Source of the DNA: Enterobacter sp. RIT418 | GTDB lineage: Bacteria > Pseudomonadota > Gammaproteobacteria > Enterobacterales > Enterobacteriaceae | DNA: 64,000 nt | Assembly: GCF_003057745.1 (NCBI RefSeq) | Contig: NZ_QBJD02000003.1 | Coordinates: 62,001 to 126,000 of the forward strand | Reading direction: 5' to 3' | Shown here: piece after piece, positions 1 through 64,000 of the stretch | Position numbering within the stretch: position 1 is the first letter of the stretch | Layout: each line of letters starts with the position of its first letter | Translations under genes and position numbers: made by a program | The notes under the pieces: model-generated | Seen by the model: the letters and a program-made list of their open reading frames with translations, nothing else | What the model was told of the DNA's origin: nothing | The model's database searches: none

Positions 1-1
1 A

Positions 2-265
2 AACAGCATCGTCGGCGCGGCGGCGTTCGTGAAGGCCAAAGCCGAAATGCCCGCCAACCACCTGATCATCGGCAGCCCGGCGAAGGCGATCCGCACCCTG
101 AGCGAGCAGGAGATCGCCTGGAAGCAGCAGGGCACCCGCGAGTATCAGGTGCTGGTGGAGCGCTGCAAGCTGACGATGCACCAGGTCGAGCCGCTGCGCG
201 AGGAAGAGCCGGGGCGCAAGCGGCTGGTCTTTGATGAGAACTTGCGGCCGAAGTCGGCGGGGTGA
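2..265 (+). CDS. paaY: PaaY-type hexapeptide-repeat protein, C-terminal part
   Basis: This is the 3' end of a gene that starts before the window; the open frame runs from base 2 without an in-window start. The visible 87 residues open with the last turn of a left-handed beta helix ([12 protein letters not shown]) followed by the '[15 protein letters not shown]' segment typical of gamma-carbonic-anhydrase-like hexapeptide proteins, then a charged C-terminal helix. The length and sequence of that tail match PaaY, the thioesterase-like accessory protein of phenylacetate degradation. In K-12 paaY is also not far upstream of azoR and hrpA, which supports the call. The assignment rests on the C-terminus only. 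Confidence 0.75.
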
Positions 266-423
266 AAATTACCACATCGTATAGGGTGCGTACAGTTGAG
301 GTATTTTCACAATCAAATCCGGATTTATTTTTAGCATTTTAAAGTGAATTCATTGTCATTTAATTCATATTTTTTTAAGATCTAATACCTGAATATGCGC
401 TTAAGAAGTTTTGGATAAATGTA

Positions 424-873
424 ATGAAAATCTCTCGAAGTGTCGGCGTCATGCTTATTGCTGGAGCACAGTTAGGGATGTGCTTTTCGGTTCAGGCTGG
501 GCTTTTTAGCAAACCCATCGATCTTTCAAAGCCCTTTGTTTGTAAAGACATCTCTCCAACACCGATGAGAATCACTGAAAAAGGGCTCATCATAGGAGGC
601 ATAGTTTATCCGTTGTACAACCCTAACGCAGCATCCACCCCAACGATGACAAATTCGATTTTCCGTAGTAAGGACAACCTGGAAGAGATTGACATTGTAC
701 AATATGCGAGCGATGGCGAAATTAGCGTGAGTTACATGAAATTTTATAGCGATCCCGACCAATTCATGGATGAAGCATTAATCGAAAAAAATAAAATATT
801 CGAGAAGGCCAGTTTCGCCGTGGACAACCCCAATCCTTATTTCCATTCCAAAAACCAGGGTTGTCATCAGTAG
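424..873 (+). CDS. Putative secreted protein, 149 aa, unknown function
   Basis: I do not recognise this protein. It has a clear Sec signal peptide (basic MKISR, hydrophobic stretch, cleavage near SVQA-GLF, residue about 27), so the mature chain of about 122 residues is probably periplasmic. The mature part has two cysteines (CKDI near the start, GCHQ at the very end) that could form one disulfide. No lipobox is seen. Codon use and the region in front of it are AT-rich compared with paaY and yaiL, which suggests acquired DNA. It lies just upstream of the phospholipase-D-type gene on the same strand, so the two may be co-transcribed. Confidence 0.6.
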   Translation: MKISRSVGVMLIAGAQLGMCFSVQAGLFSKPIDLSKPFVCKDISPTPMRITEKGLIIGGIVYPLYNPNAASTPTMTNSIFRSKDNLEEIDIVQYASDGEISVSYMKFYSDPDQFMDEALIEKNKIFEKASFAVDNPNPYFHSKNQGCHQ

Positions 874-926
874 CATTTCTCATCAAGGCCGTATTGAGCT
901 GCACAACTTTGCTAAAAAGGAAGCCA

Positions 927-2117
927 GTGAAAATTATCACATCTCCATTCGAAATTGATCTCGCTCTCGTAAAACTCATGCGTAAATACGCAAAATATCA
1001 TATTGCGACAGCGTGGGCTTCGATGGGCTCAAAAGCGTCATTTGCTCTGCTGAAAAATAAACACAAAATAGTCAAAATGATCGTCGGGACGCATTTTTAC
1101 CAAACGCATCCTAATTTCATCGATGCCTTTTCAAGTGGTTGTAATGTAAGATTTATACTGAAGACCGATGGCGTTTTTCATCCAAAGCTGTATCTTTTCT
1201 CGAACGAGAATGGGGAATGGGAATGTCTGGTAGGAAGCGCCAATTTCACTGCGTCCGCGCTGACAAAAAATCATGAAATGATGACCCACTTTAAGAGCAA
1301 CGAGCCCGGAGCAGATACGGCCTTAGCGGATATTTTGCAAGCGATTGATCTCTATTGGTCGGAAGCGAGTAAGATGACTTGCCGGGAAATTTCCAATTAT
1401 AAAAACATATGGAATAAAAACAGGCAAAAGTTAGATGCCTTGAAAGGTGTCTACGGCGAAACCAAAAATAAACGGAGTATATTGAGCTCTGAGATATTCT
1501 CACTCACGTGGGATGAGTACTATAAAAGAATTTCCGATGATGAGTTAAATTCCTTTCAGGGCAGGCTTGATGTACTCGACACGGTTCAGAAGTATTTTAC
1601 GGAGAATTCATCCTTCTCGGCGTTGAGTGACCTGCAGCGTAAACAAGTTGCGGGGGTAATTAATGGCGTAGACATTAACTGGAAATGGTTTGGCAGCATG
1701 GTCGGAGCCGGCTACTTTAAAAATGTGATTAACACTAATAATCCCTATCTTTCTGAAGCGCTGGATCAAATACCCTTAACGGGTATTGTTATCGAGGCTG
1801 ATTATAAAAAGTATGTGAGATTGTTTAGGCTCGCATTCCCCGAGGGCGGGGCAGCCATTGCGACTATGACCAGGATGCTGGCCATGAAGCGTCCAGATTA
1901 TTTTGTTTGTTTAGACAGTCAGAACCGACGCGCATTATGTAATGATTTTTCCATAGCAATGAATGTAACGCCAGAAAACTACTGGCAAAATATTATTTTG
2001 CGCATAACGGATTCAGTCTGGTGGTCTTCACCTTTACCCGACAGTTTTTCCGAAGCACAGGCATGGAAAGGCCGCGCGGCGATGATCGATTCACTATTTT
2101 ATCAGGGCCTGCCGTAA
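927..2117 (+). CDS. Phospholipase-D-type (HKD) putative nuclease with extra C-terminal domain
   Basis: The 396-residue product has an N-terminal phospholipase-D-like domain (about residues 1-150) with one HKD-type motif: HPKLYLF (His85, Lys87), then GSANFT about 16 residues later, then KNHEM. The single motif suggests a dimer sharing one active site, as in the Nuc and BfiI-type nucleases. The C-terminal half (about 230-396) holds a conserved-looking stretch with RPDYFV..D..NRRALC and WWSSPLP that I cannot assign. I chose GTG 927 because an AAGGAAG sequence sits 3-10 bases upstream; a longer frame from TTG 861 would overlap the preceding gene and has no such site. DNA is AT-rich. A defence-type nuclease is possible but not shown; no methylase or helicase partner is adjacent. 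Confidence 0.65.
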   Translation: MKIITSPFEIDLALVKLMRKYAKYHIATAWASMGSKASFALLKNKHKIVKMIVGTHFYQTHPNFIDAFSSGCNVRFILKTDGVFHPKLYLFSNENGEWECLVGSANFTASALTKNHEMMTHFKSNEPGADTALADILQAIDLYWSEASKMTCREISNYKNIWNKNRQKLDALKGVYGETKNKRSILSSEIFSLTWDEYYKRISDDELNSFQGRLDVLDTVQKYFTENSSFSALSDLQRKQVAGVINGVDINWKWFGSMVGAGYFKNVINTNNPYLSEALDQIPLTGIVIEADYKKYVRLFRLAFPEGGAAIATMTRMLAMKRPDYFVCLDSQNRRALCNDFSIAMNVTPENYWQNIILRITDSVWWSSPLPDSFSEAQAWKGRAAMIDSLFYQGLP

Positions 2118-2192
2118 AGATATTAATCAGACTTACTTCCGCCCATTTCTATCATGGGCGGGCTATGGTGCGTTAAGCCGCAGCGTTCTGCT

Positions 2193-2972
2193 TCAGCCAG
2201 CATCAGACGATCGTTCCTCCCGACCCACCAGCGCCAGCGCGCTTGCGCTGGCCGGGTCAAACAGCGACAGGCTCTCGATGTGGCTCAGCATAATGACTTT
2301 TCTAAATGCCATGGCGCTTCGGGGTTCTGAATCCAGCGTGATGCCGTGCGCGTCATACCAGGCGCTGTAGTTATTCTCGATGCGCATGCTCATCGTTTTG
2401 ACGTCGCGGTAGCCGCTCAGCATCGGGATCAGGACGATATTCGCCGTTTTTTCATATTCCAGGGTGGCGGTATGGATCATGCCGATATAGATCCTGCGCG
2501 ATTTCAGCGTCACCTGCGCGAGCTCGCCTTCCTCCATGCACTGGTAGAGCAGCTGTTCGATACCGCTCGACTGCGCGAGGCGCTGGTAGAGCTTTTTTCT
2601 GCCGCTTCCGTCCAGCCGCGCGCTTCCGGCCCAGTTCGAGCGGTAAAGACAAAACAGAATGGTGAAAGCCAGCATCAGGACTACGGGCGCCTGAATGCCT
2701 AAAAAGCTCCAGTTCATAAACTCCATTTGCCAGTTGGCGTAGCGTTCGGAGCTGAAATGGAAGGTGTTATCGGCAGCGGACAGCGCGAGCAGAAGCAGCC
2801 ACAGCAGCCCCGTCGCGATCACGCCCTGCAGCACGAAAATGCAGCCGTACAGCGCGACAAGAAAATAGACGTCCCAGCCGAAAGAACGCTTGATTTTGAA
2901 GCGGGTCGAGAGGTCGCGGCTGGTGTACCAGTATCCGCACACCATTAGCACCATAAAGATCGCCGTTCCCAT
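2193..2972 (-). CDS. Multi-pass inner-membrane protein, unknown function
   Basis: A 259-residue protein with hydrophobic segments near residues 1-17, 32-65 (probably two passes around a GCIFVLQGVIATGLLWLLLL core) and 92-112 (GIQAPVVLMLAFTILFCLY), followed by a soluble C-terminal domain of about 145 residues. The soluble part contains an IYIGMIHTATLEYEK segment but no motif I can name. I do not recognise the family. It is preceded by a 65-residue gene one base away on the same strand, so the two form a tight operon. It is convergent with the phospholipase-D-type gene; a short GCCCAT/ATGGGC hairpin lies between them. Confidence 0.6.
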   Translation of the reverse strand: MGTAIFMVLMVCGYWYTSRDLSTRFKIKRSFGWDVYFLVALYGCIFVLQGVIATGLLWLLLLALSAADNTFHFSSERYANWQMEFMNWSFLGIQAPVVLMLAFTILFCLYRSNWAGSARLDGSGRKKLYQRLAQSSGIEQLLYQCMEEGELAQVTLKSRRIYIGMIHTATLEYEKTANIVLIPMLSGYRDVKTMSMRIENNYSAWYDAHGITLDSEPRSAMAFRKVIMLSHIESLSLFDPASASALALVGREERSSDAG

Positions 2973-2973
2973 G

Positions 2974-3171
2974 TCACGCCCTCTTCAGTGCGTTAACGTG
3001 GCGAAGGAAGTCTTCACGCACCTCGTTGCTTTTGAAATTTACGGACGCGTTCCCGTCCTGGTCGATGATAATTCGGTCGCCGTCCTCGACGGCCTCAATG
3101 ATTTCCTGCTGGCTCATGACCTGCAGCAGGGACTCGGGGCTGGAAAATATCGACATAAACAGGCGTTTCAT
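2974..3171 (-). CDS. Small acidic hypothetical protein, 65 aa
   Basis: A short soluble protein with the segment SQQEIIEAVEDGDRIIIDQD in its middle and a basic C-terminus. I do not recognise the family. Its stop codon lies one base before the start codon of the downstream membrane protein, so translation of the two is probably coupled; this is the main reason for accepting such a short frame. A small partner or regulator of the membrane protein is a reasonable guess only. Confidence 0.5.
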   Translation of the reverse strand: MKRLFMSIFSSPESLLQVMSQQEIIEAVEDGDRIIIDQDGNASVNFKSNEVREDFLRHVNALKRA

Positions 3172-3318
3172 CGCGCGGTTTCCTTATCAATGAAAAGGAT
3201 AAGCCTGGTCGACAGGTGAAGATATTTCATTCAGGTTAAGCCGAAAAGTTCGGAATGTTTCAGCGATTACCCATAACGGGTATAATCCCGCCAAATTTCC
3301 AACCGGTTTACAACGAAC

Positions 3319-3858
3319 ATGTCAAAACTCACCTTACAAGAGCAGATGCTGAAAGCGGGCTTAGTGACCAGCAAGAAAGTGGCTAAAGTCCAGCGCACGG
3401 CGAAGAAATCCCGCGTGCAGGCCCGCGAGGCCAGAGAAGCGGTAGAAGAGAACAAAAAGGCGCAGCTTGAGCGCGACAGGCAGCTGAGCGAGCAGCACAA
3501 GCAGGCGGTGCTGGCGAAAGAGTTTAAGGCTCAGGTTAAGCAGCTGATCGAGATGAACCGCATCACCGTGTCGAAGGGCAATATTACCTTTAACTTCACC
3601 GACGGTAATCTTATCAAGAAAATTGAGGTGGATAAGCTGACGCAAACCCAGCTGATAAACGGCCGCCTGGCGATTGCGCGCCTGGTGGTTAACGCCAGCG
3701 GCGACTGCGAATACGCGATTATCCCGGCGGTGGTGGCGGATAAAATTGCCCAGCGCGATGCCGACAGCATCGTTCTGAACAGCGCGCTGAGTGATGAGGC
3801 TCAGGATGAAGACGATCCGTACGCAGACTTCAAAATTCCGGACGATTTGATGTGGTAA
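3319..3858 (+). CDS. yaiL: DUF2058 family protein YaiL
   Basis: The 179-residue sequence is close to E. coli YaiL along its whole length. The N-terminal half is a highly charged helical, probably coiled-coil region (about 20-75, rich in K, R, E and A). The C-terminal half has the conserved NRITVSKGNI, FNFTDGNLIKKI and LINGRLAIARL segments and ends in the acidic DDPYADFKIPDDLMW. The family is annotated as a nucleoprotein or polynucleotide-associated protein, but its role is not established. It faces the pseudouridine synthase gene tail to tail, seven bases apart. The start follows an upstream AT-poor spacer and matches the family N-terminus MSKLTLQEQ. Confidence 0.85.
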   Translation: MSKLTLQEQMLKAGLVTSKKVAKVQRTAKKSRVQAREAREAVEENKKAQLERDRQLSEQHKQAVLAKEFKAQVKQLIEMNRITVSKGNITFNFTDGNLIKKIEVDKLTQTQLINGRLAIARLVVNASGDCEYAIIPAVVADKIAQRDADSIVLNSALSDEAQDEDDPYADFKIPDDLMW

Positions 3859-3865
3859 GCCGGGC

Positions 3866-4552
3866 TTAAAACGGCGCGGCGTGGCGGGCGTTAACCGCCT
3901 CTCCGCTCACCGGATGAACAAAGTCCAGCCCGCTGGCGTGTAGCATTAACCGCGGTGCGTCGGCGGAGCCGGGATAGGTTAACCCGCCGTACAGATCGCA
4001 GCCCAGAATAGGGTGGCCCAGCTCCCGGCAGTGAATGCGCAGCTGGTGGGTGCGCCCGGTTTCCGGGGTTAGCAACACCCTCGTTAGCGCTAACCCCGTC
4101 TCCTGATAAACACGTTCGATTACCCGATAGCGGGAGCGCGCGGGCTTGCCGTTAACCGCGCTAATCGACATCAGCGGAAACAGTGCCGGATCTTTCGCAA
4201 TCGGCGCGTCGATACTCCCTTCATCCTCTTTCACATGCCCGCAAAGCAGGGCGGTGTAGACTTTCTCCACGCCGCGCTCGCTGAACTGGCGGCACAGCGC
4301 CGCGTTGATCGCCTTGTTGCGCGCCACCACCATCAGCCCGGAGGTGCCAAAATCAAGACGATGCACCAGCGTACAGCCGGGGAAGGTCTGCACCAGGCGA
4401 AAGTGAACGGAGTCGAGGTTTTGCGGGTTTTTGCCTGACAGGCTGAGCAATCCGGAAGGCTTGTTAATCAGCACCAGATGGTCGTCCTGATACAGCGTTT
4501 CTATTGCCTCGCGGCACGGCGGAGCAATAAAGGTATCGATAATCACTGACAT
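3866..4552 (-). CDS. RluA-family RNA pseudouridine synthase
   Basis: A 228-residue protein of the RluA family, which converts uridine to pseudouridine in rRNA or tRNA. The catalytic motif HRLDFGTSG (catalytic Asp in HRLD, about residue 67) is intact, as are the LINKPSGLL motif near residue 29 and the RTHQLRIHCRELGHPILGC motif near residue 168. There is no S4 domain. The length fits RluA (219 aa in E. coli), but the sequence is diverged enough from RluA that I treat it as a paralogue; the target RNA site cannot be told from sequence. It follows azoR on the same strand but a good terminator lies between them. Confidence 0.8.
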   Translation of the reverse strand: MSVIIDTFIAPPCREAIETLYQDDHLVLINKPSGLLSLSGKNPQNLDSVHFRLVQTFPGCTLVHRLDFGTSGLMVVARNKAINAALCRQFSERGVEKVYTALLCGHVKEDEGSIDAPIAKDPALFPLMSISAVNGKPARSRYRVIERVYQETGLALTRVLLTPETGRTHQLRIHCRELGHPILGCDLYGGLTYPGSADAPRLMLHASGLDFVHPVSGEAVNARHAAPF

Positions 4553-4600
4553 CAGGCAGCCCGGCGGAAGAGTGGGTGCGCATGATAGCGAAAGGTGGGG

Positions 4601-4635
4601 AAAAGAAAAACCCTCTCACCGGGCGGTGAGAGGGG
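4601..4635 (-). terminator. Rho-independent terminator after azoR
   Basis: Read on the minus strand, a ten-base stem (CCCTCTCACC/GGTGAGAGGG, plus-strand 4611-4620 and 4625-4634, loop of four) is followed by TTTTTCTTTT. It ends azoR transcription and separates it from the pseudouridine synthase gene. Confidence 0.9.
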
Positions 4636-4641
4636 GAAATC

Positions 4642-5262
<621 letters not shown>

Positions 5263-5450
5263 TTATTTGATTGAAGGGGGATGCCCCGTTGCTTGTTGAC
5301 ACTTTATTCACAATCCTGCCACAGGGATAGCGCAATATATCGAAGCCTATGTTCGAAATTTTTGAATAAGGCGTGAAAAGCGCGGGTGTGGTACTCTATA
5401 CCAATCATTAAAAAGAGATTTTATCCGGCAGTGCACTGCCCGTTAACGCT

Positions 5451-8400
5451 ATGACAGAACTCCAAACGCTCACCTTCCCGATGCTCATGCAGCGGCTTGA
5501 TTCCCTGATGCTGCGCGACAAACAGCGGTTTGCCCGTCGTCTGCACGGCGTGAAGAAGGTTAAAAATCCTGATGCACAACAGGCCATTTACCAGGAGATG
5601 GCGAAAGAGATTGACCAGGCGGCAGGGAAAGTTGTGCTGCGCGAAGCCGCGCGCCCGGCGATTACCTATCCGGAAAACCTGCCCGTCAGCCAGAAAAAAC
5701 AGGACATTCTCAACGCCGTGCGCGATCACCAGGTGGTGATTGTCGCGGGGGAAACCGGGTCCGGTAAAACCACCCAGCTGCCAAAAATCTGCATGGAGCT
5801 GGGGCGCGGGGTGAAAGGGCTGATTGGCCACACGCAGCCGCGTCGTCTGGCGGCGCGCACCGTGGCGAACCGCATTGCCGAAGAGCTGCAAACGGAGCCG
5901 GGCGGCTGCATCGGCTACAAGGTGCGCTTCAGCGATCGCGTCAGCGACAACACCATGGTCAAGCTGATGACCGACGGCATCCTGCTGGCGGAAATTCAGC
6001 AGGACAGGCTGCTGATGCAGTACGACACCATCATTATTGATGAAGCGCACGAGCGCAGCCTGAATATCGATTTCCTGCTCGGCTACCTGAAAGAGCTGCT
6101 GCCGCGCCGTCCTGACCTGAAGATCATCATCACCTCCGCGACCATCGATCCGGAACGTTTCTCAAAGCATTTCAACAACGCGCCGATTATTGAAGTCTCC
6201 GGCCGTACCTTTCCGGTGGAAGTGCGCTATCGCCCGATTGTCGAAGAGGCGGACGATACCGAGCGCGACCAGCTGCAGGCCATCTTCGATGCCGTTGACG
6301 AGCTCGGCAGGGAGAGCGCGGGCGACATTCTGATCTTCATGAGCGGCGAGCGCGAAATCCGCGATACCGCCGACGCGCTGAGCAAGCGCGACCTGCGCCA
6401 CACCGAGATCCTGCCGCTTTACGCGCGCCTGTCGAACAGCGAGCAGAACCGCGTGTTCCAGCCGCACGGCGGACGCCGCATCGTGCTGGCGACCAACGTG
6501 GCGGAAACCTCGCTCACCGTGCCGGGGATCAAATACGTGATCGACCCGGGCACGGCGCGCATCAGCCGCTACAGCTACCGCACCAAGGTGCAGCGCCTGC
6601 CGATTGAGCCGGTGTCGCAGGCCTCCGCCAACCAGCGTAAGGGCCGCTGCGGCCGCGTGTCGGAAGGGATCTGCATTCGCCTCTATTCTGAGGACGATTT
6701 CCTCTCGCGCCCGGCGTTTACCGACCCGGAAATTCTGCGCACCAACCTCGCGTCCGTCATTCTGCAGATGACCGCGCTGGGGCTGGGCGACATCGCCGCG
6801 TTTCCGTTCGTGGAGGCGCCGGACAAGCGCAACATCCAGGACGGCGTGCGCCTGCTGGAAGAGCTCGGCGCGATCGCCACCGACGAGCAGGCGACTGCTT
6901 ACAAGCTGACGCCGCTGGGCCGCCAGCTGAGCCAGCTGCCGGTCGATCCGCGCCTGGCGCGCATGGTGCTCGAAGCGCAGAAGCACGGCTGCGTGCGCGA
7001 GGCGATGATCATCACCTCGGCGCTCTCGATTCAGGACCCGCGCGAGCGTCCGATGGACAAGCAGCAGGCCTCCGATGAGAAGCATCGCCGCTTCCACGAT
7101 AAAGAGTCCGATTTCCTCGCCTTTGTGAACCTGTGGAACTACCTCGGCGAGCAGCAGAAGGCGCTCTCCTCTAACCAGTTCCGCCGCCAGTGCCGGGTGG
7201 ATTTCCTCAACTACCTGCGCGTGCGCGAGTGGCAGGATATCTACACCCAGCTGCGGCAGGTGGTGAAAGAGCTGGGCATTCCGGTCAACAGCGAGCCGGC
7301 GGAGTACCGCGAAATTCACATCGCGCTGCTGACCGGGCTGCTGTCGCATATCGGCATGAAGGATGCCGACAAGCAGGAGTTTACCGGCGCGCGCAACGCC
7401 CGTTTCTCCATCTTCCCGGGTTCCGGGCTGTTCAAAAAGCCGCCGAAGTGGACGATGGTGGCCGAGCTGGTGGAAACCAGCCGCCTGTGGGGGCGCATTG
7501 CGGCCCGTATCGATCCGGAGTGGGTTGAGCCGGTTGCCCAGCACCTGCTGAAGCGTTCGTACAGCGAGCCGCACTGGGAGCGCGCGCAGGGCGCGGTGAT
7601 GGCGACCGAGAAAGTGACGGTGTACGGCCTGCCGGTGGTGGCCGCGCGCAAGGTCAACTACAGCCAGATCGATCCAGCCCTCAGCCGGGAGCTGTTTATC
7701 CGCCACGCGCTGGTCGAGGGCGACTGGCAGACGCGCCACGCCTTCTTCCGCGAAAACCTGAAGCTGCGTGCGGAAGTGGAGGAGCTGGAGCACAAAACGC
7801 GCCGCCGCGACATCCTCGTGGACGACGAGACGCTGTTTGAGTTTTACGACCAGCGCATCAGCCACGACGTGGTCTCCGCGCGCCACTTTGACAGCTGGTG
7901 GAAGAAGATCGCGAAAGAGACGCCGGACCTGCTCAACTTTGAAAAGAGCATGCTGATTAAGGAGGGCGCGGAGTCGGTGAGCAAGCTCGACTACCCGAAC
8001 TTCTGGCATCAGGGCAACCTCAAGCTGCGCCTGACCTACCAGTTTGAGCCGGGCGCGGACGCGGACGGCGTGACCGTCCACATTCCGCTGCCGCTGCTGA
8101 ACCAGGTGGCGGAGAGCGGGTTTGAGTGGCAAATCCCCGGCCTGCGCCGCGAGCTGGTGATTGCGCTGATCAAATCGCTGCCGAAGCCGGTGCGCCGTAA
8201 CTTTGTGCCTGCGCCAAACTACGCCGAGGCGTTTTTAGGCCGCGTGACGCCGCTGGAGATGCCGCTGCTGGACGCGATGGAGCGCGAGTTCCGCCGCATG
8301 ACCGGCACCACCATCGACCGCGAGGACTGGCACTGGGATCAGGTGCCCGATCACCTCAAAATCACCTTCCGCGTGGTGGACGATAAAAATAAAAAGCTGC

Positions 8401-9353
8401 TGGAGGGCCGTTCGCTTACCGAGCTGAAGGACGCGCTGAAGGGCAAGGTACAGGAGACGCTCTCTGCGGTGGCGGATGACGGCATTGAGCAGAGCGGGCT
8501 GCACATCTGGAGCTTTGGTCAGCTTCCGGAAAGCTACGAACAGAAGCGCGGTAACTACAGGGTAAAAGCCTGGCCCGCGCTGGTGGACGAGCGCGACAGC
8601 GTGGCGATTAAGCTGTTCGACAATCCTCAGGAACAGCAGCAGATGATGTGGCGCGGGCTGCGCCGCCTGCTGCTGCTCAACATCCCGTCGCCGATCAAGT
8701 ATCTGCACGAGAAGCTGCCGAACAAGGCCAAGCTGGGGCTGTACTTTAACCCGTACGGCAAGGTGCTGGACCTGATTGACGACTGCATCTCCTGCGGCGT
8801 GGACAAGCTGATTGACGAGGCGGGCGGCCCGGTTTGGACCGAGGAAGCGTTTGCGAAACTGCACGACAAGGTGCGCGCCGAGCTGAACGATACCGTGGTG
8901 GAGATTGCCAAACAGGTCGAACAGATCCTGACGGCGGTATTCAACATCAACAAGCGGCTGAAGGGGCGCGTGGACATGACCATGGCGCTTGGCCTGTCGG
9001 ACGTGAAGGCGCAGATGGCGGGGCTGGTGTACCGGGGGTTTGTCACCGGCAACGGCTTCAAGCGCCTGGGCGATACGCTGCGCTACCTGCACGGAATTGA
9101 AAAACGGCTGGAAAAAATGGCCATCGATCCGCACCGCGATCGCGCTCAAATGCTGAAGGTGGAGAGCGTGCAGCAGGCGTGGCAGCAGTGGCTCAACAAG
9201 CTGCCGTCCGCCCGCCGCGACGATGAGGACGTGCAGGCGATCCGCTGGATGATCGAGGAGCTGCGCGTCAGCTTCTTCGCGCAGCAGCTCGGGACGCCGT
9301 ACCCAATTTCGGATAAGCGTATTTTGCAGGCGATGGAGCAAATTTCCGGTTAA
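5451..9353 (+). CDS. hrpA: ATP-dependent RNA helicase HrpA (DEAH box)
   Basis: The 1300-residue product has the same length as E. coli HrpA and aligns along its whole length. Motif I GETGSGKTT is at residues 100-108, the DEAH box at 197-200, SAT at 229-231 and motif VI QRKGRCGR at 395-402. Helicase-associated domains follow, then the long HrpA-specific C-terminal region that is absent from shorter DEAH helicases such as HrpB. Known roles of HrpA include processing of a fimbrial mRNA and rescue of stalled ribosomes. The gene stands alone, divergent from azoR and followed by a REP-type repeat. The opposite strand has very long open frames, a by-product of codon bias. Confidence 0.97.
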   Translation: MTELQTLTFPMLMQRLDSLMLRDKQRFARRLHGVKKVKNPDAQQAIYQEMAKEIDQAAGKVVLREAARPAITYPENLPVSQKKQDILNAVRDHQVVIVAGETGSGKTTQLPKICMELGRGVKGLIGHTQPRRLAARTVANRIAEELQTEPGGCIGYKVRFSDRVSDNTMVKLMTDGILLAEIQQDRLLMQYDTIIIDEAHERSLNIDFLLGYLKELLPRRPDLKIIITSATIDPERFSKHFNNAPIIEVSGRTFPVEVRYRPIVEEADDTERDQLQAIFDAVDELGRESAGDILIFMSGEREIRDTADALSKRDLRHTEILPLYARLSNSEQNRVFQPHGGRRIVLATNVAETSLTVPGIKYVIDPGTARISRYSYRTKVQRLPIEPVSQASANQRKGRCGRVSEGICIRLYSEDDFLSRPAFTDPEILRTNLASVILQMTALGLGDIAAFPFVEAPDKRNIQDGVRLLEELGAIATDEQATAYKLTPLGRQLSQLPVDPRLARMVLEAQKHGCVREAMIITSALSIQDPRERPMDKQQASDEKHRRFHDKESDFLAFVNLWNYLGEQQKALSSNQFRRQCRVDFLNYLRVREWQDIYTQLRQVVKELGIPVNSEPAEYREIHIALLTGLLSHIGMKDADKQEFTGARNARFSIFPGSGLFKKPPKWTMVAELVETSRLWGRIAARIDPEWVEPVAQHLLKRSYSEPHWERAQGAVMATEKVTVYGLPVVAARKVNYSQIDPALSRELFIRHALVEGDWQTRHAFFRENLKLRAEVEELEHKTRRRDILVDDETLFEFYDQRISHDVVSARHFDSWWKKIAKETPDLLNFEKSMLIKEGAESVSKLDYPNFWHQGNLKLRLTYQFEPGADADGVTVHIPLPLLNQVAESGFEWQIPGLRRELVIALIKSLPKPVRRNFVPAPNYAEAFLGRVTPLEMPLLDAMEREFRRMTGTTIDREDWHWDQVPDHLKITFRVVDDKNKKLLEGRSLTELKDALKGKVQETLSAVADDGIEQSGLHIWSFGQLPESYEQKRGNYRVKAWPALVDERDSVAIKLFDNPQEQQQMMWRGLRRLLLLNIPSPIKYLHEKLPNKAKLGLYFNPYGKVLDLIDDCISCGVDKLIDEAGGPVWTEEAFAKLHDKVRAELNDTVVEIAKQVEQILTAVFNINKRLKGRVDMTMALGLSDVKAQMAGLVYRGFVTGNGFKRLGDTLRYLHGIEKRLEKMAIDPHRDRAQMLKVESVQQAWQQWLNKLPSARRDDEDVQAIRWMIEELRVSFFAQQLGTPYPISDKRILQAMEQISG

Positions 9354-9362
9354 AAACAGCAC

Positions 9363-9431
9363 CCGGTGGCGCTGCGCTTACCGGGCCTACGGAAGAATAT
9401 GTAGGCCCGGTAAGGCACATCCGCCACCCGG
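9363..9431. repeat. REP-type inverted repeat (BIME-like)
   Basis: Two imperfect arms, 'CCGGTGGCGCTGCGCTTACC' reading in and 'GGTAAGGCACATCCGCCACC' reading out, flank an inner stem GGGCCTAC/GTAGGCCC. This is the form of enterobacterial REP elements. It lies between the convergent ends of hrpA and the outer-membrane efflux gene, where it may also stop transcription. A related unit occurs at 28466. Confidence 0.8.
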
Positions 9432-9438
9432 CACGTTC

Positions 9439-10818
9439 TCAGGCGCTAACCCAGCCGCCGCCCAGCGCTTTATACAAATCGATCTGCGCCAGCAGCAGGT
9501 TATTTTTCACCTGCACCACGCTGGTCTGTACCGAATAGAGCGTGCGCTGCGCGTCCAGCACGTCCAGATAGGACGAGTAGCCGTTGCGGTAGCGGTTTTG
9601 CGCGATCCGCAGCGTTTCATCCGCGACATCCTGCTGCGCCAGCAGCTCGGTCAGCTGTTCCTGATAGCGCGTAATGGCGTCGAGGCTGTTGTTCACTTCA
9701 GCGAAGGCGTTGCGCACCGTTTTTTCATATCCGTAGAGCGCCTGGTTGCGCTGCGACTGGGAAATATCCACCTGCGCGTTCAGCGCCTGACGGTTGAGCA
9801 GCGGCGCGAGAATGCTGCCGCCAACGCTCCACAGCTGCAGCGGGTTGTCCAGTAGGCCCGAAAGGGTACGATCCTGCACCGATCCGGTGGCGGTCAGGTT
9901 GATCGACGGCAGCAGGCTGGCGCGGGACGCCGCGAGCGTCGCGTCTGCCGCAACCAGCTGCCGCTCCGCCTGGGCGATATCCGGGCGGCGGTTGAGCAGG
10001 GTGGACGGCAGCTGCGAGGGGATCGCGAGCGGAGTTAACGCGTCGAAATCACTTCCGCGCGTTATGTCGCCCGGATTACTGCCCAGCAGCAGGCTGAGCG
10101 CGTTCTCCTGCTGCGCAACCTGGTGCTGAATGACCGGCACCTGCGCCCGCGTGGCGCGCAGCTCGGAGTCGGACTGCATCAGCTCCAGCCGCGAGCTGTA
10201 GCCGGTTTCAAACTGACGTTTGGCCAGGTTGTACGCCTCTTCGCGGGATTTCAGCGTGGACTCGGTCACGCTGAGCTGTTCGTCCAGCGAGAGCAGGGTG
10301 ACATAGCCGGAGGCCACCGCTGACGCGACGGTTAAATCCGCCGCGGCGGCCGCGGCCTTTTGTGCCTCAAGCGAGGCTTCGGCAGCGCTGGCGGTGCTGC
10401 GGTTAACGCCCCAGATATCCACGTCGTAGCTGGCTGTCAGGCTGCCTTTATACAGCGTGCCGTACGCGGGCAGCCCGGTTGCGGCTGACTGCGAGCGGGC
10501 GCGCGTGCCGGTCACGCCAGCATCCAGCGACGGAAAGAGGCTGCCGTCGGCGGCATAGACCCGCGCCTGATACTCGCTAATGCGTTCGCGCGCGATCAGC
10601 ACGTCGCTGTTATTCACCAGCGCCTGGTCCACGTAGCGGTTCAGGTTGCTGTCGTGAAAATTGCGCCACCACAGCCGTTGCGCCGGGCTGGCGGGGCCCG
10701 CGGCGGCGCGCCACTGCGCGGGGATTTGCAGCGAGGGCTGGGCAGGCTTGACGTCGACCGACTGACATCCGGCGAGCGATATCGCCACCAGCGCGGCGGC
10801 CGCTGGGCGAAGGATCAT
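9439..10818 (-). CDS. Outer-membrane efflux lipoprotein (NodT/OprM type)
   Basis: A 459-residue outer-membrane factor of the TolC/OprM superfamily. The N-terminus has a lipoprotein signal with lipobox LAGC (Cys18), so it is probably acylated and anchored in the outer membrane. The two repeated OEP halves are visible, with the family sequences WWRNFHDSNLN, LLLGSNPGDI, LLNRRPDIAQAERQL and NRYRNGYSSYLDVLDAQRTLY. It is the last gene of a three-gene operon; its start overlaps the stop of the adaptor gene by four bases. It should form the exit duct for the MFS pump encoded two genes upstream. The substrate is unknown. Confidence 0.9.
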   Translation of the reverse strand: MILRPAAAALVAISLAGCQSVDVKPAQPSLQIPAQWRAAAGPASPAQRLWWRNFHDSNLNRYVDQALVNNSDVLIARERISEYQARVYAADGSLFPSLDAGVTGTRARSQSAATGLPAYGTLYKGSLTASYDVDIWGVNRSTASAAEASLEAQKAAAAAADLTVASAVASGYVTLLSLDEQLSVTESTLKSREEAYNLAKRQFETGYSSRLELMQSDSELRATRAQVPVIQHQVAQQENALSLLLGSNPGDITRGSDFDALTPLAIPSQLPSTLLNRRPDIAQAERQLVAADATLAASRASLLPSINLTATGSVQDRTLSGLLDNPLQLWSVGGSILAPLLNRQALNAQVDISQSQRNQALYGYEKTVRNAFAEVNNSLDAITRYQEQLTELLAQQDVADETLRIAQNRYRNGYSSYLDVLDAQRTLYSVQTSVVQVKNNLLLAQIDLYKALGGGWVSA

Positions 10819-11897
10819 GGCTTCGCCTCCCGCGTATCAATCGTCACCTGTACCGACATCCCCGGGCGCAGCAGCGCCGCGTCTTCCGGCTTGCCGAGCA
10901 CCTCAATGCGCACCGGAATGCGCTGGGCGATTTTCACGAAGTTTCCCGTGGCGTTATCCGGCGTGATGGCGCTGAACTCGACCCCGGTGGCCGGGGAGAT
11001 ATTCTCTACGCGGCCCTCGTAGGCCCTGTCATTGAGCGCATCGACGGTAAATTTCACCGGCTGCCCGACGCGCAGGTCTGCCAGCTGCGTCTCTTTAATA
11101 TTGGCGATCACCCAGTGCTGCGGCGGCACCAGCGTGGTCAGGTGCGTGCCTGCGGTGACGTAAGCGCCGAGGCGAACGGCTATTTGCCCAAGCTGGCCGT
11201 CGCGCGGGGCAACGATGCGGGTGTTTTGCAGGTCGATTTGCGCCAGCTCCAGCGCCGCTTTGGCGTTTTCGACATCCGCCTCAAGCGCGCCGCGGTTGAC
11301 GATGACCGTTTGCCGATCCTGGCGCGACATCTCCAGCGTGGCGCTGGCCTGGTCGATATCGGCATTGCCCTGAGCCGCGCTGGCCAAGGCCGCGTCGCGT
11401 TCGCGAATCGAGAGCGAGCCGTCGGCGGTCAGCTCTTTCACGCGCTTCAGGTCGGCCTGGGTTTTCAGATTCTGAGCGCGGGCGTTTTTCAGCGCGGCCT
11501 CGTTTTTGGCAATCACCGCGTCGGCGCTTTTGCGCTGCTGCAGGTTGTTATTGAGCGCGGCGATTTTCATCGCCAGCTGCGCCTCGGCCTGATGCACGCG
11601 CTGGCGGTAGATGCGGTCGTCAATCTGCAACAGCAGGTCGCCCTTTTTGACCTGGGCAAAGTCCTGAACGCGCACCTCGGTGATATAGCCGTTGACCTGC
11701 GGGCTGATAAAGGTCGTTTGGCCGCGAACGTAGGCGTTGTCGGTGAACTGCACGTGGCGAGTAAACGGCGGCAGCTGCCACGCGTAGAGGATCACCAGCA
11801 CCCCAACGATGCCAATGGCCGCGGCGGTGAATATCGACACAATGCGTACGTTTTTGCGCGTGTTGGCCTGCTCTCTGGCGGCATCCTGCTGACTCAT
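10815..11897 (-). CDS. HlyD/EmrA-type periplasmic adaptor
   Basis: A 360-residue membrane-fusion protein: a cytoplasmic tail, one transmembrane helix (about residues 22-42), a biotinyl-lipoyl-like half (YVRGQTTFISPQVNGYI), a coiled-coil hairpin (about 95-205, alanine, lysine, glutamine and glutamate rich), then the second lipoyl half (NTRIVAPRDGQLGQI) and a beta-barrel domain (GAYVTAGTHLTTLVP). This is the EmrA/HlyD arrangement, which links an inner-membrane MFS pump to an outer-membrane channel. It sits between the genes for exactly those two partners, 33 bases after the pump gene and overlapping the channel gene. Confidence 0.9.
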   Translation of the reverse strand: MSQQDAAREQANTRKNVRIVSIFTAAAIGIVGVLVILYAWQLPPFTRHVQFTDNAYVRGQTTFISPQVNGYITEVRVQDFAQVKKGDLLLQIDDRIYRQRVHQAEAQLAMKIAALNNNLQQRKSADAVIAKNEAALKNARAQNLKTQADLKRVKELTADGSLSIRERDAALASAAQGNADIDQASATLEMSRQDRQTVIVNRGALEADVENAKAALELAQIDLQNTRIVAPRDGQLGQIAVRLGAYVTAGTHLTTLVPPQHWVIANIKETQLADLRVGQPVKFTVDALNDRAYEGRVENISPATGVEFSAITPDNATGNFVKIAQRIPVRIEVLGKPEDAALLRPGMSVQVTIDTREAKP

Positions 11898-11930
11898 ATC
11901 CTCTCCCGAAAGATCGTTTATTCTTGATTT

Positions 11931-13583
11931 TTACTTGTCGCCAGTGGCGTGTTTTAACGCCAGACGGGCCGTTATGCGCAGGCGCAGCAAGCGCCATAAA
12001 ATCCAGACCAGCGTGGCGGCCGCGATGCTGGCCGTCAGCAGATAGGTGTCGTTGTAGGCCAGAATGTTGGCCTCCAGCGCCGTCGCGGTCTGCAGCTGGG
12101 TAATCGCCTGCGTGCCGAGCAGCGCGCTGTCGCCAATCAGGCTTTTATACATTTGGGTATAGATCTGAATCCGCTCGTTCACCAACGGATTCAGCGTGGT
12201 GAGCTGGTCTGCAAGCAGGCTCGAGTGGTATTTCTCGCGCCACGTCTGGAACGTCCCCAGAATAGCCGAGCCGAGCAGGCCGCCCACGTTCTGGCTCATG
12301 CCGAACATCACCGAGAAGCTGACCAGGTTGCGCGGTTCAGCGATCACGCCGCCGATGGCCGCCAGCATCGCCGGGGCGAGGAAAAAGGCGCTGCTAAAGC
12401 CGAGCAGGAACTGGCTCACCATCAGCTGGTCCGGGCGGGTCAGGCTGGTGGACTGGCTGTCCAGCAGCGAGGCGACAATCATCAGCGCCAGCGAGGTGAT
12501 AATCGGCCACGCCAGCTTCGTCGGTTTGATGGTCAGACAGCTGGTGACGATGCCGCAGACGATCCCGGCGAAAATCGACCACGCCAGGCGCGTCATCTGC
12601 TCATTCTGTAAGCCCACGTACTGTAGCCAGCCGATAACGCCGGTGTTTTGCTCCGCCAGCACGATGCGGATCAGCAGCATGATCAGCCCCAGGCGCACGA
12701 TGCTGCCGCTCGACAGCCAGCGGGTGTTGAGCAGCGGGTTGCTGCGGTTGTGCTCAAAAACAATGGCAGAGACGATCAGCACTAGCGACAGCGCGAGCGC
12801 CCAGCCGATCCACGGCGCTTCAAACCACCAGTCGAGACGGCCGAGCGAGAGCACCGCGCAGAGCAGCGCCATCCCCGGTGCGAGCAGGAAGAAGGTAATA
12901 AAGTCCTTCTTTTCAAATACCTTGCGCCTGTCGCCCGGCGGCAGCTTAAGGACCATCACGCAGGCCAGCGAAATGAGCGCCAGCCCGAGCTCGAAGAAGT
13001 ACAGCCCGCGCCACTCGTCGAGCTGCAGCAGCTCCGTGGAAAAGAGCCGCGCCAGCGGGATAGCCAGCGACGAGCCGGTAATGCCAATCGTCAGCGCCTT
13101 TAGGCGGTGCTTCGCGGGCCAGGCCTGAATTTGATAGTAAATACCGAGCGAGCTGAGCGCGGCGGCCACCATGCCGTGCGCGGCGCGCACCATCAGCGCC
13201 GAGCTAAGGTCGTTCACAAACAGGTGGAAGAAGGTCACCAGCACGTACAGCACCAGGAAACCTTCGGTAAACGCGCGCAGGCCGTACTGCTGCCGGAACT
13301 TCACCAGCAGCAGGTTGATGGAGACGTTGGTCATTACGTACACGGCGGGAAGCCAGGCAATCTCCGTAGACCAGGCGGCGAACGTGCCCTGCAGGTTTTG
13401 CAGGTTGGCGGCGACGACCGCGTTACCCAGCGCGCCCGTCAGGCACACCAGCAGGCCAACCACGCCATAGGCGATTCGCTTTGGGGTAGGGTGTTCCGGC
13501 GTCGAAGGTGAACCCAGCAGGGCGGGTTTTTCATGTGGCTGCCACTCGCGAGGAGCATAAGGATCGCGTTTGGGCAGGCGCAT
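11931..13583 (-). CDS. MFS multidrug efflux pump (DHA2/EmrB-like)
   Basis: A proton-driven inner-membrane exporter of about 550 residues with roughly 14 hydrophobic segments, first gene of a pump-adaptor-channel operon. Family features include GNAVVAANLQNLQGTFAAWS in the first helix region and WLPAVYVMTNV in the second. The frame is open further upstream, but I chose ATG 13583 (MRLPKRDPYAP) because AAAGG lies 10 bases before it and the preceding 32 codons overlap a palindrome-rich, AT-rich promoter-like stretch. The pump is longer at its N-terminus than EmrB. The substrate cannot be read from the sequence. No regulator gene is adjacent. Confidence 0.85.
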   Translation of the reverse strand: MRLPKRDPYAPREWQPHEKPALLGSPSTPEHPTPKRIAYGVVGLLVCLTGALGNAVVAANLQNLQGTFAAWSTEIAWLPAVYVMTNVSINLLLVKFRQQYGLRAFTEGFLVLYVLVTFFHLFVNDLSSALMVRAAHGMVAAALSSLGIYYQIQAWPAKHRLKALTIGITGSSLAIPLARLFSTELLQLDEWRGLYFFELGLALISLACVMVLKLPPGDRRKVFEKKDFITFFLLAPGMALLCAVLSLGRLDWWFEAPWIGWALALSLVLIVSAIVFEHNRSNPLLNTRWLSSGSIVRLGLIMLLIRIVLAEQNTGVIGWLQYVGLQNEQMTRLAWSIFAGIVCGIVTSCLTIKPTKLAWPIITSLALMIVASLLDSQSTSLTRPDQLMVSQFLLGFSSAFFLAPAMLAAIGGVIAEPRNLVSFSVMFGMSQNVGGLLGSAILGTFQTWREKYHSSLLADQLTTLNPLVNERIQIYTQMYKSLIGDSALLGTQAITQLQTATALEANILAYNDTYLLTASIAAATLVWILWRLLRLRITARLALKHATGDK

Positions 13584-13652
13584 AGCGACGTTTACCTTTG
13601 GAAAAGTTGAATAGTGAGCAGGCAAATGATTCGACGATTGGCGTAAATCATA

Positions 13653-13676
13653 ATTCAATTGAATATGATTATCATA
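13653..13676. promoter_or_regulatory. Two palindromes upstream of the efflux operon
   Basis: A perfect 12-base palindrome ATTCAATTGAAT (13653-13664) abuts a perfect 13-base one, TATGATTATCATA (13664-13676). They lie 70-93 bases before the chosen start of the MFS gene, a good position for an operator over the promoter. The second has a weak resemblance to a Fur site. The cognate regulator is not known from this window. Confidence 0.45.
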
Positions 13677-13738
13677 CATTAATCAAATGACGATCACACA
13701 CTGAGGGCAGAGGCGGCCCGAAGCGGGCCGCCCGGAGA

Positions 13739-14826
13739 CTAGAGCTCGTGAGGCTGTGCGAGAACCGCCGGCTGGCGCTTGACGCGTCTGGCGCAGAAGA
13801 TCGCAACCAGTGAAATAACGACGGTCACCGCTAAATACCAGGCCACCGGCACCCAGTCGCCGTCGTATTTTGCCAGCAGGCCGGTGTCGATCAGCGGCGC
13901 CGTTCCGCCCGCCAGCGCCGCGCCGAGCGGGTAACCGAGCGTGATGCCCGTATAGTGGCAACCAGCGCGCCCAGCGTGACCGCCTCAAGCGCCTGCGACT
14001 TCTGGTAGGTCAGTGTCGTGGTGGCATAGCTCACCACAAAGGTCGAGAAGATATAGAAGGGCGCGGTTTCGACAACCTTCAGCCCTGCGGCAATCAGCAC
14101 CTCGCGCCAGTGGTGTTTCAGCGTATCGCGCAGCGGCGCTTTTGCCACCTGACCGGATTTTTTGACCTTCTGAAAGTCCGGCGTTTCGTCGATATCGTTA
14201 CGTATCCACAGTCCGAGCAGCACCAGCACCGCACTCAGCAGGAAGGGAATGCGCCAGCCCCAGGAGAGGAAATCCTCTTCGCTAAATAGCGTCATCAGCG
14301 ACAAGATAAAGGTTGCCATCAGCATACCGATGGTGACGCCCGCCTGAGGAATGCTGCCAAAAAAGCCTTTGCGCTTCTCGGGAGCGTATTCGTAGGCCAG
14401 CAGCAGCGCGCCGCCCCATTTACCCCCGATGCCCATTCCCTGAATAATGCGCATCAGGATCAGCAGGGCCGGTGCCCACATTCCAATCATGTCATAGGTA
14501 GGCAGCAGGCCGATTGCCACGGTTGCACCTCCCATCAGTGAGAGAGTGAGTATCAGCGTTTTTTTACGCCCGATGCGGTCCCCGATGTGGGCGAAGAGCA
14601 CGCCCCCTATGGGGCGGATGAAGAACGTTAGCGAGAAAGAGAGATAGGAGAGAATGAGCCCGATAACCGGATCGACCATCGGAAAGAAAATCTTGTTGAA
14701 CACCAGCGCGGCGGCCGTGCCGTAGAGAAAATAGTCAAACCATTCAATGGCGCTGCCGGTCAGGCTGGCAATAAGCACCTTTTTGTTTTTTCGCAATACC
14801 GTCGCTGTACCTTCATGTTGCGTCAT
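13739..14826 (-). pseudogene. MHS-family metabolite:H+ symporter with internal deletion
   Basis: The 5' part encodes about 291 residues of an MFS metabolite:H+ symporter (ShiA/ProP-like): SAIEWFDYFLYGTAAAL, HIGDRIGRKK, MGIGGKWGGALLLAYEYAPEKRKGFFGS. ATG 14826 has GAGG eight bases upstream. After GALVAT (near 13955) the frame loses homology and reads RASRSVTRSARRW to a stop near 13891. In another frame the family C-terminus resumes at once: YTGITLGYPLGAALAGGTAPL up to RRVKRQPAVLAQPHEL and stop at 13739-13741. The two pieces total about 362 residues against about 430-440 expected, so around 70-80 codons (helices 8-10) plus the frame are lost. The protein is almost certainly not functional. Confidence 0.85.
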
Positions 14827-15027
14827 GAGTAAACCTCGCCCCGTTAATGATAGACGCGGTGTCACCTGGCGCGCTTCAGGTGCAACCCAATTGTTTTTGG
14901 ATGTTTCTGGTTATTTCAGAAAAGTGACAAAAACAGGCCGAACCAGCGGCGCTGGCTTTCAGAGAGATCCTCTTTTCAGATCGTAAGAGTGCGGTACGCT
15001 GGGCTTCACTGCCGTAAGGAGGTAACC

Positions 15028-15822
15028 ATGATACCTACAATGTTTCCTGTTCTGCCTGAAAACACGCTTCGCGCCGTTAACACCGTAGGGCGCTGGCTGG
15101 CGGAAGATGCCTGGCAACCCGGCCAGCCGGTTGACCTGGTAATTCTGGCGGGCAACGCGGTGATCCCGACGATAGACGCGGCATGCAGCATCGCGGCTGC
15201 TCAGGAGAAGCCGCTGCTGATAAGCGGTGGCATTGGGCACTCCACGACGTTTTTATACGCGGCGGTTGCGCGCCATCCCCGATATAACACCATCCCGACC
15301 ACGGGGCGCGCTGAAGCTGCCGTTCTGGCAGATATCGCGCGCAAATTCTGGCAGATTCCCGAGGAGCGTATTCTTGTGGAGGATCGGTCCACCAACTGCG
15401 GCGAGAATGCTCGCTTTAGCCGGGAGATGATGCGTCATCATTATCCTGGCGCGCAGAGGGTATTGGTGGTTCAGGACCCGACGATGCAGCGCCGGACCAT
15501 GGCGACGTTCGCCCGCGTCTGTCGGGACGAGGCTGCTGCGCCGCAGTGGATAAGCCATCCTGGCGTGACGCCGGTGGTGGAAAATAGCAACGATGGGCTG
15601 GTGTTCCCGGGCGGCAGCGACGGGCTGTGGCCGGTGGAGCGTTATTTATCGCTGGTGCTGGGGGAGCTTCCGCGTTTAAGGGACGACCTCGGGGGATACG
15701 GTCCGGCAGGGCGTGATTTTATTGACCACGTCGAGATCCCTGAGGACGTTGAGCGTGCGTGGAACGTTCTGCGTGACGACGCCATTCTCACCGACGCGCT
15801 GGTCAGCCGTTCGCTGATATGA
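15028..15822 (+). CDS. ydcF: DUF218 protein YdcF
   Basis: A 264-residue cytoplasmic protein matching E. coli YdcF, a DUF218 Rossmann-like protein reported to bind S-adenosylmethionine but with no established reaction. The DUF218 signatures LVILAGNAVIP, LLISGGIGHST, ILVEDRSTNCGENARFS and VLVVQDPTMQRRTM are in order. The start is fixed by an excellent TAAGGAGGT site (15015-15023) five bases before ATG 15028. It lies downstream of hrpA as in K-12, though separated here by the efflux operon and the broken symporter gene. Confidence 0.93.
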   Translation: MIPTMFPVLPENTLRAVNTVGRWLAEDAWQPGQPVDLVILAGNAVIPTIDAACSIAAAQEKPLLISGGIGHSTTFLYAAVARHPRYNTIPTTGRAEAAVLADIARKFWQIPEERILVEDRSTNCGENARFSREMMRHHYPGAQRVLVVQDPTMQRRTMATFARVCRDEAAAPQWISHPGVTPVVENSNDGLVFPGGSDGLWPVERYLSLVLGELPRLRDDLGGYGPAGRDFIDHVEIPEDVERAWNVLRDDAILTDALVSRSLI

Positions 15823-15830
15823 CAGACGCA

Positions 15831-15859
15831 AAAATAACGGGCCATCGCTGGCCCGTTAT
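15831..15859 (-). terminator. Terminator shared by ydcF and the DUF1120 gene
   Basis: A perfect ten-base stem ATAACGGGCC/GGCCCGTTAT (15834-15843, 15850-15859) with a six-base loop. On the minus strand it is followed by TTTT, so it best serves the DUF1120 gene; on the plus strand the hairpin may also stop ydcF transcription. Confidence 0.75.
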
Positions 15860-15888
15860 GAACAGGTAAAACTAATCGCGTCTAACTA

Positions 15889-16551
15889 TTACAGGTAAAC
15901 CAGAGTCAGGGTTGCCTGTCCGTCCAGCTGGGTATCGTCAGTGATTGCCAGCGTTGCGGTGTCACGAATGACCAGGTTAGAGTTGAAGTTAAAGGTAGCA
16001 TTGGTAACTGCCAGCGGTTCCCTGGTAGAGGTAGCCGCGAACGCCATAGTGTTGAATGCATCACTACGTGGAACGCTGGTTTTACCCCATGCAGTTTGGC
16101 TCCAGTCACCGTTAACACCGATTGAGTCAACGCTGTTACCATCTGCAGTCACGTCAGACATCCACAGACCGTAGTTACCAATTTTTACACCGCCAGTTGT
16201 TTTACCAACACCGTAGGTGTAATACTTATCCGTCACGGCCTTAGTGGTGTTAACATCAACCGGCAGCTGTGCGTTGCTGTCCATACGGTCATCGCTGATG
16301 GTAAAGCCCACTTTGGTTGGAGCAGTACAGGTGATGGTTACTGGCAGCTGTTTCTGGCCCAGCACGTTGTTTGCAGTTGCGCTCAGGTTGCCCAGTGCGA
16401 TACGACCGTAGTCAATCACACCGCCGTTGCTCATGTCTGCAGAGCACGCTGCGTTAGTCAGCACGCCTTTTACTTTCAGAACGGCAGTTTCACCGGCAAA
16501 AGCTGAAGTTGTGCATAACGCGATAGCTGTAGCGAGAATTACCTTTTTCAT
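15889..16551 (-). CDS. DUF1120 fimbrial-like secreted protein
   Basis: A 220-residue exported protein. Signal peptide MKKVILATAIALCTTSAFA-GE, then a beta-rich, Ser/Thr/Asn-rich chain with the pilin-like ACSADM near residue 35, ITCTAPTKVGFTI near residue 75 and the C-terminal LDGQATLTLVYL expected for donor-strand partners. This matches DUF1120 proteins, which occur in yhc-type fimbrial-like operons. ATG 16551 has AAAGGA six bases upstream. No chaperone, usher or other pilin gene is near, so assembly would depend on another locus or it is secreted alone. Upstream lies 650 bases of AT-rich non-coding DNA. Confidence 0.8.
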   Translation of the reverse strand: MKKVILATAIALCTTSAFAGETAVLKVKGVLTNAACSADMSNGGVIDYGRIALGNLSATANNVLGQKQLPVTITCTAPTKVGFTISDDRMDSNAQLPVDVNTTKAVTDKYYTYGVGKTTGGVKIGNYGLWMSDVTADGNSVDSIGVNGDWSQTAWGKTSVPRSDAFNTMAFAATSTREPLAVTNATFNFNSNLVIRDTATLAITDDTQLDGQATLTLVYL

Positions 16552-17198
16552 CCTTGATCCTTTCATAGTGTATTTAAGTGCAACAAAGTGTGTCATAATG
16601 TATTACCGGTTAAGATTAATATCATTCAACCTCTCCCGGCGGCAGGAATAATATCGTATTTGATATTTATGAAAACTTATTAAAAATAAAAATCTATTTT
16701 AGTAAAATTTAGGTTTTGCTCTGCATTATGAATCTTCAATCGGCTATAAATTTAATGAATGTTTTAAAACAGACATTTTAGAAAGTGAATTATAATTTCT
16801 GGATAATAAAATAAACAATAAAATCAATGTGTTAGATGGCGCCCGGGCCGATGGTGAAATAGGGGGTTTAGTGAGGTAGGAGCATGGGGAGGAATTTGTC
16901 ACCCTTAAAAAATATTATTCGCGGGATGTAAAGCATTTTTGGATACGAAATTATTCCTGGAGCAGATTATTTAATATGTCATTGTGATGAAAAAATGCAC
17001 AGAAAAATGAATTTGGGATTGGATAGAATACGTCCGCGGCACATTTATTACGTTATTCAAAAGCGATAACGACGTTCCCGCTGGCAATGCTAACGATCGG
17101 GGAATAAACAGGGCAGGAAATGAACGGTTCGTCGCGCATTCCTCTGCCCGGGTTGACTTCAGTCTTAGGGATTTCCCCCTCAGGCGAGGGGGGATTGC
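16552..17198. other. Long AT-rich intergenic region before the DUF1120 gene
   Basis: About 650 bases without a convincing gene. Bases 16600-16830 are very AT-rich with runs of A and T, a likely H-NS-bound control region for the DUF1120 gene, which starts at its left end. A GC-rich hairpin CCCCCTC/GAGGGGG near 17173-17189 lies at the 3' end of gapC and may act as its terminator, though no T run follows on the minus strand. Confidence 0.5.
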
Positions 17199-18200
17199 CT
17201 ATAACGCAGCATATTTATCCAGGGTTCGCACCAGCTGCGTTACGAAGCCATATTCGTTGTCGTACCAGGCCACGGTTTTGACCAGCTGAAGGTCGCCCGC
17301 TTCGCCGATCTCCGTTTGCGTGGCGTCAAACACCGAGCCAAAGTGTGAGCCGATGACGTCCGAAGAGACGATCTCCTCATCGGTGTAGCCGAACGACTCA
17401 TTTCCGTCGGTCGCTTTTTTCAGCGCGGCGTGTATCTCATCTACCGTTACCTTTTTATCCAGAATCGCTACCAGCTCGGTTACGGAACCGGTTTTGACCG
17501 GCACGCGCTGAGCGTGGCCTTTCAGCTTGCCGCTCAGGGCCGGGATCACCAGACCAATGGCTTTTGCCGCCCCGGTAGTGTGGGGAATGATGTTTTCCGC
17601 AGCGGCGCGGGATGCGCGCAGGTCTTTACCGCGCGGGCCGTCCACCAGCGCCTGGGTACCGGTGTAGGCGTGGATCGTCGTCATGGTGCCAACCTGAATG
17701 CCGAACGCGTCGTTCAGGGCTTTGGCCAGCGGCGCGAGGCAGTTGGTGGTGCAGGAGGCGACGGAGACAATGGTGTCGTTTGCGTCGAGCGTGTCGTCGT
17801 TAACGTTGAAGACGATGGTTTTCATTTCTCCCGCCGGGGCTGAGATCAGCACCTTTTTGGCTCCGGCATCAAGATGCGCGCGGGACTTCTCTTCAGAAGT
17901 GTAAAAACCGGTGCATTCCACAACGATGTCGACGCCCGCTGCTTTCCACGGGATATGTTTGGCCTCTTTTTCGGCATAGACCGAAATCGTTTTGCCGTCG
18001 ACGATTAGCGCGTCCTCGGTGAAATCCACGCTCCACGGAAAGCCGCCGTAGTTTGAGTCATGCTTAAGCAGATAGGCCAGAACCTTCGGGGAAGTGAGAT
18101 CGTTGATCGCGATCACGGCGTTGCCGTCCTGGGTTTCGAGAAGACGACGCAGGACAAGGCGCCCGATGCGTCCAAAGCCGTTAATGCCAATGTTGCTCAT
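17199..18200 (-). CDS. gapC: Glyceraldehyde-3-phosphate dehydrogenase GapC, intact
   Basis: A 333-residue NAD-dependent GAPDH. The NAD fold motif [14 protein letters not shown] is at the N-terminus, the catalytic cysteine is Cys150 in SCTTNC and the assisting histidine is His177. The phosphate-site and S-loop sequences ([39 protein letters not shown]) are complete. The position next to cybB matches gapC of E. coli, which is a pseudogene in K-12; here the frame is whole. It is a paralogue of the housekeeping GapA, which should lie elsewhere. Its role beside GapA is unclear. A GGAG-type site precedes ATG 18200. Confidence 0.9.
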
Positions 18201-18632
18201 TATATACTCCTGGTGAAGTGTCAGTATGACAGGGTGAACCTATCCAGGCTTAGACCATGACGGGGAGGGGGGCAAGTCAGAGGGACATCATCACCGGGCA
18301 TCAAAACGGTCCGCGCGCATTTCACCGCGGTAGCGTAAAAAAAGAAGGGCATCAATATGTTGTATTGCGTAATGTGCGGTTTTAACGGATGGGTATTTCG
18401 CGCGGAAGTATATTAGTGGACCGATAGTAGTCTTAAAAAGTACAGATAAAGCTTTAGATTAGTGAGCGGGATTCCGTTAAATTTATTTCGTGGTGAATGC
18501 GGCTAAGCGCACGCGGAACAGTTAAGTTTCTCTCTACAGTCCCAATATTATTTCCGGCGATAGGTTGACTGGATATCGTCATCGGGAGGCACCCGACACC
18601 ACATCCAAATTTCAACACGATGGCGCGAAACG
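18201..18632. other. Divergent control region between gapC and the LuxR-type gene
   Basis: Some 430 bases with no gene. It must hold the promoters of gapC (leftward) and of the LuxR-type gene (rightward). A TTGACT element at about 18565 and a small hairpin CGGG/CCCG just after it are visible; I see no clear operator. Confidence 0.4.
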
Positions 18633-19193
18633 ATGTCTATAATTATTACGCATAACGCATTTTTACGCGAAGCATTAAAATGGGTGTTAGAGCACTCTTT
18701 CACAACGCGTGAAATCTGTCTGATAGACCTGGAAGGCTGTTCATGCCTGCAGAACCTGATGTGCGAGCTGGAAAAACACGAACTGTCCAGCGACGCGGAA
18801 TTTTATTTCTTAGGCAGCAGAGGTATTTATTCCGAGCTGCTGGCAAAGTTTGATGTGATAAGCAGTCATTCTTCAATAAATGACGTTTTAAATCAGTTAT
18901 CCAACAAGCGCGGGATAGGCATGACGGATTTGGTCGAGCATGTTTACGCATGCCGCACGCTTAAAGATCTGACGAAGTCGCAGCTAAGAACCTGTATTAT
19001 GCGGCGCTATAAATCTAATGCGTCTATCGCACAAACGCTAAGGGTATCTACAAAAACCGTCGACTCTACCTTATATACCGCGATGCAGAGACTGGGATTA
19101 AGTTCGGTGACTAACCTTCAGCGCTATATCTCATGTGAATTTAGTGGTTTCGAGCTTGACTGGTTATTATTACGTCATGGCGTATGGTTTTAA
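18633..19193 (+). CDS. Orphan LuxR/FixJ-type HTH regulator
   Basis: A 186-residue protein whose C-terminal part (about residues 110-165) is a LuxR-type helix-turn-helix: LTKSQLRTCIMRRYKSN, then SIAQTLRVSTKTVDSTLYTA and MQRLGLSS. The N-terminal 100 residues have no recognisable phospho-receiver Asp pattern and no autoinducer domain; they resemble the degenerate N-terminal domains of small enterobacterial regulators of fimbriae and motility. I do not recognise the gene. It is unlinked to a sensor kinase. The AT-rich DNA and position next to the DUF1120 gene and gapC suggest acquired or fast-evolving control DNA. Confidence 0.7.
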   Translation: MSIIITHNAFLREALKWVLEHSFTTREICLIDLEGCSCLQNLMCELEKHELSSDAEFYFLGSRGIYSELLAKFDVISSHSSINDVLNQLSNKRGIGMTDLVEHVYACRTLKDLTKSQLRTCIMRRYKSNASIAQTLRVSTKTVDSTLYTAMQRLGLSSVTNLQRYISCEFSGFELDWLLLRHGVWF

Positions 19194-19301
19194 ACCAGTT
19201 GAACCGAATATAGCCCGTTTCAGCACGGACAGCTAAATTTATCCAAGAATGTCCTTATATTATCGGCGGCACTGGCCTCGTCGCCATTGGACGGCGGTAA
19301 G

Positions 19302-19331
19302 TTGGAATTATCCGCGAGGTCAGGCTATATT
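19302..19331 (+). promoter_or_regulatory. Sigma-70-like promoter for a candidate sRNA
   Basis: TTGGAA (19302-19307) and TATATT (19326-19331) are 18 bases apart. The predicted start near 19338 would give a transcript of about 93 nt ending at the strong terminator at 19430. Confidence 0.45.
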
Positions 19332-19337
19332 TTCTGG

Positions 19338-19430
19338 ATTCATCGAACCTATATCTCGACTATACGGTCGATCGCTGCCTAACACCCGTTCCCTGTCACC
19401 GCAGGGTCACATCTGCGGGTGTTTTTTTAT
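19338..19430 (+). ncRNA. Candidate small RNA or terminated cybB leader
   Basis: Between the LuxR-type gene and cybB lies a promoter-like sequence followed by a hairpin TCGAC/GTCGA (about 19356-19371) and then a strong rho-independent terminator: ACACCCG and CGGGTGT pair around an inner CCCTG/CAGGG hairpin and are followed by seven T. No open frame with a ribosome site fits this span. The structure is that of a Hfq-type sRNA or of an attenuator in the cybB leader; cybB starts 88 bases downstream, so it needs its own promoter or read-through. I cannot match it to a named sRNA. Confidence 0.4.
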
Positions 19431-19517
19431 TCCTGAGATTTACCGCAAAACAGTTAATGAAAATTTAAGGAAAGGTCGTTATGTTGAGGCAGGTAACGTC
19501 ATTTTTCAGGAAAATTT

Positions 19518-20048
19518 ATGCGCACGAAATATACAGGTCTGCAAATTAGCATCCACTGGCTGGTGTTTTTGTTAGTCATCGTGGCCTATTGCGCCATGGA
19601 GTTCAGGGGATTTTTCCCGCGAAGCGACCGGCCGTTAATCAACATGATCCACGTATCCTGCGGAATTTCTATTCTGGTGCTGATGGCGGCACGCCTGCTG
19701 ATTCGCCTTAAATTCCCTGCGCCTCCTATCCAGCCGAAGCCAAAAGCGATGATCACCGGGCTGTCGCACCTGGGACACCTGGTCGTTTATCTGCTGTTTA
19801 TCGCGCTGCCGCTGATCGGTATTGTGATGATGTATAACCGCGGCAGCGACTGGTTTGCCTTCGGCCTGACGATGCCGCATGCGGCAGAGGGGAATTTTGA
19901 CCTGGTCGACATGCTGAAAGCGTGGCACGTCACGCTGGCAAATCTGGGCTATTTCGTCATTGGCCTGCACGCGTTTGCCGCGCTGATGCACCACTACTAC
20001 TGGAAAGACAATACTTTGCTGCGCATGATGCCGAAGAAGCGCCAGTAG
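19518..20048 (+). CDS. cybB: Cytochrome b561 CybB, superoxide:ubiquinone oxidoreductase
   Basis: A 176-residue, four-helix dihaem membrane protein close to E. coli CybB. Known CybB takes electrons from superoxide in the periplasm and passes them to ubiquinone. Four hydrophobic segments are evident and the haem-ligand histidines are in place: SIHW (His13), HLGHLVVYLL in the third segment region, AWHVTLANLGY and GLHAFAALMHHYYW. The start ATG 19518 follows GGAAAATTT. It ends in the basic MMPKKRQ tail and is followed by a terminator. Confidence 0.93.
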   Translation: MRTKYTGLQISIHWLVFLLVIVAYCAMEFRGFFPRSDRPLINMIHVSCGISILVLMAARLLIRLKFPAPPIQPKPKAMITGLSHLGHLVVYLLFIALPLIGIVMMYNRGSDWFAFGLTMPHAAEGNFDLVDMLKAWHVTLANLGYFVIGLHAFAALMHHYYWKDNTLLRMMPKKRQ

Positions 20049-20056
20049 CTGAACGT

Positions 20057-20083
20057 GCCCTGCAACCCGCAGGGCATTTTTTT
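20057..20083 (+). terminator. Rho-independent terminator after cybB
   Basis: Seven-base stem GCCCTGC/GCAGGGC with loop AACCC and then ATTTTTTT. It lies between the convergent cybB and oxidoreductase genes. Confidence 0.9.
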
Positions 20084-20088
20084 AGCGC

Positions 20089-21156
20089 TTATTGAAGCTG
20101 CGCGCGCTCCTCCGCCGTGAGTTCAAGCGCCCGGGTTGAGCCGGTTTCGGAGGACGTTACCGCCGCTTCCAGAACCGCCATCACTGCGAGGGCCTCGACC
20201 GGATGCACCGGATTATCGATTTTTCCGTTCAGGGCATCGCGCACGTTAACGTAGTACTGGCGCTGATCGCCGTTTGGCGTGGGCAGCTTGCTGGCTTCAC
20301 CCTGCGCGTTAAACAGCACCATATCGTCATCGTCTTCTCCCCAGCTTTCGCTTCCTGGAACAACGCCCGCCAGCAGTTGCGCTTCCTGGCGATCGATGCG
20401 CGCCTTCACCACGCTTGCCTTGTCGCCGTGAACGGTAAAGCGAGAGACGCCCCCGGCAACCAGCATGCTGCAGTGGAGAACCACCTTATGCTCCGGGTAA
20501 TTCAGCACTACGTGCGCCCAGTCGTTGATTTCCGCGCCGTCGCGCAGCGTGGCGATGTTGCCCTGCACCGACTGTGGCAGGCCGAACAGCTGTAGCGTCT
20601 GGTCAATCATGTGCGGACCGAGATCGAACCACAGCCCGCTGCCCGGCACGTTTTGCTCTCTCCAGCGCACGCGAACCTCCGGGCGGAAGCGATCGATATG
20701 CGACTCAAAGTGCTTAACCTTGCCGAGCGTGCCGTGCTCAATGGTTTGCTTAATGCCGAGAAAATCGCTGTCCCAGCGCCGGTTGTGGAACACGGAAAGG
20801 AGAAGCTGCTTTTCGTCTGCGAGCGCGATCAGATCGCGCGCTTCCTGCATGTCGAGGGTAAAGGGTTTGTCCACCACGACGTGTTTGCCCGCGTTCAGGG
20901 CCAGCGTTGCCAGCGGCGCATGGGTGGCGTTCGGGGAGGCAATCACCACCAGGTCTACGTCCGGGTGCTGAATGGCCTCTTCAGGGGTTGCCACGACAAT
21001 CGCGTTCGGAACGTCGCGCTTAACCTTTTCCTCATCACGGGAGGAAACCACCGCCAGCGTAAGCCCGTCAACGGACTGGATCAGCGGGGCATGGAAGGTC
21101 TTGCCCACAAATCCATACCCGATCAGCGCAACGTTTATCGTCTTCTCTTTATTCAT
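20089..21156 (-). CDS. Gfo/Idh/MocA-family NAD(P) oxidoreductase (YdgJ-like)
   Basis: A 355-residue soluble dehydrogenase. The N-terminal Rossmann domain shows VALIGYGFVGKTFHAPL, the central VVDKPFTLDMQEA carries the family EKP-like Lys, and the C-terminal alpha/beta domain follows with GSGLWFDLGPHMIDQTLQLFG (catalytic His in the GxHxID-type motif). The family oxidises sugars or inositols or acts on related substrates; the closest known protein appears to be E. coli YdgJ. ATG 21156 has GGAGAA upstream and overlaps the end of the DeoR-type regulator gene by eight bases, so the two are coupled and the regulator probably controls this enzyme. Confidence 0.85.
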   Translation of the reverse strand: MNKEKTINVALIGYGFVGKTFHAPLIQSVDGLTLAVVSSRDEEKVKRDVPNAIVVATPEEAIQHPDVDLVVIASPNATHAPLATLALNAGKHVVVDKPFTLDMQEARDLIALADEKQLLLSVFHNRRWDSDFLGIKQTIEHGTLGKVKHFESHIDRFRPEVRVRWREQNVPGSGLWFDLGPHMIDQTLQLFGLPQSVQGNIATLRDGAEINDWAHVVLNYPEHKVVLHCSMLVAGGVSRFTVHGDKASVVKARIDRQEAQLLAGVVPGSESWGEDDDDMVLFNAQGEASKLPTPNGDQRQYYVNVRDALNGKIDNPVHPVEALAVMAVLEAAVTSSETGSTRALELTAEERAQLQ

Positions 21157-21916
21157 GATCTTCTCCAGGTGATGACGCATCTGCCACGGTGACGTGCAGG
21201 GCGCTATTGTCCCCAAGCTCTGCCCAGGGACGATCTAAAAACAGCTGTTGTATATCCGCCAGCCCGGAAACCAGATACGGCTCGCAGTGGTTTAGCTTCA
21301 AGTGGTCCGCGACGATCCAGCGCTCGCGGCTGGCGGCCAGCATGGCCCGCTTGACGTCCGCATCGGCCTCTTTGCTGGCGCTGAGGCCCAGCTCGGCGTG
21401 AATGGCGCACGCGCCGAGAATGGCAATATCCGCCCGATAGCGCGACAGGAGCGAAAGCGTTGCGCTTCCGGCAAACAGGCGCTGCTGCGGGTCCCAGTTG
21501 CCGCCGAGCAGGATCAGCTCGATGTCCTCCCGATCGCTAAAGAGCTGCGCAATATCGAGCGAGGTGGTGATTGCCGTCAGCGGCCCTTTGAGGTGCCCGG
21601 CAACCGCCAGCACCGTACTGCCCGCGTCCAGAAACAGCGTTGAACCGGCAGGAACGCACTCCGCGACCCGTTTTCCCAACAGCTGTTTCGTCTGCGGCAG
21701 CAGGACGCTGCGGCCCTGGCGCGTCATGGCGGAAAGGTTGAGCGCGATCGCTCCGCCGTGGTTCTTCTGGGCTAAGCCTTCCTTTTCCAGGTCGGTCAAA
21801 TCGCGGCGGATGGTGTCAGCAGAAACCTGCATCCTTTCTGCAAGCTCTGCGATGCTGGCCTGACCCTGTTCGGTCAGAATATCGAGCACGTACTTTTGTC
21901 GGGCGGTTTTGTGCAT
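21149..21916 (-). CDS. DeoR-family transcriptional regulator
   Basis: A 255-residue repressor. The N-terminal winged helix-turn-helix (MHKTARQKYVLDILTEQG...IAELAERMQVSADTIRRDL) and the C-terminal DeoR sensor domain with LFLDAGSTVLAVAGHL and ILLGGNWDPQQRLFAG are intact; the ligand is usually a sugar phosphate. I use ATG 21916; an in-frame TTG six codons upstream is less likely. It precedes and overlaps the Gfo/Idh/MocA gene, which points to a small self-regulated sugar-derivative operon. The substrate is unknown. Confidence 0.87.
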   Translation of the reverse strand: MHKTARQKYVLDILTEQGQASIAELAERMQVSADTIRRDLTDLEKEGLAQKNHGGAIALNLSAMTRQGRSVLLPQTKQLLGKRVAECVPAGSTLFLDAGSTVLAVAGHLKGPLTAITTSLDIAQLFSDREDIELILLGGNWDPQQRLFAGSATLSLLSRYRADIAILGACAIHAELGLSASKEADADVKRAMLAASRERWIVADHLKLNHCEPYLVSGLADIQQLFLDRPWAELGDNSALHVTVADASSPGEDHE

Positions 21917-22044
21917 GGGAAAAAAATCCTGCAAAATATTGCAATAGTACGCATATTACAGCAAAAGGAGAAAAAGGAAATGCGTCCTTCTGCGGGCAGG
22001 GTTGTACAACGTTTGGTTGACGGGAGGGCTATAGAGGCGCTAAA

Positions 22045-22067
22045 GGGGGCCGAGTGGCCCCCTTTTT
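22045..22067 (-). terminator. Hairpin after the ycgZ-ymgA-ariR operon
   Basis: Seven-base GC stem GGGGGCC/GGCCCCC with loop GAGT. On the plus strand TTTTT follows, on the minus strand only TTT; the only nearby gene ending here is ariR on the minus strand. Confidence 0.6.
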
Positions 22068-22105
22068 AACGTGCAGCGTTTTGGCTGGTGGTGGTCAACA
22101 GGCGG

Positions 22106-22384
22106 TTAGATGTCGTCTCGGGTGAAGCCCACCACGATTTCAAGCGTGTTGCGGATGACGTCGCAGGCTTCAGGCTCTGGGGTAATTTCCAGCGCGTGGA
22201 TCAACTGCAAAATGATCTCTTTGTTGGAGAGGTTGTCTCCGCAAAGCAAGATGCAGCGTATTGCTGAACCCAGCACTTCCGCCTCATCGCTGAGATTCTT
22301 CCCGGCGTTCTGGAAAAACTCGGCCAGACCCTTGTCATGCAGTGCCTCAAAAATGTAATTCTGCTGTGTACTGACTTTTTCCAT
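22106..22384 (-). CDS. ariR: AriR/YmgB-family biofilm and acid-resistance regulator
   Basis: A 92-residue helical protein. The C-terminal part IILQLIHALEITPEPEACDVIRNTLEIVV is clearly the AriR (YmgB) pattern, and GDNLSNKEII before it matches GDNVNNKNII of E. coli. AriR is a small dimeric connector protein linked to Rcs signalling, biofilm control and acid resistance. The ATG at 22384 (MEKVSTQQ) is chosen; the longer frame upstream overlaps the preceding gene and has no homology. It is the third gene of a ycgZ-ymgA-ariR operon. Confidence 0.85.
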   Translation of the reverse strand: MEKVSTQQNYIFEALHDKGLAEFFQNAGKNLSDEAEVLGSAIRCILLCGDNLSNKEIILQLIHALEITPEPEACDVIRNTLEIVVGFTRDDI

Positions 22385-22409
22385 GTTGGCGCACCGTGTT
22401 AGTTGGAGT

Positions 22410-22709
22410 TCAATGCTTTTTATTCGGAGAATGGTGAGGCTCGTGATGTAACATCGAACGCACCCTGGAGACGTCATAGTCACCAATGACGCGCCCCCGA
22501 TCCTGCGACACGCCCGTAATTCGCTCGCGCACTTCATTCTCTGCCGCAATCAATGCATCTTTTCTTTCTGGATTGGTTTCTGCCCGGGCCATCACCAGAA
22601 GGCGTGCGGCCAGGGATGAGAAGGTGATAGGACCGTTTTCTTTCAAAATGGACAGCACCGCCTCACCAATCAAATCATCTTTCAGTCGTTCGAATTTAGT
22701 TCTATGCAT
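22410..22709 (-). CDS. ymgA: YmgA-like connector protein
   Basis: A 99-residue protein. The segment GEAVLSILKENGPITFSSLAARLLVMARAE corresponds to the core of E. coli YmgA and the wider YcgZ/YmgA/AriR fold. I prefer ATG 22709 (MHRTKFERL), with GTGAG nine bases upstream, to ATG 22751, which has no ribosome site; this gives a length close to YmgA (90 aa). It is 25 bases upstream of ariR and 118 bases downstream of ycgZ. The C-terminus is histidine-rich (HHEPHHSPNKKH). Confidence 0.75.
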   Translation of the reverse strand: MHRTKFERLKDDLIGEAVLSILKENGPITFSSLAARLLVMARAETNPERKDALIAAENEVRERITGVSQDRGRVIGDYDVSRVRSMLHHEPHHSPNKKH

Positions 22710-22827
22710 AGCTTTAATCTCACTCTGCTCCAGCGTAACGGCCTGAAGCATGTTGTTGGTCGCGCGATGATAAGAATATTTCTTCAGCTCAACGAAACCA
22801 ACTCAGTAAGCTAAAAATCAGACTCGC

Positions 22828-23067
22828 TTACCGGGCGAAGAAAAGAGCGATCAGGCCGTTGTAATGAGCCTTCTCATCATCGCAGGATGATTCTTCAATG
22901 CGACGCAGCAGCTTTGTACAAATTGTCATTCGGCTCAGGGGGAGGTTTTCTTTGATGATCTCGCTAACAATCAACCCAAGCGTTTCCTGCTGTCCTGGAA
23001 TGTTGTTCTTATTAAAATACAACGTGATAGCGTTCTCTGCTGGCGTTGGATTGTGATTGCGACGCAT
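22828..23067 (-). CDS. ycgZ: YcgZ connector protein
   Basis: A 79-residue protein that matches E. coli YcgZ: ITLYFNKNNIPGQQETLGLI, then IKENLPLSRMTICTKLLRRIE and HYNGLIALFF. In K-12 the ycgZ-ymgA-ariR-ymgC operon is repressed by the MerR-like BluR, relieved by the blue-light sensor BluF and by cold, and its products act on the Rcs phosphorelay. Here it is first in the operon; bluR and bluF are not in the window. Several dyads lie just upstream. Confidence 0.87.
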   Translation of the reverse strand: MRRNHNPTPAENAITLYFNKNNIPGQQETLGLIVSEIIKENLPLSRMTICTKLLRRIEESSCDDEKAHYNGLIALFFAR

Positions 23068-23089
23068 TGTTTACCCACCGTTTCTTGAA

Positions 23090-23184
23090 CATTTGTGTAA
23101 CATCGATGTGTTAGAATCTATACCAATAATCGAAATCTGTACATCAAAAATGTACAACTATTTTTCAAATGAACAAAAATGTTC
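23090..23184 (-). promoter_or_regulatory. ycgZ promoter region with dyad repeats
   Basis: Read leftward, TTGATG and TATAGA are 19 bases apart, the long spacer favoured by MerR-type activators and repressors. Two TGTACA hexamers (23138-23143 and 23151-23156) bracket TCAAAAA, and GAACAAAAATGTTC (23171-23184) is a second dyad; ACATCGATGT (about 23099-23108) is a third. They fit control of ycgZ by a BluR-like protein, but I have no site consensus at hand to confirm it. Confidence 0.4.
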
Positions 23185-23294
23185 ACCACAATGCGACGAA
23201 CGCAGTGGCGGGCTGGGTCAGAGTGAGGGAGGCTAAAAAAAGAGTGAGGAAGGGTAGAGCAAGGCAGATTAATCAGGCCCCGAAGGGCCTGAAA

Positions 23295-23567
23295 CTACTT
23301 ACGGCCCAACAGCAGGCCGAGAACAACGCCAACCGCACCGGCGGCAATCAGGCCGGAAAGCGGATTGTTTCTTACGGCTTCAGTAACGTCCGAAACCGCA
23401 TCGCTGGCCTGCGCCGCGTATTTACGCGCTGCGCCTTTAACCTGATGTTTAGGTGAGTCCACAAAATCACCAAACTGCTGCTGAGCAGATCCTGCGAGCT
23501 CATCGAGCTTGTTTTTGGCCTTATCGCCAGCGTATTCCGCATTTTTATCAGCGTCGAAATCAGTCAT
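23295..23567 (-). CDS. Membrane-anchored CsbD/DUF883-like stress protein
   Basis: A 90-residue protein. The first 60 residues are hydrophilic and helical (DKAKNKLDELAGSAQQQFGDF...HQVKGAARKYAAQASDAV), like CsbD or ElaB-type proteins. The C-terminus PLSGLIAAGAVGVVLGLLLGRK is a glycine-rich membrane anchor of the ElaB/YqjD/DUF883 type. Such proteins are sigma-S-induced and some bind ribosomes at the inner membrane in stationary phase; whether this one does is not known. A good AGGAGG-like site (GGAGG) precedes ATG 23567. A small CAGGCCC/GGGCCTG hairpin follows it. Confidence 0.75.
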   Translation of the reverse strand: MTDFDADKNAEYAGDKAKNKLDELAGSAQQQFGDFVDSPKHQVKGAARKYAAQASDAVSDVTEAVRNNPLSGLIAAGAVGVVLGLLLGRK

Positions 23568-23760
23568 AACTTCCTCCTTTTGTAGTCAGTTTAAGAATAG
23601 ACTGCATTTGACGGTTCGGGGCCAGACGGGAGGAAAAGGGCGGTTTTTCGGATATGTCTCTTTGCGCTTAGGGCAGTGTGAAGGGAAAAAGTAAGGGTCG
23701 ATAAAACCGTTGTTAGCCAATAGCGGAGCAAATAGCGGGCAGACCCGCTGCCCGCCTGAA

Positions 23761-23985
23761 TTATTTACGCAACAGTAAAAATGCACAGAACGTGGACGCG
23801 CTGGCAACGCTAATTGCTATAGCGAAAAAACAGTACAAAACAAAATCCATTACCCGCTCATCCCCGTAAAACCCAAAGTACTCCGCCATAGCATATTGTG
23901 TTTCAGGGGGCACGAATCTGTAGAGAGAGAGCATCGTCAGGAAGGTTACTGCAAGCCACAATAAAACCAGGAACATGATTTTCAT
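23761..23985 (-). CDS. Small two-helix membrane protein, probable T6SS immunity protein
   Basis: A 74-residue protein with two transmembrane segments (about residues 3-22 and 48-71) joined by a short polar loop (RFVPPETQYAMAEYFGFYGDE), likely periplasmic if the basic C-terminus is cytoplasmic. No family is recognised. Its ATG shares one base with the stop codon of the DUF2778 toxin-like gene (TAATG), so it is translated with it. In type VI cassettes the gene directly after a peptidoglycan-targeting effector is normally its immunity protein, which acts at the membrane or in the periplasm. The call is by position and topology only. Confidence 0.55.
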   Translation of the reverse strand: MKIMFLVLLWLAVTFLTMLSLYRFVPPETQYAMAEYFGFYGDERVMDFVLYCFFAIAISVASASTFCAFLLLRK

Positions 23986-24467
23986 TAGTACACCTGCACA
24001 ACGCCATGCGCAATCATGAAATTACCAAGGTACATTCCACCCGTTCGAAGCAGGGCGGAGGCGAGAATGTGAAAATCACTCTGGCTGTACAAGGTAATAC
24101 ATCCCTTACTCAGTCCCGATGGCCCAATCGGATGGAGCCGAAATTCACCGCGCCTGACGCTATCAATAAATGTCTCGTCATTTATTGACCCATCATCGCG
24201 GTACAATGAAAACCATTCACTTCGATTTGAACCTGTAAAGAACGCGTTAACGCTGTCTTTTGTTTGAGTAAACCAACCGCCGCGTTCCCGCAAAAGAATA
24301 TAGTAGCGGCCAGGCGGAAGGGGGCCGATGTTCGGAACATTCGCGCTGTCAGGGTCATTCGTCGCGCTGCCATTACCAGAGAATGCAGGGAAATACCCTG
24401 TACACGGTACAGCCAGTGTTCCATATTTTCCGCCATTCAGATGGAAATAGCATTGCAGAAGATTCAT
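23985..24467 (-). CDS. DUF2778 (Tlde1-like) L,D-transpeptidase-type T6SS effector
   Basis: A 160-residue protein with the DUF2778 pattern: PAFSGNG near residue 27, NIGPLPPGRYYIL near residue 46, and FRLHPIGPSGLSKGCITLY with His112 and Cys123 in the HP..(S)xGC motif. Salmonella Tlde1, of the same family, is a type VI effector that attacks peptidoglycan tetrapeptides and swaps D-amino acids. There is no signal peptide, as expected for Hcp-delivered cargo. The gene is coupled on both sides: its ATG shares a base with the hcp stop (TGATG) and its stop shares a base with the next gene. The assignment to the family is firm, the activity is inferred. Confidence 0.8.
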   Translation of the reverse strand: MNLLQCYFHLNGGKYGTLAVPCTGYFPAFSGNGSATNDPDSANVPNIGPLPPGRYYILLRERGGWFTQTKDSVNAFFTGSNRSEWFSLYRDDGSINDETFIDSVRRGEFRLHPIGPSGLSKGCITLYSQSDFHILASALLRTGGMYLGNFMIAHGVVQVY

Positions 24468-24949
24468 CAGCGGTCGTTCCAGGAATCTTTGAAAATTATA
24501 TTACCGTCGCAATGTTTCCACGTGATTTTTTCGTAACGTAGCGAGATATTTTCTAGATGATTATGCTTTTCCGTTGCCGGGTTTTTTACGTCATGCATTA
24601 ACGGACAAATCGTGACGACTTTTACGTCCTCAAGCAGCATATTGAAGTATTCCACTTCCTGGCCCGCGTCGTTAATTTTGTACCACTTAAACTCAGCGGA
24701 GCTGAGCGTTTGGCCCGTTGCGACAGCTTTATAGAGATAGGGGCTTGCGCTATCAAACTCCTTTTCAAATACCAGGGCGCTGTGGACGCGCGTGCCCGTA
24801 ATTTTCCCGGTGTTATTGTCAGTAGGGAGATGCAGACCATGTCCAAACCCCAACACTTCGATACTTCCTTCACGATCCTTTACGTCTACTGCGCCTATAA
24901 TGTCTGCACCACCGTCGTCCTTCAGCCATAAATATGCGCGTATTGCCAT
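24467..24949 (-). CDS. hcp: Hcp, type VI secretion tube and cargo carrier
   Basis: A 160-residue Hcp protein: AIRAYLWLKDDGGADIIG at the N-terminus, then DVKDREGSIEVLGFGHGLHLP, TGTRVHSALVFEKEFDSASPYLYKA and ISLRYEKITWKHCDGNIIFKDSW, all typical of the enterobacterial Hcp family. Hexameric rings of Hcp form the T6SS inner tube and hold small effectors in their lumen. No other T6SS structural gene (tssB, tssC, vgrG, clpV) is in the window, so this is an orphan hcp serving a machine encoded elsewhere. It heads a translationally coupled three-gene cassette with a toxin-like gene and a small membrane-protein gene. Confidence 0.93.
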   Translation of the reverse strand: MAIRAYLWLKDDGGADIIGAVDVKDREGSIEVLGFGHGLHLPTDNNTGKITGTRVHSALVFEKEFDSASPYLYKAVATGQTLSSAEFKWYKINDAGQEVEYFNMLLEDVKVVTICPLMHDVKNPATEKHNHLENISLRYEKITWKHCDGNIIFKDSWNDR

Positions 24950-25144
24950 TCTAAAACTCCTTTTTTAAATAAAAACGCCACCCACTAAACGCTTCCCGAA
25001 GAGATATATTTTTACCTTTCGTGTTATATTAAATAGATATAAATCAGTCTGTTAGGATAATCATTCAGAATGGTTTTTGCCCTGGCGGCCCTCGGCTGTC
25101 AGCACAGCCAAACCAGAAAGGTTTACACCCTTGGCATAAATATT

Positions 25145-25164
25145 TACTATACCCCCCTACAGTA
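25145..25164 (+). promoter_or_regulatory. FrmR operator
   Basis: TACTATACCCCCCTACAGTA is an imperfect inverted repeat around a C6 tract, the layout of operators of the CsoR/RcnR family to which FrmR belongs. It ends 13 bases before the frmR start, so FrmR should repress its own operon here. Confidence 0.75.
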
Positions 25165-25177
25165 TCAGGAGGCGCGT

Positions 25178-25453
25178 ATGCCACACTCACCCGAAGATAA
25201 AAAACGTATTCTGACCCGCGTTCGCCGCATACGCGGGCAGGTTGATGCGCTTGAGCGCGCGCTGGAGTCCGGCGATCCGTGCCTGGCTATCCTGCAACAA
25301 ATCGCTGCAGTTCGCGGGGCCGCCAACGGCCTGATGGGCGAAATGGTTGAAATTCATCTCAAAGACGAGCTGGTGACGGGGGAGACAACCCCGGATCAGC
25401 GGGCGGTACGGATGGCAGAAGTCGGCCATTTGCTGCGCTCTTATCTAAAATAA
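25178..25453 (+). CDS. frmR: Formaldehyde-sensing repressor FrmR
   Basis: A 91-residue all-helical repressor of the CsoR/RcnR family (DUF156). FrmR releases DNA when formaldehyde cross-links Pro2 to Cys35; Pro2, Cys35 and His60 are all present. The start ATG 25178 follows CAGGAGG at ideal spacing, and starting here exposes Pro2. The frame is open further upstream but that part would cover the operator. It is 30 bases upstream of frmA. Confidence 0.95.
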   Translation: MPHSPEDKKRILTRVRRIRGQVDALERALESGDPCLAILQQIAAVRGAANGLMGEMVEIHLKDELVTGETTPDQRAVRMAEVGHLLRSYLK

Positions 25454-26602
<1,149 letters not shown>

Positions 26603-26609
26603 CGCTTCT

Positions 26610-26636
26610 GCCAGCGGTTTTTGCCGCTGGCGTTTT
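26610..26636 (+). terminator. Rho-independent terminator after frmA
   Basis: Eight-base stem GCCAGCGG/CCGCTGGC with a six-base loop TTTTTG, followed by GTTTTC. It closes the frmRA operon. Confidence 0.8.
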
Positions 26637-26762
26637 CGCAACAATCTTCTCTAAAGTGTGACCTGCCTTGCGCTTTTAGCCGTAAGCAAATCTTCAGCCG
26701 TGCCGATGACTCTTTTACAGGCGTGTTTTTGCGCATCTTACCTATAAAGAGAGTCGACGGTC

Positions 26763-28454
26763 ATGGACAACACAACAACGATGCAGGCGAAGCGCACGCT
26801 GAGCTTCCTGCATCATATCCGGCTGGTTCCGCTGTTTTCCTCCATTCTCGGTGGCATTATTCTGCTGTTTGCCTTGAGCTCCGGCCTGGCGGGGTACTTC
26901 CTGCTGCAGGCGGATACCGATCAGCAGGACGTTACGTCTGAAATTCAGGTGCGCATGGGGCTGTCGAACAGCTCTAACCATCTCCGCACGGCGCGCATCA
27001 ACCTGATCCACGCGGGTGCCGCGAGCCGTATCGCCGAAATGGACGCGATGAAGCAAAACATCCGTGAGGCGGAAACGCGCATTAAGCAGTCGCAGGACAG
27101 CTTTACTGCCTACATGAACCGCAGCGTGCGCACGCCTGCGGATGGAGCCCTGGACGCGGATTTAAAGGCGCGCTACGACGCCTATATCGCCGGGCTGCAG
27201 CCGATGCTCAAGTTTGCCAAAAACGGCATGTTTGAGGCCATCATCAATCACGAAAATGAATCCGCCCGCCCGCTGGACGATGCCTACAACGCCGTGCTGC
27301 TGAAGGCGATTAAGATCCGCACCGACCGGGCCAGCGCGCTGACGACCCTCGCGCATAAACGCACGCAGCTTGGGCTAGGGTTCATGGTCGGCGCGTTCGT
27401 GCTGGCGCTGCTGCTGACGGCGATGACCTTCGTCGTGCTGCGCAGGACGGTGATACACCCTCTGCAGCGCGCGGCAAAACGCATCGAAAACATCGCCAAA
27501 GGCGACCTGACGATGCCGGACGATGCGGCAGGCCGCAGCGAAATTGGCCGCCTGACGCGCGACCTGCAAACCATGCAGCATTCGCTGGCGAACACCGTAG
27601 GCACCGTGCGCCAGGGCGCCGAGGAGATCTACCGCGGCACCAGCGAGATCTCGGCGGGCAATACCGACCTCTCTTCACGCACCGAGCAGCAGGCCGCGGC
27701 GATTGAGCAGACCGCCGCGAGCATGGAGCAGCTGACGGCGACGGTGAAGCAGAACGCCGATAACGCGCACCATGCCAGCAAGCTGGCGGAGGATGCCTCC
27801 GGCAAGGCGAGCCGCGGCGGCCAGATGGTCTCCGGCGTGGTAAAAACCATGGGCAACATCTCCAGCAGCTCGAAGAAAATCTCTGAAATTACCGCGGTGA
27901 TTAACAGCATCGCGTTCCAGACCAACATTCTGGCGCTGAACGCCGCCGTAGAGGCCGCGCGCGCGGGAGAACAGGGGCGCGGATTCGCCGTGGTCGCAAG
28001 CGAGGTCCGCACGCTGGCCAGCCGCAGCGCCAACGCGGCGAAGGAGATTGAGGGCCTGATTAACGAGTCCGTCACCCTGATCGACCAGGGCTCGGGCGAA
28101 GTCGTGGCGGCAGGCAACACCATGAACGAAATCGTCGACGCCGTGAAGCGCGTCACCGATATCATGCTGGAGATTGCGGCGGCCTCCGACGAGCAGAGCC
28201 GCGGCATTGTGCAGGTGAGCCAGGCCATTTCCGAGATGGATAAAGTGACGCAGCAGAACGCCTCGCTGGTGGAAGAGGCTTCCGCGGCAGCGGCGTCTCT
28301 GGAAGAACAGGGCGCGCGCCTGACGGAGGCGGTGGGCGCGTTTCGCTTAGGCGGCGCGAAGCCGAACCGCGCTCCGGCATCTGCGCCTGTCTTGCAGAGT
28401 GCAGCGCTACGCCCTGCGGCGGCAGTTTCCGGGGAGAATTGGGAGACGTTTTGA
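26763..28454 (+). CDS. trg: Methyl-accepting chemotaxis receptor Trg with C-terminal NWETF
   Basis: A 563-residue receptor close to E. coli Trg (546 aa), which senses ribose and galactose through the periplasmic proteins RbsB and MglB. First transmembrane segment about residues 23-48, periplasmic helical domain (ARINLIHAGAASRIAEMDAM and GMFEAIINHENESARPLD are Trg-like), second transmembrane segment about 200-225, HAMP domain, then the cytoplasmic signalling helix with the invariant hairpin EITAVINSIAFQTNILALNA. It ends in NWETF, the CheR/CheB-binding pentapeptide of Tar and Tsr, which K-12 Trg lacks. It stands alone, as in K-12. Confidence 0.93.
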   Translation: MDNTTTMQAKRTLSFLHHIRLVPLFSSILGGIILLFALSSGLAGYFLLQADTDQQDVTSEIQVRMGLSNSSNHLRTARINLIHAGAASRIAEMDAMKQNIREAETRIKQSQDSFTAYMNRSVRTPADGALDADLKARYDAYIAGLQPMLKFAKNGMFEAIINHENESARPLDDAYNAVLLKAIKIRTDRASALTTLAHKRTQLGLGFMVGAFVLALLLTAMTFVVLRRTVIHPLQRAAKRIENIAKGDLTMPDDAAGRSEIGRLTRDLQTMQHSLANTVGTVRQGAEEIYRGTSEISAGNTDLSSRTEQQAAAIEQTAASMEQLTATVKQNADNAHHASKLAEDASGKASRGGQMVSGVVKTMGNISSSSKKISEITAVINSIAFQTNILALNAAVEAARAGEQGRGFAVVASEVRTLASRSANAAKEIEGLINESVTLIDQGSGEVVAAGNTMNEIVDAVKRVTDIMLEIAAASDEQSRGIVQVSQAISEMDKVTQQNASLVEEASAAAASLEEQGARLTEAVGAFRLGGAKPNRAPASAPVLQSAALRPAAAVSGENWETF

Positions 28455-28465
28455 GCCTTTAGCAG

Positions 28466-28525
28466 GTGTCGGGTGGCGCTGCGCTTACCCGACCTACAGC
28501 ATCAAGCCTGTAAGCCCGCGTAAGG
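28466..28525. repeat. REP-type repeat
   Basis: GTCGGGTGGCGCTGCGCTTA followed by CCCGACCTAC matches the REP unit at 9363 over most of its length. It lies between the convergent trg and PQQ-dehydrogenase genes. Confidence 0.75.
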
Positions 28526-28531
28526 GCAAAA

Positions 28532-28556
28532 AAAAGGGACCTTTCGGTCCCTTTTG
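28532..28556. terminator. Bidirectional terminator between trg and the PQQ dehydrogenase
   Basis: Ten-base stem AAAAGGGACC/GGTCCCTTTT with loop TTTC. Runs of T follow on both strands, so it serves both convergent genes. Confidence 0.9.
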
Positions 28557-28558
28557 CT

Positions 28559-30943
28559 TTATTTCTTATCGGGTAACGCGTACGCGATGATGTAATCACC
28601 GCGGTCCGGCGACTGGCGCGCGCCGCCGGCGTTGATGATGATGTACTGCTTGCCGGTTTTCGGCGAAACGTAGGTCATCGGGCCGGACTGGCTGCCCACC
28701 GGCAGACGGTCTTTCCAGATCTCTTTCCCGGTCGCGGTATCGAACGCGCGCAGGTAGAAATCCTGCGTGCCGGCGAAGAACAGCAGGCCGGACTGCGTAG
28801 AAAGCGACGCACCGAGGGTTGGCATGCCGATTGGGATCGGCATGTGCATGCGGATCCCCAGCGGACCGGTGTCTTCAACGGTACCGACCGGAACCTGCCA
28901 CACCAGCTTGCCTGACTTCAGGTCAACGGCTGACATCGTGCCGAACGGCGGCTTCTGGCACGGAATGCCCAGCGGAGACAGGAAGCGCTCGCGCATGGCG
29001 CCGAACGGCGTACCGTCCATCGGCACAATGCCCATCTCGATGCCGCTGGCGTCCTTCGCCACGTTAGCGCGAGGAACCATGTAGTTTGCCAGGCCCAGGC
29101 GCATGTCGTTCACGAACATTAGGCCGTTGTTCGGGTCAACCGACACGCTGCCCCAGTTCATCCCGCCGAGAGAGCCGGGGAACTGCAGCGAGCGGTCCAG
29201 GCCCGGTGGCGTAAAGATGCCCTGATGGCGCATCTCTTTAAACTGAATGCGGCACAGCAGAAGATCGACAGGCGTCGCGCCCCACATGTCGGATTCGGTC
29301 AGCGTCTGGTTGCCGATCATCGGCATGCCGACGGAATACGGCTGGGTAGGGGAATAGCGCTCGCCTTCGACGTTACCGACGGGAACGGGGCGCTCTTCCA
29401 CTTTCGCAACCGGCTTGCCGGTTTCGCGGTTGAGCATGAAGATCATGCCCTGCTTGCTGGTCTGGACCAGCACCGGCGTGGTGCCGCCCTTACCGTCAGG
29501 CAGGTCGTACAGCAGCGGCTGGGACGGCAGGTCGAAGTCCCACAGGTCGTGGTGCGTCGTCTGGAAGTGCCAGCGTACCTTGCCGGTGGTGGCATCTACC
29601 GCCACCACGGAGGAGCTGTATTTATCGTCCAGCGCGGTGCGCTCACCGGCCCAGAAGTCAGGCGTGGCGTTACCGGTCGGGAGATAGATCAGGTTCAGCT
29701 TTGCGTCGTAAGACATGGCCGACCAGACGTTTGGCGTACCGCGCGTATAGGTTTGCCCTTCAGGCGGCAGGCCGGTCAGGTTCGGGTTGCCCGGGTCCCA
29801 CGCCCACGCCAGCTTCCCGGAGTGAACGTCGTAGGCGCGAACCACGCCCGGCGGTTCGCCGGTAGAGAAGTTATCCGCCACGCGTCCGCCGACCACCACC
29901 ACATTGCCCGCCACCAGCGGCGTTGAGGTCTGCTGGTAGTAGCCCGGCTTGATTTCACCCATCCCGACGCTCAGATCGACAGTGCCGCGATCGCCAAAGT
30001 CTTCGCAGACCTTGCCGTTATCGGCATTGATGGCAATCAGGCGGGCATCGGTCGTCGGCAGGAACAGGCGGCGCGGACAGGCCGCAGGCTGCGTCGCTTC
30101 CTGTGACGTTGTCACGTTCTGGTGCTCTTCATAATAGCCGAGGCCGCGGCAGCGCTGCCAGTTTGGCGCGGTGGCTTTTGAGTCGTAACGCCATTTCTCT
30201 TTGCCGGAATCCACGTCCAGCGCCAGCACCTTGCTGTACGGCGTGCACACGTAAAGCGTATCGCCTACCTGAAGCGGGGTGTTTTGATCTTCCGCGCCGG
30301 AACCGTTGCTCTGGGGGATGTCTCCCGTGTGCGCAACCCAGGCGACCTTGAGATCATTCACGTTTTGCTTGTTGATCTGATCGAGCGCGGCGAAGCGATC
30401 GCCGTGGGTGGTGTTGCCCCAGTGCTCCCAGTTCTTTTGCTCTTCGCCAGGGGCGACGGGCTTAACCGGAACCGCTTCGTTCGCCGCGACCAGCGTCTGC
30501 GGCTTAAACATCCAGCCCAGGCTTGCCAGCATGGCGACGGCCAGCACGGCCGCCACCCCGAACGCAGGGGCTTTGGCGACGGGCGCACCGCGCTGTGCCG
30601 CGCGCAGATAAGGCCAGACGAGGGCGCAAAGGAACGCCAGCACCGCAAGGGTAAACAGGCGTGAGAAAAGCGGCCAGAAGTCCCAGCCCGCGTCGCTCAC
30701 CGCCCAGAACAGCGAGGCGATAAACGCCACGGCGTAAAGCACGATACCGCTGGTGCGGTTGAGGAAAATCAGGACGGCGGAAACCACCATCACGATGCCT
30801 ACGATCAGGAAGTACCAGCTTCCGCCTACGGTGGCGAGCTTGAGGCCCAATCCACCTATAGCCAGACCGATGATTGCCATCAGTCCGGCGAGGAGCCACT
30901 GAAGGACCCGAGGGGCCCCGCGCGGCGCACTGCCATTAGCCAT
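28559..30943 (-). CDS. Membrane-bound PQQ-dependent dehydrogenase (glucose/quinate/shikimate family)
   Basis: A 794-residue quinoprotein. The N-terminal 145 residues hold about five transmembrane helices as in Gcd; the rest is the eight-bladed periplasmic propeller that oxidises a polyol or sugar and feeds ubiquinone. Catalytic-site residues are kept: HHDLWDFDLP (Asp equivalent to Asp466 of E. coli Gcd) and TSKQGMIF (Lys equivalent to Lys493). By my alignment from memory, His262 of E. coli Gcd, which shapes sugar affinity, is Trp262 here (NWQRCRG). This suggests a paralogue with a different substrate, rather than Gcd itself. No PQQ synthesis gene is in the window. Start fits GGAGACAG upstream. 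Confidence 0.87.
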   Translation of the reverse strand: MANGSAPRGAPRVLQWLLAGLMAIIGLAIGGLGLKLATVGGSWYFLIVGIVMVVSAVLIFLNRTSGIVLYAVAFIASLFWAVSDAGWDFWPLFSRLFTLAVLAFLCALVWPYLRAAQRGAPVAKAPAFGVAAVLAVAMLASLGWMFKPQTLVAANEAVPVKPVAPGEEQKNWEHWGNTTHGDRFAALDQINKQNVNDLKVAWVAHTGDIPQSNGSGAEDQNTPLQVGDTLYVCTPYSKVLALDVDSGKEKWRYDSKATAPNWQRCRGLGYYEEHQNVTTSQEATQPAACPRRLFLPTTDARLIAINADNGKVCEDFGDRGTVDLSVGMGEIKPGYYQQTSTPLVAGNVVVVGGRVADNFSTGEPPGVVRAYDVHSGKLAWAWDPGNPNLTGLPPEGQTYTRGTPNVWSAMSYDAKLNLIYLPTGNATPDFWAGERTALDDKYSSSVVAVDATTGKVRWHFQTTHHDLWDFDLPSQPLLYDLPDGKGGTTPVLVQTSKQGMIFMLNRETGKPVAKVEERPVPVGNVEGERYSPTQPYSVGMPMIGNQTLTESDMWGATPVDLLLCRIQFKEMRHQGIFTPPGLDRSLQFPGSLGGMNWGSVSVDPNNGLMFVNDMRLGLANYMVPRANVAKDASGIEMGIVPMDGTPFGAMRERFLSPLGIPCQKPPFGTMSAVDLKSGKLVWQVPVGTVEDTGPLGIRMHMPIPIGMPTLGASLSTQSGLLFFAGTQDFYLRAFDTATGKEIWKDRLPVGSQSGPMTYVSPKTGKQYIIINAGGARQSPDRGDYIIAYALPDKK

Positions 30944-31159
30944 TTCTGTCTCCTTAAATACTCACGTCTTTTCCGGTCCGTGCGGCGTGTACCAAATGGA
31001 TAAATCATGACGAGAGAAATGTTGTTTTATGCCGAATTGCTGCGTTGGATTCACCTTTTTGGATATTATTGCGAACCATGTGGTGAATGCGCATATCATA
31101 AAACTGTTAAATTGTTTTACGCAATTGTTAATGAGTGATTTCGCATTTAATGATTAGCG

Positions 31160-31203
31160 CATGGGACGTTCCCCTCACCCCTTTGGGGGGGAGAGGGTCA
31201 GGG
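31160..31203. repeat. GC-rich palindromic intergenic repeat
   Basis: CCCCTCACCCCTTTGGGGGG followed by GAGAGGGTCAGGGG is a short imperfect hairpin of the kind scattered between enterobacterial genes. It lies at the 3' end of ydcI and may help end its transcript; no T run follows. Confidence 0.5.
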
Positions 31204-31211
31204 GATGAGAT

Positions 31212-32135
31212 TCAGGCGGGCATGGATTTACGAATGGCGCTGAGCAGGGCCTGCGCGCCCGACGAGAGCGGCGCATCCACGCGCGTGAGAATGCCGATAG
31301 GCTCGCCGGCTCCGGGCGAGGCCACGGGAAGCGCCGTTAGCGTGCCGTGGCGCAGATCGTCTTTGACCGCACCGGACGGCACGAACCAGACGTAGTCATA
31401 GTCGACGGTGAGCTGGCGAGAAAGCGAGGCCGAGAGGGTTTCAATGCAGCCGGACGGCAGCGTGCAGCCCTGAAGCTGCAGGAGTGCTTCCGCGTTGTCC
31501 CGCGGTACGGTGCCTTTCGGAGACACCACAACCGGCCACTCCATCACGCGGCTCAGGGTCACGGTGTCGTGCAGCAGCGGGTGATTAGGGCGTACAACCA
31601 GCTTAAGCGATTCGAGGAACAGCAGCTCGTAGCTGAGGCCGGTCATGAGCTCCGGGTCCGACATACGGCCGATTCCCAGATCCAGCTCGCCGGACTTCAG
31701 GCCCGCCAGCAGCATGGTGTTATTCATCGTGGCGACCTGCAGGGTGGTCTCTTTTTGCTGCTTGTGGAACTGGCCGATTACGGCTGGCAAAATGCCCAGC
31801 GCCGCCGTCGGCAGCGCGCCGATGCGGACAATGTCGTTCGCCTGCGGCTCTTTGCGGTTCAGCGCCTGGCCCGCCGTGTTCAGCGCGTCGAGCACTTTTA
31901 CCGCATGCGTCAGGAACTGTTCGCCAACAAGGGTAAGCTGCGCGCCGAGGCGGCCGCGGTCGAACAGGCGAGTTCCGGTAAGCTGCTCCAGCTCGTTGAG
32001 GGTTTTGGAGAGCGCAGGCTGGCTCAGGTTAAGGGTTTCAGCCGCACGCCCCAGCGTTCCCTGTTGGGCGACGGCCACAAAAGTATGCAAATGGCGCAAG
32101 CGTATGCGCTGACTGAACAGACCATTTTTTTCCAT
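31212..32135 (-). CDS. ydcI: LysR-type regulator YdcI
   Basis: A 307-residue LysR regulator that is nearly identical in layout to E. coli YdcI. The N-terminal helix-turn-helix is RHLHTFVAVAQQGTLGRAAE with NLSQPALSKTLNELEQLTG; the effector domain has DIVRIGALPTAALGILPAVI and VPSGAVKDDLRHGTL. YdcI is reported to affect acid tolerance and growth in related bacteria; its effector is unknown. In K-12 it follows trg; here the PQQ dehydrogenase gene lies between them. Confidence 0.95.
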   Translation of the reverse strand: MEKNGLFSQRIRLRHLHTFVAVAQQGTLGRAAETLNLSQPALSKTLNELEQLTGTRLFDRGRLGAQLTLVGEQFLTHAVKVLDALNTAGQALNRKEPQANDIVRIGALPTAALGILPAVIGQFHKQQKETTLQVATMNNTMLLAGLKSGELDLGIGRMSDPELMTGLSYELLFLESLKLVVRPNHPLLHDTVTLSRVMEWPVVVSPKGTVPRDNAEALLQLQGCTLPSGCIETLSASLSRQLTVDYDYVWFVPSGAVKDDLRHGTLTALPVASPGAGEPIGILTRVDAPLSSGAQALLSAIRKSMPA

Positions 32136-32312
32136 AGGCGATGTTAAAAACAGAGCGATGCGGGTGACAAGTGAAGTTGTTTAATTTTGATAACCAGATA
32201 GCAAAATATTTTTAACATTTGATCTGTTTGAGTTACAACATTTTTTTCAACGGCGGGGTAATGAACGTCCTTGTTCATTTACTGCTCATTGCGGGGGAGA
32301 ATCACTTTCCCG

Positions 32313-33197
32313 TTAGATCACGCCGTCACCGCCGTCAGAACACCACACCTGGCCTGACGCAAATGAACATTCATCCGAGGCCAGCGTAACGTAAAGCGGG
32401 GCAATCTCGACGGGTTGACCCGGGCGTCCCAGCGGGGTGTCGCCGCCAAACTCCTTCACTTTTTCCATCGGCTGACCGCCGCTTGGCTGCAGAACCGTCC
32501 AGTAAGGGCCAGGTGCTAACGCATTAACGCGAATACCTTTCGGGCCCAGCTGTTTGGCTAAGGATTTGGTAAACACGGCCAGACAGGCCTTGGTCTGGGC
32601 GTAGTCCAGGAGACCGGCGCTGGGCTTCACCGCCTGAACGGAGGAGGTATTAATGATAACCGAGGACGCTTTCAGGTGGCGCAACGCCGCCTTTGTGATC
32701 CAGAAGGGGGCGTAGACGTTAGTTTTAAACGTGGCGTCAAAGTCTTCTGTGGTCAGCTCTTCCAGGGATTCACGGTACTGCTGACGGCCTGCGTTATTGA
32801 TCAGAATATCCAGTCCGCCCAGCTGAGAGACGGCTTCCTGTACCAACTTCGTACAGAAGGTTTCGTCCCGGATATCTCCCGGCAGCGCGACGGCGTTGCG
32901 TCCTTCCGCTTTGATCAGGTCAATGACCTCTGCGGCGTCTTTTTCCTCTTCCGGCAGGTAGTTGATGGCGACGTCGGCCCCTTCGAGGGCATAGGCGATG
33001 GCTACCGCGCGGCCAATACCCGAGTCGCCGCCGGTAATCAGCGCTTTTTTCCCTGCGAGGCGACCGTGTCCTTTGTAGCTATTTTCCCCGTGGTCAGGGA
33101 CGGGTTGCATTTCTGACGCCAGCCCCGGCGGCGATTGTGGCTGCTCCGGGAAAGGGGGTTGCGGATAAGCGTTCTTACGTTGTGTAGTATCACTCAT
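32313..33197 (-). CDS. YghA-like short-chain dehydrogenase/reductase
   Basis: A 294-residue SDR. A proline-rich N-terminal extension (PQPPFPEQPQSPPG, then MQPVPDHGENSYKGHGRL) is the mark of the YghA group. The NAD(P) motif is TGGDSGIGRA, the NNAG motif is present, and the active-site residues are Ser in INTSSVQA and the YAQTK pair (Tyr and Lys). The family reduces aldehydes or similar carbonyls; E. coli YghA has been tied to glyoxal reduction. It is followed 50 bases on by ydeI reading the same way, with no shared overlap. Confidence 0.87.
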   Translation of the reverse strand: MSDTTQRKNAYPQPPFPEQPQSPPGLASEMQPVPDHGENSYKGHGRLAGKKALITGGDSGIGRAVAIAYALEGADVAINYLPEEEKDAAEVIDLIKAEGRNAVALPGDIRDETFCTKLVQEAVSQLGGLDILINNAGRQQYRESLEELTTEDFDATFKTNVYAPFWITKAALRHLKASSVIINTSSVQAVKPSAGLLDYAQTKACLAVFTKSLAKQLGPKGIRVNALAPGPYWTVLQPSGGQPMEKVKEFGGDTPLGRPGQPVEIAPLYVTLASDECSFASGQVWCSDGGDGVI

Positions 33198-33248
33198 AGC
33201 TGACTCCTTAAGCCTTGATGGATAGTTGCAGCGTTAACGCTTTAGCGA

Positions 33249-33638
33249 TCATTTTTGTAAACGATCGACACGAACGACGACAGGCGAGGATTTTTTGTCA
33301 AGTGAACCATTGATACCGATCATCTGGTCGGGTTTTACCATTCTGCCATCGAAGATTGCCTGCGGAATAATAACGTCGATTTTTCCGGTTTTATCCTGAA
33401 AAACATATTTATCGCCGTTACCCTCAGTAAGATTACCGCGCAATGAAATAGTCGCACCATCGTGCATTTCTTTTGCCTGTTCGATGGTCATCATTCGCGC
33501 GTCTTCGGTTCCACGATATCCACTATCCAGCGCGTGCGGCGGCGGCGGTGCGTCACCCTTTTGTAGGCCGCCGTTATTATCGGCCCAGGCGGCAGGAACC
33601 AGAAATATCAGTAAAGCGGAAACGGGAGCTAATTTCAT
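33249..33638 (-). CDS. ydeI: Periplasmic OB-fold stress protein YdeI
   Basis: A 129-residue exported protein: signal peptide MKLAPVSALLIFLVPAAWA-DN, then a BOF (OB-fold) domain with MHDGATISLRGNLTEGNGDKY, VIIPQAIFDGRMVKPDQMI and INGSLDKKSSPVVV. It matches E. coli YdeI rather than YgiW. Salmonella YdeI contributes to resistance to cationic peptides and to hydrogen peroxide. It is divergent from the membrane-protein/ydeJ operon; in K-12 ydeI and ydeJ are direct neighbours. Confidence 0.92.
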   Translation of the reverse strand: MKLAPVSALLIFLVPAAWADNNGGLQKGDAPPPPHALDSGYRGTEDARMMTIEQAKEMHDGATISLRGNLTEGNGDKYVFQDKTGKIDVIIPQAIFDGRMVKPDQMIGINGSLDKKSSPVVVRVDRLQK

Positions 33639-33771
33639 TTGCTATCCTTTATTTTATCATGCCTTGACTTGTTAAGTATTGTTGCTATTCCTTTATGTGG
33701 CAAATGTAATAAGTCCTAAAAGCATTCGCGTTAAAAATCAAAAATATCGGATAATAAGCGAAACGGTGACG

Positions 33772-34281
33772 ATGGCCATGAAACGTGAAAATCAAAAGCT
33801 GCCCGGGGTAGATGAAAGTTATCGCTTGCTGTCGTTTGAATACGCGTTTCGTCAGGTAGGTTTTATTGTACTGCTGGGTATTATCATCGCGGCGATCGCT
33901 GGTCTGTTTTCACGCGGGTGGATAAGCGATACGGTCAGGAAAAATTCCGCTGCATCACTGAGCATAAACTATGAACGCTTCGGGCGGCGTGAGACCGAGA
34001 CGCGGATGGCGCTGGCGTTCCCGGTGAAAACAGAGGGGAAGTATGTTCTTAGTATGACCAGCGAGAGCAGCGATGTTTACGAGCCTGGCAGCGTCTGGCC
34101 GCAGCCGGACGCCATGTTTAGCCGCGGAAATACCCTCTATTTTGTTTATAACAGCCTTAAAAAGTCAGACAGCTTCTCCATACTACTCTTCACGACACCG
34201 TCCAGAGCCGGTAAATGGCACACGATCCTCCGCGTCAACGACGAGCCGGAAATTAACATCTGGCAATTTATCTACCCCTAG
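33772..34281 (+). CDS. Bitopic membrane protein with periplasmic domain
   Basis: A 169-residue protein of a family I do not recognise. One transmembrane segment (about residues 32-50, VGFIVLLGIIIAAIAGLF) follows a cytoplasmic head of about 30 residues; the rest, about 115 residues, is probably periplasmic and beta-rich (RMALAFPVKTEGKYVLSM, NTLYFVYNSL, FSILLFTTPSR). Start ATG 33772 is the most likely, though ATG 33778 is equally in frame. It lies nine bases upstream of the DUF421 gene and shares its operon with ydeJ, so it probably works with the DUF421 protein. Confidence 0.65.
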   Translation: MAMKRENQKLPGVDESYRLLSFEYAFRQVGFIVLLGIIIAAIAGLFSRGWISDTVRKNSAASLSINYERFGRRETETRMALAFPVKTEGKYVLSMTSESSDVYEPGSVWPQPDAMFSRGNTLYFVYNSLKKSDSFSILLFTTPSRAGKWHTILRVNDEPEINIWQFIYP

Positions 34282-34290
34282 GAGGCTGAT

Positions 34291-34737
34291 ATGGATATGG
34301 TCTTTCGTGCGTTGGCTATTTACCTTTTCCTTGTCGTGGTGTTTAAAGTGGCCGGGCGGCGGGCGCTGCTGCAGATGACCAGCTTCGATCTCATCCTTCT
34401 TTTGATAATTAGTGAGGCCACGCAGCAGGCGCTTCTGGGACAAGATTTTTCCGTCACCGGTGCGATGGTTACCATTACCACGCTCGTGGTGGTGGACATT
34501 ATATTTGGCCTTATGAAGAAATATTTTTCCCCGGTGGAGAATATTCTTGATGGAACCCCTGTCATTCTGGTTGAGAACGGCGTACCTGCAGCCGATAAAC
34601 TTAAAAAAGTCGATGTATCCTGTGAGGATATACTGGTGTCCGCGCGCCAGAATAACGGCATTACGGAGATGAGTGAGATCAAATATGCCATACTTGAACG
34701 TAATGGGCATATTTCGATCATTCCCTTCGAGAAATAA
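34291..34737 (+). CDS. DUF421 (YetF-like) membrane protein
   Basis: A 148-residue protein with an N-terminal membrane segment (FRALAIYLFLVVVFKVAGRR), the DUF421 core 'QMTSFDLILLLIISEATQQ', further hydrophobic helices to about residue 72 and a cytoplasmic domain with DGTPVILVENG and the ISEIKYAILERNG-type end. It is shorter at its C-terminus than the usual 200-230 residues of YetF/YcaP. The function of the family is unknown; members are linked to envelope or spore-coat stress. AGGAGG lies just upstream of ATG 34291. Confidence 0.8.
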   Translation: MDMVFRALAIYLFLVVVFKVAGRRALLQMTSFDLILLLIISEATQQALLGQDFSVTGAMVTITTLVVVDIIFGLMKKYFSPVENILDGTPVILVENGVPAADKLKKVDVSCEDILVSARQNNGITEMSEIKYAILERNGHISIIPFEK

Positions 34738-34748
34738 GAGGCGGCAAG

Positions 34749-35267
34749 ATGAGCAATCTTTTTCACGACAGTCATTATACCGTCAGTGAATTAACGAAAA
34801 CGCTGGCGAGTAAATTAACCGATGCCGGGCTGCGCTTGACCACGGCGGAATCCTGCACCGGTGGAAAACTTTCGGTGGCGCTCTGCGCTGAAGAGAACAC
34901 GGCCGATTTCTATGACGTTGGACTGGTTGTGTTCAGCGACGAGGCCAAATCGCGGATCCTCGGCGTTAGTCCTGAAACGCTGGCGCGCTATACCGCCGTC
35001 AGTGAGCGGACGGTGACCGAGATGGCCGCCAGCATCCGCGACATCGCTCAGGCGGATCTTAGCATTGCCATTAGCGGATATGCGGGCCCGGAAGGGGGCG
35101 ACGATGGCACGGCGGCTGGGACCGTCTGCTTTGGCTGGAACATACGCGGCGAATCGCAAACCCGCACCGTTCTTTTCTCCGGCGACTGTCAGGACGTCGT
35201 GGAAAAAGCGGTCCATTATTCGCTGGCCGAGCTGGTGACAATTCTGTCGGAACGCCCTCTCAGCTGA
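34749..35267 (+). CDS. ydeJ: CinA C-terminal-domain protein YdeJ
   Basis: A 172-residue cytoplasmic protein of the CinA C-terminal (PncC-like) family, with TTAESCTGGKLSVALC near residue 31, GVSPETLARYTAVSERTV near residue 74 and ISGYAGPEGGDDGTAAGTV near residue 107. It matches E. coli YdeJ. The paralogue PncC is an NMN deamidase; YdeJ has not been given a clear activity. It ends the operon that begins at 33772 and follows the DUF421 gene by eleven bases. Confidence 0.9.
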   Translation: MSNLFHDSHYTVSELTKTLASKLTDAGLRLTTAESCTGGKLSVALCAEENTADFYDVGLVVFSDEAKSRILGVSPETLARYTAVSERTVTEMAASIRDIAQADLSIAISGYAGPEGGDDGTAAGTVCFGWNIRGESQTRTVLFSGDCQDVVEKAVHYSLAELVTILSERPLS

Positions 35268-35302
35268 GCTCACGCGAAGGCGGCAAGGCTGCCATTCCGT
35301 CC

Positions 35303-36313
35303 TCAGTGATAGCCCTCCGTATCAGACACTTTGCCCCGGAAAACGTAGTAGCTCCAGGCGGTATAGACCAGGATGACGGGAATAATCAGTAATGTCCCAA
35401 CCAGCATAAACAGCTGGCTGGCTGGCGGAGCCGCGGCCTCCCATAGCGTGATGCGCGGAGGAATAATGTTCGGCCACAGGCTGATACCCAGGCCGCTAAA
35501 CCCGAGGAAGATCAGCCCCAGCGTTAGCAGGAAGGGGCGTGAATGGCTATCCGGATTGCGCGTCAGCCGCCAGATCAGCACGGTAAAAAGCCCAACCAGC
35601 AGGGGAACAGGCAGGAACCAGAAGAAGTTGGGCAAGGTAAACCAGCGATCGGCCACGTACTGCCAGCCAAGCGGCGTCCAGACGCTGACCACCGCGATAA
35701 CCATCACCAGCGCCAGCAGCACGTGGCGGGTCAGCTCGCGCATGCGGGCCTGCAGCGAGCCTTCGCTTTTCATAATCAGCCACGTGGTGCCCAGCAGGGT
35801 ATAGGCCACGACCAGCCCGACACCGCAGAAAAGATTGAAGGGCGTCAGCCAGTCAAGCGCAGAGCCCACAAACCGTCGCCCCTCCACGTCAAAGCCGTTG
35901 ATTACCGCGCCAACGACGATCCCCTGGCTAAAGGTGGCGAGCAGCGAGCCGCCGGCAAATGAATAATCCCAGAATTTGCGGTGCGACGGCGTTGCCTTAA
36001 AGCGAAACTCGAACGCCACGCCGCGGAAAATGAGCCCGATCAGCATCGCGGTAAGGGGAATCGTCAGCGCATCAATAATCACCGCATAGGCCAGCGGAAA
36101 AGCGCCGAACAACCCCGCGCCGCCGAGGACCAGCCAGGTTTCGTTGCCGTCCCACACGGGCGCCACGCTGTTGACCATCACATCGCGCTCTCTGGCATCG
36201 CCTACGAAGTTAAACAGCAGACCGATGCCCAAATCAAAGCCATCCATGATGATATACATCAGCGTGGCAAAGACGATGATGGCAAACCAGACCACAGCGA
36301 TATCGACGCCCAT
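35303..36313 (-). CDS. cioB: Cytochrome bd-type quinol oxidase subunit II (CioB)
   Basis: A 336-residue integral membrane protein with about eight or nine hydrophobic helices. DGFDLGIGLLFNFVGD, the WDGNETWLVLGGAGLFGAFP motif and the length fit the cyanide-insensitive oxidase subunit CioB (336 aa in Pseudomonas) rather than CydB (379 aa). It pairs with subunit I to reduce oxygen with quinol at high affinity. Its ATG shares one base with the stop of cioA (TGATG), so translation is coupled. No cydX-type small subunit follows. Confidence 0.9.
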   Translation of the reverse strand: MGVDIAVVWFAIIVFATLMYIIMDGFDLGIGLLFNFVGDARERDVMVNSVAPVWDGNETWLVLGGAGLFGAFPLAYAVIIDALTIPLTAMLIGLIFRGVAFEFRFKATPSHRKFWDYSFAGGSLLATFSQGIVVGAVINGFDVEGRRFVGSALDWLTPFNLFCGVGLVVAYTLLGTTWLIMKSEGSLQARMRELTRHVLLALVMVIAVVSVWTPLGWQYVADRWFTLPNFFWFLPVPLLVGLFTVLIWRLTRNPDSHSRPFLLTLGLIFLGFSGLGISLWPNIIPPRITLWEAAAPPASQLFMLVGTLLIIPVILVYTAWSYYVFRGKVSDTEGYH

Positions 36314-37716
36314 CAGATCCTCTCCTCTTCAGGAACAGACTCAGCGGCAGAAAGCGGACGGGCAGGGGTGCCCGAGGTGTTTGACGTCAGCGTATCGACG
36401 GGCTGCGGCCCTTTCTTGATCAGCCGGATGAGGTACACATAGCCCACGCCAAACACCGACGAGTAGACAACGAAGAAGGCCAGCAGGCTGATGCTCATCT
36501 GCAGGGTACTGTGGAGTGATACCGCGTCGAGGGTGCGCAGGTAGCCATAGACGACCCACGGCTGACGGCCGACTTCGGTGGTCACCCAGCCGGCAAGCAG
36601 CGCCAGCAGCCCGGCAGGCCCCATGCAGAGGGCAAACCAGTGGAACGGGCGCGAGTGGTAAAGCCGCTGGCGATAGCGCAGCCAGACGCTGAGCAAACCG
36701 AGGGTTATCATCAGCAGGCCCATGCCGACCATAATGCGGAATGACCAGAAAACGATGGTCGAGTTTGGGCGATCTTCTTTCGGGAAATCCTTCAGCGCCG
36801 GAACCTGTTTATCCAGGCTATGCGTCAGGATCAGGCTGCCGAGCGCGGGGATCGCCAGGCCGTATTTGGTGCGCTCCTCTTCCATATCCGGCAGGCCAAA
36901 CAGCAGCAGCGGGGTGGCCTCGCCGGGCGGATTTTCCCAGTGCCCCTCAATGGCGGCAATTTTAGCGGGCTGATGCTCCAGCGTGTTCAGGCCGTGCATA
37001 TCGCCGACCACTGCCTGAACAGGGGCCACCAGCAGCGCCATCCACATCGCCATAGAAAACATGGTGCGGATGGCCGGGGTATCGTTACCGCGCAGCAGGT
37101 GCCATGCCCCCGACGCGCCGACAAACAGCGCGCTGCTCAGAAACGCGGCAATGGCCATATGAATGAGGCGGTACGGGAATGAGGGGTTAAATACGATCGC
37201 CAGCCAGTCCTGCGGAATGACCTGCCCGTTCTCGATAGTGAAACCCTGCGGCGTATGCATCCAGCTGTTCGAGGCGAGGATCCAGAAGGTCGACATCAGC
37301 GTGCCGAGCGCCACCATACAGGTGGAAAAGAAGTGTAGCCCCGGGCCAACTTTGTTCCAGCCGAACATCATGACGCCGAGGAAACCTGCTTCGAGGAAAA
37401 AGGCGGTAAGGACTTCGTAGGTGAGCAGCGGGCCGGTGATACTGCCCGCAAACTGGGAAAAGCCGCTCCAGTTGGTGCCAAACTGGTACGCCATGACCAG
37501 CCCGGACACCACGCCCATGCCGAAATTAACGGCGAATATCTTAAGCCAGAAGTGATACAGCGAACGCCAGACGTCGTTTTTGGTGCGTAGCCACATCCCC
37601 TCAAGCACCACCAGATAGCTGGCAAGCCCAATGGTGATGGCAGGGAAGAGAATGTGGAAAGAGACGGTAAAGGCGAACTGAATTCTGGCCAGATGAAACG
37701 CGTCGAGTTCGAACAT
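36313..37716 (-). CDS. cioA: Cytochrome bd-type quinol oxidase subunit I (CioA), short Q-loop
   Basis: A 467-residue membrane protein, the haem-bearing subunit. His21 (SFHILFP) and His186 (RLIHMAIA) fit the haem ligands, Glu101 and Glu109 (TYEVLTAFFLEAGF) the proton-path glutamates, and TEVGRQPW the conserved motif near the Met ligand. The protein is about 55 residues shorter than E. coli CydA, which fits a short Q-loop as in CioA. The oxidase should work when cyanide, sulfide or NO inhibits haem-copper enzymes. It begins 26 bases after yciE on the same strand. Confidence 0.92.
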   Translation of the reverse strand: MFELDAFHLARIQFAFTVSFHILFPAITIGLASYLVVLEGMWLRTKNDVWRSLYHFWLKIFAVNFGMGVVSGLVMAYQFGTNWSGFSQFAGSITGPLLTYEVLTAFFLEAGFLGVMMFGWNKVGPGLHFFSTCMVALGTLMSTFWILASNSWMHTPQGFTIENGQVIPQDWLAIVFNPSFPYRLIHMAIAAFLSSALFVGASGAWHLLRGNDTPAIRTMFSMAMWMALLVAPVQAVVGDMHGLNTLEHQPAKIAAIEGHWENPPGEATPLLLFGLPDMEEERTKYGLAIPALGSLILTHSLDKQVPALKDFPKEDRPNSTIVFWSFRIMVGMGLLMITLGLLSVWLRYRQRLYHSRPFHWFALCMGPAGLLALLAGWVTTEVGRQPWVVYGYLRTLDAVSLHSTLQMSISLLAFFVVYSSVFGVGYVYLIRLIKKGPQPVDTLTSNTSGTPARPLSAAESVPEEERI

Positions 37717-37742
37717 GGGCCATGCCTCATATAAGGAAACGG

Positions 37743-38249
37743 CTATTTTTTAGCTTCAACGCCGTCCGCGTCGGAGCGCATCAGGAACTGCTCCGTCGTT
37801 TGCGGAATATGGCGGATCAGCCAGTCGGCCATCTCACGCTCTTCTGCCAGAATGCTTTCAATCGCGGGGATGGACGCGGTGTCGCCCGCTTTTTTCGCGG
37901 CCGCCAGTAATGAAGTGTAGCAGGCAATTTCAAACTGCTCGAAGACGTATCCGCTGATGGAGCCTTTGACGATCTCATCCGAGGGGAACATGCCGCCGAT
38001 AGACTGGCCGAGCGCCGCCATTTTGCTCATGGAGTCTTTTAAGACCGAGCGGGAAATATCGTTGCGATCGAGGATTTCTTCCAGCAGCGTTATTTGACGC
38101 TTAGTTTCATTAACGTGCTGTTCAATACGGGCGCGAAGGTCAGGGTAGTTGTCAATACGGCTGGCCATCGATTCGAGCATGGATTCGGCTTGCTTTTCCA
38201 TCGCATGGGCATCGCGTAGCCAGTCGTGGTAGTGTTCTACGTGATTCAT
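37743..38249 (-). CDS. yciE: Ferritin-like stress protein YciE (DUF892)
   Basis: A 168-residue four-helix protein almost identical to E. coli YciE: HYHDWLRDAHAMEKQAESML, then SRIDNYPDLRARIEQH and ISGYVFEQFEIACYTSLLAA. DUF892 proteins have a ferritin-like fold with a possible di-metal site (the glutamates of AEKQ/EFEIA type helices). It is the last gene of the yciGFE operon, known in E. coli to depend on sigma S and H-NS. In K-12 this operon lies near trpA, so it has moved here. Confidence 0.94.
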   Translation of the reverse strand: MNHVEHYHDWLRDAHAMEKQAESMLESMASRIDNYPDLRARIEQHVNETKRQITLLEEILDRNDISRSVLKDSMSKMAALGQSIGGMFPSDEIVKGSISGYVFEQFEIACYTSLLAAAKKAGDTASIPAIESILAEEREMADWLIRHIPQTTEQFLMRSDADGVEAKK

Positions 38250-38388
38250 AGTCAGTTCCTCAGGTAAGTCTGCGTATTTGAATACAGAATGGATTGCCGG
38301 AATGCGCTCTATTACTTATGCCGTTAAATGGCATCGTATAATTAATTTGAAACTGATGCTCATTAAATTAAACCTGAAAAAAGCGAGA

Positions 38389-38880
38389 TTATTGCGCTTT
38401 TTGATTAATATTTCCTACGGCAAGATCGGTGAGTTTAAGGTCGGTGCTTTTTTCTTCTTCAAGCGTTTGAACCAGAAGCTTAACGGCTTTTTTATAGCCG
38501 AGCTGTTCTGCCAGGGTGGCCAGGGTGCCGTAGCTGGCTATTTCGTAGTGCTCGACTTTTTGCGCTGCGGCAATTAATGCAGCATCGCGAACTTCATTCT
38601 TTTCGGTACTTTCAACCACTTCATTAGCCTCTTCAATGAGGCCTTCCATTGCAACGCACTTCATGCGTTTAATTTTGATACCTGATTCCTGCTCTACGAT
38701 CTGGTCAATACGTTCAATTTGACCGTGAGTTTCTTCCAGGTGGGCTGTAAACGCGGCGCTGAGTTTTTCACTTGAGGCGGCGCGAGAAAGTTTGCTTAAT
38801 GCACGCGTAAGCTGTTTTTCTGCGCTATAGGTATCTGACAGGAGATGGATAAAGACGTCTTCAAGAGTTTTCATATTCAT
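38389..38880 (-). CDS. yciF: Ferritin-like stress protein YciF (DUF892)
   Basis: A 163-residue helical protein matching YciF: MKTLEDVFIHLLSDTYSAEKQ, HLEETHGQIERIDQIVE and HYEIASYGTLATLAEQLG. YciF forms dimers with a ferritin-like fold and probably a di-metal centre. ATG 38880 has AGGAAC eight bases upstream; a second ATG two codons on is also possible. It is 139 bases before yciE and 90 bases after yciG. Confidence 0.93.
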   Translation of the reverse strand: MNMKTLEDVFIHLLSDTYSAEKQLTRALSKLSRAASSEKLSAAFTAHLEETHGQIERIDQIVEQESGIKIKRMKCVAMEGLIEEANEVVESTEKNEVRDAALIAAAQKVEHYEIASYGTLATLAEQLGYKKAVKLLVQTLEEEKSTDLKLTDLAVGNINQKAQ

Positions 38881-38970
38881 ATTGGAGTTCCTGGACAAAA
38901 GAAGAGGGAACTGCGGACCCTTGGACCCGCAGCCTGCTTTCATAAATAAATGCAAAAGTCGTTATTTCGG

Positions 38971-39156
38971 TCAGGATTTATCAGACTTACGGCCTCCGCC
39001 GTGGCTATTTTCTCCGCCTTTCTTGCCGGCTTCAGATGCGCGTTGCGGATCATTTTTAAAATTCCCGCCGCTGTGCTGACCGCCTTTGCGTCCGGCGTCA
39101 GATGCTTTTTCACGGTCCTGCGCGAAATTACCGGAACCACCACGATGCTCTGCCAT
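38971..39156 (-). CDS. yciG: KGG-motif stress protein YciG
   Basis: A 61-residue hydrophilic protein with two KGG repeats (REKASDAGRKGGQHSGGNF and QRASEAGKKGGENSHGG), nearly identical to E. coli YciG. Such proteins are intrinsically disordered and resemble stress proteins GsiB; YciG is needed for swarming in E. coli. ATG 39156 has GAGG seven bases upstream; the longer frame with four extra residues is unlikely. It is first in the operon. Confidence 0.92.
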   Translation of the reverse strand: MAEHRGGSGNFAQDREKASDAGRKGGQHSGGNFKNDPQRASEAGKKGGENSHGGGRKSDKS

Positions 39157-39614
39157 ATAAAACCTCATATATTGGTTATGTCAGTAAGATACGAAAATAA
39201 TCCGTATCCGTCGTCGTTCGAGTTATAACTGTAGTTGGATATGGCCATCCGTCAAATGCGTTTTGTAAACCCGCGCTTCGTTATGATAATATTTTTTGGC
39301 GTTAGCGTTGCGTTTCATGGAAATATATTTTTGACGCAATAAGCGTTAAGTGGGTCTTCTTTATCTGGTTTTTGAAAATATCATCTGAGAATAATTGTTG
39401 ATGGACCAGATTATTCTCATTAACGCAGCGTGAGAAATAAAGTGGCGCAACGTGGAGAAAGCGAAACGGCAAAGCGAAACTAAAAAGTTTCAGACGCCTC
39501 CCGCCGTACAGGGTTTGACCACTCATGTTCAAAGATCACACTTTGTAAATTCTTCCCGCCGGAAGGAACGGGTTTCTCTACACTCCAGGTAGTATTCACT
39601 GGAGATATGACATC
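39157..39614. other. Divergent control region between yciG and ydcJ
   Basis: About 460 bases without a gene I can support. It must hold the yciGFE promoter near its left end and the ydcJ promoter near its right end. A 76-codon leftward frame at 39302-39532 has no ribosome site and no homology I can see. Nothing else stands out. Confidence 0.5.
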
Positions 39615-40958
39615 ATGGCGAACACCATCACGGCTGATGATATTCGGGAGCATTTTTCGCAGGCAATGTCGGCGATGTACCAGCAGGAAGTTCCGCAGTA
39701 CGGCACGCTGCTGGAGCTGGTAGCCGACGTAAACCTGGCGGTGCTTGAGGATAATCCCCTTTTACATGAACAGCTGGCCAATGCCGACGAGCTGGCGCGG
39801 CTGAACGTCGAGCGGCACGGCGCGATCCGCGTGGGTACCGCGCGGGAGCTCGCTACGCTGCGCCGAATGTTTGCCATTATGGGCATGTACCCGGTCAGCT
39901 ATTACGATCTCTCCCAGGCGGGCGTTCCCGTCCACTCCACGGCGTTTCGCCCCGTCGACGACGCGGCGCTCTGCCGCAATCCGTTTCGCATATTTACCTC
40001 GCTGCTGCGCCTTGAGCTGATTGAAAACGCCGCGCTGCGCGATCGGGCGGCGGCGATCCTGTCCCGTCGACATATCTTTACCCCGCGCTGCCTTGAGCTT
40101 CTCGACCTGCATGAATCGGCGGGAGAGTTTACCGAGGCGCAGGCGCGCGAGTTTGTTAAGGAAGCGCTGGAAACCTTCCGCTGGCACCGACACGCGACCG
40201 TGGACCAGGAAACCTATCAGGCGCTGAGCAACGAGCATCGCCTGATCGCCGACGTGGTGTGCTTCCCGGGCTGCCACATTAACCACCTCACGCCGCGGAC
40301 GCTGGACATTGACCGGGTGCAGGAGCTGATGCCGAAATACGGCATCGAACCCAAGATCCTGATTGAAGGGCCGCCGCGCCGCGAGGTGCCGATCCTGCTG
40401 CGCCAGACCAGCTTCAAGGCGCTGGAGGAGCCGGTGCTTTTCGCCGGTGAGCACAAAGGTACGCACACCGCGCGCTTCGGTGAAATTGAGCAGCGTGGGG
40501 TGGCGCTCACCCCAAAAGGACGCGAGCTGTACGATAGCCTGCTGGGGCAGGCGGGGACGGGGAAAGATAACCTGACGCACCAGCTTCAGCTGCGCGAGGT
40601 GTTTAGCGCCTTCCCGGACAGCGAAATGTTCTTGCGCCGCCAGGGGCTGGCCTATTTCCGCTACCGCCTGACGCCCGCGGGCGAAGCGCACCGCCACGCG
40701 TTTCGCGCGGGCGACGATCCGCAGCCGCTCATCGAGCGCGGGTGGGTAATCGCCCAGCCGATTACCTACGAGGACTTTCTGCCCGTCAGCGCGGCAGGAA
40801 TATTTCAGTCTAACCTGGGCAACGAAACCCAGGCGCGCAGCCACGGCAACGCCAGCCGCGACGCGTTCGAAGCGGCCCTCGGCAGCCCGGTGCTGGACGA
40901 ATTCACCCTCTATCAGGAGGCGGAAGCGCGCAGTAAACAGCGTTGCGGTTTGCTCTGA
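39615..40958 (+). CDS. ydcJ: DUF1338 (HglS-like) metal-dependent dioxygenase YdcJ
   Basis: A 447-residue protein of the VOC-fold DUF1338 family. Pseudomonas HglS of this family converts 2-oxoadipate to D-2-hydroxyglutarate in lysine breakdown. The likely metal ligands are His in VPVHSTAFRP (near residue 105), His in FPGCHINHLTPRTLD (near 220) and Glu in RFGEIEQRGVALT (near 288). It matches E. coli YdcJ and follows ydcI in the K-12 order. The substrate in enterobacteria is not firmly known. Confidence 0.92.
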   Translation: MANTITADDIREHFSQAMSAMYQQEVPQYGTLLELVADVNLAVLEDNPLLHEQLANADELARLNVERHGAIRVGTARELATLRRMFAIMGMYPVSYYDLSQAGVPVHSTAFRPVDDAALCRNPFRIFTSLLRLELIENAALRDRAAAILSRRHIFTPRCLELLDLHESAGEFTEAQAREFVKEALETFRWHRHATVDQETYQALSNEHRLIADVVCFPGCHINHLTPRTLDIDRVQELMPKYGIEPKILIEGPPRREVPILLRQTSFKALEEPVLFAGEHKGTHTARFGEIEQRGVALTPKGRELYDSLLGQAGTGKDNLTHQLQLREVFSAFPDSEMFLRRQGLAYFRYRLTPAGEAHRHAFRAGDDPQPLIERGWVIAQPITYEDFLPVSAAGIFQSNLGNETQARSHGNASRDAFEAALGSPVLDEFTLYQEAEARSKQRCGLL

Positions 40959-41000
40959 AACCGTTACTCTGCAGGGGTGTGATGGAAAAAGAAGGTGGTT

Positions 41001-42506
41001 ATGCAGAATCCCTCCGCCCCTGTGGTTGAAACGCGCCAGGGCGCACTGATTGGTTTTACCGATGAAAATGTCCACGTCTGGTGCGGCATTCCCTATGCCT
41101 CTCCGCCCGTGGGCGAGTGGCGCTGGCGATCGCCGCGTCCGCCAGAGCCCTGGGAAGGCGTGCGGCAGGCTACGGCGTATTCCGCGTCAAGCTGGCAAAG
41201 CCGCGAGTACTGTGAGGATCTTGGCGGCGGCGATCCGGGGCCGTTTTCCGAAGACTGCCTTTACCTTAACGTCTGGTCGCCTGCGAACCGCCCGGCACCG
41301 CTTCCCGTGATGGTCTGGCTGCACGGCGGGGGCTTTACCCTCGGCGCGGGCAGCCTTCCGCCGTACAACGGCAGGGCGCTGGCGCAGCGCGGCGCGGTGG
41401 TCGTCACGCTTAACTATCGTCTCGGCCATCTCGGCTTTTTTGCCCATCCGGCGCTGGAGGGGGAAGAAGACCGCGTGGTGCATAACTTTGCGCTGCTCGA
41501 CCAAATCGCCGCGCTGAACTGGGTGCGGGACAATATTTCGATTTTCGGCGGTGACCCGGACAACATCACCCTGTTTGGCGAGTCGGCTGGCGCGCGCAGC
41601 GTGCTGTCTCTGCTGGCCTCGCCGCTGGCAAAAGGCTTATTCCACAAGGCGATTATTCAGAGCGGCTATACCTTACCCGATACCCCGCGCAGCGCCGCGC
41701 TGCAAAAAGGAGAGGCGATCGCCGCCCATTTTGGGCTGGAAAACGCCACCGCCGAGCAGCTGCGCGCGCTGCCTCCCGAGGCCTTCTGGCCGCTGACGTC
41801 ACCGCTGAACATCGCGCCCGCGCCGATCGTCGGCGATTGCGTGCTGCCGGAGGCGATGCTTGACGTGTTTTTCGCCGCCCGCCAGCACCCGGTACCGATT
41901 ATGGTCGGGTCGAACAGCGACGAAGCCAGCGTAATGGCGGTGTTTGGCGTCGATCTCGCCGGGCAAATTCAAAAGCTGCGCCGCGAAAGGCGGTTTGGCC
42001 TGGGGCTAATTAAGCTGCTCTATCCCGGCGTGAAGGGCGATGAGGAGCTGGGCAGGCAGGTGTGTCGCGATATGGCCTTCACCACGCTCGGATACGTGGT
42101 GATGCAGGCGCAGCAGCGCGCGGGCGGGCTTTGCTGGCGCTACTGGTTCGACTATGTTGCCGAAGCGGAGCACGCCACCTATGCCAACGGGGCCTGGCAC
42201 GGCAACGAGGTACCCTACGTCTTCGACACGCTCGGAGAGGTGGAACCTTCCCGGCAGTACGTTAACGAACGCGATCTGGCGTTTGCCGCCCATGTGGCCG
42301 ACTACTGGGTGAGTTTTGCACGCGATGCGGGCGCTCGCGACAGCCTGCCGGGGCCGACGCGCTGGCCCGCCTGCCGCAAGGGTCGAGACGTGCTGTTACG
42401 CATCGGCGTGAATAAACATGCGGGCTTCAGGCTGGAAAATCGCTTTATGCGCGCGCGCATGAGCCTGTTCAAGCGGGTGATGAAACACCACGTTAGCCTC
42501 GATTAA
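41001..42506 (+). CDS. Type B carboxylesterase
   Basis: A 501-residue alpha/beta hydrolase of the PnbA type. The oxyanion loop is LHGGGFTLGAGS, the nucleophile elbow is FGESAGARS (Ser near residue 195), GSNSDEASV holds the likely acid, and NGAWHGNEVPYVF the catalytic His. No signal peptide, so cytoplasmic. GAAGG five bases before ATG 41001 fixes the start; a GTG two codons earlier is less likely. It follows ydcJ by 42 bases and may be co-transcribed. Substrate unknown. Its 3' end overlaps the LysR gene tail by 14 bases. Confidence 0.85.
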   Translation: MQNPSAPVVETRQGALIGFTDENVHVWCGIPYASPPVGEWRWRSPRPPEPWEGVRQATAYSASSWQSREYCEDLGGGDPGPFSEDCLYLNVWSPANRPAPLPVMVWLHGGGFTLGAGSLPPYNGRALAQRGAVVVTLNYRLGHLGFFAHPALEGEEDRVVHNFALLDQIAALNWVRDNISIFGGDPDNITLFGESAGARSVLSLLASPLAKGLFHKAIIQSGYTLPDTPRSAALQKGEAIAAHFGLENATAEQLRALPPEAFWPLTSPLNIAPAPIVGDCVLPEAMLDVFFAARQHPVPIMVGSNSDEASVMAVFGVDLAGQIQKLRRERRFGLGLIKLLYPGVKGDEELGRQVCRDMAFTTLGYVVMQAQQRAGGLCWRYWFDYVAEAEHATYANGAWHGNEVPYVFDTLGEVEPSRQYVNERDLAFAAHVADYWVSFARDAGARDSLPGPTRWPACRKGRDVLLRIGVNKHAGFRLENRFMRARMSLFKRVMKHHVSLD

Positions 42507-43335
42507 GCAGGCAGTCGCGAAAGGCCGAGAGTCCGTTTTCGTCGTTCGGCGCAGCGCGGCACACCAGCCGGTAGCTCGCCCCGGTTTGAACGCTATGTGC
42601 AAATGGCCGCGTCAGCCGTCCGGCGCGGACGTCCTCCTCCACCAGCGTTTCGTCCGCAATGGCAACGCCCAGCCCCTGAATTGCGGCAGTGATGGCGAGG
42701 TCCATGGTGTCGAAGTGTTGATTTTTATGCATGGCAACCGTAGCCATAGGCTGCTTTGCCAGCCAGAGCGACCAGTCGGTTTTGTCCCGCGTGGGGTGCA
42801 GTAAGGTCAATGATTCCAACGGCACGCCCGCGCGCAGCGGGCTGAACACCGGGGTTAACGCCTCTTCAAACAGCAGATCGCCCGCGCTCGTGTGGGTGCC
42901 AAACACGATGGCCGCGTCGTAGGACTCCGTTTTGAAGTTGACGTGATGATCGGTCGTGACGGTCAGCGCAATTTGCAAATCCGGCTGTTCCCGCTCCACC
43001 TTCAGCAGCCGCGGCACCAGCCAGCGCATGGCGCAGGTCGGCGCCTTGAGCCGGATCACGGTTTGCTGCGCGCGCGCCTGTTCGGCTACGGTCAGCAGAT
43101 GTTCAAAGGCGGACTGCAGTTCCGGAAGCAGGGCGCTTCCCTGAGACGACAGGCGCAGGCCGCGGGCGTGGCGCTCGAACAGCGGAAAGCCGAACCACGC
43201 CTCAAGGGCGGCAATTTTTCGGCTCACGGCGCCCTGCGTCAGGCACAGCTCTTTGGCCGCGTGGGTCAGGTTTAAATGCCGCGCCGTTTTTAAAAAGGCG
43301 TCGACGGCATTCAGCGGGAACGAACGGCGTGACAT
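42493..43335 (-). CDS. LysR-type regulator (GcvA-like)
   Basis: A 280-residue regulator with the GcvA-type N-terminus: PLNAVDAFLKTARHLNLTHA, ELCLTQGAVSRKIAALE and FERHARGLRLSSQG. The effector domain has LKAPTCAMRWLVPRLLKVE. It is divergent from the aminotransferase gene; the 113-base region between them holds several inverted repeats. It therefore probably controls the aminotransferase and binding-protein genes. The effector is unknown, an amino acid is likely. Confidence 0.87.
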   Translation of the reverse strand: MSRRSFPLNAVDAFLKTARHLNLTHAAKELCLTQGAVSRKIAALEAWFGFPLFERHARGLRLSSQGSALLPELQSAFEHLLTVAEQARAQQTVIRLKAPTCAMRWLVPRLLKVEREQPDLQIALTVTTDHHVNFKTESYDAAIVFGTHTSAGDLLFEEALTPVFSPLRAGVPLESLTLLHPTRDKTDWSLWLAKQPMATVAMHKNQHFDTMDLAITAAIQGLGVAIADETLVEEDVRAGRLTRPFAHSVQTGASYRLVCRAAPNDENGLSAFRDCLLNRG

Positions 43336-43360
43336 ACATTTCCCCAGCTATGCGTTTTTA

Positions 43361-43435
43361 TCATGGCTATTATGACAACAATTCGATTGTCCCGACAGCG
43401 GTGATGTTGTTTGAATAGTTATGCAATAGCCATGA
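43361..43435. promoter_or_regulatory. Putative LysR operator region
   Basis: TCATGGCTATT (43361-43371) and AATAGCCATGA (43425-43435) are perfect 11-base inverted repeats 53 bases apart. Between them ACAATTCGATTGT (43378-43390) is a dyad of the T-N11-A type used by LysR proteins. The layout fits two operators that a LysR tetramer bridges over the divergent promoters. Confidence 0.5.
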
Positions 43436-43448
43436 GAAGGGATACAGG

Positions 43449-44618
43449 ATGACATTACGAACTCCGGTGCAAACCCGTTCAAAATTGCCCGATGTGGGCA
43501 CCACCATTTTCACCGTTATCGGCCAGCTTTCCGCAGAGCATAACGCCATTAACCTTTCTCAGGGGGCACCTAATTTTTCCTGCGATCCTAAGCTGGTCGC
43601 CGGGGTGACCCGCGCCATGGAGACCGGGAATAACCAGTACGCCGCGATGACCGGCCTTCAGCCGCTCAGGGAGCGCATCGCGGATAAAATCGCCGCGCTG
43701 TACGGAACGCGCTACGATCCCGGCAGCGAAGTGCTGGTAACCGCCAGCGCCAGCGAAGGGCTGTACTCGGCAATCAGCGGGCTGGTGCATCCGGGCGACG
43801 AGGTGATTTATTTTGAACCCTCATTCGACAGCTACGCGCCGATCGTGCGTTTGCAGGGGGCGAGACCCGTCGCGATTAAGCTGACGGTGCCGGACTTTGC
43901 GGTGAACTGGGACGAGGTGCGCGCCGCGATCACTCCGCGCACGCGGATGATCATCGTCAACACGCCGCATAACCCAAGCGGTCAGGTTTTTTCGGCGAAC
44001 GATCTTGAGCAGCTGGCGGCGCTGACCCGCAATACCGATATCATTATTTTGTCGGACGAAGTGTATGAGCACGTGGTGTTTGACGGCGAGCCGCATCACG
44101 GCATGGCAACGCACCCGCAGCTGGCTGAGCGCAGCGTGATTATTTCGTCGTTTGGCAAAACCTATCACGTGACCGGCTGGCGGGTCGGCTACTGCGTCGC
44201 GCCCGCCGAGCTGATGGACGAAATCTGCAAGGTGCATCAATTTTTGATGTTTTCTGCCGATACGCCCATGCAGCACGCCTTTGCCGAGCACATGACAGAC
44301 CCGCAAACCTGGCTGTCGCTGGCGGCGTTTTATCAGCGCAAGCGCGATCTGCTGCAAAGCCTGCTGGCCGAGTCTCCGTTTACGCTGCTGCCGAGCGCCG
44401 GATCGTTCTTCCTGCTGGCAGACTACAGCCGTTTCAGCGATGAGAGCGACAGCGAGATGGTGAAGCGTCTGATTACCGAGTGCGGCGTTGCAACCATACC
44501 CCTGTCGGCCTTTTACGCCGACGGTACGGATAACAAATTGATTCGCCTTTCGTTTGCCAAAGACGAGGCGACGTTACGGGCAGGTGCCCAGGCCCTGTGC
44601 CGGGTTAAACCACGCTGA
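43449..44618 (+). CDS. PLP-dependent aminotransferase (methionine aminotransferase YbdL-like)
   Basis: A 389-residue class I/II aminotransferase. The PLP lysine is Lys237 in SSFGKTYHVTGWRVGY; NTPHNPSG, LSDEVYEH and FEPSFDSY are intact. The sequence is closest in my judgement to E. coli YbdL, which favours methionine, His and Phe with keto acids, but here it is a paralogue in a different locus. It is divergent from a LysR gene and ten bases upstream of an amino-acid binding protein, so it is probably part of an amino-acid uptake and use unit. Confidence 0.87.
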   Translation: MTLRTPVQTRSKLPDVGTTIFTVIGQLSAEHNAINLSQGAPNFSCDPKLVAGVTRAMETGNNQYAAMTGLQPLRERIADKIAALYGTRYDPGSEVLVTASASEGLYSAISGLVHPGDEVIYFEPSFDSYAPIVRLQGARPVAIKLTVPDFAVNWDEVRAAITPRTRMIIVNTPHNPSGQVFSANDLEQLAALTRNTDIIILSDEVYEHVVFDGEPHHGMATHPQLAERSVIISSFGKTYHVTGWRVGYCVAPAELMDEICKVHQFLMFSADTPMQHAFAEHMTDPQTWLSLAAFYQRKRDLLQSLLAESPFTLLPSAGSFFLLADYSRFSDESDSEMVKRLITECGVATIPLSAFYADGTDNKLIRLSFAKDEATLRAGAQALCRVKPR

Positions 44619-44628
44619 GGAGTTTGAT

Positions 44629-45402
44629 ATGAAATTACGCGCGTTAGCTGTTGGCATCGGTCTGCTGTGCTCGTTCTCGTCGCTTGCGGCCACCGAGCTG
44701 CGCTACGGTCTGGAAGCGGAATATCCGCCGTTCGAGAGCCGCAATGCCTCCGGTGAGCTGGAAGGGTTTGACGTGGAGCTGGGCAACGCCATCTGCAAAG
44801 CCGCGGCGCTGAAGTGCAGCTGGGTTGAAACCTCGTTCGACGCCTTGATTCCGGGGCTGGTGGCGAAAAAATTTGATGCGATCAATTCCGCGATGAACAT
44901 CACCGACCAGCGCCGCAAAAGCATCGATTTCACGCAGCCCATCTACCGCATTCCGTCCCAGTTGGTCGGAAAAGCCGGTGCGGCGTTAGAGGCAACGCCG
45001 GAAGGCCTGAAGGGCAAAACGATCGGCGTGCTGCAGGGTTCGATTCAGGAAACCTACGCCAAAGAGCACTGGGAAAAGCAGGGCGTCACCGTGGTGTCTT
45101 ATAAAGATCAGAACATGGCGTGGGGAGATCTGCTGAACGGCCGCATCGACGCTTCGCTGGTGATGTCCGCGGCCGGGCAGGCCGGTTTCCTCAGCAAGCC
45201 GCAGGGCAAAGGGTTTGGCTTTATCGGCAAACCGGTGTCGGACGACACCATCCTCGGCAGCGGGATCGGCTTCGGGCTGCGCAAGGGTGACGACGCCACC
45301 AAAAAGCAGCTCGATGCCGCGATAGATAAAGTTCGCGCCGACGGCACGATAGCGAAACTCGCTGATAAGTACTTCCCGGGTATTGATGTCAGCGTAAAAT
45401 AA
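44629..45402 (+). CDS. ABC transporter periplasmic amino-acid binding protein (HisJ/ArtJ type)
   Basis: A 257-residue family 3 solute-binding protein. Signal peptide MKLRALAVGIGLLCSFSSLA-AT; then LRYGLEAEYPPFESRNASG, EGFDVELGNAICK and the KFDAINSAMNIT hinge region; lysine, arginine and histidine binders share this pattern. GAGG precedes ATG 44629, ten bases after the aminotransferase stop. No permease or ATPase gene is next to it, so it must use a transporter encoded elsewhere. A strong terminator follows. Confidence 0.88.
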   Translation: MKLRALAVGIGLLCSFSSLAATELRYGLEAEYPPFESRNASGELEGFDVELGNAICKAAALKCSWVETSFDALIPGLVAKKFDAINSAMNITDQRRKSIDFTQPIYRIPSQLVGKAGAALEATPEGLKGKTIGVLQGSIQETYAKEHWEKQGVTVVSYKDQNMAWGDLLNGRIDASLVMSAAGQAGFLSKPQGKGFGFIGKPVSDDTILGSGIGFGLRKGDDATKKQLDAAIDKVRADGTIAKLADKYFPGIDVSVK

Positions 45403-45414
45403 CTCCCTCGTTAA

Positions 45415-45450
45415 GCCCCGGCTGTTGATGTCCTGCCGGGGCATTTTTTT
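45415..45450 (+). terminator. Rho-independent terminator after the binding-protein gene
   Basis: Seven-base stem GCCCCGG/CCGGGGC with a 14-base loop, then ATTTTTTT. It closes the aminotransferase and binding-protein unit before opgD. Confidence 0.85.
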
Positions 45451-45644
45451 ACGCGCGACATACCTATCTTTACACCACTTTCAGGCCGTTCTGGTCGACA
45501 GAAAATATTTTCCACTTTGTTCATATAATCACCGGCCAACAATTGGATTCTTAACCGTTTTTGTTTAGGCTGTGCGTTCTTTCCTGCCGTCATTTCGCCG
45601 AGCGCGAAGCTCATTCACACGACCATAAGGACGTTTTCACAGGC

Positions 45645-47300
45645 ATGAATCGCAGACGTTTTCTAAAAGGCTCCCTGGCAATGGCTGCTATTAGCGGCAC
45701 CTCCGGCCTGTCTTCCCTGTTTTCCCAGGCGGCATACGCTGCTGACTCCGACATCGCCGACGGGCAAAGCCGTCGCTTTGACTTCTCCGTCCTGCAATCC
45801 ATGGCGCATGACCTGGCGAAGACGCCGTGGGGCGGCGCGCCGCGTCCGCTGCCGGAAACGCTGGCGACCATGACGCCGCAGGCGTACAACGCCATACGCT
45901 ATGACGAGAAGCAGTCGCTGTGGAATAACGTTGAGGGCCGTCAGCTCGACGTGCAGTTCTTCCATATGGGAATGGGGTTCCGCCGCCGCGTGCGCATGTT
46001 CTCGTTGGACCAATCGACCTCTATGGCGCGTGAGATCCACTTCCGCCCGGAGCTGTTCAGCTACGGTGAGACGGGCGTGGACACCAGGCAGCTGGAAGGG
46101 CAAAGCGATCTGGGCTTTGCCGGCTTCCGCGCCTTTAAAGCGCCTGAGCTGGCGCGCCGCGATATCGTCTCTTTCCTCGGCGCGAGCTATTTCCGCGCCG
46201 TGGATGATACCTATCAGTACGGCCTGTCCGCTCGCGGCCTGGCGATTGATACCTTTACCGACACGCCGGAAGAGTTCCCGGACTTTACCGCGTTCTGGTT
46301 TGAAACCGTCAAGCCTGGCGATACCACCTTCACCGTCTATACGCTGCTGGACAGCCCAAGCATCACCGGCGCCTATAAGTTTGTGATCCACTGCGAGAAG
46401 AGCCAGGTGATCATGGAGGTGGAAAACCATCTCTACGCGCGCAAGGACATCAAGCAGCTGGGCATTGCGCCAATGACCAGCATGTTCAGCTGCGGCAATA
46501 ACGAACGCCGCATGTGTGACACCATTCATCCGCAGATCCATGACTCCGACCGCCTGGCAATGTGGCGCGGCAACGGCGAGTGGATCTGCCGTCCGCTGAA
46601 CAACCCGCAGAAGCTGCAGTTTAACGCCTACATGGATAAGGATCCGAAGGGCTTTGGCCTGCTGCAGCTTGATCGCGATTTTTCCCACTATCAGGACATT
46701 ATGGGCTGGTACAACAAGCGCCCGAGCCTGTGGGTAGAGCCGCGTAACAGCTGGGGTAAAGGCGCGGTGGGGCTGATGGAGATCCCGACGACCGGTGAGA
46801 CGCTGGATAACGTGGTGTGCTTCTGGCAGCCGGAAAAACTGATCAAAGCGGGCGACGAGCTGGACTTCAAATACCGTCTGTACTGGAGCGCGCAGCCTCC
46901 GGTTCGCTCGCCGCTGGCAAACGTCTACGCGACGCGTACCGGTATGGGCGGGTTCCCGGAAGGGTGGGCGCCGGGCGAAAATTACCCGAAAGTGTGGGCG
47001 CGGCGCTTTGCCATCGACTTTGTCGGCGGCGATTTGAAGGCGGCGGCGCCGAAAGGCATTGAGCCGGTGATCACGCTTTCCAGCGGCGAGGCGAAGCAGG
47101 TAGAAATTCTGTACGTTGAGCCGTTTGACGGCTATCGCATTTTGTTTGACTGGTATCCAACGTCCGATTCAACCGAACCGGTCGATATGCGCATGTTCCT
47201 GCGCTGCCAGGGAGATGCGATCAGCGAAACCTGGCTGTACCAGTACTTCCCGCCCGCACCGGACAAACGTCACTACGTCGACGACCGGATCATGCGTTAA
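45645..47300 (+). CDS. opgD: Glucan biosynthesis protein OpgD (MdoD), Tat-exported
   Basis: A 551-residue periplasmic protein matching E. coli OpgD in length and sequence. The N-terminus [15 protein letters not shown] is a Tat signal with the RRxFLK motif; the mature part begins after SQAAYA-AD. Family sequences [35 protein letters not shown] and FFASL-type beta-sandwich blocks are present. OpgD adjusts the glucose backbone length of osmoregulated periplasmic glucans. The start at 45645 is set by the Tat motif; the frame is open 28 codons further upstream but without homology. A REP unit follows. Confidence 0.96.
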
Positions 47301-47307
47301 CTGCGCG

Positions 47308-47345
47308 CGGCTGTGCCCGGTAAGCGTGAGCGCCACCGGGCATGA
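47308..47345. repeat. REP-type repeat between opgD and ydcK
   Basis: TGCCCGGTAAGCGTGAGCGC followed by CACCGGGCA is a single REP unit with stem TGCCCGGT/ACCGGGCA-like arms. The genes on either side converge on it. Confidence 0.75.
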
Positions 47346-47354
47346 CTTATCGCG

Positions 47355-48335
47355 CTAGAGTGCCCCCAGCAGCGGCGTGCGGGCGATCCGCTCGTCGCCG
47401 TTTACCACTTTTTCGCCGCGAAGATGCACGTGCTCGCCGGCAAATGCCTCAACCACCGCGTCGTCCGTTATCTCAACCCGATGTTCGATCAGCACGTCAC
47501 CTCTGATGCGCGCGCGTCCCTGGATCACCACCTTGTCGTCAATCAGAATCGGACCGCCGCGCAGCCACGCATGGCCGCCAATTAACACGTGATGCTTGAT
47601 GACGCAGTTGCCCTCAACGACGGCGTTTTCCGCCACCTGCGAGCTGTAGCGCAGGGTGGGGATGGCATCGTCTTCTAAACCGGCAATCAGGCGCGCGCTG
47701 CCGTACACCTTTGCGCAGTCGCACACCCAGACGTTATTAAGCTCGTTGCCTTCCAGGATAGCGTTGTCGAATACCTCGGCGCGGTGCTCCACAAAGGCAT
47801 AATTAACCATCGCATCGCCGTAGATTTGCGCCTGATGCACGATCCGCGACTGGCTCACCGTCGCTCTGTCATAGATTTTCAGGATCTGCTCGCGATCCGG
47901 CGTTAGCCCTTTGGCTGCGACAATCATGCTGTTGTGCAGGATGCGCGCTTCCCCGTAAATATGGCATTCTCCGCGCACGCTGGAATTCTGAATGGTGACG
48001 TTGTCACTTATTCTGGCTCCGAGGCTCACCTGAGCAGCATCAAGCCAGCTGTTACCGCTAATCTCGGCCTGATGGCTGACCACGCAGGGCCGGGTGAGGC
48101 GCGCGTTGCCGGACACGCGGGCGCCCGCGTAAACCACGCTGTTTTCATCGTAGATCCAGCAGTCTCCTTCCTCTGCGAGAGCGCTCGCATCTTCGACCCA
48201 GCCGCCTTTCGTCCCGCACGCAACATCGTTAAAATCCGCCGTGGCAATCAGCTGGCGCAGGACGACCGTTCGCTTTTCCTCGCCGTTCTCTTCGTGCCAA
48301 AGGCGGGTTTCATCACTCAGACGGTATTTTTTCAT
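47355..48335 (-). CDS. ydcK: Left-handed beta-helix protein YdcK
   Basis: A 326-residue protein matching E. coli YdcK. After an N-terminal [15 protein letters not shown] segment comes a long run of hexapeptide-like repeats (for example [40 protein letters not shown]) that builds a left-handed beta helix, typical of acyl- or nucleotidyl-transferases. No catalytic residue assignment is possible. It converges with opgD and diverges from tehA, the K-12 order. Confidence 0.93.
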
Positions 48336-48456
48336 GGTCTTTTCTCGTTAAGCGCCTTCACTAAACGTAGCAAAGTTTCCGCATGTCGAAGTGCTGGCGT
48401 CCGTTGAGGAAACCCCTTAAAATGGCATTTAAAATACATTTTATATTTTAAAATAA

Positions 48457-49461
48457 ATGCGTAAATCGAACGACACTCAACGGGTTTTGAACCTGCCCGC
48501 AGGCTATTTCGGCATGGTGCTGGGAATTATCGGTATGGGCTTTGCCTGGCGCTATGCCAGCACGATCTGGCCGGTGACGCGCTGGCCGGGGGAGAGCCTG
48601 GTTGCCCTCGCGGTGGCGATTTGGTTCCTGCTGACGGTCGCGTTTGTCACGCGCGCGGTTCGCTTTCCGCACAGCGTGCTGGCGGAGATGCGCCACCCGG
48701 TGATGAGCAGCTTTGTCAGCCTCTTTCCTGCGACGACGATGCTGGTTTCCATTGGCTTCGTGCCGTGGTGCCGTCCGGTTTCGCTTGCCCTGTTCAGCGC
48801 AGGCGTCGTCGGGCAGCTGTGCTACGCCGCCTGGCAAAGCGCAGGGCTGTGGCGCGGCAAACATCCGCAGGAGGCGACTACCCCGGGGCTCTACTTGCCG
48901 ACCGTTGCAAATAACTTTATCAGCGCCATGGCCTGCGGGGCGTTGGGCTACCATGATGCCGGCCTGGTCTTTTTAGGTGCGGGGGTCTTTTCGTGGCTCA
49001 GCCTCGAACCGGTGATTTTGCAGCGGCTGCGCAGCGCCGGAGAGCTGCCCGGCGCAATGAGAACTTCGCTGGGTATCCAGCTGGCGCCCGCACTGGTGGC
49101 GTGTAGCGCCTGGTTTAGCGTTAACGGCGGCGAGGCGGATACCTTCGCGAAAATGCTGTTTGGCTACGGCCTGCTGCAGCTGCTGTTTATGCTGCGCCTG
49201 TTGCCCTGGTATTTATCGCAGCCGTTTAACGCCTCGTTCTGGAGCTTCTCGTTCGGCGTCTCGGCGCTGGCGACTACCGGGCTCCATCTTGGGCAGAGCA
49301 GCCCGACGGGCTTCTTTCACGCCATCGCGATCCCGCTGTTTATTTTTACCAACATCATCATCGCCGTGCTGCTGGTTCGTACATTTATCTTGCTGATGCA
49401 GGGCAAACTTCTGGTGCGCGCTGATAAGGCACAGCTTATGCAATCTGAGGAAAAACAATGA
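48457..49461 (+). CDS. tehA: Tellurite/dicarboxylate-type channel TehA (SLAC1 family)
   Basis: A 334-residue ten-helix membrane protein close to E. coli Teh[58 protein letters not shown]. TehA belongs to the anion-channel family that includes plant SLAC1, with a pore gated by a phenylalanine. With TehB it gives tellurite resistance when overproduced. The stop overlaps the tehB start by four bases (ATGA). Confidence 0.95.
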
Positions 49462-50051
49462 CCGTTGATGACAGCTACTTCACCGAAAAATATGGCCTGA
49501 CCCGCACCCACTCTGAGGTGGTGTACAGCGCAGGGATCGTCAAGCCAGGTAAAACGCTCGACCTGGGCTGCGGCAACGGGCGCAATAGCCTCTTTCTGGC
49601 CGCCAACGGTTATGACGTGACCGCCTGGGACAAAAACCCAATGAGCATCGACAACATCGAGCGCATCAGCGCCGCAGAAGGCCTCGATAATCTCCACGCG
49701 GCGGTTAAGGATCTCAACGGCCTGAGCTTTGACGGCGAGTACGATTTTATTCTCTCCACCGTGGTGATGATGTTCCTGGAGGCGAAAACCATCCCGGGGC
49801 TTATCGCCAACATGCAGCGCTGCACGACGCCCGGCGGCTCTAACCTGATTGTGGCGGCAATGGACACCGATGATTATCCATGTACCGTGGGCTTCCCGTT
49901 CGCCTTCAAAGCCGGCGAGCTGAGCCGCTACTATGAAGGCTGGGAACTGCTGAAATACAACGAAGAGGTCGGCGAGCTGCACCGCACCGACGCCAGCGGC
50001 AACCGCATCAAGCTGCGTTTCGCTACCATGCTGGCGCGCAAGCCCGCCTAG
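49458..50051 (+). CDS. tehB: SAM-dependent tellurite methyltransferase TehB
   Basis: A 197-residue class I methyltransferase. The SAM-binding motif is [20 protein letters not shown] near residue 34, with [14 protein letters not shown] and [17 protein letters not shown] following, as in E. coli TehB. The enzyme methylates tellurite and selenite to volatile products. It overlaps tehA by four bases and its last codons overlap the end of pepT, which reads the other way, by four bases. Confidence 0.95.
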
Positions 50052-51277
50052 CGGGCGGCCAGCAGGCAGAGCTGAAGGGCGGTGTTGTAGGATGCCTCGA
50101 ACGACGACAGCGGTAAAAACTCAAACTTCGAGTGGAAGTTATGCGCGCCGGTGAAGAAGTTCGGGGTGAGCAACCCTTTGGCAGACAGCGCTGCGCCGTC
50201 GGTTCCGCCGCGCATCGGCGTCGGCTTCGGCGTGATGCCGAGCGATTCCATCGCTTCAAACATTAAATCGATGGCGCGACGGTCCTCGCCGATAGCGTTG
50301 CTGATATTGCTGTAGGTGTCCTCAATGCGGTATTCCACGTTTGCCGTAGGGTGCTGGGCTGCAATTAGCTCCGCAATGTCGGCGATCTGCTGCTTGCGGG
50401 CGGCAAAGGCGTCTTGGTCAAAGTCGCGGATGTTGGCCTTCAGCACCGCGTCGTGTTGCCCGGCCTGAATGCCGTTAAACCAGATGTAGCCCTCGCGGCC
50501 TTCGGTACACTCCGGGGTTTGCCGGCGGTCAAAATGGTTAATGAAGTCGGTCGCCATCAGCAGCGGGTTTACCAGCACGCCTTTGGCCGACATCGGGTGC
50601 GCCGTCACGCCGGTAAAGCGAATTTCTGCCGCGGCCGCGTTGAAGTTCTCATACACGATTTCACCCCGCTCGCAGCAGTCGATGGTCCAGGCGAAGTCAA
50701 CGTCGAAGCGCGCCAGGTCCAGCGCTTTTGCGCCGCAGAGCCCAATCTCTTCATCCGGTACAAACGCCACCACGATATCGCCGTGCCGGTGTTCCGCCGT
50801 CAGGTTTTCCAGCACCGTCATCACCACCGTAACCGCCGATTTATTATCTGCGCCTAATACGCTGGTTCCGTCGCTGAAAATAATCTCTTCATTCGGGTAA
50901 GCCAGAATTTCCGGATGCTCATTGACGCGCAGCCAGACGTCTTTCTCTTTATTCAGGCAGAGGTCTTCTCCGGTAAACGTTAATATTTGTGGATGAATAT
51001 CCGGTGAAAGCCCGACGTCAACCGTATCAATATGGGTAATAAAGCCGACGCGCGGCGCGCCGGGAACACTGCCTTTTTTTACCGCCGTGACCGTGGCAAA
51101 TTCGTCGATGACGATATCGTCTAAACCCAGCTGCTGCAGCTCCTGCGCCAGCTCGCGGGCCATGTCGTGCTGGCCCGGCGTGGAGGGGAGCGTTTTAACC
51201 TTCGCGTCGCTCTGGCTGGTGATGGCGAGATAGCGAAAGAAGCGGTGCGTTAATTGTCTGGAGAGCGGGGAAGCCAT
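50048..51277 (-). CDS. pepT: Peptidase T (aminotripeptidase)
   Basis: A 409-residue di-zinc M20 peptidase that removes N-terminal residues from tripeptides in the cytoplasm. [11 protein letters not shown] carries the first zinc His and Asp, [15 protein letters not shown] the bridging Asp, and [16 protein letters not shown] the catalytic Glu and second zinc ligand. Length matches E. coli PepT (408 aa). In K-12 pepT lies elsewhere (near phoPQ and in the FNR regulon); here it is next to tehB and divergent from a peptide-binding protein gene, which makes functional sense. Confidence 0.94.
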
Positions 51278-51387
51278 AGTGAATCCTTCTCTTTTTGTTT
51301 TTCAGGTGTTTGCATAATCACTTTAATGTTATTTATGAAATGGCAAAAGAATTAATTAGCCGTCGAATAAAAAGACAGGAATAAAAT

Positions 51388-52983
51388 ATGAATTGCAAAC
51401 GCACAACCTTAACGCTGGCGCTTGCGGCGCTGACGGTCAGTTCTACCGTCGCGGCAAAAACGCTGGTGTATTGCTCCGAAGGTTCGCCGGAAAACTTCAA
51501 TCCTCAGCTTTATACCTCCGGCACCAGCGTGGATGCAAGCGCCGTTCCGGTCTATAACCGCCTGGTGGACTTCAAGCCGGGAACGACCGAGCTGGTGCCG
51601 AGCCTTGCCGAGCGCTGGGACATCAGCGACGACGGGAAGGTTTATACGTTCTATCTGCGAAAAGGCGTCAAATTCCAGAGCAATAAATTCTTCACGCCCA
51701 CCCGCGATTTCAACGCGGATGACGTGATCTTTTCGTTTATGCGCCAGAAGGACGTCAATAACCCGTACCACAACGTCTCTAACGGCAGCTATTCCAACTT
51801 TGAGAGCCTGGAGTTCGGTAGCCTCATCACGGCGATTGATAAAGTAGACGACCATACCGTGCGCTTTACGCTGGCGCACCCGGAAGCACCTTTCGTGGCC
51901 GACCTGGCGTGGTATTTTGCATCCATTCTTTCCGCGGAATATGCGGACGCGATGCTTAAAGCCGGGACGCCGGAAAAGGTCGACATGGAGCCGATTGGCA
52001 CCGGGCCGTTCAGGCTGGCGCAGTACCAGAAAGATTCCCGCATTCTGTTTACCGTGTTCCCCGACTACTGGCAGGGGAAATCGAAGCTTGATCGCCTGGT
52101 CTTTACCATCACGCCGGACGCATCGGTGCGCTTCGCTAAGGTCGAAAAAAACGAGTGTCAGGTAATGCCGTTCCCCAACCCGGCGGATCTACCGCGCATG
52201 AAGGCGAACAAGGATATCAACCTGATGAGCAAGGCGGGGTTGAATACCGGTTTCCTGGCATTCAATACCCAGAAGCCGCCGCTGGACAACGTTAAGGTTC
52301 GCCAGGCGCTGGCCATGGCGATTAACAAGCCGGCCATTATCGACGCCGTGTTCCACGGCACGGGCACTGCGGCAAAGAATCTGCTGCCGCCGGGCGTCTG
52401 GGGGGCCGATAGCGCGCTGAAGGATTACGACTACGATCCCGAAAAAGCGAAGGCGCTGCTCAAAGAGGCCGGGTTTGCCAACGGCGTCAGCGTTGACCTG
52501 TGGGCGATGCCGGTTCAGCGCCCGTATAACCCGAACGCTAAACGCATGGCGGAGATGATTCAGGCCGACTGGGCGAAGGTGGGCGTGCAGACTAAAATCG
52601 TTACCTACGAGTGGGGTGAATACCTCAAGCGCGTGAAGGGCGGCGAACATCAGGCCGCGCTGATGGGCTGGACAACGGCAACGGGCGACCCGGATAACTT
52701 CTTTGGTCCGCTCTTCACCTGTACGTCTGCCAACGGCGGGTCTAACTCGGCGAAATGGTGCTACAAGCCCTTTGATCAGCTTATCGCTGAGGCAAAATCG
52801 ATAACCGATCGCGATAAGCGCGTGGCGCTTTACAAAGAGGCGCAGCAGATGATGCATGACCAAATGCCCGCCGTCATGATTGCGCACTCCACCATCTTTG
52901 AGCCGGTGCGCAAAGAGGTCACGGGCTATGAGATCGATCCGTTTGGTAAACATCTCTTCTGGCAGGTGGATATTCAAAAATAA
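51388..52983 (+). CDS. Periplasmic dipeptide-binding protein, DppA paralogue
   Basis: A 531-residue family 5 solute-binding protein. Signal peptide MNCKRTTLTLALAALTVSSTVA-AK, then TLVYCSEGSPENFNPQLYTSG, the EPIGTGPFRLAQYQKD motif and DNVKVRQALAMAINK, all as in DppA (535 aa). It lacks adjacent permease genes, so it would have to share the Dpp or a related transporter. It is divergent from pepT; peptide capture and peptide cleavage may therefore be regulated together. A terminator follows. Confidence 0.9.
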   Translation: MNCKRTTLTLALAALTVSSTVAAKTLVYCSEGSPENFNPQLYTSGTSVDASAVPVYNRLVDFKPGTTELVPSLAERWDISDDGKVYTFYLRKGVKFQSNKFFTPTRDFNADDVIFSFMRQKDVNNPYHNVSNGSYSNFESLEFGSLITAIDKVDDHTVRFTLAHPEAPFVADLAWYFASILSAEYADAMLKAGTPEKVDMEPIGTGPFRLAQYQKDSRILFTVFPDYWQGKSKLDRLVFTITPDASVRFAKVEKNECQVMPFPNPADLPRMKANKDINLMSKAGLNTGFLAFNTQKPPLDNVKVRQALAMAINKPAIIDAVFHGTGTAAKNLLPPGVWGADSALKDYDYDPEKAKALLKEAGFANGVSVDLWAMPVQRPYNPNAKRMAEMIQADWAKVGVQTKIVTYEWGEYLKRVKGGEHQAALMGWTTATGDPDNFFGPLFTCTSANGGSNSAKWCYKPFDQLIAEAKSITDRDKRVALYKEAQQMMHDQMPAVMIAHSTIFEPVRKEVTGYEIDPFGKHLFWQVDIQK

Positions 52984-52987
52984 TGAA

Positions 52988-53019
52988 ATCACCCGGCGTG
53001 CCGGCGTCGGGTGATTTTT
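52988..53019 (+). terminator. Rho-independent terminator after the DppA-like gene
   Basis: Eight-base stem ATCACCCG/CGGGTGAT with an inner GCGTGCCGGCGT loop, followed by TTTTC. Confidence 0.8.
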
Positions 53020-53118
53020 CGCAATATGTGCTATCTGCATCATTTTTTGCTACAACACGCGCACCGACTTTTTGCTATAACTTCAACTGCATACTTGCGT
53101 ATAACCTGGAATCTCATC

Positions 53119-53793
53119 ATGCGTACTCACTCACTTTTCAAAGTTGCAGTGCTCTCCGGTCTGCTTGCGTTGGCGGGCTGTGCATCTAAAGTCGCCGCAC
53201 CTGACCAATATTCAGGCTTTTTAAAAGATTATTCTGGCCTTCAGCAAACCACGTCAGCAACGGGTAAACCAACGCTGCGCTGGGTCGATCCTTCCTATAA
53301 CGAAGCCAATTACGACAGCATTATCTGGACGCCGATTACCTACTACCCAACGCCAAAACCGACGACGCAGATTGGTAAACAGACGCTCGACGAGCTGCTG
53401 AACTACACCAATACCAAAATGAAAACCGCCGTGGGCCAGCGCAAGCCGATTGTCACCACGCCGGGCAAGCATAGCCTGATCTTCCGCGGTGCCATTACGG
53501 GCGTGAGCTCTCAGAAAGAGGGGCTGCAGTTCTACGAAGTGGTTCCCGTCGCGCTGGTCGTAGCGGGCACGCAGATGGCGACCGGCCACCGCACCATGGA
53601 CACCCACCTGTTCTTTGAAGGTGAACTGATTGACGCCGCGACCAACAAGCCGGTCATGCGGGTCGTGCGCATGGGCGAAGGCAAAGAGCTGAGCAACGAA
53701 AACACGCCGATGACGTTCGCGACGCTGAAGCAGGTTGTTGATGACATGGCGACGGATGCCACCATGTTTGACGTGCATAAAACGGCAAAATAA
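53119..53793 (+). CDS. ydcL: DUF3313 lipoprotein YdcL
   Basis: A 224-residue lipoprotein: signal peptide ending in the lipobox LAGC (Cys21), residue +2 Ala, which favours the outer membrane. The mature part, GFLKDYSGLQ, then LRWVDPSYNEANYD, matches YdcL and the DUF3313 family; function unknown. ATG 53119 is fixed by the lipoprotein signal; the frame is open further up with no signal. A strong terminator follows. Confidence 0.93.
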   Translation: MRTHSLFKVAVLSGLLALAGCASKVAAPDQYSGFLKDYSGLQQTTSATGKPTLRWVDPSYNEANYDSIIWTPITYYPTPKPTTQIGKQTLDELLNYTNTKMKTAVGQRKPIVTTPGKHSLIFRGAITGVSSQKEGLQFYEVVPVALVVAGTQMATGHRTMDTHLFFEGELIDAATNKPVMRVVRMGEGKELSNENTPMTFATLKQVVDDMATDATMFDVHKTAK

Positions 53794-53800
53794 AGAAAAT

Positions 53801-53827
53801 GGCCTGCTTCGCGCAGGCCTTTTTTTT
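53801..53827 (+). terminator. Rho-independent terminator after ydcL
   Basis: Seven-base stem GGCCTGC/GCAGGCC with loop TTCGC and eight T. It overlaps the last codon of the convergent DMT gene. Confidence 0.92.
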
Positions 53828-54722
53828 ACGCCGTGCGCAAGCGCCTGAACCAGGTCTCCGGTTTCGTGAACATCACCATATTTCCGCCCAGAATCAGCAG
53901 CAGTCCGACGATCCCGTTTATGTGCCACACGTATCCTTCGTAGACCGTCGAAATCGACAGGGCCACCAGCGGGAACAGCAGGGTGCTGTAGGCCGCTTTA
54001 CCGGGGCCGATGCGCCCGACCAGCGTGAAGTAAGCGCCGAAGGCAATCACAGAGCCAAAGATCGCCAGGTAGAGCAGCGCGCCGACGTAGCTCACGGTCC
54101 ATTCCGGCATAAAGCTATCGCCTCTTACCACCGCAATCAGCCCCATGACCAGCGTGCCGTAGAGCATCGCCCAGGCGTTGGTGGTCATCGTCTCAAGACC
54201 ATTGCGCTGGTGGCGCATGCTGATCATGTTCCCGAGCGAGAAGCCGTACGTGCCGAGAGCGGAAAGGCCAATACCCGTCAGCAGCGATGCGCTCCAGCCG
54301 CTCGCCAGCAGATCGTCCCAGAAGAGGGTGATGATGCCGATCAGGCCCAGCGCCGCAGCCGTCCAGAACCGCGCCGGAGGCCGCTGGCCGAAGAAAATAA
54401 AGCTGTTAATCGCGTTGTACAGCACCGCCATTGAGAAAATGACCGACTCAAGCCCGGTGTTGATATGCGTCGCCGCGGCGTAAAAACACCAGAAGTTGAA
54501 GCAGAAAACGCAACATCCTTGAAGAATACAAAACAGATGGTCCTTCAGCGCCAGGCGACGCAGGCGCTTAAGCGCAATCAGCACGATCATCATCGTGGCG
54601 CAGGCCACGGCGAAGCGCCAGAATATCGATACGGGCGCGGCAACCGGCCCCTGCTGAAGAAAAATGGCAATCCACGTCGTTCCCCAGATGATCACGACCA
54701 GCCCGTACAATAATGCGTTCAT
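53826..54722 (-). CDS. DMT-superfamily (EamA) transporter
   Basis: A 298-residue protein with ten hydrophobic helices in two EamA halves: MNALLYGLVVIIWGTTWIAI at the start of the first, and SALGTYGFSLGNM at the start of the second. Such proteins export amino acids, purines or other metabolites. The substrate is not clear. It is divergent from an AraC-type regulator gene 168 bases away, which probably controls it. Confidence 0.87.
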   Translation of the reverse strand: MNALLYGLVVIIWGTTWIAIFLQQGPVAAPVSIFWRFAVACATMMIVLIALKRLRRLALKDHLFCILQGCCVFCFNFWCFYAAATHINTGLESVIFSMAVLYNAINSFIFFGQRPPARFWTAAALGLIGIITLFWDDLLASGWSASLLTGIGLSALGTYGFSLGNMISMRHQRNGLETMTTNAWAMLYGTLVMGLIAVVRGDSFMPEWTVSYVGALLYLAIFGSVIAFGAYFTLVGRIGPGKAAYSTLLFPLVALSISTVYEGYVWHINGIVGLLLILGGNMVMFTKPETWFRRLRTA

Positions 54723-54889
54723 GGTTTCTCTCTTTTCATACCGCGAAAAGAGGAGTGTGACGCGGTTTGTCCGGTGCGGCTTTCACCGGTTTGCGGCGCA
54801 CTTGCAAAATCTTGCGCTTTTTTCTTCGCCCGGCTCTGGTCACGCGATGAAACAGTTCATAGACTGAGATCCTGATTAATGACCTGTTA

Positions 54890-55768
54890 ATGGCTATGTC
54901 CCGCGCTTACGACACTTTTGAAACACTTCGCCAGCAGAACGCGGTGCTCCGGGAAACGGTCGCGCTGAACTCCGGCATTCAGCTGGCGGCGTGGTACAAC
55001 AAGCACGATACCATTACCGTCAAAAGCGACCACCACACCCTCAGCCTGTACGTTGCGGACGGTTACGAGAGCTATCAAAAAACGCCTGGCGGATGGAAGA
55101 ACGGCGGCGGGCCGGATCGTTTCTGCCTGATGCCAAAGGACAGCGAATCGACGTGGGATATCCGCGACGATCTGTCGTTCGTTCATCTTTACTGCACCGA
55201 TGAACACCTGCGGGACGTCGGGGAGAAGATCTGGGACAAGCGCCCGCTGAGCCTGTCGCTGGATGAAAAAATCTTCGGCAGCGACCCGAAAATCACCGCG
55301 CTGTACCGTCAGTTTTTGCTCGGCTGCGACTGGCAGCAAAAGGCCAACCAGCTCACCCTGAGCACGGCGTCCACGCTGCTGCTCACGCACCTGCTGCAAA
55401 ACTACGCGAACGTGCAGTGGAAGCTGCCGGTCGTGACCGGCGGGCTCTCGCCGTACGTGCTGCGAAACGTGCTGGCATTTATTGAAGAAAACCTCTCGCA
55501 GCCGCTAACGCTTGCGGAACTGGCCGACCAGGCTGCGCTGAGCGAGTACCATTTCGCGAGGATGTTCCGCCAGTCAACGGGGCAAGCGCCGCACCAGTAC
55601 GTAATGCAGCGCCGGATGGAGAAAGCGAAAGCGCTGGTCCAGTTTAGCGCGATGCCGCTGACGGACATTGCGCTGGCCTGCGGTTTTAACTCTGCCAGCC
55701 ACTTCAGCAACCGCTTTCGCAGCGCGGTGGGGATAACGCCTTCACAGCTACGCGCGGCCAAGGCGTGA
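54890..55768 (+). CDS. AraC-family transcriptional regulator
   Basis: A 292-residue activator. The N-terminal 180 residues are a sensor domain of a type I cannot name; the C-terminus has the two AraC helix-turn-helix units: LAELADQAALSEYHFARMFR and DIALACGFNSASHFSNRFR, with VGITPSQLR at the end. It is divergent from the DMT transporter gene and overlaps the tail of ydcO by 21 bases. ATG 54890 or the ATG two codons on could be the start. Confidence 0.87.
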   Translation: MAMSRAYDTFETLRQQNAVLRETVALNSGIQLAAWYNKHDTITVKSDHHTLSLYVADGYESYQKTPGGWKNGGGPDRFCLMPKDSESTWDIRDDLSFVHLYCTDEHLRDVGEKIWDKRPLSLSLDEKIFGSDPKITALYRQFLLGCDWQQKANQLTLSTASTLLLTHLLQNYANVQWKLPVVTGGLSPYVLRNVLAFIEENLSQPLTLAELADQAALSEYHFARMFRQSTGQAPHQYVMQRRMEKAKALVQFSAMPLTDIALACGFNSASHFSNRFRSAVGITPSQLRAAKA

Positions 55769-56914
55769 CAACACGCTATAGCAGACCCCGCCGATAACCA
55801 GCCCCCAGAAGGCCGAGCCCACCCCGAGCAGCGTAACGCCGCTGGCGGTCACCAGGAAGGTGACGACGGCCGCGTCGCGCTCGCCAACATTATTCATCGC
55901 CTGCGCCAAACTCCCGCTGATAGTTCCAAGCAGCGCCAGCCCCGCCAGCGTCTGGAGCCAGCTGAGCGGCAGGGCGGACATCAGCCCCGCGATCGAGCCG
56001 CCAAAGATGCCGGCCAGCAGATAGAACACGCCCACCGCCATTGCGGCCAGCCAGCGCCGGCTGGCATCTGGATGGGCATCCGGGCTCTGGCAAATGGCGG
56101 CGGTTATCGCCGCGATGCAGATGGAATAGACGCCAAACGGGGAGAGCAGCAGCGCCAGCGCGCCGGTAAACACGATCAGCGGCGAAACCGGCAGCGTGTA
56201 GCCGGACGCCTTCATGGTCGCAAAGCCGGGCGCATTTTGTGACGCCATCGTTACGAGGAAAAAGGGCAGGCCGACGCTGACCAGGCTGGTAAACGTAAAC
56301 GCCGGGGCAATAAATCCCGGCGTGACGACGGAGAGGGTGAGATTATCTGTGACAACGTCACCTCCAGCCCACGCGACGAAACCGCCCACCAGCAGCGACG
56401 CGACGATGGCGTAGCGGGGGGCGAGCGCTTTGGCGAGTAGCCATGCCGCCAGCATGCTGCCGCAAAGCAGAAGATGCCCGTCAAGATGGCGAAAGGCCTG
56501 AAGGCCGAACTGCAACAGCACCCCGGCCAGCATCGCGGCGGCGAGGGAGTGGGGGATAAGCTTCATCAGGCGGGCAAAAAGCCCGGTCACCCCGCAGAGC
56601 AAAATCAGCGCGTTGGCAAAAATAAAGATGCCAATGGTTTCCGCAAGCGTGATGCCGTGCAGGCTGGTGGCGAGCAGGGCCGCGCCCGGCGTCGACCACG
56701 CGGTCAGCACCGGCGCTTTATACCACCAGGACAGGGCCAGCGTGCTGACGCCCATTCCCAGCCCCAGCGCCGTCATCCAGCCCGCAATCTGCTGCGCGCT
56801 GGCCCCGGCTGCCGACGCGGCCTGCCAGATAATGGCCGCCGAGCTGGCGTAGCCCACCAGGACGGCGACGAATCCGGCAAGGATCGTGGGAAATAGCGTT
56901 GATGAACTGCGCAT
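55748..56914 (-). CDS. ydcO: BenE-family transporter YdcO
   Basis: A 388-residue inner-membrane protein with about 11-12 helices that matches E. coli YdcO and the benzoate:H+ symporter BenE: GYASSAAIIWQAASAAGASA, WSTPGAALLATSLHGITLAE, GDVVTDNLTLSVVTPGFIAP. The substrate in enterobacteria is not established. The start ATG 56914 is chosen by family length. It is divergent from sutR (ydcN), as in K-12, with a pair of repeat operators between them. Confidence 0.93.
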   Translation of the reverse strand: MRSSSTLFPTILAGFVAVLVGYASSAAIIWQAASAAGASAQQIAGWMTALGLGMGVSTLALSWWYKAPVLTAWSTPGAALLATSLHGITLAETIGIFIFANALILLCGVTGLFARLMKLIPHSLAAAMLAGVLLQFGLQAFRHLDGHLLLCGSMLAAWLLAKALAPRYAIVASLLVGGFVAWAGGDVVTDNLTLSVVTPGFIAPAFTFTSLVSVGLPFFLVTMASQNAPGFATMKASGYTLPVSPLIVFTGALALLLSPFGVYSICIAAITAAICQSPDAHPDASRRWLAAMAVGVFYLLAGIFGGSIAGLMSALPLSWLQTLAGLALLGTISGSLAQAMNNVGERDAAVVTFLVTASGVTLLGVGSAFWGLVIGGVCYSVLSRLGRA

Positions 56915-56925
56915 AAAAGCTCCAG

Positions 56926-56972
56926 TGTGCGTTATAACGTCCGGCATAAGGTAACACTGTGCGTTATAGCGT
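56926..56972. promoter_or_regulatory. Paired direct repeats between ydcO and sutR
   Basis: TGTGCGTTATARCGT occurs twice, at 56926-56940 (A variant) and 56958-56972 (G variant), 32 bases apart, close to three helical turns. Each contains a CGTTATAACG-type palindrome. The position between divergent ydcO and the XRE-type regulator gene makes SutR the likely binding protein. Confidence 0.65.
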
Positions 56973-57007
56973 ACAAGTGGTATGCTTTCCGCTCACGGGA
57001 GGGCCTT

Positions 57008-57535
57008 ATGGACATGACGCAACATCTTGCATATACGTTAAAAACGCAGCGCCAGGCGCGCGGCTGGAGCTTATCGAAGCTGTCGGAAGAGACGGGCGTG
57101 TCGAAAGCGATGCTCGGGCAGATTGAACGCAACGAGTCCAGCCCGACGGTCGCGACGCTGTGGAAAATCGCCACCGGGCTCAACGTCCCGTTTTCGACGT
57201 TTATCGCGCCTGCGGCCGATCCGCAGGCGGTGTTCGACCCGCAGCAGCAGGCGATGGTCGTCAGACCGTTATTTCCCTGGGATGAGGCGCTGAAGTTCGA
57301 TCACTTCTCGATTACCCTTGCGCCCGGCGCGCTGAGTGAGTCTACCCCGCATGAAGCGGGCGTCATTGAGCACGTGGTGGTGATTAGCGGCGAGCTGGAG
57401 ATGAACATTGAAGGCGAATGGCGCACCCTGGCGGCGGATTCCGGCGTGCGTTTCGCCGGGGACAAACCTCACGCCTACCGCAACAGCAGCGGGCAAACGG
57501 TCCATTTCCACTCCCTGATCCACTATCCCCGCTGA
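57008..57535 (+). CDS. sutR: XRE-cupin regulator SutR (YdcN)
   Basis: A 175-residue regulator: an N-terminal helix-turn-helix of the XRE type (QARGWSLSKLSEETGVSKAM, IERNESSPTVATLWKIA) and a C-terminal cupin domain (HVVVISGELEMNIEGEWRTL, FAGDKPHAYRN) that should bind a small ligand. It matches E. coli YdcN, renamed SutR for its role in sulfur-source use. ATG 57008 has GGGAGG just upstream. Probably binds the repeats in front of its own gene and ydcO. Confidence 0.92.
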   Translation: MDMTQHLAYTLKTQRQARGWSLSKLSEETGVSKAMLGQIERNESSPTVATLWKIATGLNVPFSTFIAPAADPQAVFDPQQQAMVVRPLFPWDEALKFDHFSITLAPGALSESTPHEAGVIEHVVVISGELEMNIEGEWRTLAADSGVRFAGDKPHAYRNSSGQTVHFHSLIHYPR

Positions 57536-57615
57536 GGGCTCGCAAAACTGTTTCGCTGACGCAGAGTTCTGACTACAATAGCCGCCATTTTGACCATAAC
57601 GGATAACGACGACGT

Positions 57616-59580
57616 ATGCGCCTGCACTCCCATCATCTTGAACTTTTAAGCCCGGCCCGCGATGCCGACATTGCCCGTGAAGCGATCCTTCACGGCGCCG
57701 ATGCGGTCTACATCGGCGGCCCTGGCTTTGGCGCCCGCCATAACGCCAGCAATAGCCTGAGCGACATTGCCGCGCTGGTGCCGTTCGCCCACCGCTATGG
57801 CGCGAAGGTGTTCGTGACGCTGAACACCATACTTCATGATGATGAGCTTGAGCCGGCGCAGCGCCTGATTACCGATCTCTACCAGACCGGCGTTGATGCC
57901 CTGATCGTTCAGGACATGGGCGTGCTGGAGCTGGATATTCCGCCTATTGAGCTGCACGCCAGCACCCAGTGCGATATTCGCACCGTCGAAAAAGCGAAGT
58001 TTCTCTCCGACGTGGGCTTTTCCCAGATTGTTCTGGCGCGCGAGCTGAACCTGAACCAGATCCGCGATATCCACCAGGCGACCGACGCGACCATCGAGTT
58101 CTTTATTCACGGCGCGCTGTGCGTGGCGTATTCAGGGCAGTGCAATATTTCACACGCTCAGACCGGGCGCAGCGCCAACCGCGGCGACTGCTCGCAGGCG
58201 TGCCGTTTGCCGTACACCCTGAAAGACGATCAGGGCCGGGTGGTGGCGTTTGAAAAACACCTGCTGTCGATGAAGGACAACGACCAGACCGCCAACCTGG
58301 GCGCGCTGATCGACGCGGGCGTGCGCTCCTTCAAGATTGAAGGGCGCTACAAAGACATGAGCTACGTGAAAAATATTACCGCGCACTACCGCCAGATGCT
58401 GGACGCGATCATTGACGATCGCGGCGATCTGGCGCGGTCGTCGGCGGGGCGCACCGAGCATTTCTTCATTCCGTCTACGGATAAAACCTTCCACCGCGGC
58501 AGCACGGACTATTTTGTTAACGCGCGCAAGGGCGATATCGGCGCGTTCGACTCGCCGAAATTTATCGGCCTGCCCGTCGGCGAAGTGCTGAAGGTGGCGA
58601 AGGACCATCTTGACGTTGAGGTCACCGAACCGCTGGCGAACGGCGACGGCCTCAACGTGATGATCAAGCGTGAGGTCGTGGGCTTTCGCGCCAACACGGT
58701 AGAAAAAACCGGCGAAAACCGCTACCGCATCTGGCCGAACGAAATGCCTGCCGATCTCTACAAGGCGCGGCCAAACGCGGCGCTGAACCGTAACCTCGAC
58801 CATAACTGGCAGCAGGCGCTGCTGAAAACCTCCAGCGAGCGCCGCGTTGCGGTGGATATTGAGCTTGGCGGCTGGGAAGAGCAGCTGATTCTGACCATGA
58901 CCAGCGAAGAGGGGATCAGCGTAACGCATACGCTGGACGGCATGTTTGAGGTGGCGAACAACGCGGAAAAAGCGCTGAACAACCTGAAGGACGGCGTGGC
59001 AAAGCTTGGGCAGACGATCTACTACGCGCGCAAAATTGACGTTAACCTGCCGGACGCGCTGTTCGTGCCGAACAGCCTGCTAAACCAGTTCCGCCGCGAA
59101 ACGGCGGAAATGCTGGACGCGGCGCGCCTGGCAAACTATCCGCGCGGCAGCCGTAAGGCCGAGGCGGTCCCGGCGCCCGTTTATCCGGATACCCATCTTT
59201 CGTTCCTGGCGAACGTCTACAACCATAAGGCGCGCGAATTTTATCATCGTCATGGCGTACAGCTGATTGACGCCGCCTACGAGGCCCACGAAGAGAAGGG
59301 CGACGTGCCGGTGATGATCACCAAGCACTGCCTGCGCTTTGCGTTTAACCTCTGTCCGAAGCAGGCGAAAGGCAATATCAAAAGCTGGAAGGCGACGCCA
59401 ATGCAGCTGGTTAACGGGGATGAGGTCCTGACGCTGAAATTTGACTGCCGCCCGTGCGAAATGCACGTTATCGGCAAGATGAAAAACCACATTTTCAAAA
59501 TGCCTCAGCCGGGCAGCGTGGTGGCGTCGGTAAGCCCGGATGAGCTAATGAAAACGCTGCCGAAGCGTAAGGGCCGTTAA
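57616..59580 (+). CDS. rlhA: 23S rRNA C2501 hydroxylation protein RlhA (YdcP, U32 family)
   Basis: A 654-residue U32-family protein matching E. coli YdcP/RlhA, which is needed for 5-hydroxylation of cytidine 2501 of 23S rRNA; the hydroxylation uses prephenate-dependent chemistry and responds to iron and oxygen. The U32 signature ATIEFFIHGALCVAYSGQCN and the SNRGDCSQACRLPY cysteine motif are present (residues about 157-205), and two further cysteines lie in CLRFAFNLCP near the C-terminus. These cysteines are candidates for an Fe-S cluster. The position after ydcN matches K-12. Confidence 0.94.
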   Translation: MRLHSHHLELLSPARDADIAREAILHGADAVYIGGPGFGARHNASNSLSDIAALVPFAHRYGAKVFVTLNTILHDDELEPAQRLITDLYQTGVDALIVQDMGVLELDIPPIELHASTQCDIRTVEKAKFLSDVGFSQIVLARELNLNQIRDIHQATDATIEFFIHGALCVAYSGQCNISHAQTGRSANRGDCSQACRLPYTLKDDQGRVVAFEKHLLSMKDNDQTANLGALIDAGVRSFKIEGRYKDMSYVKNITAHYRQMLDAIIDDRGDLARSSAGRTEHFFIPSTDKTFHRGSTDYFVNARKGDIGAFDSPKFIGLPVGEVLKVAKDHLDVEVTEPLANGDGLNVMIKREVVGFRANTVEKTGENRYRIWPNEMPADLYKARPNAALNRNLDHNWQQALLKTSSERRVAVDIELGGWEEQLILTMTSEEGISVTHTLDGMFEVANNAEKALNNLKDGVAKLGQTIYYARKIDVNLPDALFVPNSLLNQFRRETAEMLDAARLANYPRGSRKAEAVPAPVYPDTHLSFLANVYNHKAREFYHRHGVQLIDAAYEAHEEKGDVPVMITKHCLRFAFNLCPKQAKGNIKSWKATPMQLVNGDEVLTLKFDCRPCEMHVIGKMKNHIFKMPQPGSVVASVSPDELMKTLPKRKGR

Positions 59581-59811
59581 CTAACGCTGGTGGCTCTCTG
59601 GTTTGCGCGACTTTTGCCAGGCATGGTGTTCGCGCAAACCTTCAGCAGCTTCCTCCGCCACGCTGCGTAATTCGTCGCTATCGGCTTCATGACGAAGCTG
59701 ATGGTCGACGTTCTTCACCCACAAATATTCATGACCTTTGTGCCCTGCCATCAGCTGCCCAGAAAACAGCGCGCAGATCAGCATCACCATCGACAACCCT
59801 TTATTCACCAT
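59581..59811 (-). CDS. yncJ: Small secreted protein YncJ
   Basis: A 76-residue protein with signal peptide MVNKGLSMVMLICALFSGQLMA-GH and a charged mature chain (HEYLWVKNVDHQLRHEADSDELRS). It matches E. coli YncJ, a Cpx-controlled periplasmic protein of unknown role. Its stop codon directly abuts the rlhA stop; the two genes converge. Confidence 0.9.
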   Translation of the reverse strand: MVNKGLSMVMLICALFSGQLMAGHKGHEYLWVKNVDHQLRHEADSDELRSVAEEAAEGLREHHAWQKSRKPESHQR

Positions 59812-60110
59812 TTTTCCGCCACCGAATCATCATTTCCGGCCATGATGAACATAGTTTCGTTTGGTTATTATTCGAATTTCTAAAAAATCGCAAAGTCACT
59901 GTCAGATTGTGTAGGCCGCACTATATTTCGGGCAAATGTTGCGCCATTGTTAATAATAACGGTGGTAAATATTCTTACGCCGGTTAAGGATTATTCCTAA
60001 AATTTCCAAAAAATTGACGTGCTGCCAGAATTGGTACAACTACGGACATTTGAATTAGAGATTAATCTTATATAATGAGACTTCTCTGGCTAAGGAAAGA
60101 ATCTCAAACA
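59812..60110. other. AT-rich intergenic region between yncJ and the small secreted gene
   Basis: About 300 bases with no gene. It holds the yncJ promoter (leftward) and that of the next gene (rightward). TATAAT-like sequence occurs at about 60069-60074 before the small gene. I see no clear CpxR box pair. Confidence 0.4.
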
Positions 60111-60473
60111 ATGAAGAAAATAATGTCTCTGGTGCTTATTGTCGCTGCCGTCGGGGCAGTCGCCGCGGTGAAGCATAGCTGGAATGATGAGCCAGACTAT
60201 ATCCAGTCCGCAGAAATGCGGGTGGGCTCCTATTTGACCAGTGACTACGGAAGGGTGACCTGTAATAGCGCGAGGGTAAATGCCCAGCGCTGGGAGTTAG
60301 GCTGCGTGAACAAGGCCAAAGGAAAAAATTTCCAGTTTGCGGTCTATTCTGCCGACGAAGCCCCGTACGGCGTTTCACGTCCGTTTTACCTTGAAGCGCT
60401 CAATGCCGACGCGAAAGAGAGCGCCAGCTACGGCCTGATGCGCTACCTCCAGATTAACACCAAAGAAGGGTAA
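60111..60473 (+). CDS. Small exported or membrane-tethered protein, 120 aa
   Basis: I do not recognise this protein. MKKIMSLVLIVAAVGAVAAVK is a signal peptide or N-terminal anchor; no clear cleavage site is seen. The remaining 95 residues are soluble with two cysteines (TCNSARV, GCVNKAK) that could form a disulfide. Start at ATG 60111 gives the best signal; upstream in-frame ATGs have no ribosome site, while AAGGAAAG lies 10-17 bases before it. It stands alone and is followed by a hairpin terminator. Confidence 0.65.
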   Translation: MKKIMSLVLIVAAVGAVAAVKHSWNDEPDYIQSAEMRVGSYLTSDYGRVTCNSARVNAQRWELGCVNKAKGKNFQFAVYSADEAPYGVSRPFYLEALNADAKESASYGLMRYLQINTKEG

Positions 60474-60589
60474 CGGGTCCGTTTAGCTTTCGTTGAATCT
60501 ATTAATGATAGTTTGTACAAGATCCGCTGCCCGGCATGGAGTGTCGGGGACGTAGAGACCAAAATACAAATCTATCCATGCAAGCATTT

Positions 60590-60615
60590 ACCGCCAGATA
60601 ATGGCGGTTTTTTTT
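60590..60615 (+). terminator. Rho-independent terminator before the ftrA end
   Basis: Seven-base stem ACCGCCA/TGGCGGT with loop GATAA, then eight T. It ends the transcript of the small secreted gene, or of a short RNA from the 117 bases in between. Confidence 0.9.
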
Positions 60616-60621
60616 GTCTTG

Positions 60622-61620
60622 CTATAGGGATATTGCCGCGAACCGCTTGCGATATTGTACGGGCGACAGGGAAAACTGCTGGCGGAAATGGTGGCGCAGC
60701 GTGGCGGCCTGGCCAAAACCCGTTTTTTCGGCGATATGGTCAATACTCATCCGACTATTTTCCAGATAATCTTTTGCCCGCATAAGCCTTTCGTTCAGCA
60801 ACCACCGCGCGGGCGTTGTGCCGGTCGCATCCTGGAAGCGTCGGAGAAAGGTTCGCTGGCTCATACCGACCCGTCGCGCCAGCGAATCGACGGAGTGCGG
60901 CTCCGCCAGCTGCTGGTGGAGATAATCAAAAAGCTGGCCCAGACGCTGGCTCTCGCGCAGCTGCGCTACCGGACGGCTAACCCGCTGCGTTTGCGAACCG
61001 TCCCGGTGCGGCTGAATGACCAGACGGTGCGCGACCCGGTTGGCCGCCTCCATGCCGTAGTCCCGGCGCACAACGTGTAAACACAAATCGATGCCCGCCG
61101 CGCTGCCTGCCGACGTCATAATATCGCCCTCATCCTGATACAACACATCTTCCACGACCCGAATCGCCGGAAACCGCGCCTTCAGCGTCTCAATGTAGCG
61201 CCAGTGCGTGGTAGCCTGGCGATTGTCGAGCAGGCCGGAGGCGGCGAGGACAAACACCCCGGAGCAGATAGACATCAGCTGGCAGCCGCGCGCGTGCGCC
61301 TTGCGTAACGCCTCGCACAGACGTTCTGGCACCGGCGCATCGGGCCCGCGCCAGCCGGGAATAATTACCCGGTCCGCGCTCTCCAGCAGGGACAGATCGC
61401 CGTCCGTCAGGATGCGCACGCCGCCCGTCGCCCGCAGTTCGCCCTCGTCGATGCTCGCCACCGCAAAGCGGTACCAGCTTTCCCCCATCTCTGGCCGCGG
61501 CAGGCCAAAGATCTCCACCGCCACGCCAAACTCAAACGTGCACAGGCCGTCATAGGCCAGCACGACGACCGTTGGGGAAGGGGCGCGAAAGGTTGTCATC
61601 TTTTTGCTGTTTTCTGGCAT
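60622..61620 (-). CDS. ftrA: GlxA/FtrA-type AraC regulator with DJ-1-like domain
   Basis: A 332-residue regulator. The N-terminal 200 residues form a DJ-1/PfpI-like domain (VVVLAYDGLCTFEFGVAVE, SICSGVFVLAASGLL with the elbow Cys, TTHWRYIETLKARFP), the C-terminus an AraC-type helix-turn-helix pair (LARRVGMSQRTFLRRF and HIAEKTGFGQAATLRHHF). The name FtrA is used for this group. The start could be ATG 61620 or one seven codons on. It is divergent from a rhodanese gene, its likely target. Confidence 0.8.
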   Translation of the reverse strand: MPENSKKMTTFRAPSPTVVVLAYDGLCTFEFGVAVEIFGLPRPEMGESWYRFAVASIDEGELRATGGVRILTDGDLSLLESADRVIIPGWRGPDAPVPERLCEALRKAHARGCQLMSICSGVFVLAASGLLDNRQATTHWRYIETLKARFPAIRVVEDVLYQDEGDIMTSAGSAAGIDLCLHVVRRDYGMEAANRVAHRLVIQPHRDGSQTQRVSRPVAQLRESQRLGQLFDYLHQQLAEPHSVDSLARRVGMSQRTFLRRFQDATGTTPARWLLNERLMRAKDYLENSRMSIDHIAEKTGFGQAATLRHHFRQQFSLSPVQYRKRFAAISL

Positions 61621-61694
61621 AGGCGGACGCATTCACTCGCTGAATTTCAGAATAAAGTAGTGTTAACACAAACACCCCATCAGGAGGAAGCATC

Positions 61695-62090
61695 ATGAGC
61701 TATGTGACTGAATTTCAAGCCGCAGAGCCGCAGGAGGCGGCAGCACATTTTCTGCGTCGCTTGAGCGTGGAAACGGACTGCGCCGACGTGCATTACGCGC
61801 TGGCACACGGTGAGCAGGACTTTGTGCTGCTGCACGTTGTCGGCCAGCCAGAACACTTTGCGCGCCGCCATATTCCCGGGGCGATTCATTTACCCTGGCG
61901 CGAGATGACCGAAGAGCGAATGGCGCGCTGGCCTGCGGATACGCTCTTTGTCGTTTACTGCGCGGGGCCGCACTGCAACGGCGCGGATCGGGCGGCGCTC
62001 AGGCTGGCTCGCATGGGGCTGCCGGTTAAAATTATGCTCGGCGGGCTAACGGGCTGGGGAGACGAGCAGTTTGCGTTTGCCAGCCAATAG
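61695..62090 (+). CDS. Rhodanese-domain protein
   Basis: A 131-residue single-domain rhodanese. The fold motifs FVLLHVVGQPEHFARRHIPG and HLPWREM and the active-site loop VVYCAGPHCNGADRAALRLA are present, with Cys in YCAGPHC. Such proteins transfer sulfane sulfur or act as sulfur relays. AGGAGG (61682-61687) lies just before ATG 61695. It is divergent from ftrA, which encodes a regulator of the DJ-1/AraC type, so the pair may respond to reactive electrophile or sulfur stress. Not a fragment of a larger gene. Confidence 0.85.
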   Translation: MSYVTEFQAAEPQEAAAHFLRRLSVETDCADVHYALAHGEQDFVLLHVVGQPEHFARRHIPGAIHLPWREMTEERMARWPADTLFVVYCAGPHCNGADRAALRLARMGLPVKIMLGGLTGWGDEQFAFASQ

Positions 62091-62261
62091 CTCGCCACCG
62101 CCATGAAGATGAATTTTTTTCATCACAGGTGAAATTTTCTCGTTTGCCGCAACCGGGCGGGTATGACATCTTTTTAGACATATAGACATCCAGAAGTCTA
62201 AATGTTCATTATGTTAATTATCACCGGTGGCAATAGTTGCCATCGGTTACAGGAGAAAGTC

Positions 62262-63365
62262 ATGCAGCGACAACACGCCCCGTTCCGCGCCGACGTCGTC
62301 GGCAGTTTTTTACGTCCCGACGCCGTTAAGCTGGCGCGTCAGGAATTTGCCCGCGGCGAGATTAACGCCGCGCAGCTGCGCGACGTGGAAGATGAGGCGA
62401 TCCGCCACGTTGTTGAACAGCAGTGCGCCTGCGGGCTGCACGTGGTGACCGACGGTGAATTTCGTCGCGCCTGGTGGCACTTCGATTTCTTTGACGGTCT
62501 TGAGGGCGTTGAGCGTTACGATTCACAGCAGGGCATTCAGTTCAACGGCGTTCAGACCAAAGCGCACGGCGTGCGCGTGACCGGCAAGCTGGGCTTTGGT
62601 AACCATCCGATGCTGGAAGACTTCCGCTATCTGAAAAGCGTCAGCGGAGCTGCGCAGCCGAAGATGACGATTCCCAGCCCGAGCGTGCTGCACTTCCGCG
62701 GCGGCCGAAAGGATATTGACGCGACGGTTTACCCTGATTTAAGCGTGTATTTCGACGACCTGGCAACGGCCTGGCGCGATGCCATTCGGGCCTTCTATGA
62801 CGCAGGCTGCCGCTACCTTCAGCTGGACGATACCGTTTGGGCATACCTGTGTTCAGACGAGCAGCGCGCGCAGATCCGCGAACGTGGGGATGATCCTGAC
62901 GAACTGGCGCGCACCTATGCGCGGGTGCTGAACGCGGCGCTGGAAGGTAAGCCAGACGATCTGACCGTTGGCCTGCACGTGTGTCGCGGCAATTTCCGCT
63001 CGACGTGGATTTCCGAAGGCGGCTACGAGCCGGTAGCGGAAGTGCTGTTTGGCAGCGTCAACGTGGACGCCTTCTTCCTTGAGTACGATAACGATCGCAG
63101 CGGTGATTTCGCGCCGCTACGCTTTATTCGTCCGGGCAAGCAGCAGGTGGTGCTGGGGCTGATTACCACCAAGAACGGCGAGCTTGAAAACCCGGAGGGC
63201 GTGAAGGCCAGGCTGGAAGAAGCGGCGAAATTTGTGGCGAAAGAGCAGATCTGCCTCAGCCCGCAGTGTGGTTTTGCGTCCACCGAGGAGGGCAATACGC
63301 TGAGCGAAGCCCAGCAGTGGGATAAAGTACGTCTGGTCACCCAAATCGCCAGCGAAGTCTGGTAA
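62262..63365 (+). CDS. Cobalamin-independent methionine synthase C-terminal-type protein
   Basis: A 367-residue protein that matches the C-terminal catalytic half of MetE (YxjG/YxjH type), used as a stand-alone homocysteine methyltransferase with folate or another methyl donor. Zinc ligands fit His and Cys in GLHVCRGNF, Glu in FLEYDND and Cys in LSPQCGFAS. The opening VGSFLRPD is also typical. ATG 62262 has AGGAGA just upstream; the longer frame from 62202 lacks a ribosome site. It lies next to zinT but upstream of its Zur box, so Zur control of it is unproven. Confidence 0.87.
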   Translation: MQRQHAPFRADVVGSFLRPDAVKLARQEFARGEINAAQLRDVEDEAIRHVVEQQCACGLHVVTDGEFRRAWWHFDFFDGLEGVERYDSQQGIQFNGVQTKAHGVRVTGKLGFGNHPMLEDFRYLKSVSGAAQPKMTIPSPSVLHFRGGRKDIDATVYPDLSVYFDDLATAWRDAIRAFYDAGCRYLQLDDTVWAYLCSDEQRAQIRERGDDPDELARTYARVLNAALEGKPDDLTVGLHVCRGNFRSTWISEGGYEPVAEVLFGSVNVDAFFLEYDNDRSGDFAPLRFIRPGKQQVVLGLITTKNGELENPEGVKARLEEAAKFVAKEQICLSPQCGFASTEEGNTLSEAQQWDKVRLVTQIASEVW

Positions 63366-63380
63366 CCGGAGCGGTTGCAG

Positions 63381-63405
63381 ATGTTATTGTTATAATATAA
63401 CATCT
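63381..63405. promoter_or_regulatory. Zur box upstream of zinT
   Basis: GTTATAATATAAC (63389-63401) is the core of the enterobacterial Zur operator, within a longer dyad (ATGTTATTG to ATAACATCT). It lies 37 bases before the zinT start, over the likely promoter. Zinc-loaded Zur should repress zinT from here. Confidence 0.85.
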
Positions 63406-63437
63406 CCATTCTTTTCAAACGGAGTGGAGGTGTTGTA

Positions 63438-64000
63438 GTGCTGGGACATAAAGGAAAATTAGCAATGGCTCTGGGTGCGCTGCTGGCCAGCGGCCCGCTG
63501 TTTGCGCATTCGCACGGGCATCAAATGACCGAGGCGGAGCAAAAAGCAGCGAACGGGGTGTTTGAGGATAAAGACGTTCAGGACCGCAAGCTGTCCGACT
63601 GGGACGGCGTCTGGCAATCCGTTTACCCGTACCTGCTGGATGGCTCGCTCGATCCGGTATTTAAACAGAAAGCGGAAAAGGACAAGAGCACCTCCTTCGG
63701 CAAGGTTAAAGCCTACTACCGCACGGGATATGCGACCGACGTCGACACCATCGGCATTGAAAATAACGTGATGGAATTTCACAAAGGCAGCGCCGTGAGC
63801 CGGTGTCACTACGACTACAGCGGCTTCAAGATTTTGACCTATGCGTCAGGCAAAAAGGGCGTGCGCTACCTGTTTGAATGTAAGGATGCTGGCAGCACCG
63901 CGCCGAAGTTTGTCCAGTTCAGCGACCATACCATCGCGCCAAAAGCGTCCTCCCACTTCCATATTTTCATGGGCAACACCTCTCACGAGGCGCTTCTGAA
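63438..64000 (+). CDS. zinT: Periplasmic zinc/cadmium-binding protein ZinT, cut by window end
   Basis: The gene runs off the end of the window; 187 residues are visible of about 216 expected. After a signal peptide ([25 protein letters not shown]) comes the histidine-rich HSHGHQ and then [25 protein letters not shown], with [20 protein letters not shown] and [10 protein letters not shown], all as in ZinT (YodA). ZinT helps ZnuA bring zinc to ZnuBC under shortage. GGAGTGGAGG upstream fits the GTG 63438 start better than ATG 63465, which would remove half of the signal peptide. The Zur box makes regulation clear. Confidence 0.93.

Follow-up and report, generated by a model that had tools for sequence, protein, structure and literature searches.

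What does a single gene on a GC-poor island of Enterobacter sp. RIT418 do for its host, when its product joins a phospholipase D (PLD) domain to a C-terminal half for which no Pfam family scores over its cut-off? The gene lies near the start of the window, the 64,000-nucleotide stretch of DNA analyzed here (Table 1), where a sequence-only reading had proposed a stand-alone gene for defense or DNA processing, located in acquired DNA.

Table 1 Positions in the window of the features discussed
Feature	Position	Strand	Details
Inserted low-GC segment	266..2228	.	Between paaY and a conserved gene pair; GC content and congener alignment
Passenger ORF (probable)	424..873	+	149 aa, signal-peptide-like N-terminus (by eye)
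Shine-Dalgarno-like AAGGAAG (putative)	917..923	+	Precedes the GTG start; from sequence
CDS, predicted PLD nuclease with C-terminal, putatively HhH-GPD-like domain	927..2117	+	396 aa, GTG start; full-length relatives
PLD nuclease domain (predicted), residues 1-165	927..1421	+	Pfam, AF2 model, structural match to SauUSI
PLD active-site motifs H85xK87 ... G103SxN106 ... N115xE117	1179..1277	+	Conservation in the 67-row alignment
All-helical C-terminal domain (predicted), residues 205-396	1539..2114	+	AF2 model; weakly HhH-GPD glycosylase-like
Candidate helix-hairpin-helix and Asp segment, residues 310-330	1854..1916	+	Consensus G..TA[TS]RLLAMKRPDxFVCLD

The surroundings of the gene bear out its description as acquired DNA. 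Specifically, the island has a GC content of 42.4%, against 57.4% in the window from 2229 to 64000, and the congener regions compared do not align with it. Six congener regions were compared, and in all four that include the end of paaY (the gene names paaY and yaiL are taken over from the sequence-only reading) the alignment runs to about window position 255-265 and resumes at about 2228-2239, leaving the stretch in the middle unmatched; in the remaining two, alignment starts at 2228. Behind paaY, two of the four genomes have a short spacer of about 0.46-0.49 kb and two carry 2.9-3.5 kb of unrelated genes, and this differing content in four congeners marks the spot as a variable site. Inspection of the island's ORFs by eye brought up no mobile gene, as had been reported before, a search of E. 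coli genomes with the island DNA gave no match, and a scan for promoters and terminators found signals no better than those in shuffled sequence. The PLD reading frame itself is uninterrupted, and a TTG at 861 in the same open frame offers an alternative upstream start.

The island holds a further ORF at 424-873, whose top match in four family libraries has an E-value of 0.25. Among 60 related genomes it is present only in its own, and a plasmid of Enterobacter mori carries a 61% relative in the vicinity of HNH and Fic genes. A functional tie to the PLD gene was considered and rejected, as tblastn found no relative of this ORF in loci L002-L112 around relatives of the PLD gene, and it is probably a passenger with no functional link. 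Seventeen bases at the paaY stop codon (GTGAAAATTACCACATC, 262-278) recur with one change at 927-943, at the start of the PLD gene; the repeat may be a trace of the insertion of a segment with ORF 424-873, or it may have arisen by chance.

The N-terminal half places the protein among the PLD nucleases. Pfam assigns it to PLDc_2 (3e-8) and RE_NgoFVII (1e-7), both over the gathering score, and each chain has one PLD site, the single HKD-type site that the sequence-only reading had recognized, with the residues H85-P-K87, G103-S-A-N106 and N115-x-E117. In a family alignment of 67 rows, which draws on 62 of 80 genome loci and four of 14 viral loci, H85, K87, G103, S104, N106 and N115 are invariant and E117 is kept in all rows except one; the window protein lacks the Asp of the textbook HxKx4D motif, and so do SauUSI and R.NgoAVII over the stretches aligned. 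Against the PDB, the 67-member profile finds SauUSI (6e-16), R.NgoAVII (1e-6) and BfiI (2e-6). The AF2 model of residues 1-165 (pLDDT 94.3, pTM 0.77) superimposes on SauUSI (7clg_A) with Z 17.6 and an rmsd of 2.7 over 154 aligned residues, on BfiI (2c1l) with Z 14.6 and on R.NgoAVII (4rct) with Z 12.2, followed by Nuc, NucT and PLD3 among others. By sequence and by fold, the closest PLD domain is thus that of SauUSI, an ATP-dependent, type IV restriction enzyme. SauUSI is a long helicase fusion, with 838 residues in the solved chain, whereas the window protein has 396 residues, no helicase and a different C-terminal domain.

On these grounds, the protein is very probably a DNA-cutting enzyme of the PLD kind. 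BfiI and Nuc are PLD nucleases that work as dimers, and since each chain of the window protein carries one half-site, a homodimer would be expected by analogy. Identity with DISARM DrmC, PbeA or ZacB was rejected, as the PADLOC matches are confined to residues 54-161 in the PLD part and the DrmC match reaches 18.4 bits against a cut-off of 133. More generally, the known defense families do not account for the protein, their PADLOC and NCBIfam matches being limited to the PLD domain or far under the cut-off; PHROGs returned nothing under E 0.1.

The C-terminal half is harder to place, and the earlier suggestion that it recalls helix-hairpin-helix glycosylases fares unevenly. Modeled alone from 54 sequences (54 of the 67 alignment rows), residues 205-396 form an all-helical domain that is predicted with confidence (pLDDT 94.1, pTM 0.91). 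Upon VIA realignment of 99 chains, 12 reach Z>=2, and all 12 are HhH-GPD DNA glycosylases, representing about nine different proteins. OGG2 leads with Z 5.6 (rmsd 5.1 Å, 150 residues aligned), followed by MjOgg (Z 5.1), MagIII (Z 4.2) and the remaining chains at Z 2.3-2.9, EndoIII and MutY being among the glycosylases matched; for a helical domain, these are low values. The predicted succession of helix 290-302, a hairpin, helix 311-321, a loop with D330 and helix 334-341 follows an order that we take to resemble HhH-GPD proteins.

The register of the candidate motif points in the same direction. Sixteen positions after the alanine of its TA pair, Asp stands in 27/27 EndoIII rows and 22/22 MutY rows that have the motif, rows that were chosen by that motif and include many near copies from one genus; the window protein likewise has Asp here (D330). 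Across the family this position varies (D in 41 of 67 rows, N in 15, S in 6, T in 3, V in 2), and the position four before the alanine is Gly in 42 of the 67. At two before the alanine, where bifunctional glycosylases such as EndoIII have their Lys, none of the 67 rows has one (A 28, G 22, P 11, S 3, R 2, I 1), a residue that monofunctional HhH-GPD members do not need. R316, L318, K321-D324 and F326 are invariant in all 67 rows, and N333 is invariant in the family alignment. With R316, K321-D324 and N333 never changing but the Asp absent from 26 of 67 rows, a base reader is favored over an enzyme that excises bases.

Profile comparisons do not extend this likeness. No Pfam family, housekeeping families included, matches the C-terminal half over its cut-off, and PF00730 is absent from the 19 Pfam families that the 54 members match at E<=5. 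For DUF6308 (PF19827) the window protein scores 13.5 bits, where 27.3 would be required, and 28 of the 54 C-terminal domains match this family under threshold (best E 0.0016), below the curated cut-off wherever this is shown; its name was not found in the literature searched, and a search for it in 100 genomes gave no match, as did the control queries. hhalign of the C-terminal domain gives P 0.67 for EndoIII, 0.35 for AlkA and 0.063 for MutY, all within the range of 31 unrelated controls, and since two of these controls reach P<=0.065 the MutY value is noise on its own; AlkA against MutY gives 7e-8. Foldseek, too, returns nothing significant for the C-terminal model (best E about 4), HhH-GPD glycosylases making up five of the 22 chains listed, and a viral structure library holds no match at E<=0.001.

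That the fold is unrelated to HhH-GPD, serving for instance dimerization or partner binding, and that the likeness is coincidental is accordingly a real possibility, which falls somewhat below an even chance and is compatible with each of the functional readings considered here. The non-significant Foldseek and hhalign results agree with it, as does the fact that middling Z-scores are common among helical models, whereas a coincidence would have to explain why 12 of 12 chains at Z>=2 come from one superfamily and why the TA...D register is identical to that of EndoIII and MutY. We lean slightly toward a C-terminal domain that is HhH-GPD-like in shape. The glycosylase hint gains independent structural support from the fold ranking, and the G..TA(+16)D register agrees with it; the profile comparison at noise level, the Foldseek result and the variable Asp leave it short of proof, and the fold comparison paired a confident model with a best Z of 5.6. 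The differences from true HhH-GPD glycosylases, specifically the lack of a significant profile match, the variable Asp, the missing Lys and the fusion to a nuclease, remain considerable.

Two genomes of the order encode the C-terminal module in proteins with no match to PLD (L002/L109 and L003/L110), so that, judged by sequence, the module is separable from the nuclease. These PLD-less relatives, at L109:6633-7823 and L110:6507-7673, each stand alone between other genes and touch DUF6308 under threshold.

The window gene is one member of a coherent bacterial two-domain family, which is widespread and as yet has no name. A scan of a species-genome collection with one C-terminal pattern yielded 167 relatives, the best 80 of which were kept; 77 of these 80 loci have one open ORF of at least 384 aa, the exceptions being L074 (337 aa, close to where its locus ends) and L082 and L083, which are broken copies. 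With tblastn, 15 plasmid records were found, 14 of them at >=80% cover and 27-33% identity, and viral contigs contributed 14 loci, nine of which match most of the protein's length; phage records gave no match for either the PLD protein or a PLD-less relative. The family spans at least nine phyla (nine phylum groups in a 63-row tree, several rows being metagenome bins), and the tree follows phyla loosely, with ten changes of phylum label where eight would be the minimum. The window protein groups with Photobacterium (61% identity) and Gilliamella, within a set of eight that includes a Desulforhopalus copy. In 11 of 11 close pairs, six of them drawn from four Gilliamella copies, dN/dS is below 1 (0.08-0.57), and together with the invariant motifs in relatives this excludes a chance ORF. 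Within the class, the C-terminal profile matches three of 369 genomes, the own one included, and a full-length copy is confined to the own genome among the 60 of the genus that were searched, the four further matches being limited to the PLD part. One congener carries a different PLD protein of 422 aa (L111:6315-7583), DpdK/DrmC-like under the cut-off, which adjoins genes that by eye resemble an integrative conjugative element.

This distribution bears on the possibility that the protein is a nuclease of DNA repair or processing, which would sense damaged bases via its HhH-GPD-like domain and have no part in defense. The fold likeness does point to repair glycosylases, and some loci have genes for SOS-response-associated peptidases or for LexA-like proteins, the latter read from sequence. 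Repair genes, though, are usually conserved within a genus, and a gene so sparsely distributed, carried on plasmids and viral contigs and present in one of 60 genomes of its genus, departs from that pattern; we give a repair function a small chance.

The neighborhoods of the relatives vary, include defense genes and lack a constant partner (neighbors without a Pfam match are named from sequence and clustering). L089 and L093 share the gene order hsdR-hsdS-ATPase-hsdM-PLD, the PLD gene of L073 overlaps at its start with an hsdS-like gene, and in L101 a gap of 25 bp separates the PLD gene from the end of an hsdR-like gene before it. The corresponding gaps in L085 and L091, behind the gene of a UvrD-type helicase-nuclease, are 38 and 56 bp; the PD-DExK nuclease domain of this protein is shown for L085. 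Downstream of the PLD gene in L023 lie genes for a C5-methylase, Vsr and an FtsK/HerA-like protein, and some plasmid records have McrC-family, restriction-endonuclease and ABC-three-component genes nearby. In the viral contigs L098, L099, L102 and L103, the PLD gene is followed within 0.5-5.4 kb by two shared gene families, one of which presumably resembles a tail-tip protein, and this suggests that the gene is prophage cargo there. Upstream of the PLD gene in L025 are genes for Z1, a GHKL-ATPase and a C5-methylase, an arrangement that recalls the restriction-modification (R-M) neighborhoods with MutL-like ATPases described in PMC2292703, where HKD domains fused to helicases are also noted.

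Operon-like adjacency in L073, L085, L089, L091, L093 and L101 could mean that the protein is an accessory nuclease in need of a partner, which lends cutting power to R-M systems of type I, to AddA-like systems or to others and is elsewhere a displaced component. Yet the partner varies from locus to locus, and the window gene stands alone. All-against-all clustering of the neighbors found no fixed operon partner; besides the PLD family itself, the commonest clusters occur in seven loci only, and many neighbors are ordinary genes. We therefore regard dependence on a partner as quite unlikely. In a comparison of 136 adjacent with 123 distal (>=7 kb) genes, PADLOC and Pfam gave no visible excess of defense among the families listed, both sets holding defense families beside ordinary genes; gene calls were longest ORFs, and plasmid and viral loci were left out. 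Relatives thus sit in shifting contexts that include defense genes, as opposed to one fixed context, and the gene is a loner that visits defense-rich neighborhoods, in keeping with its earlier description as stand-alone.

The question of whether a methyltransferase accompanies the gene bears on a further alternative. BfiI and R.NgoAVII combine an N-terminal PLD nuclease with a C-terminal domain, as the window protein does, and share its Pfam RE_NgoFVII match, so that it might be a sequence-specific, type IIS-like restriction enzyme of this kind, whose C-terminal domain reads unmodified sequence while a methyltransferase encoded elsewhere protects the host. The N-terminal endonuclease class is identical, and methyltransferases do occur near some relatives. 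Specifically, a type I-like methylase lies within 10 kb in five of 50 loci (50 of the 80 loci were used, with a purpose-built HMM seeded from two of these loci), against 0.32 expected from 69 PF02384 rows at E<=1e-30 in 50 genomes (231.1 Mb). Genome coordinates also confirm L043, L089 and L093, in a mapping that assumes contig numbers to follow accession order, and the Poisson tail is 0.004 for three loci and 2e-5 for five, with L089 and L093 related and hence not independent. On other contigs, the own genome encodes an N6-methylase (C42) and C5-methylases (C40 and C43). Against this, PF02384, PF01555 and PF00145 have no match on the window's own contig (C23, 320 kb), and a crude motif scan of 98 loci with their flanks flags a methyltransferase in ten, a count that rises to at least 13 as the scan missed L089, L093 and L023, the last with a C5-methylase by sequence. 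The DNA-reading domains of BfiI and R.NgoAVII, moreover, are B3-like, that of BfiI being beta-rich, in contrast to the all-helical domain predicted here. An enzyme of the BfiI type is thus decidedly improbable.

The lack of methylase matches on the window's contig fits a different mode of action better. A host that carried a sequence-specific type II enzyme but no matching methylase would be put at risk, and a nuclease triggered by modification, damage or another non-self feature is therefore the better fit; modification-dependent, type IV-like action would explain why the gene mostly lacks a nearby protective methyltransferase. The best reading, tentative and a little short of an even chance, is a type IV-like restriction nuclease that stands alone and uses its C-terminal domain to inspect bases. 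According to this model, the horizontally acquired gene would work alone; the N-terminal half would form a metal-independent PLD nuclease with half an active site per chain, completed in a homodimer, and the helical C-terminal half would bind DNA in an HhH-GPD-like shape, inspecting and probably flipping bases, and the enzyme would thereby cut only where a base is modified or damaged or where another non-self feature is present. From context and enzyme class we infer that the most likely role of the gene is to defend cells through cleavage of foreign DNA. A bolder version, in which an HhH-GPD repair-type domain now serves as a base-flipping reader (or still excises where the Asp is kept) and is wired to a PLD nuclease, so that one protein of a new restriction enzyme class cuts modified phage DNA, is unlikely, though by no means negligible.

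The proposed logic has parallels in known systems. PLD-wH and EVE-PLDc fusions are modification-dependent restriction enzymes, partly predicted (PMC11037411, PMC7641849), which likewise unite a PLD nuclease and a modified-base reader in one chain; their reader is a winged helix or an EVE domain, whereas that of the window protein would be HhH-GPD-like. Brig1 and Brig3 are anti-phage DNA glycosylases directed against modified phage DNA, but they are of the uracil-DNA-glycosylase and not the HhH-GPD kind, and the available portions of the two papers mention no PLD nuclease (PMC11078745, PMC13160076). HKD nucleases in BREX offer a further precedent of like logic (PMC12839542). Among the literature matches listed, viewed at the level of titles and abstract openings with subscription papers mostly outside, no fusion of PLD and HhH-GPD domains appeared, which is not proof of novelty.

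PLD nucleases paired with modification readers such as winged helix and EVE domains are already known or predicted. If the proposed reading is true, a glycosylase-type reader would constitute a new class of sensor, and a repair fold would have been recruited for restriction within a single protein of 400 aa, which should be convenient to clone and assay. Four family libraries give no specific name to this family, which crosses at least nine phyla and occurs on plasmids as well as in viral contigs, and a single assay could assign a function to well over a hundred genes that are now annotated as 'phospholipase D family protein' or remain nameless.
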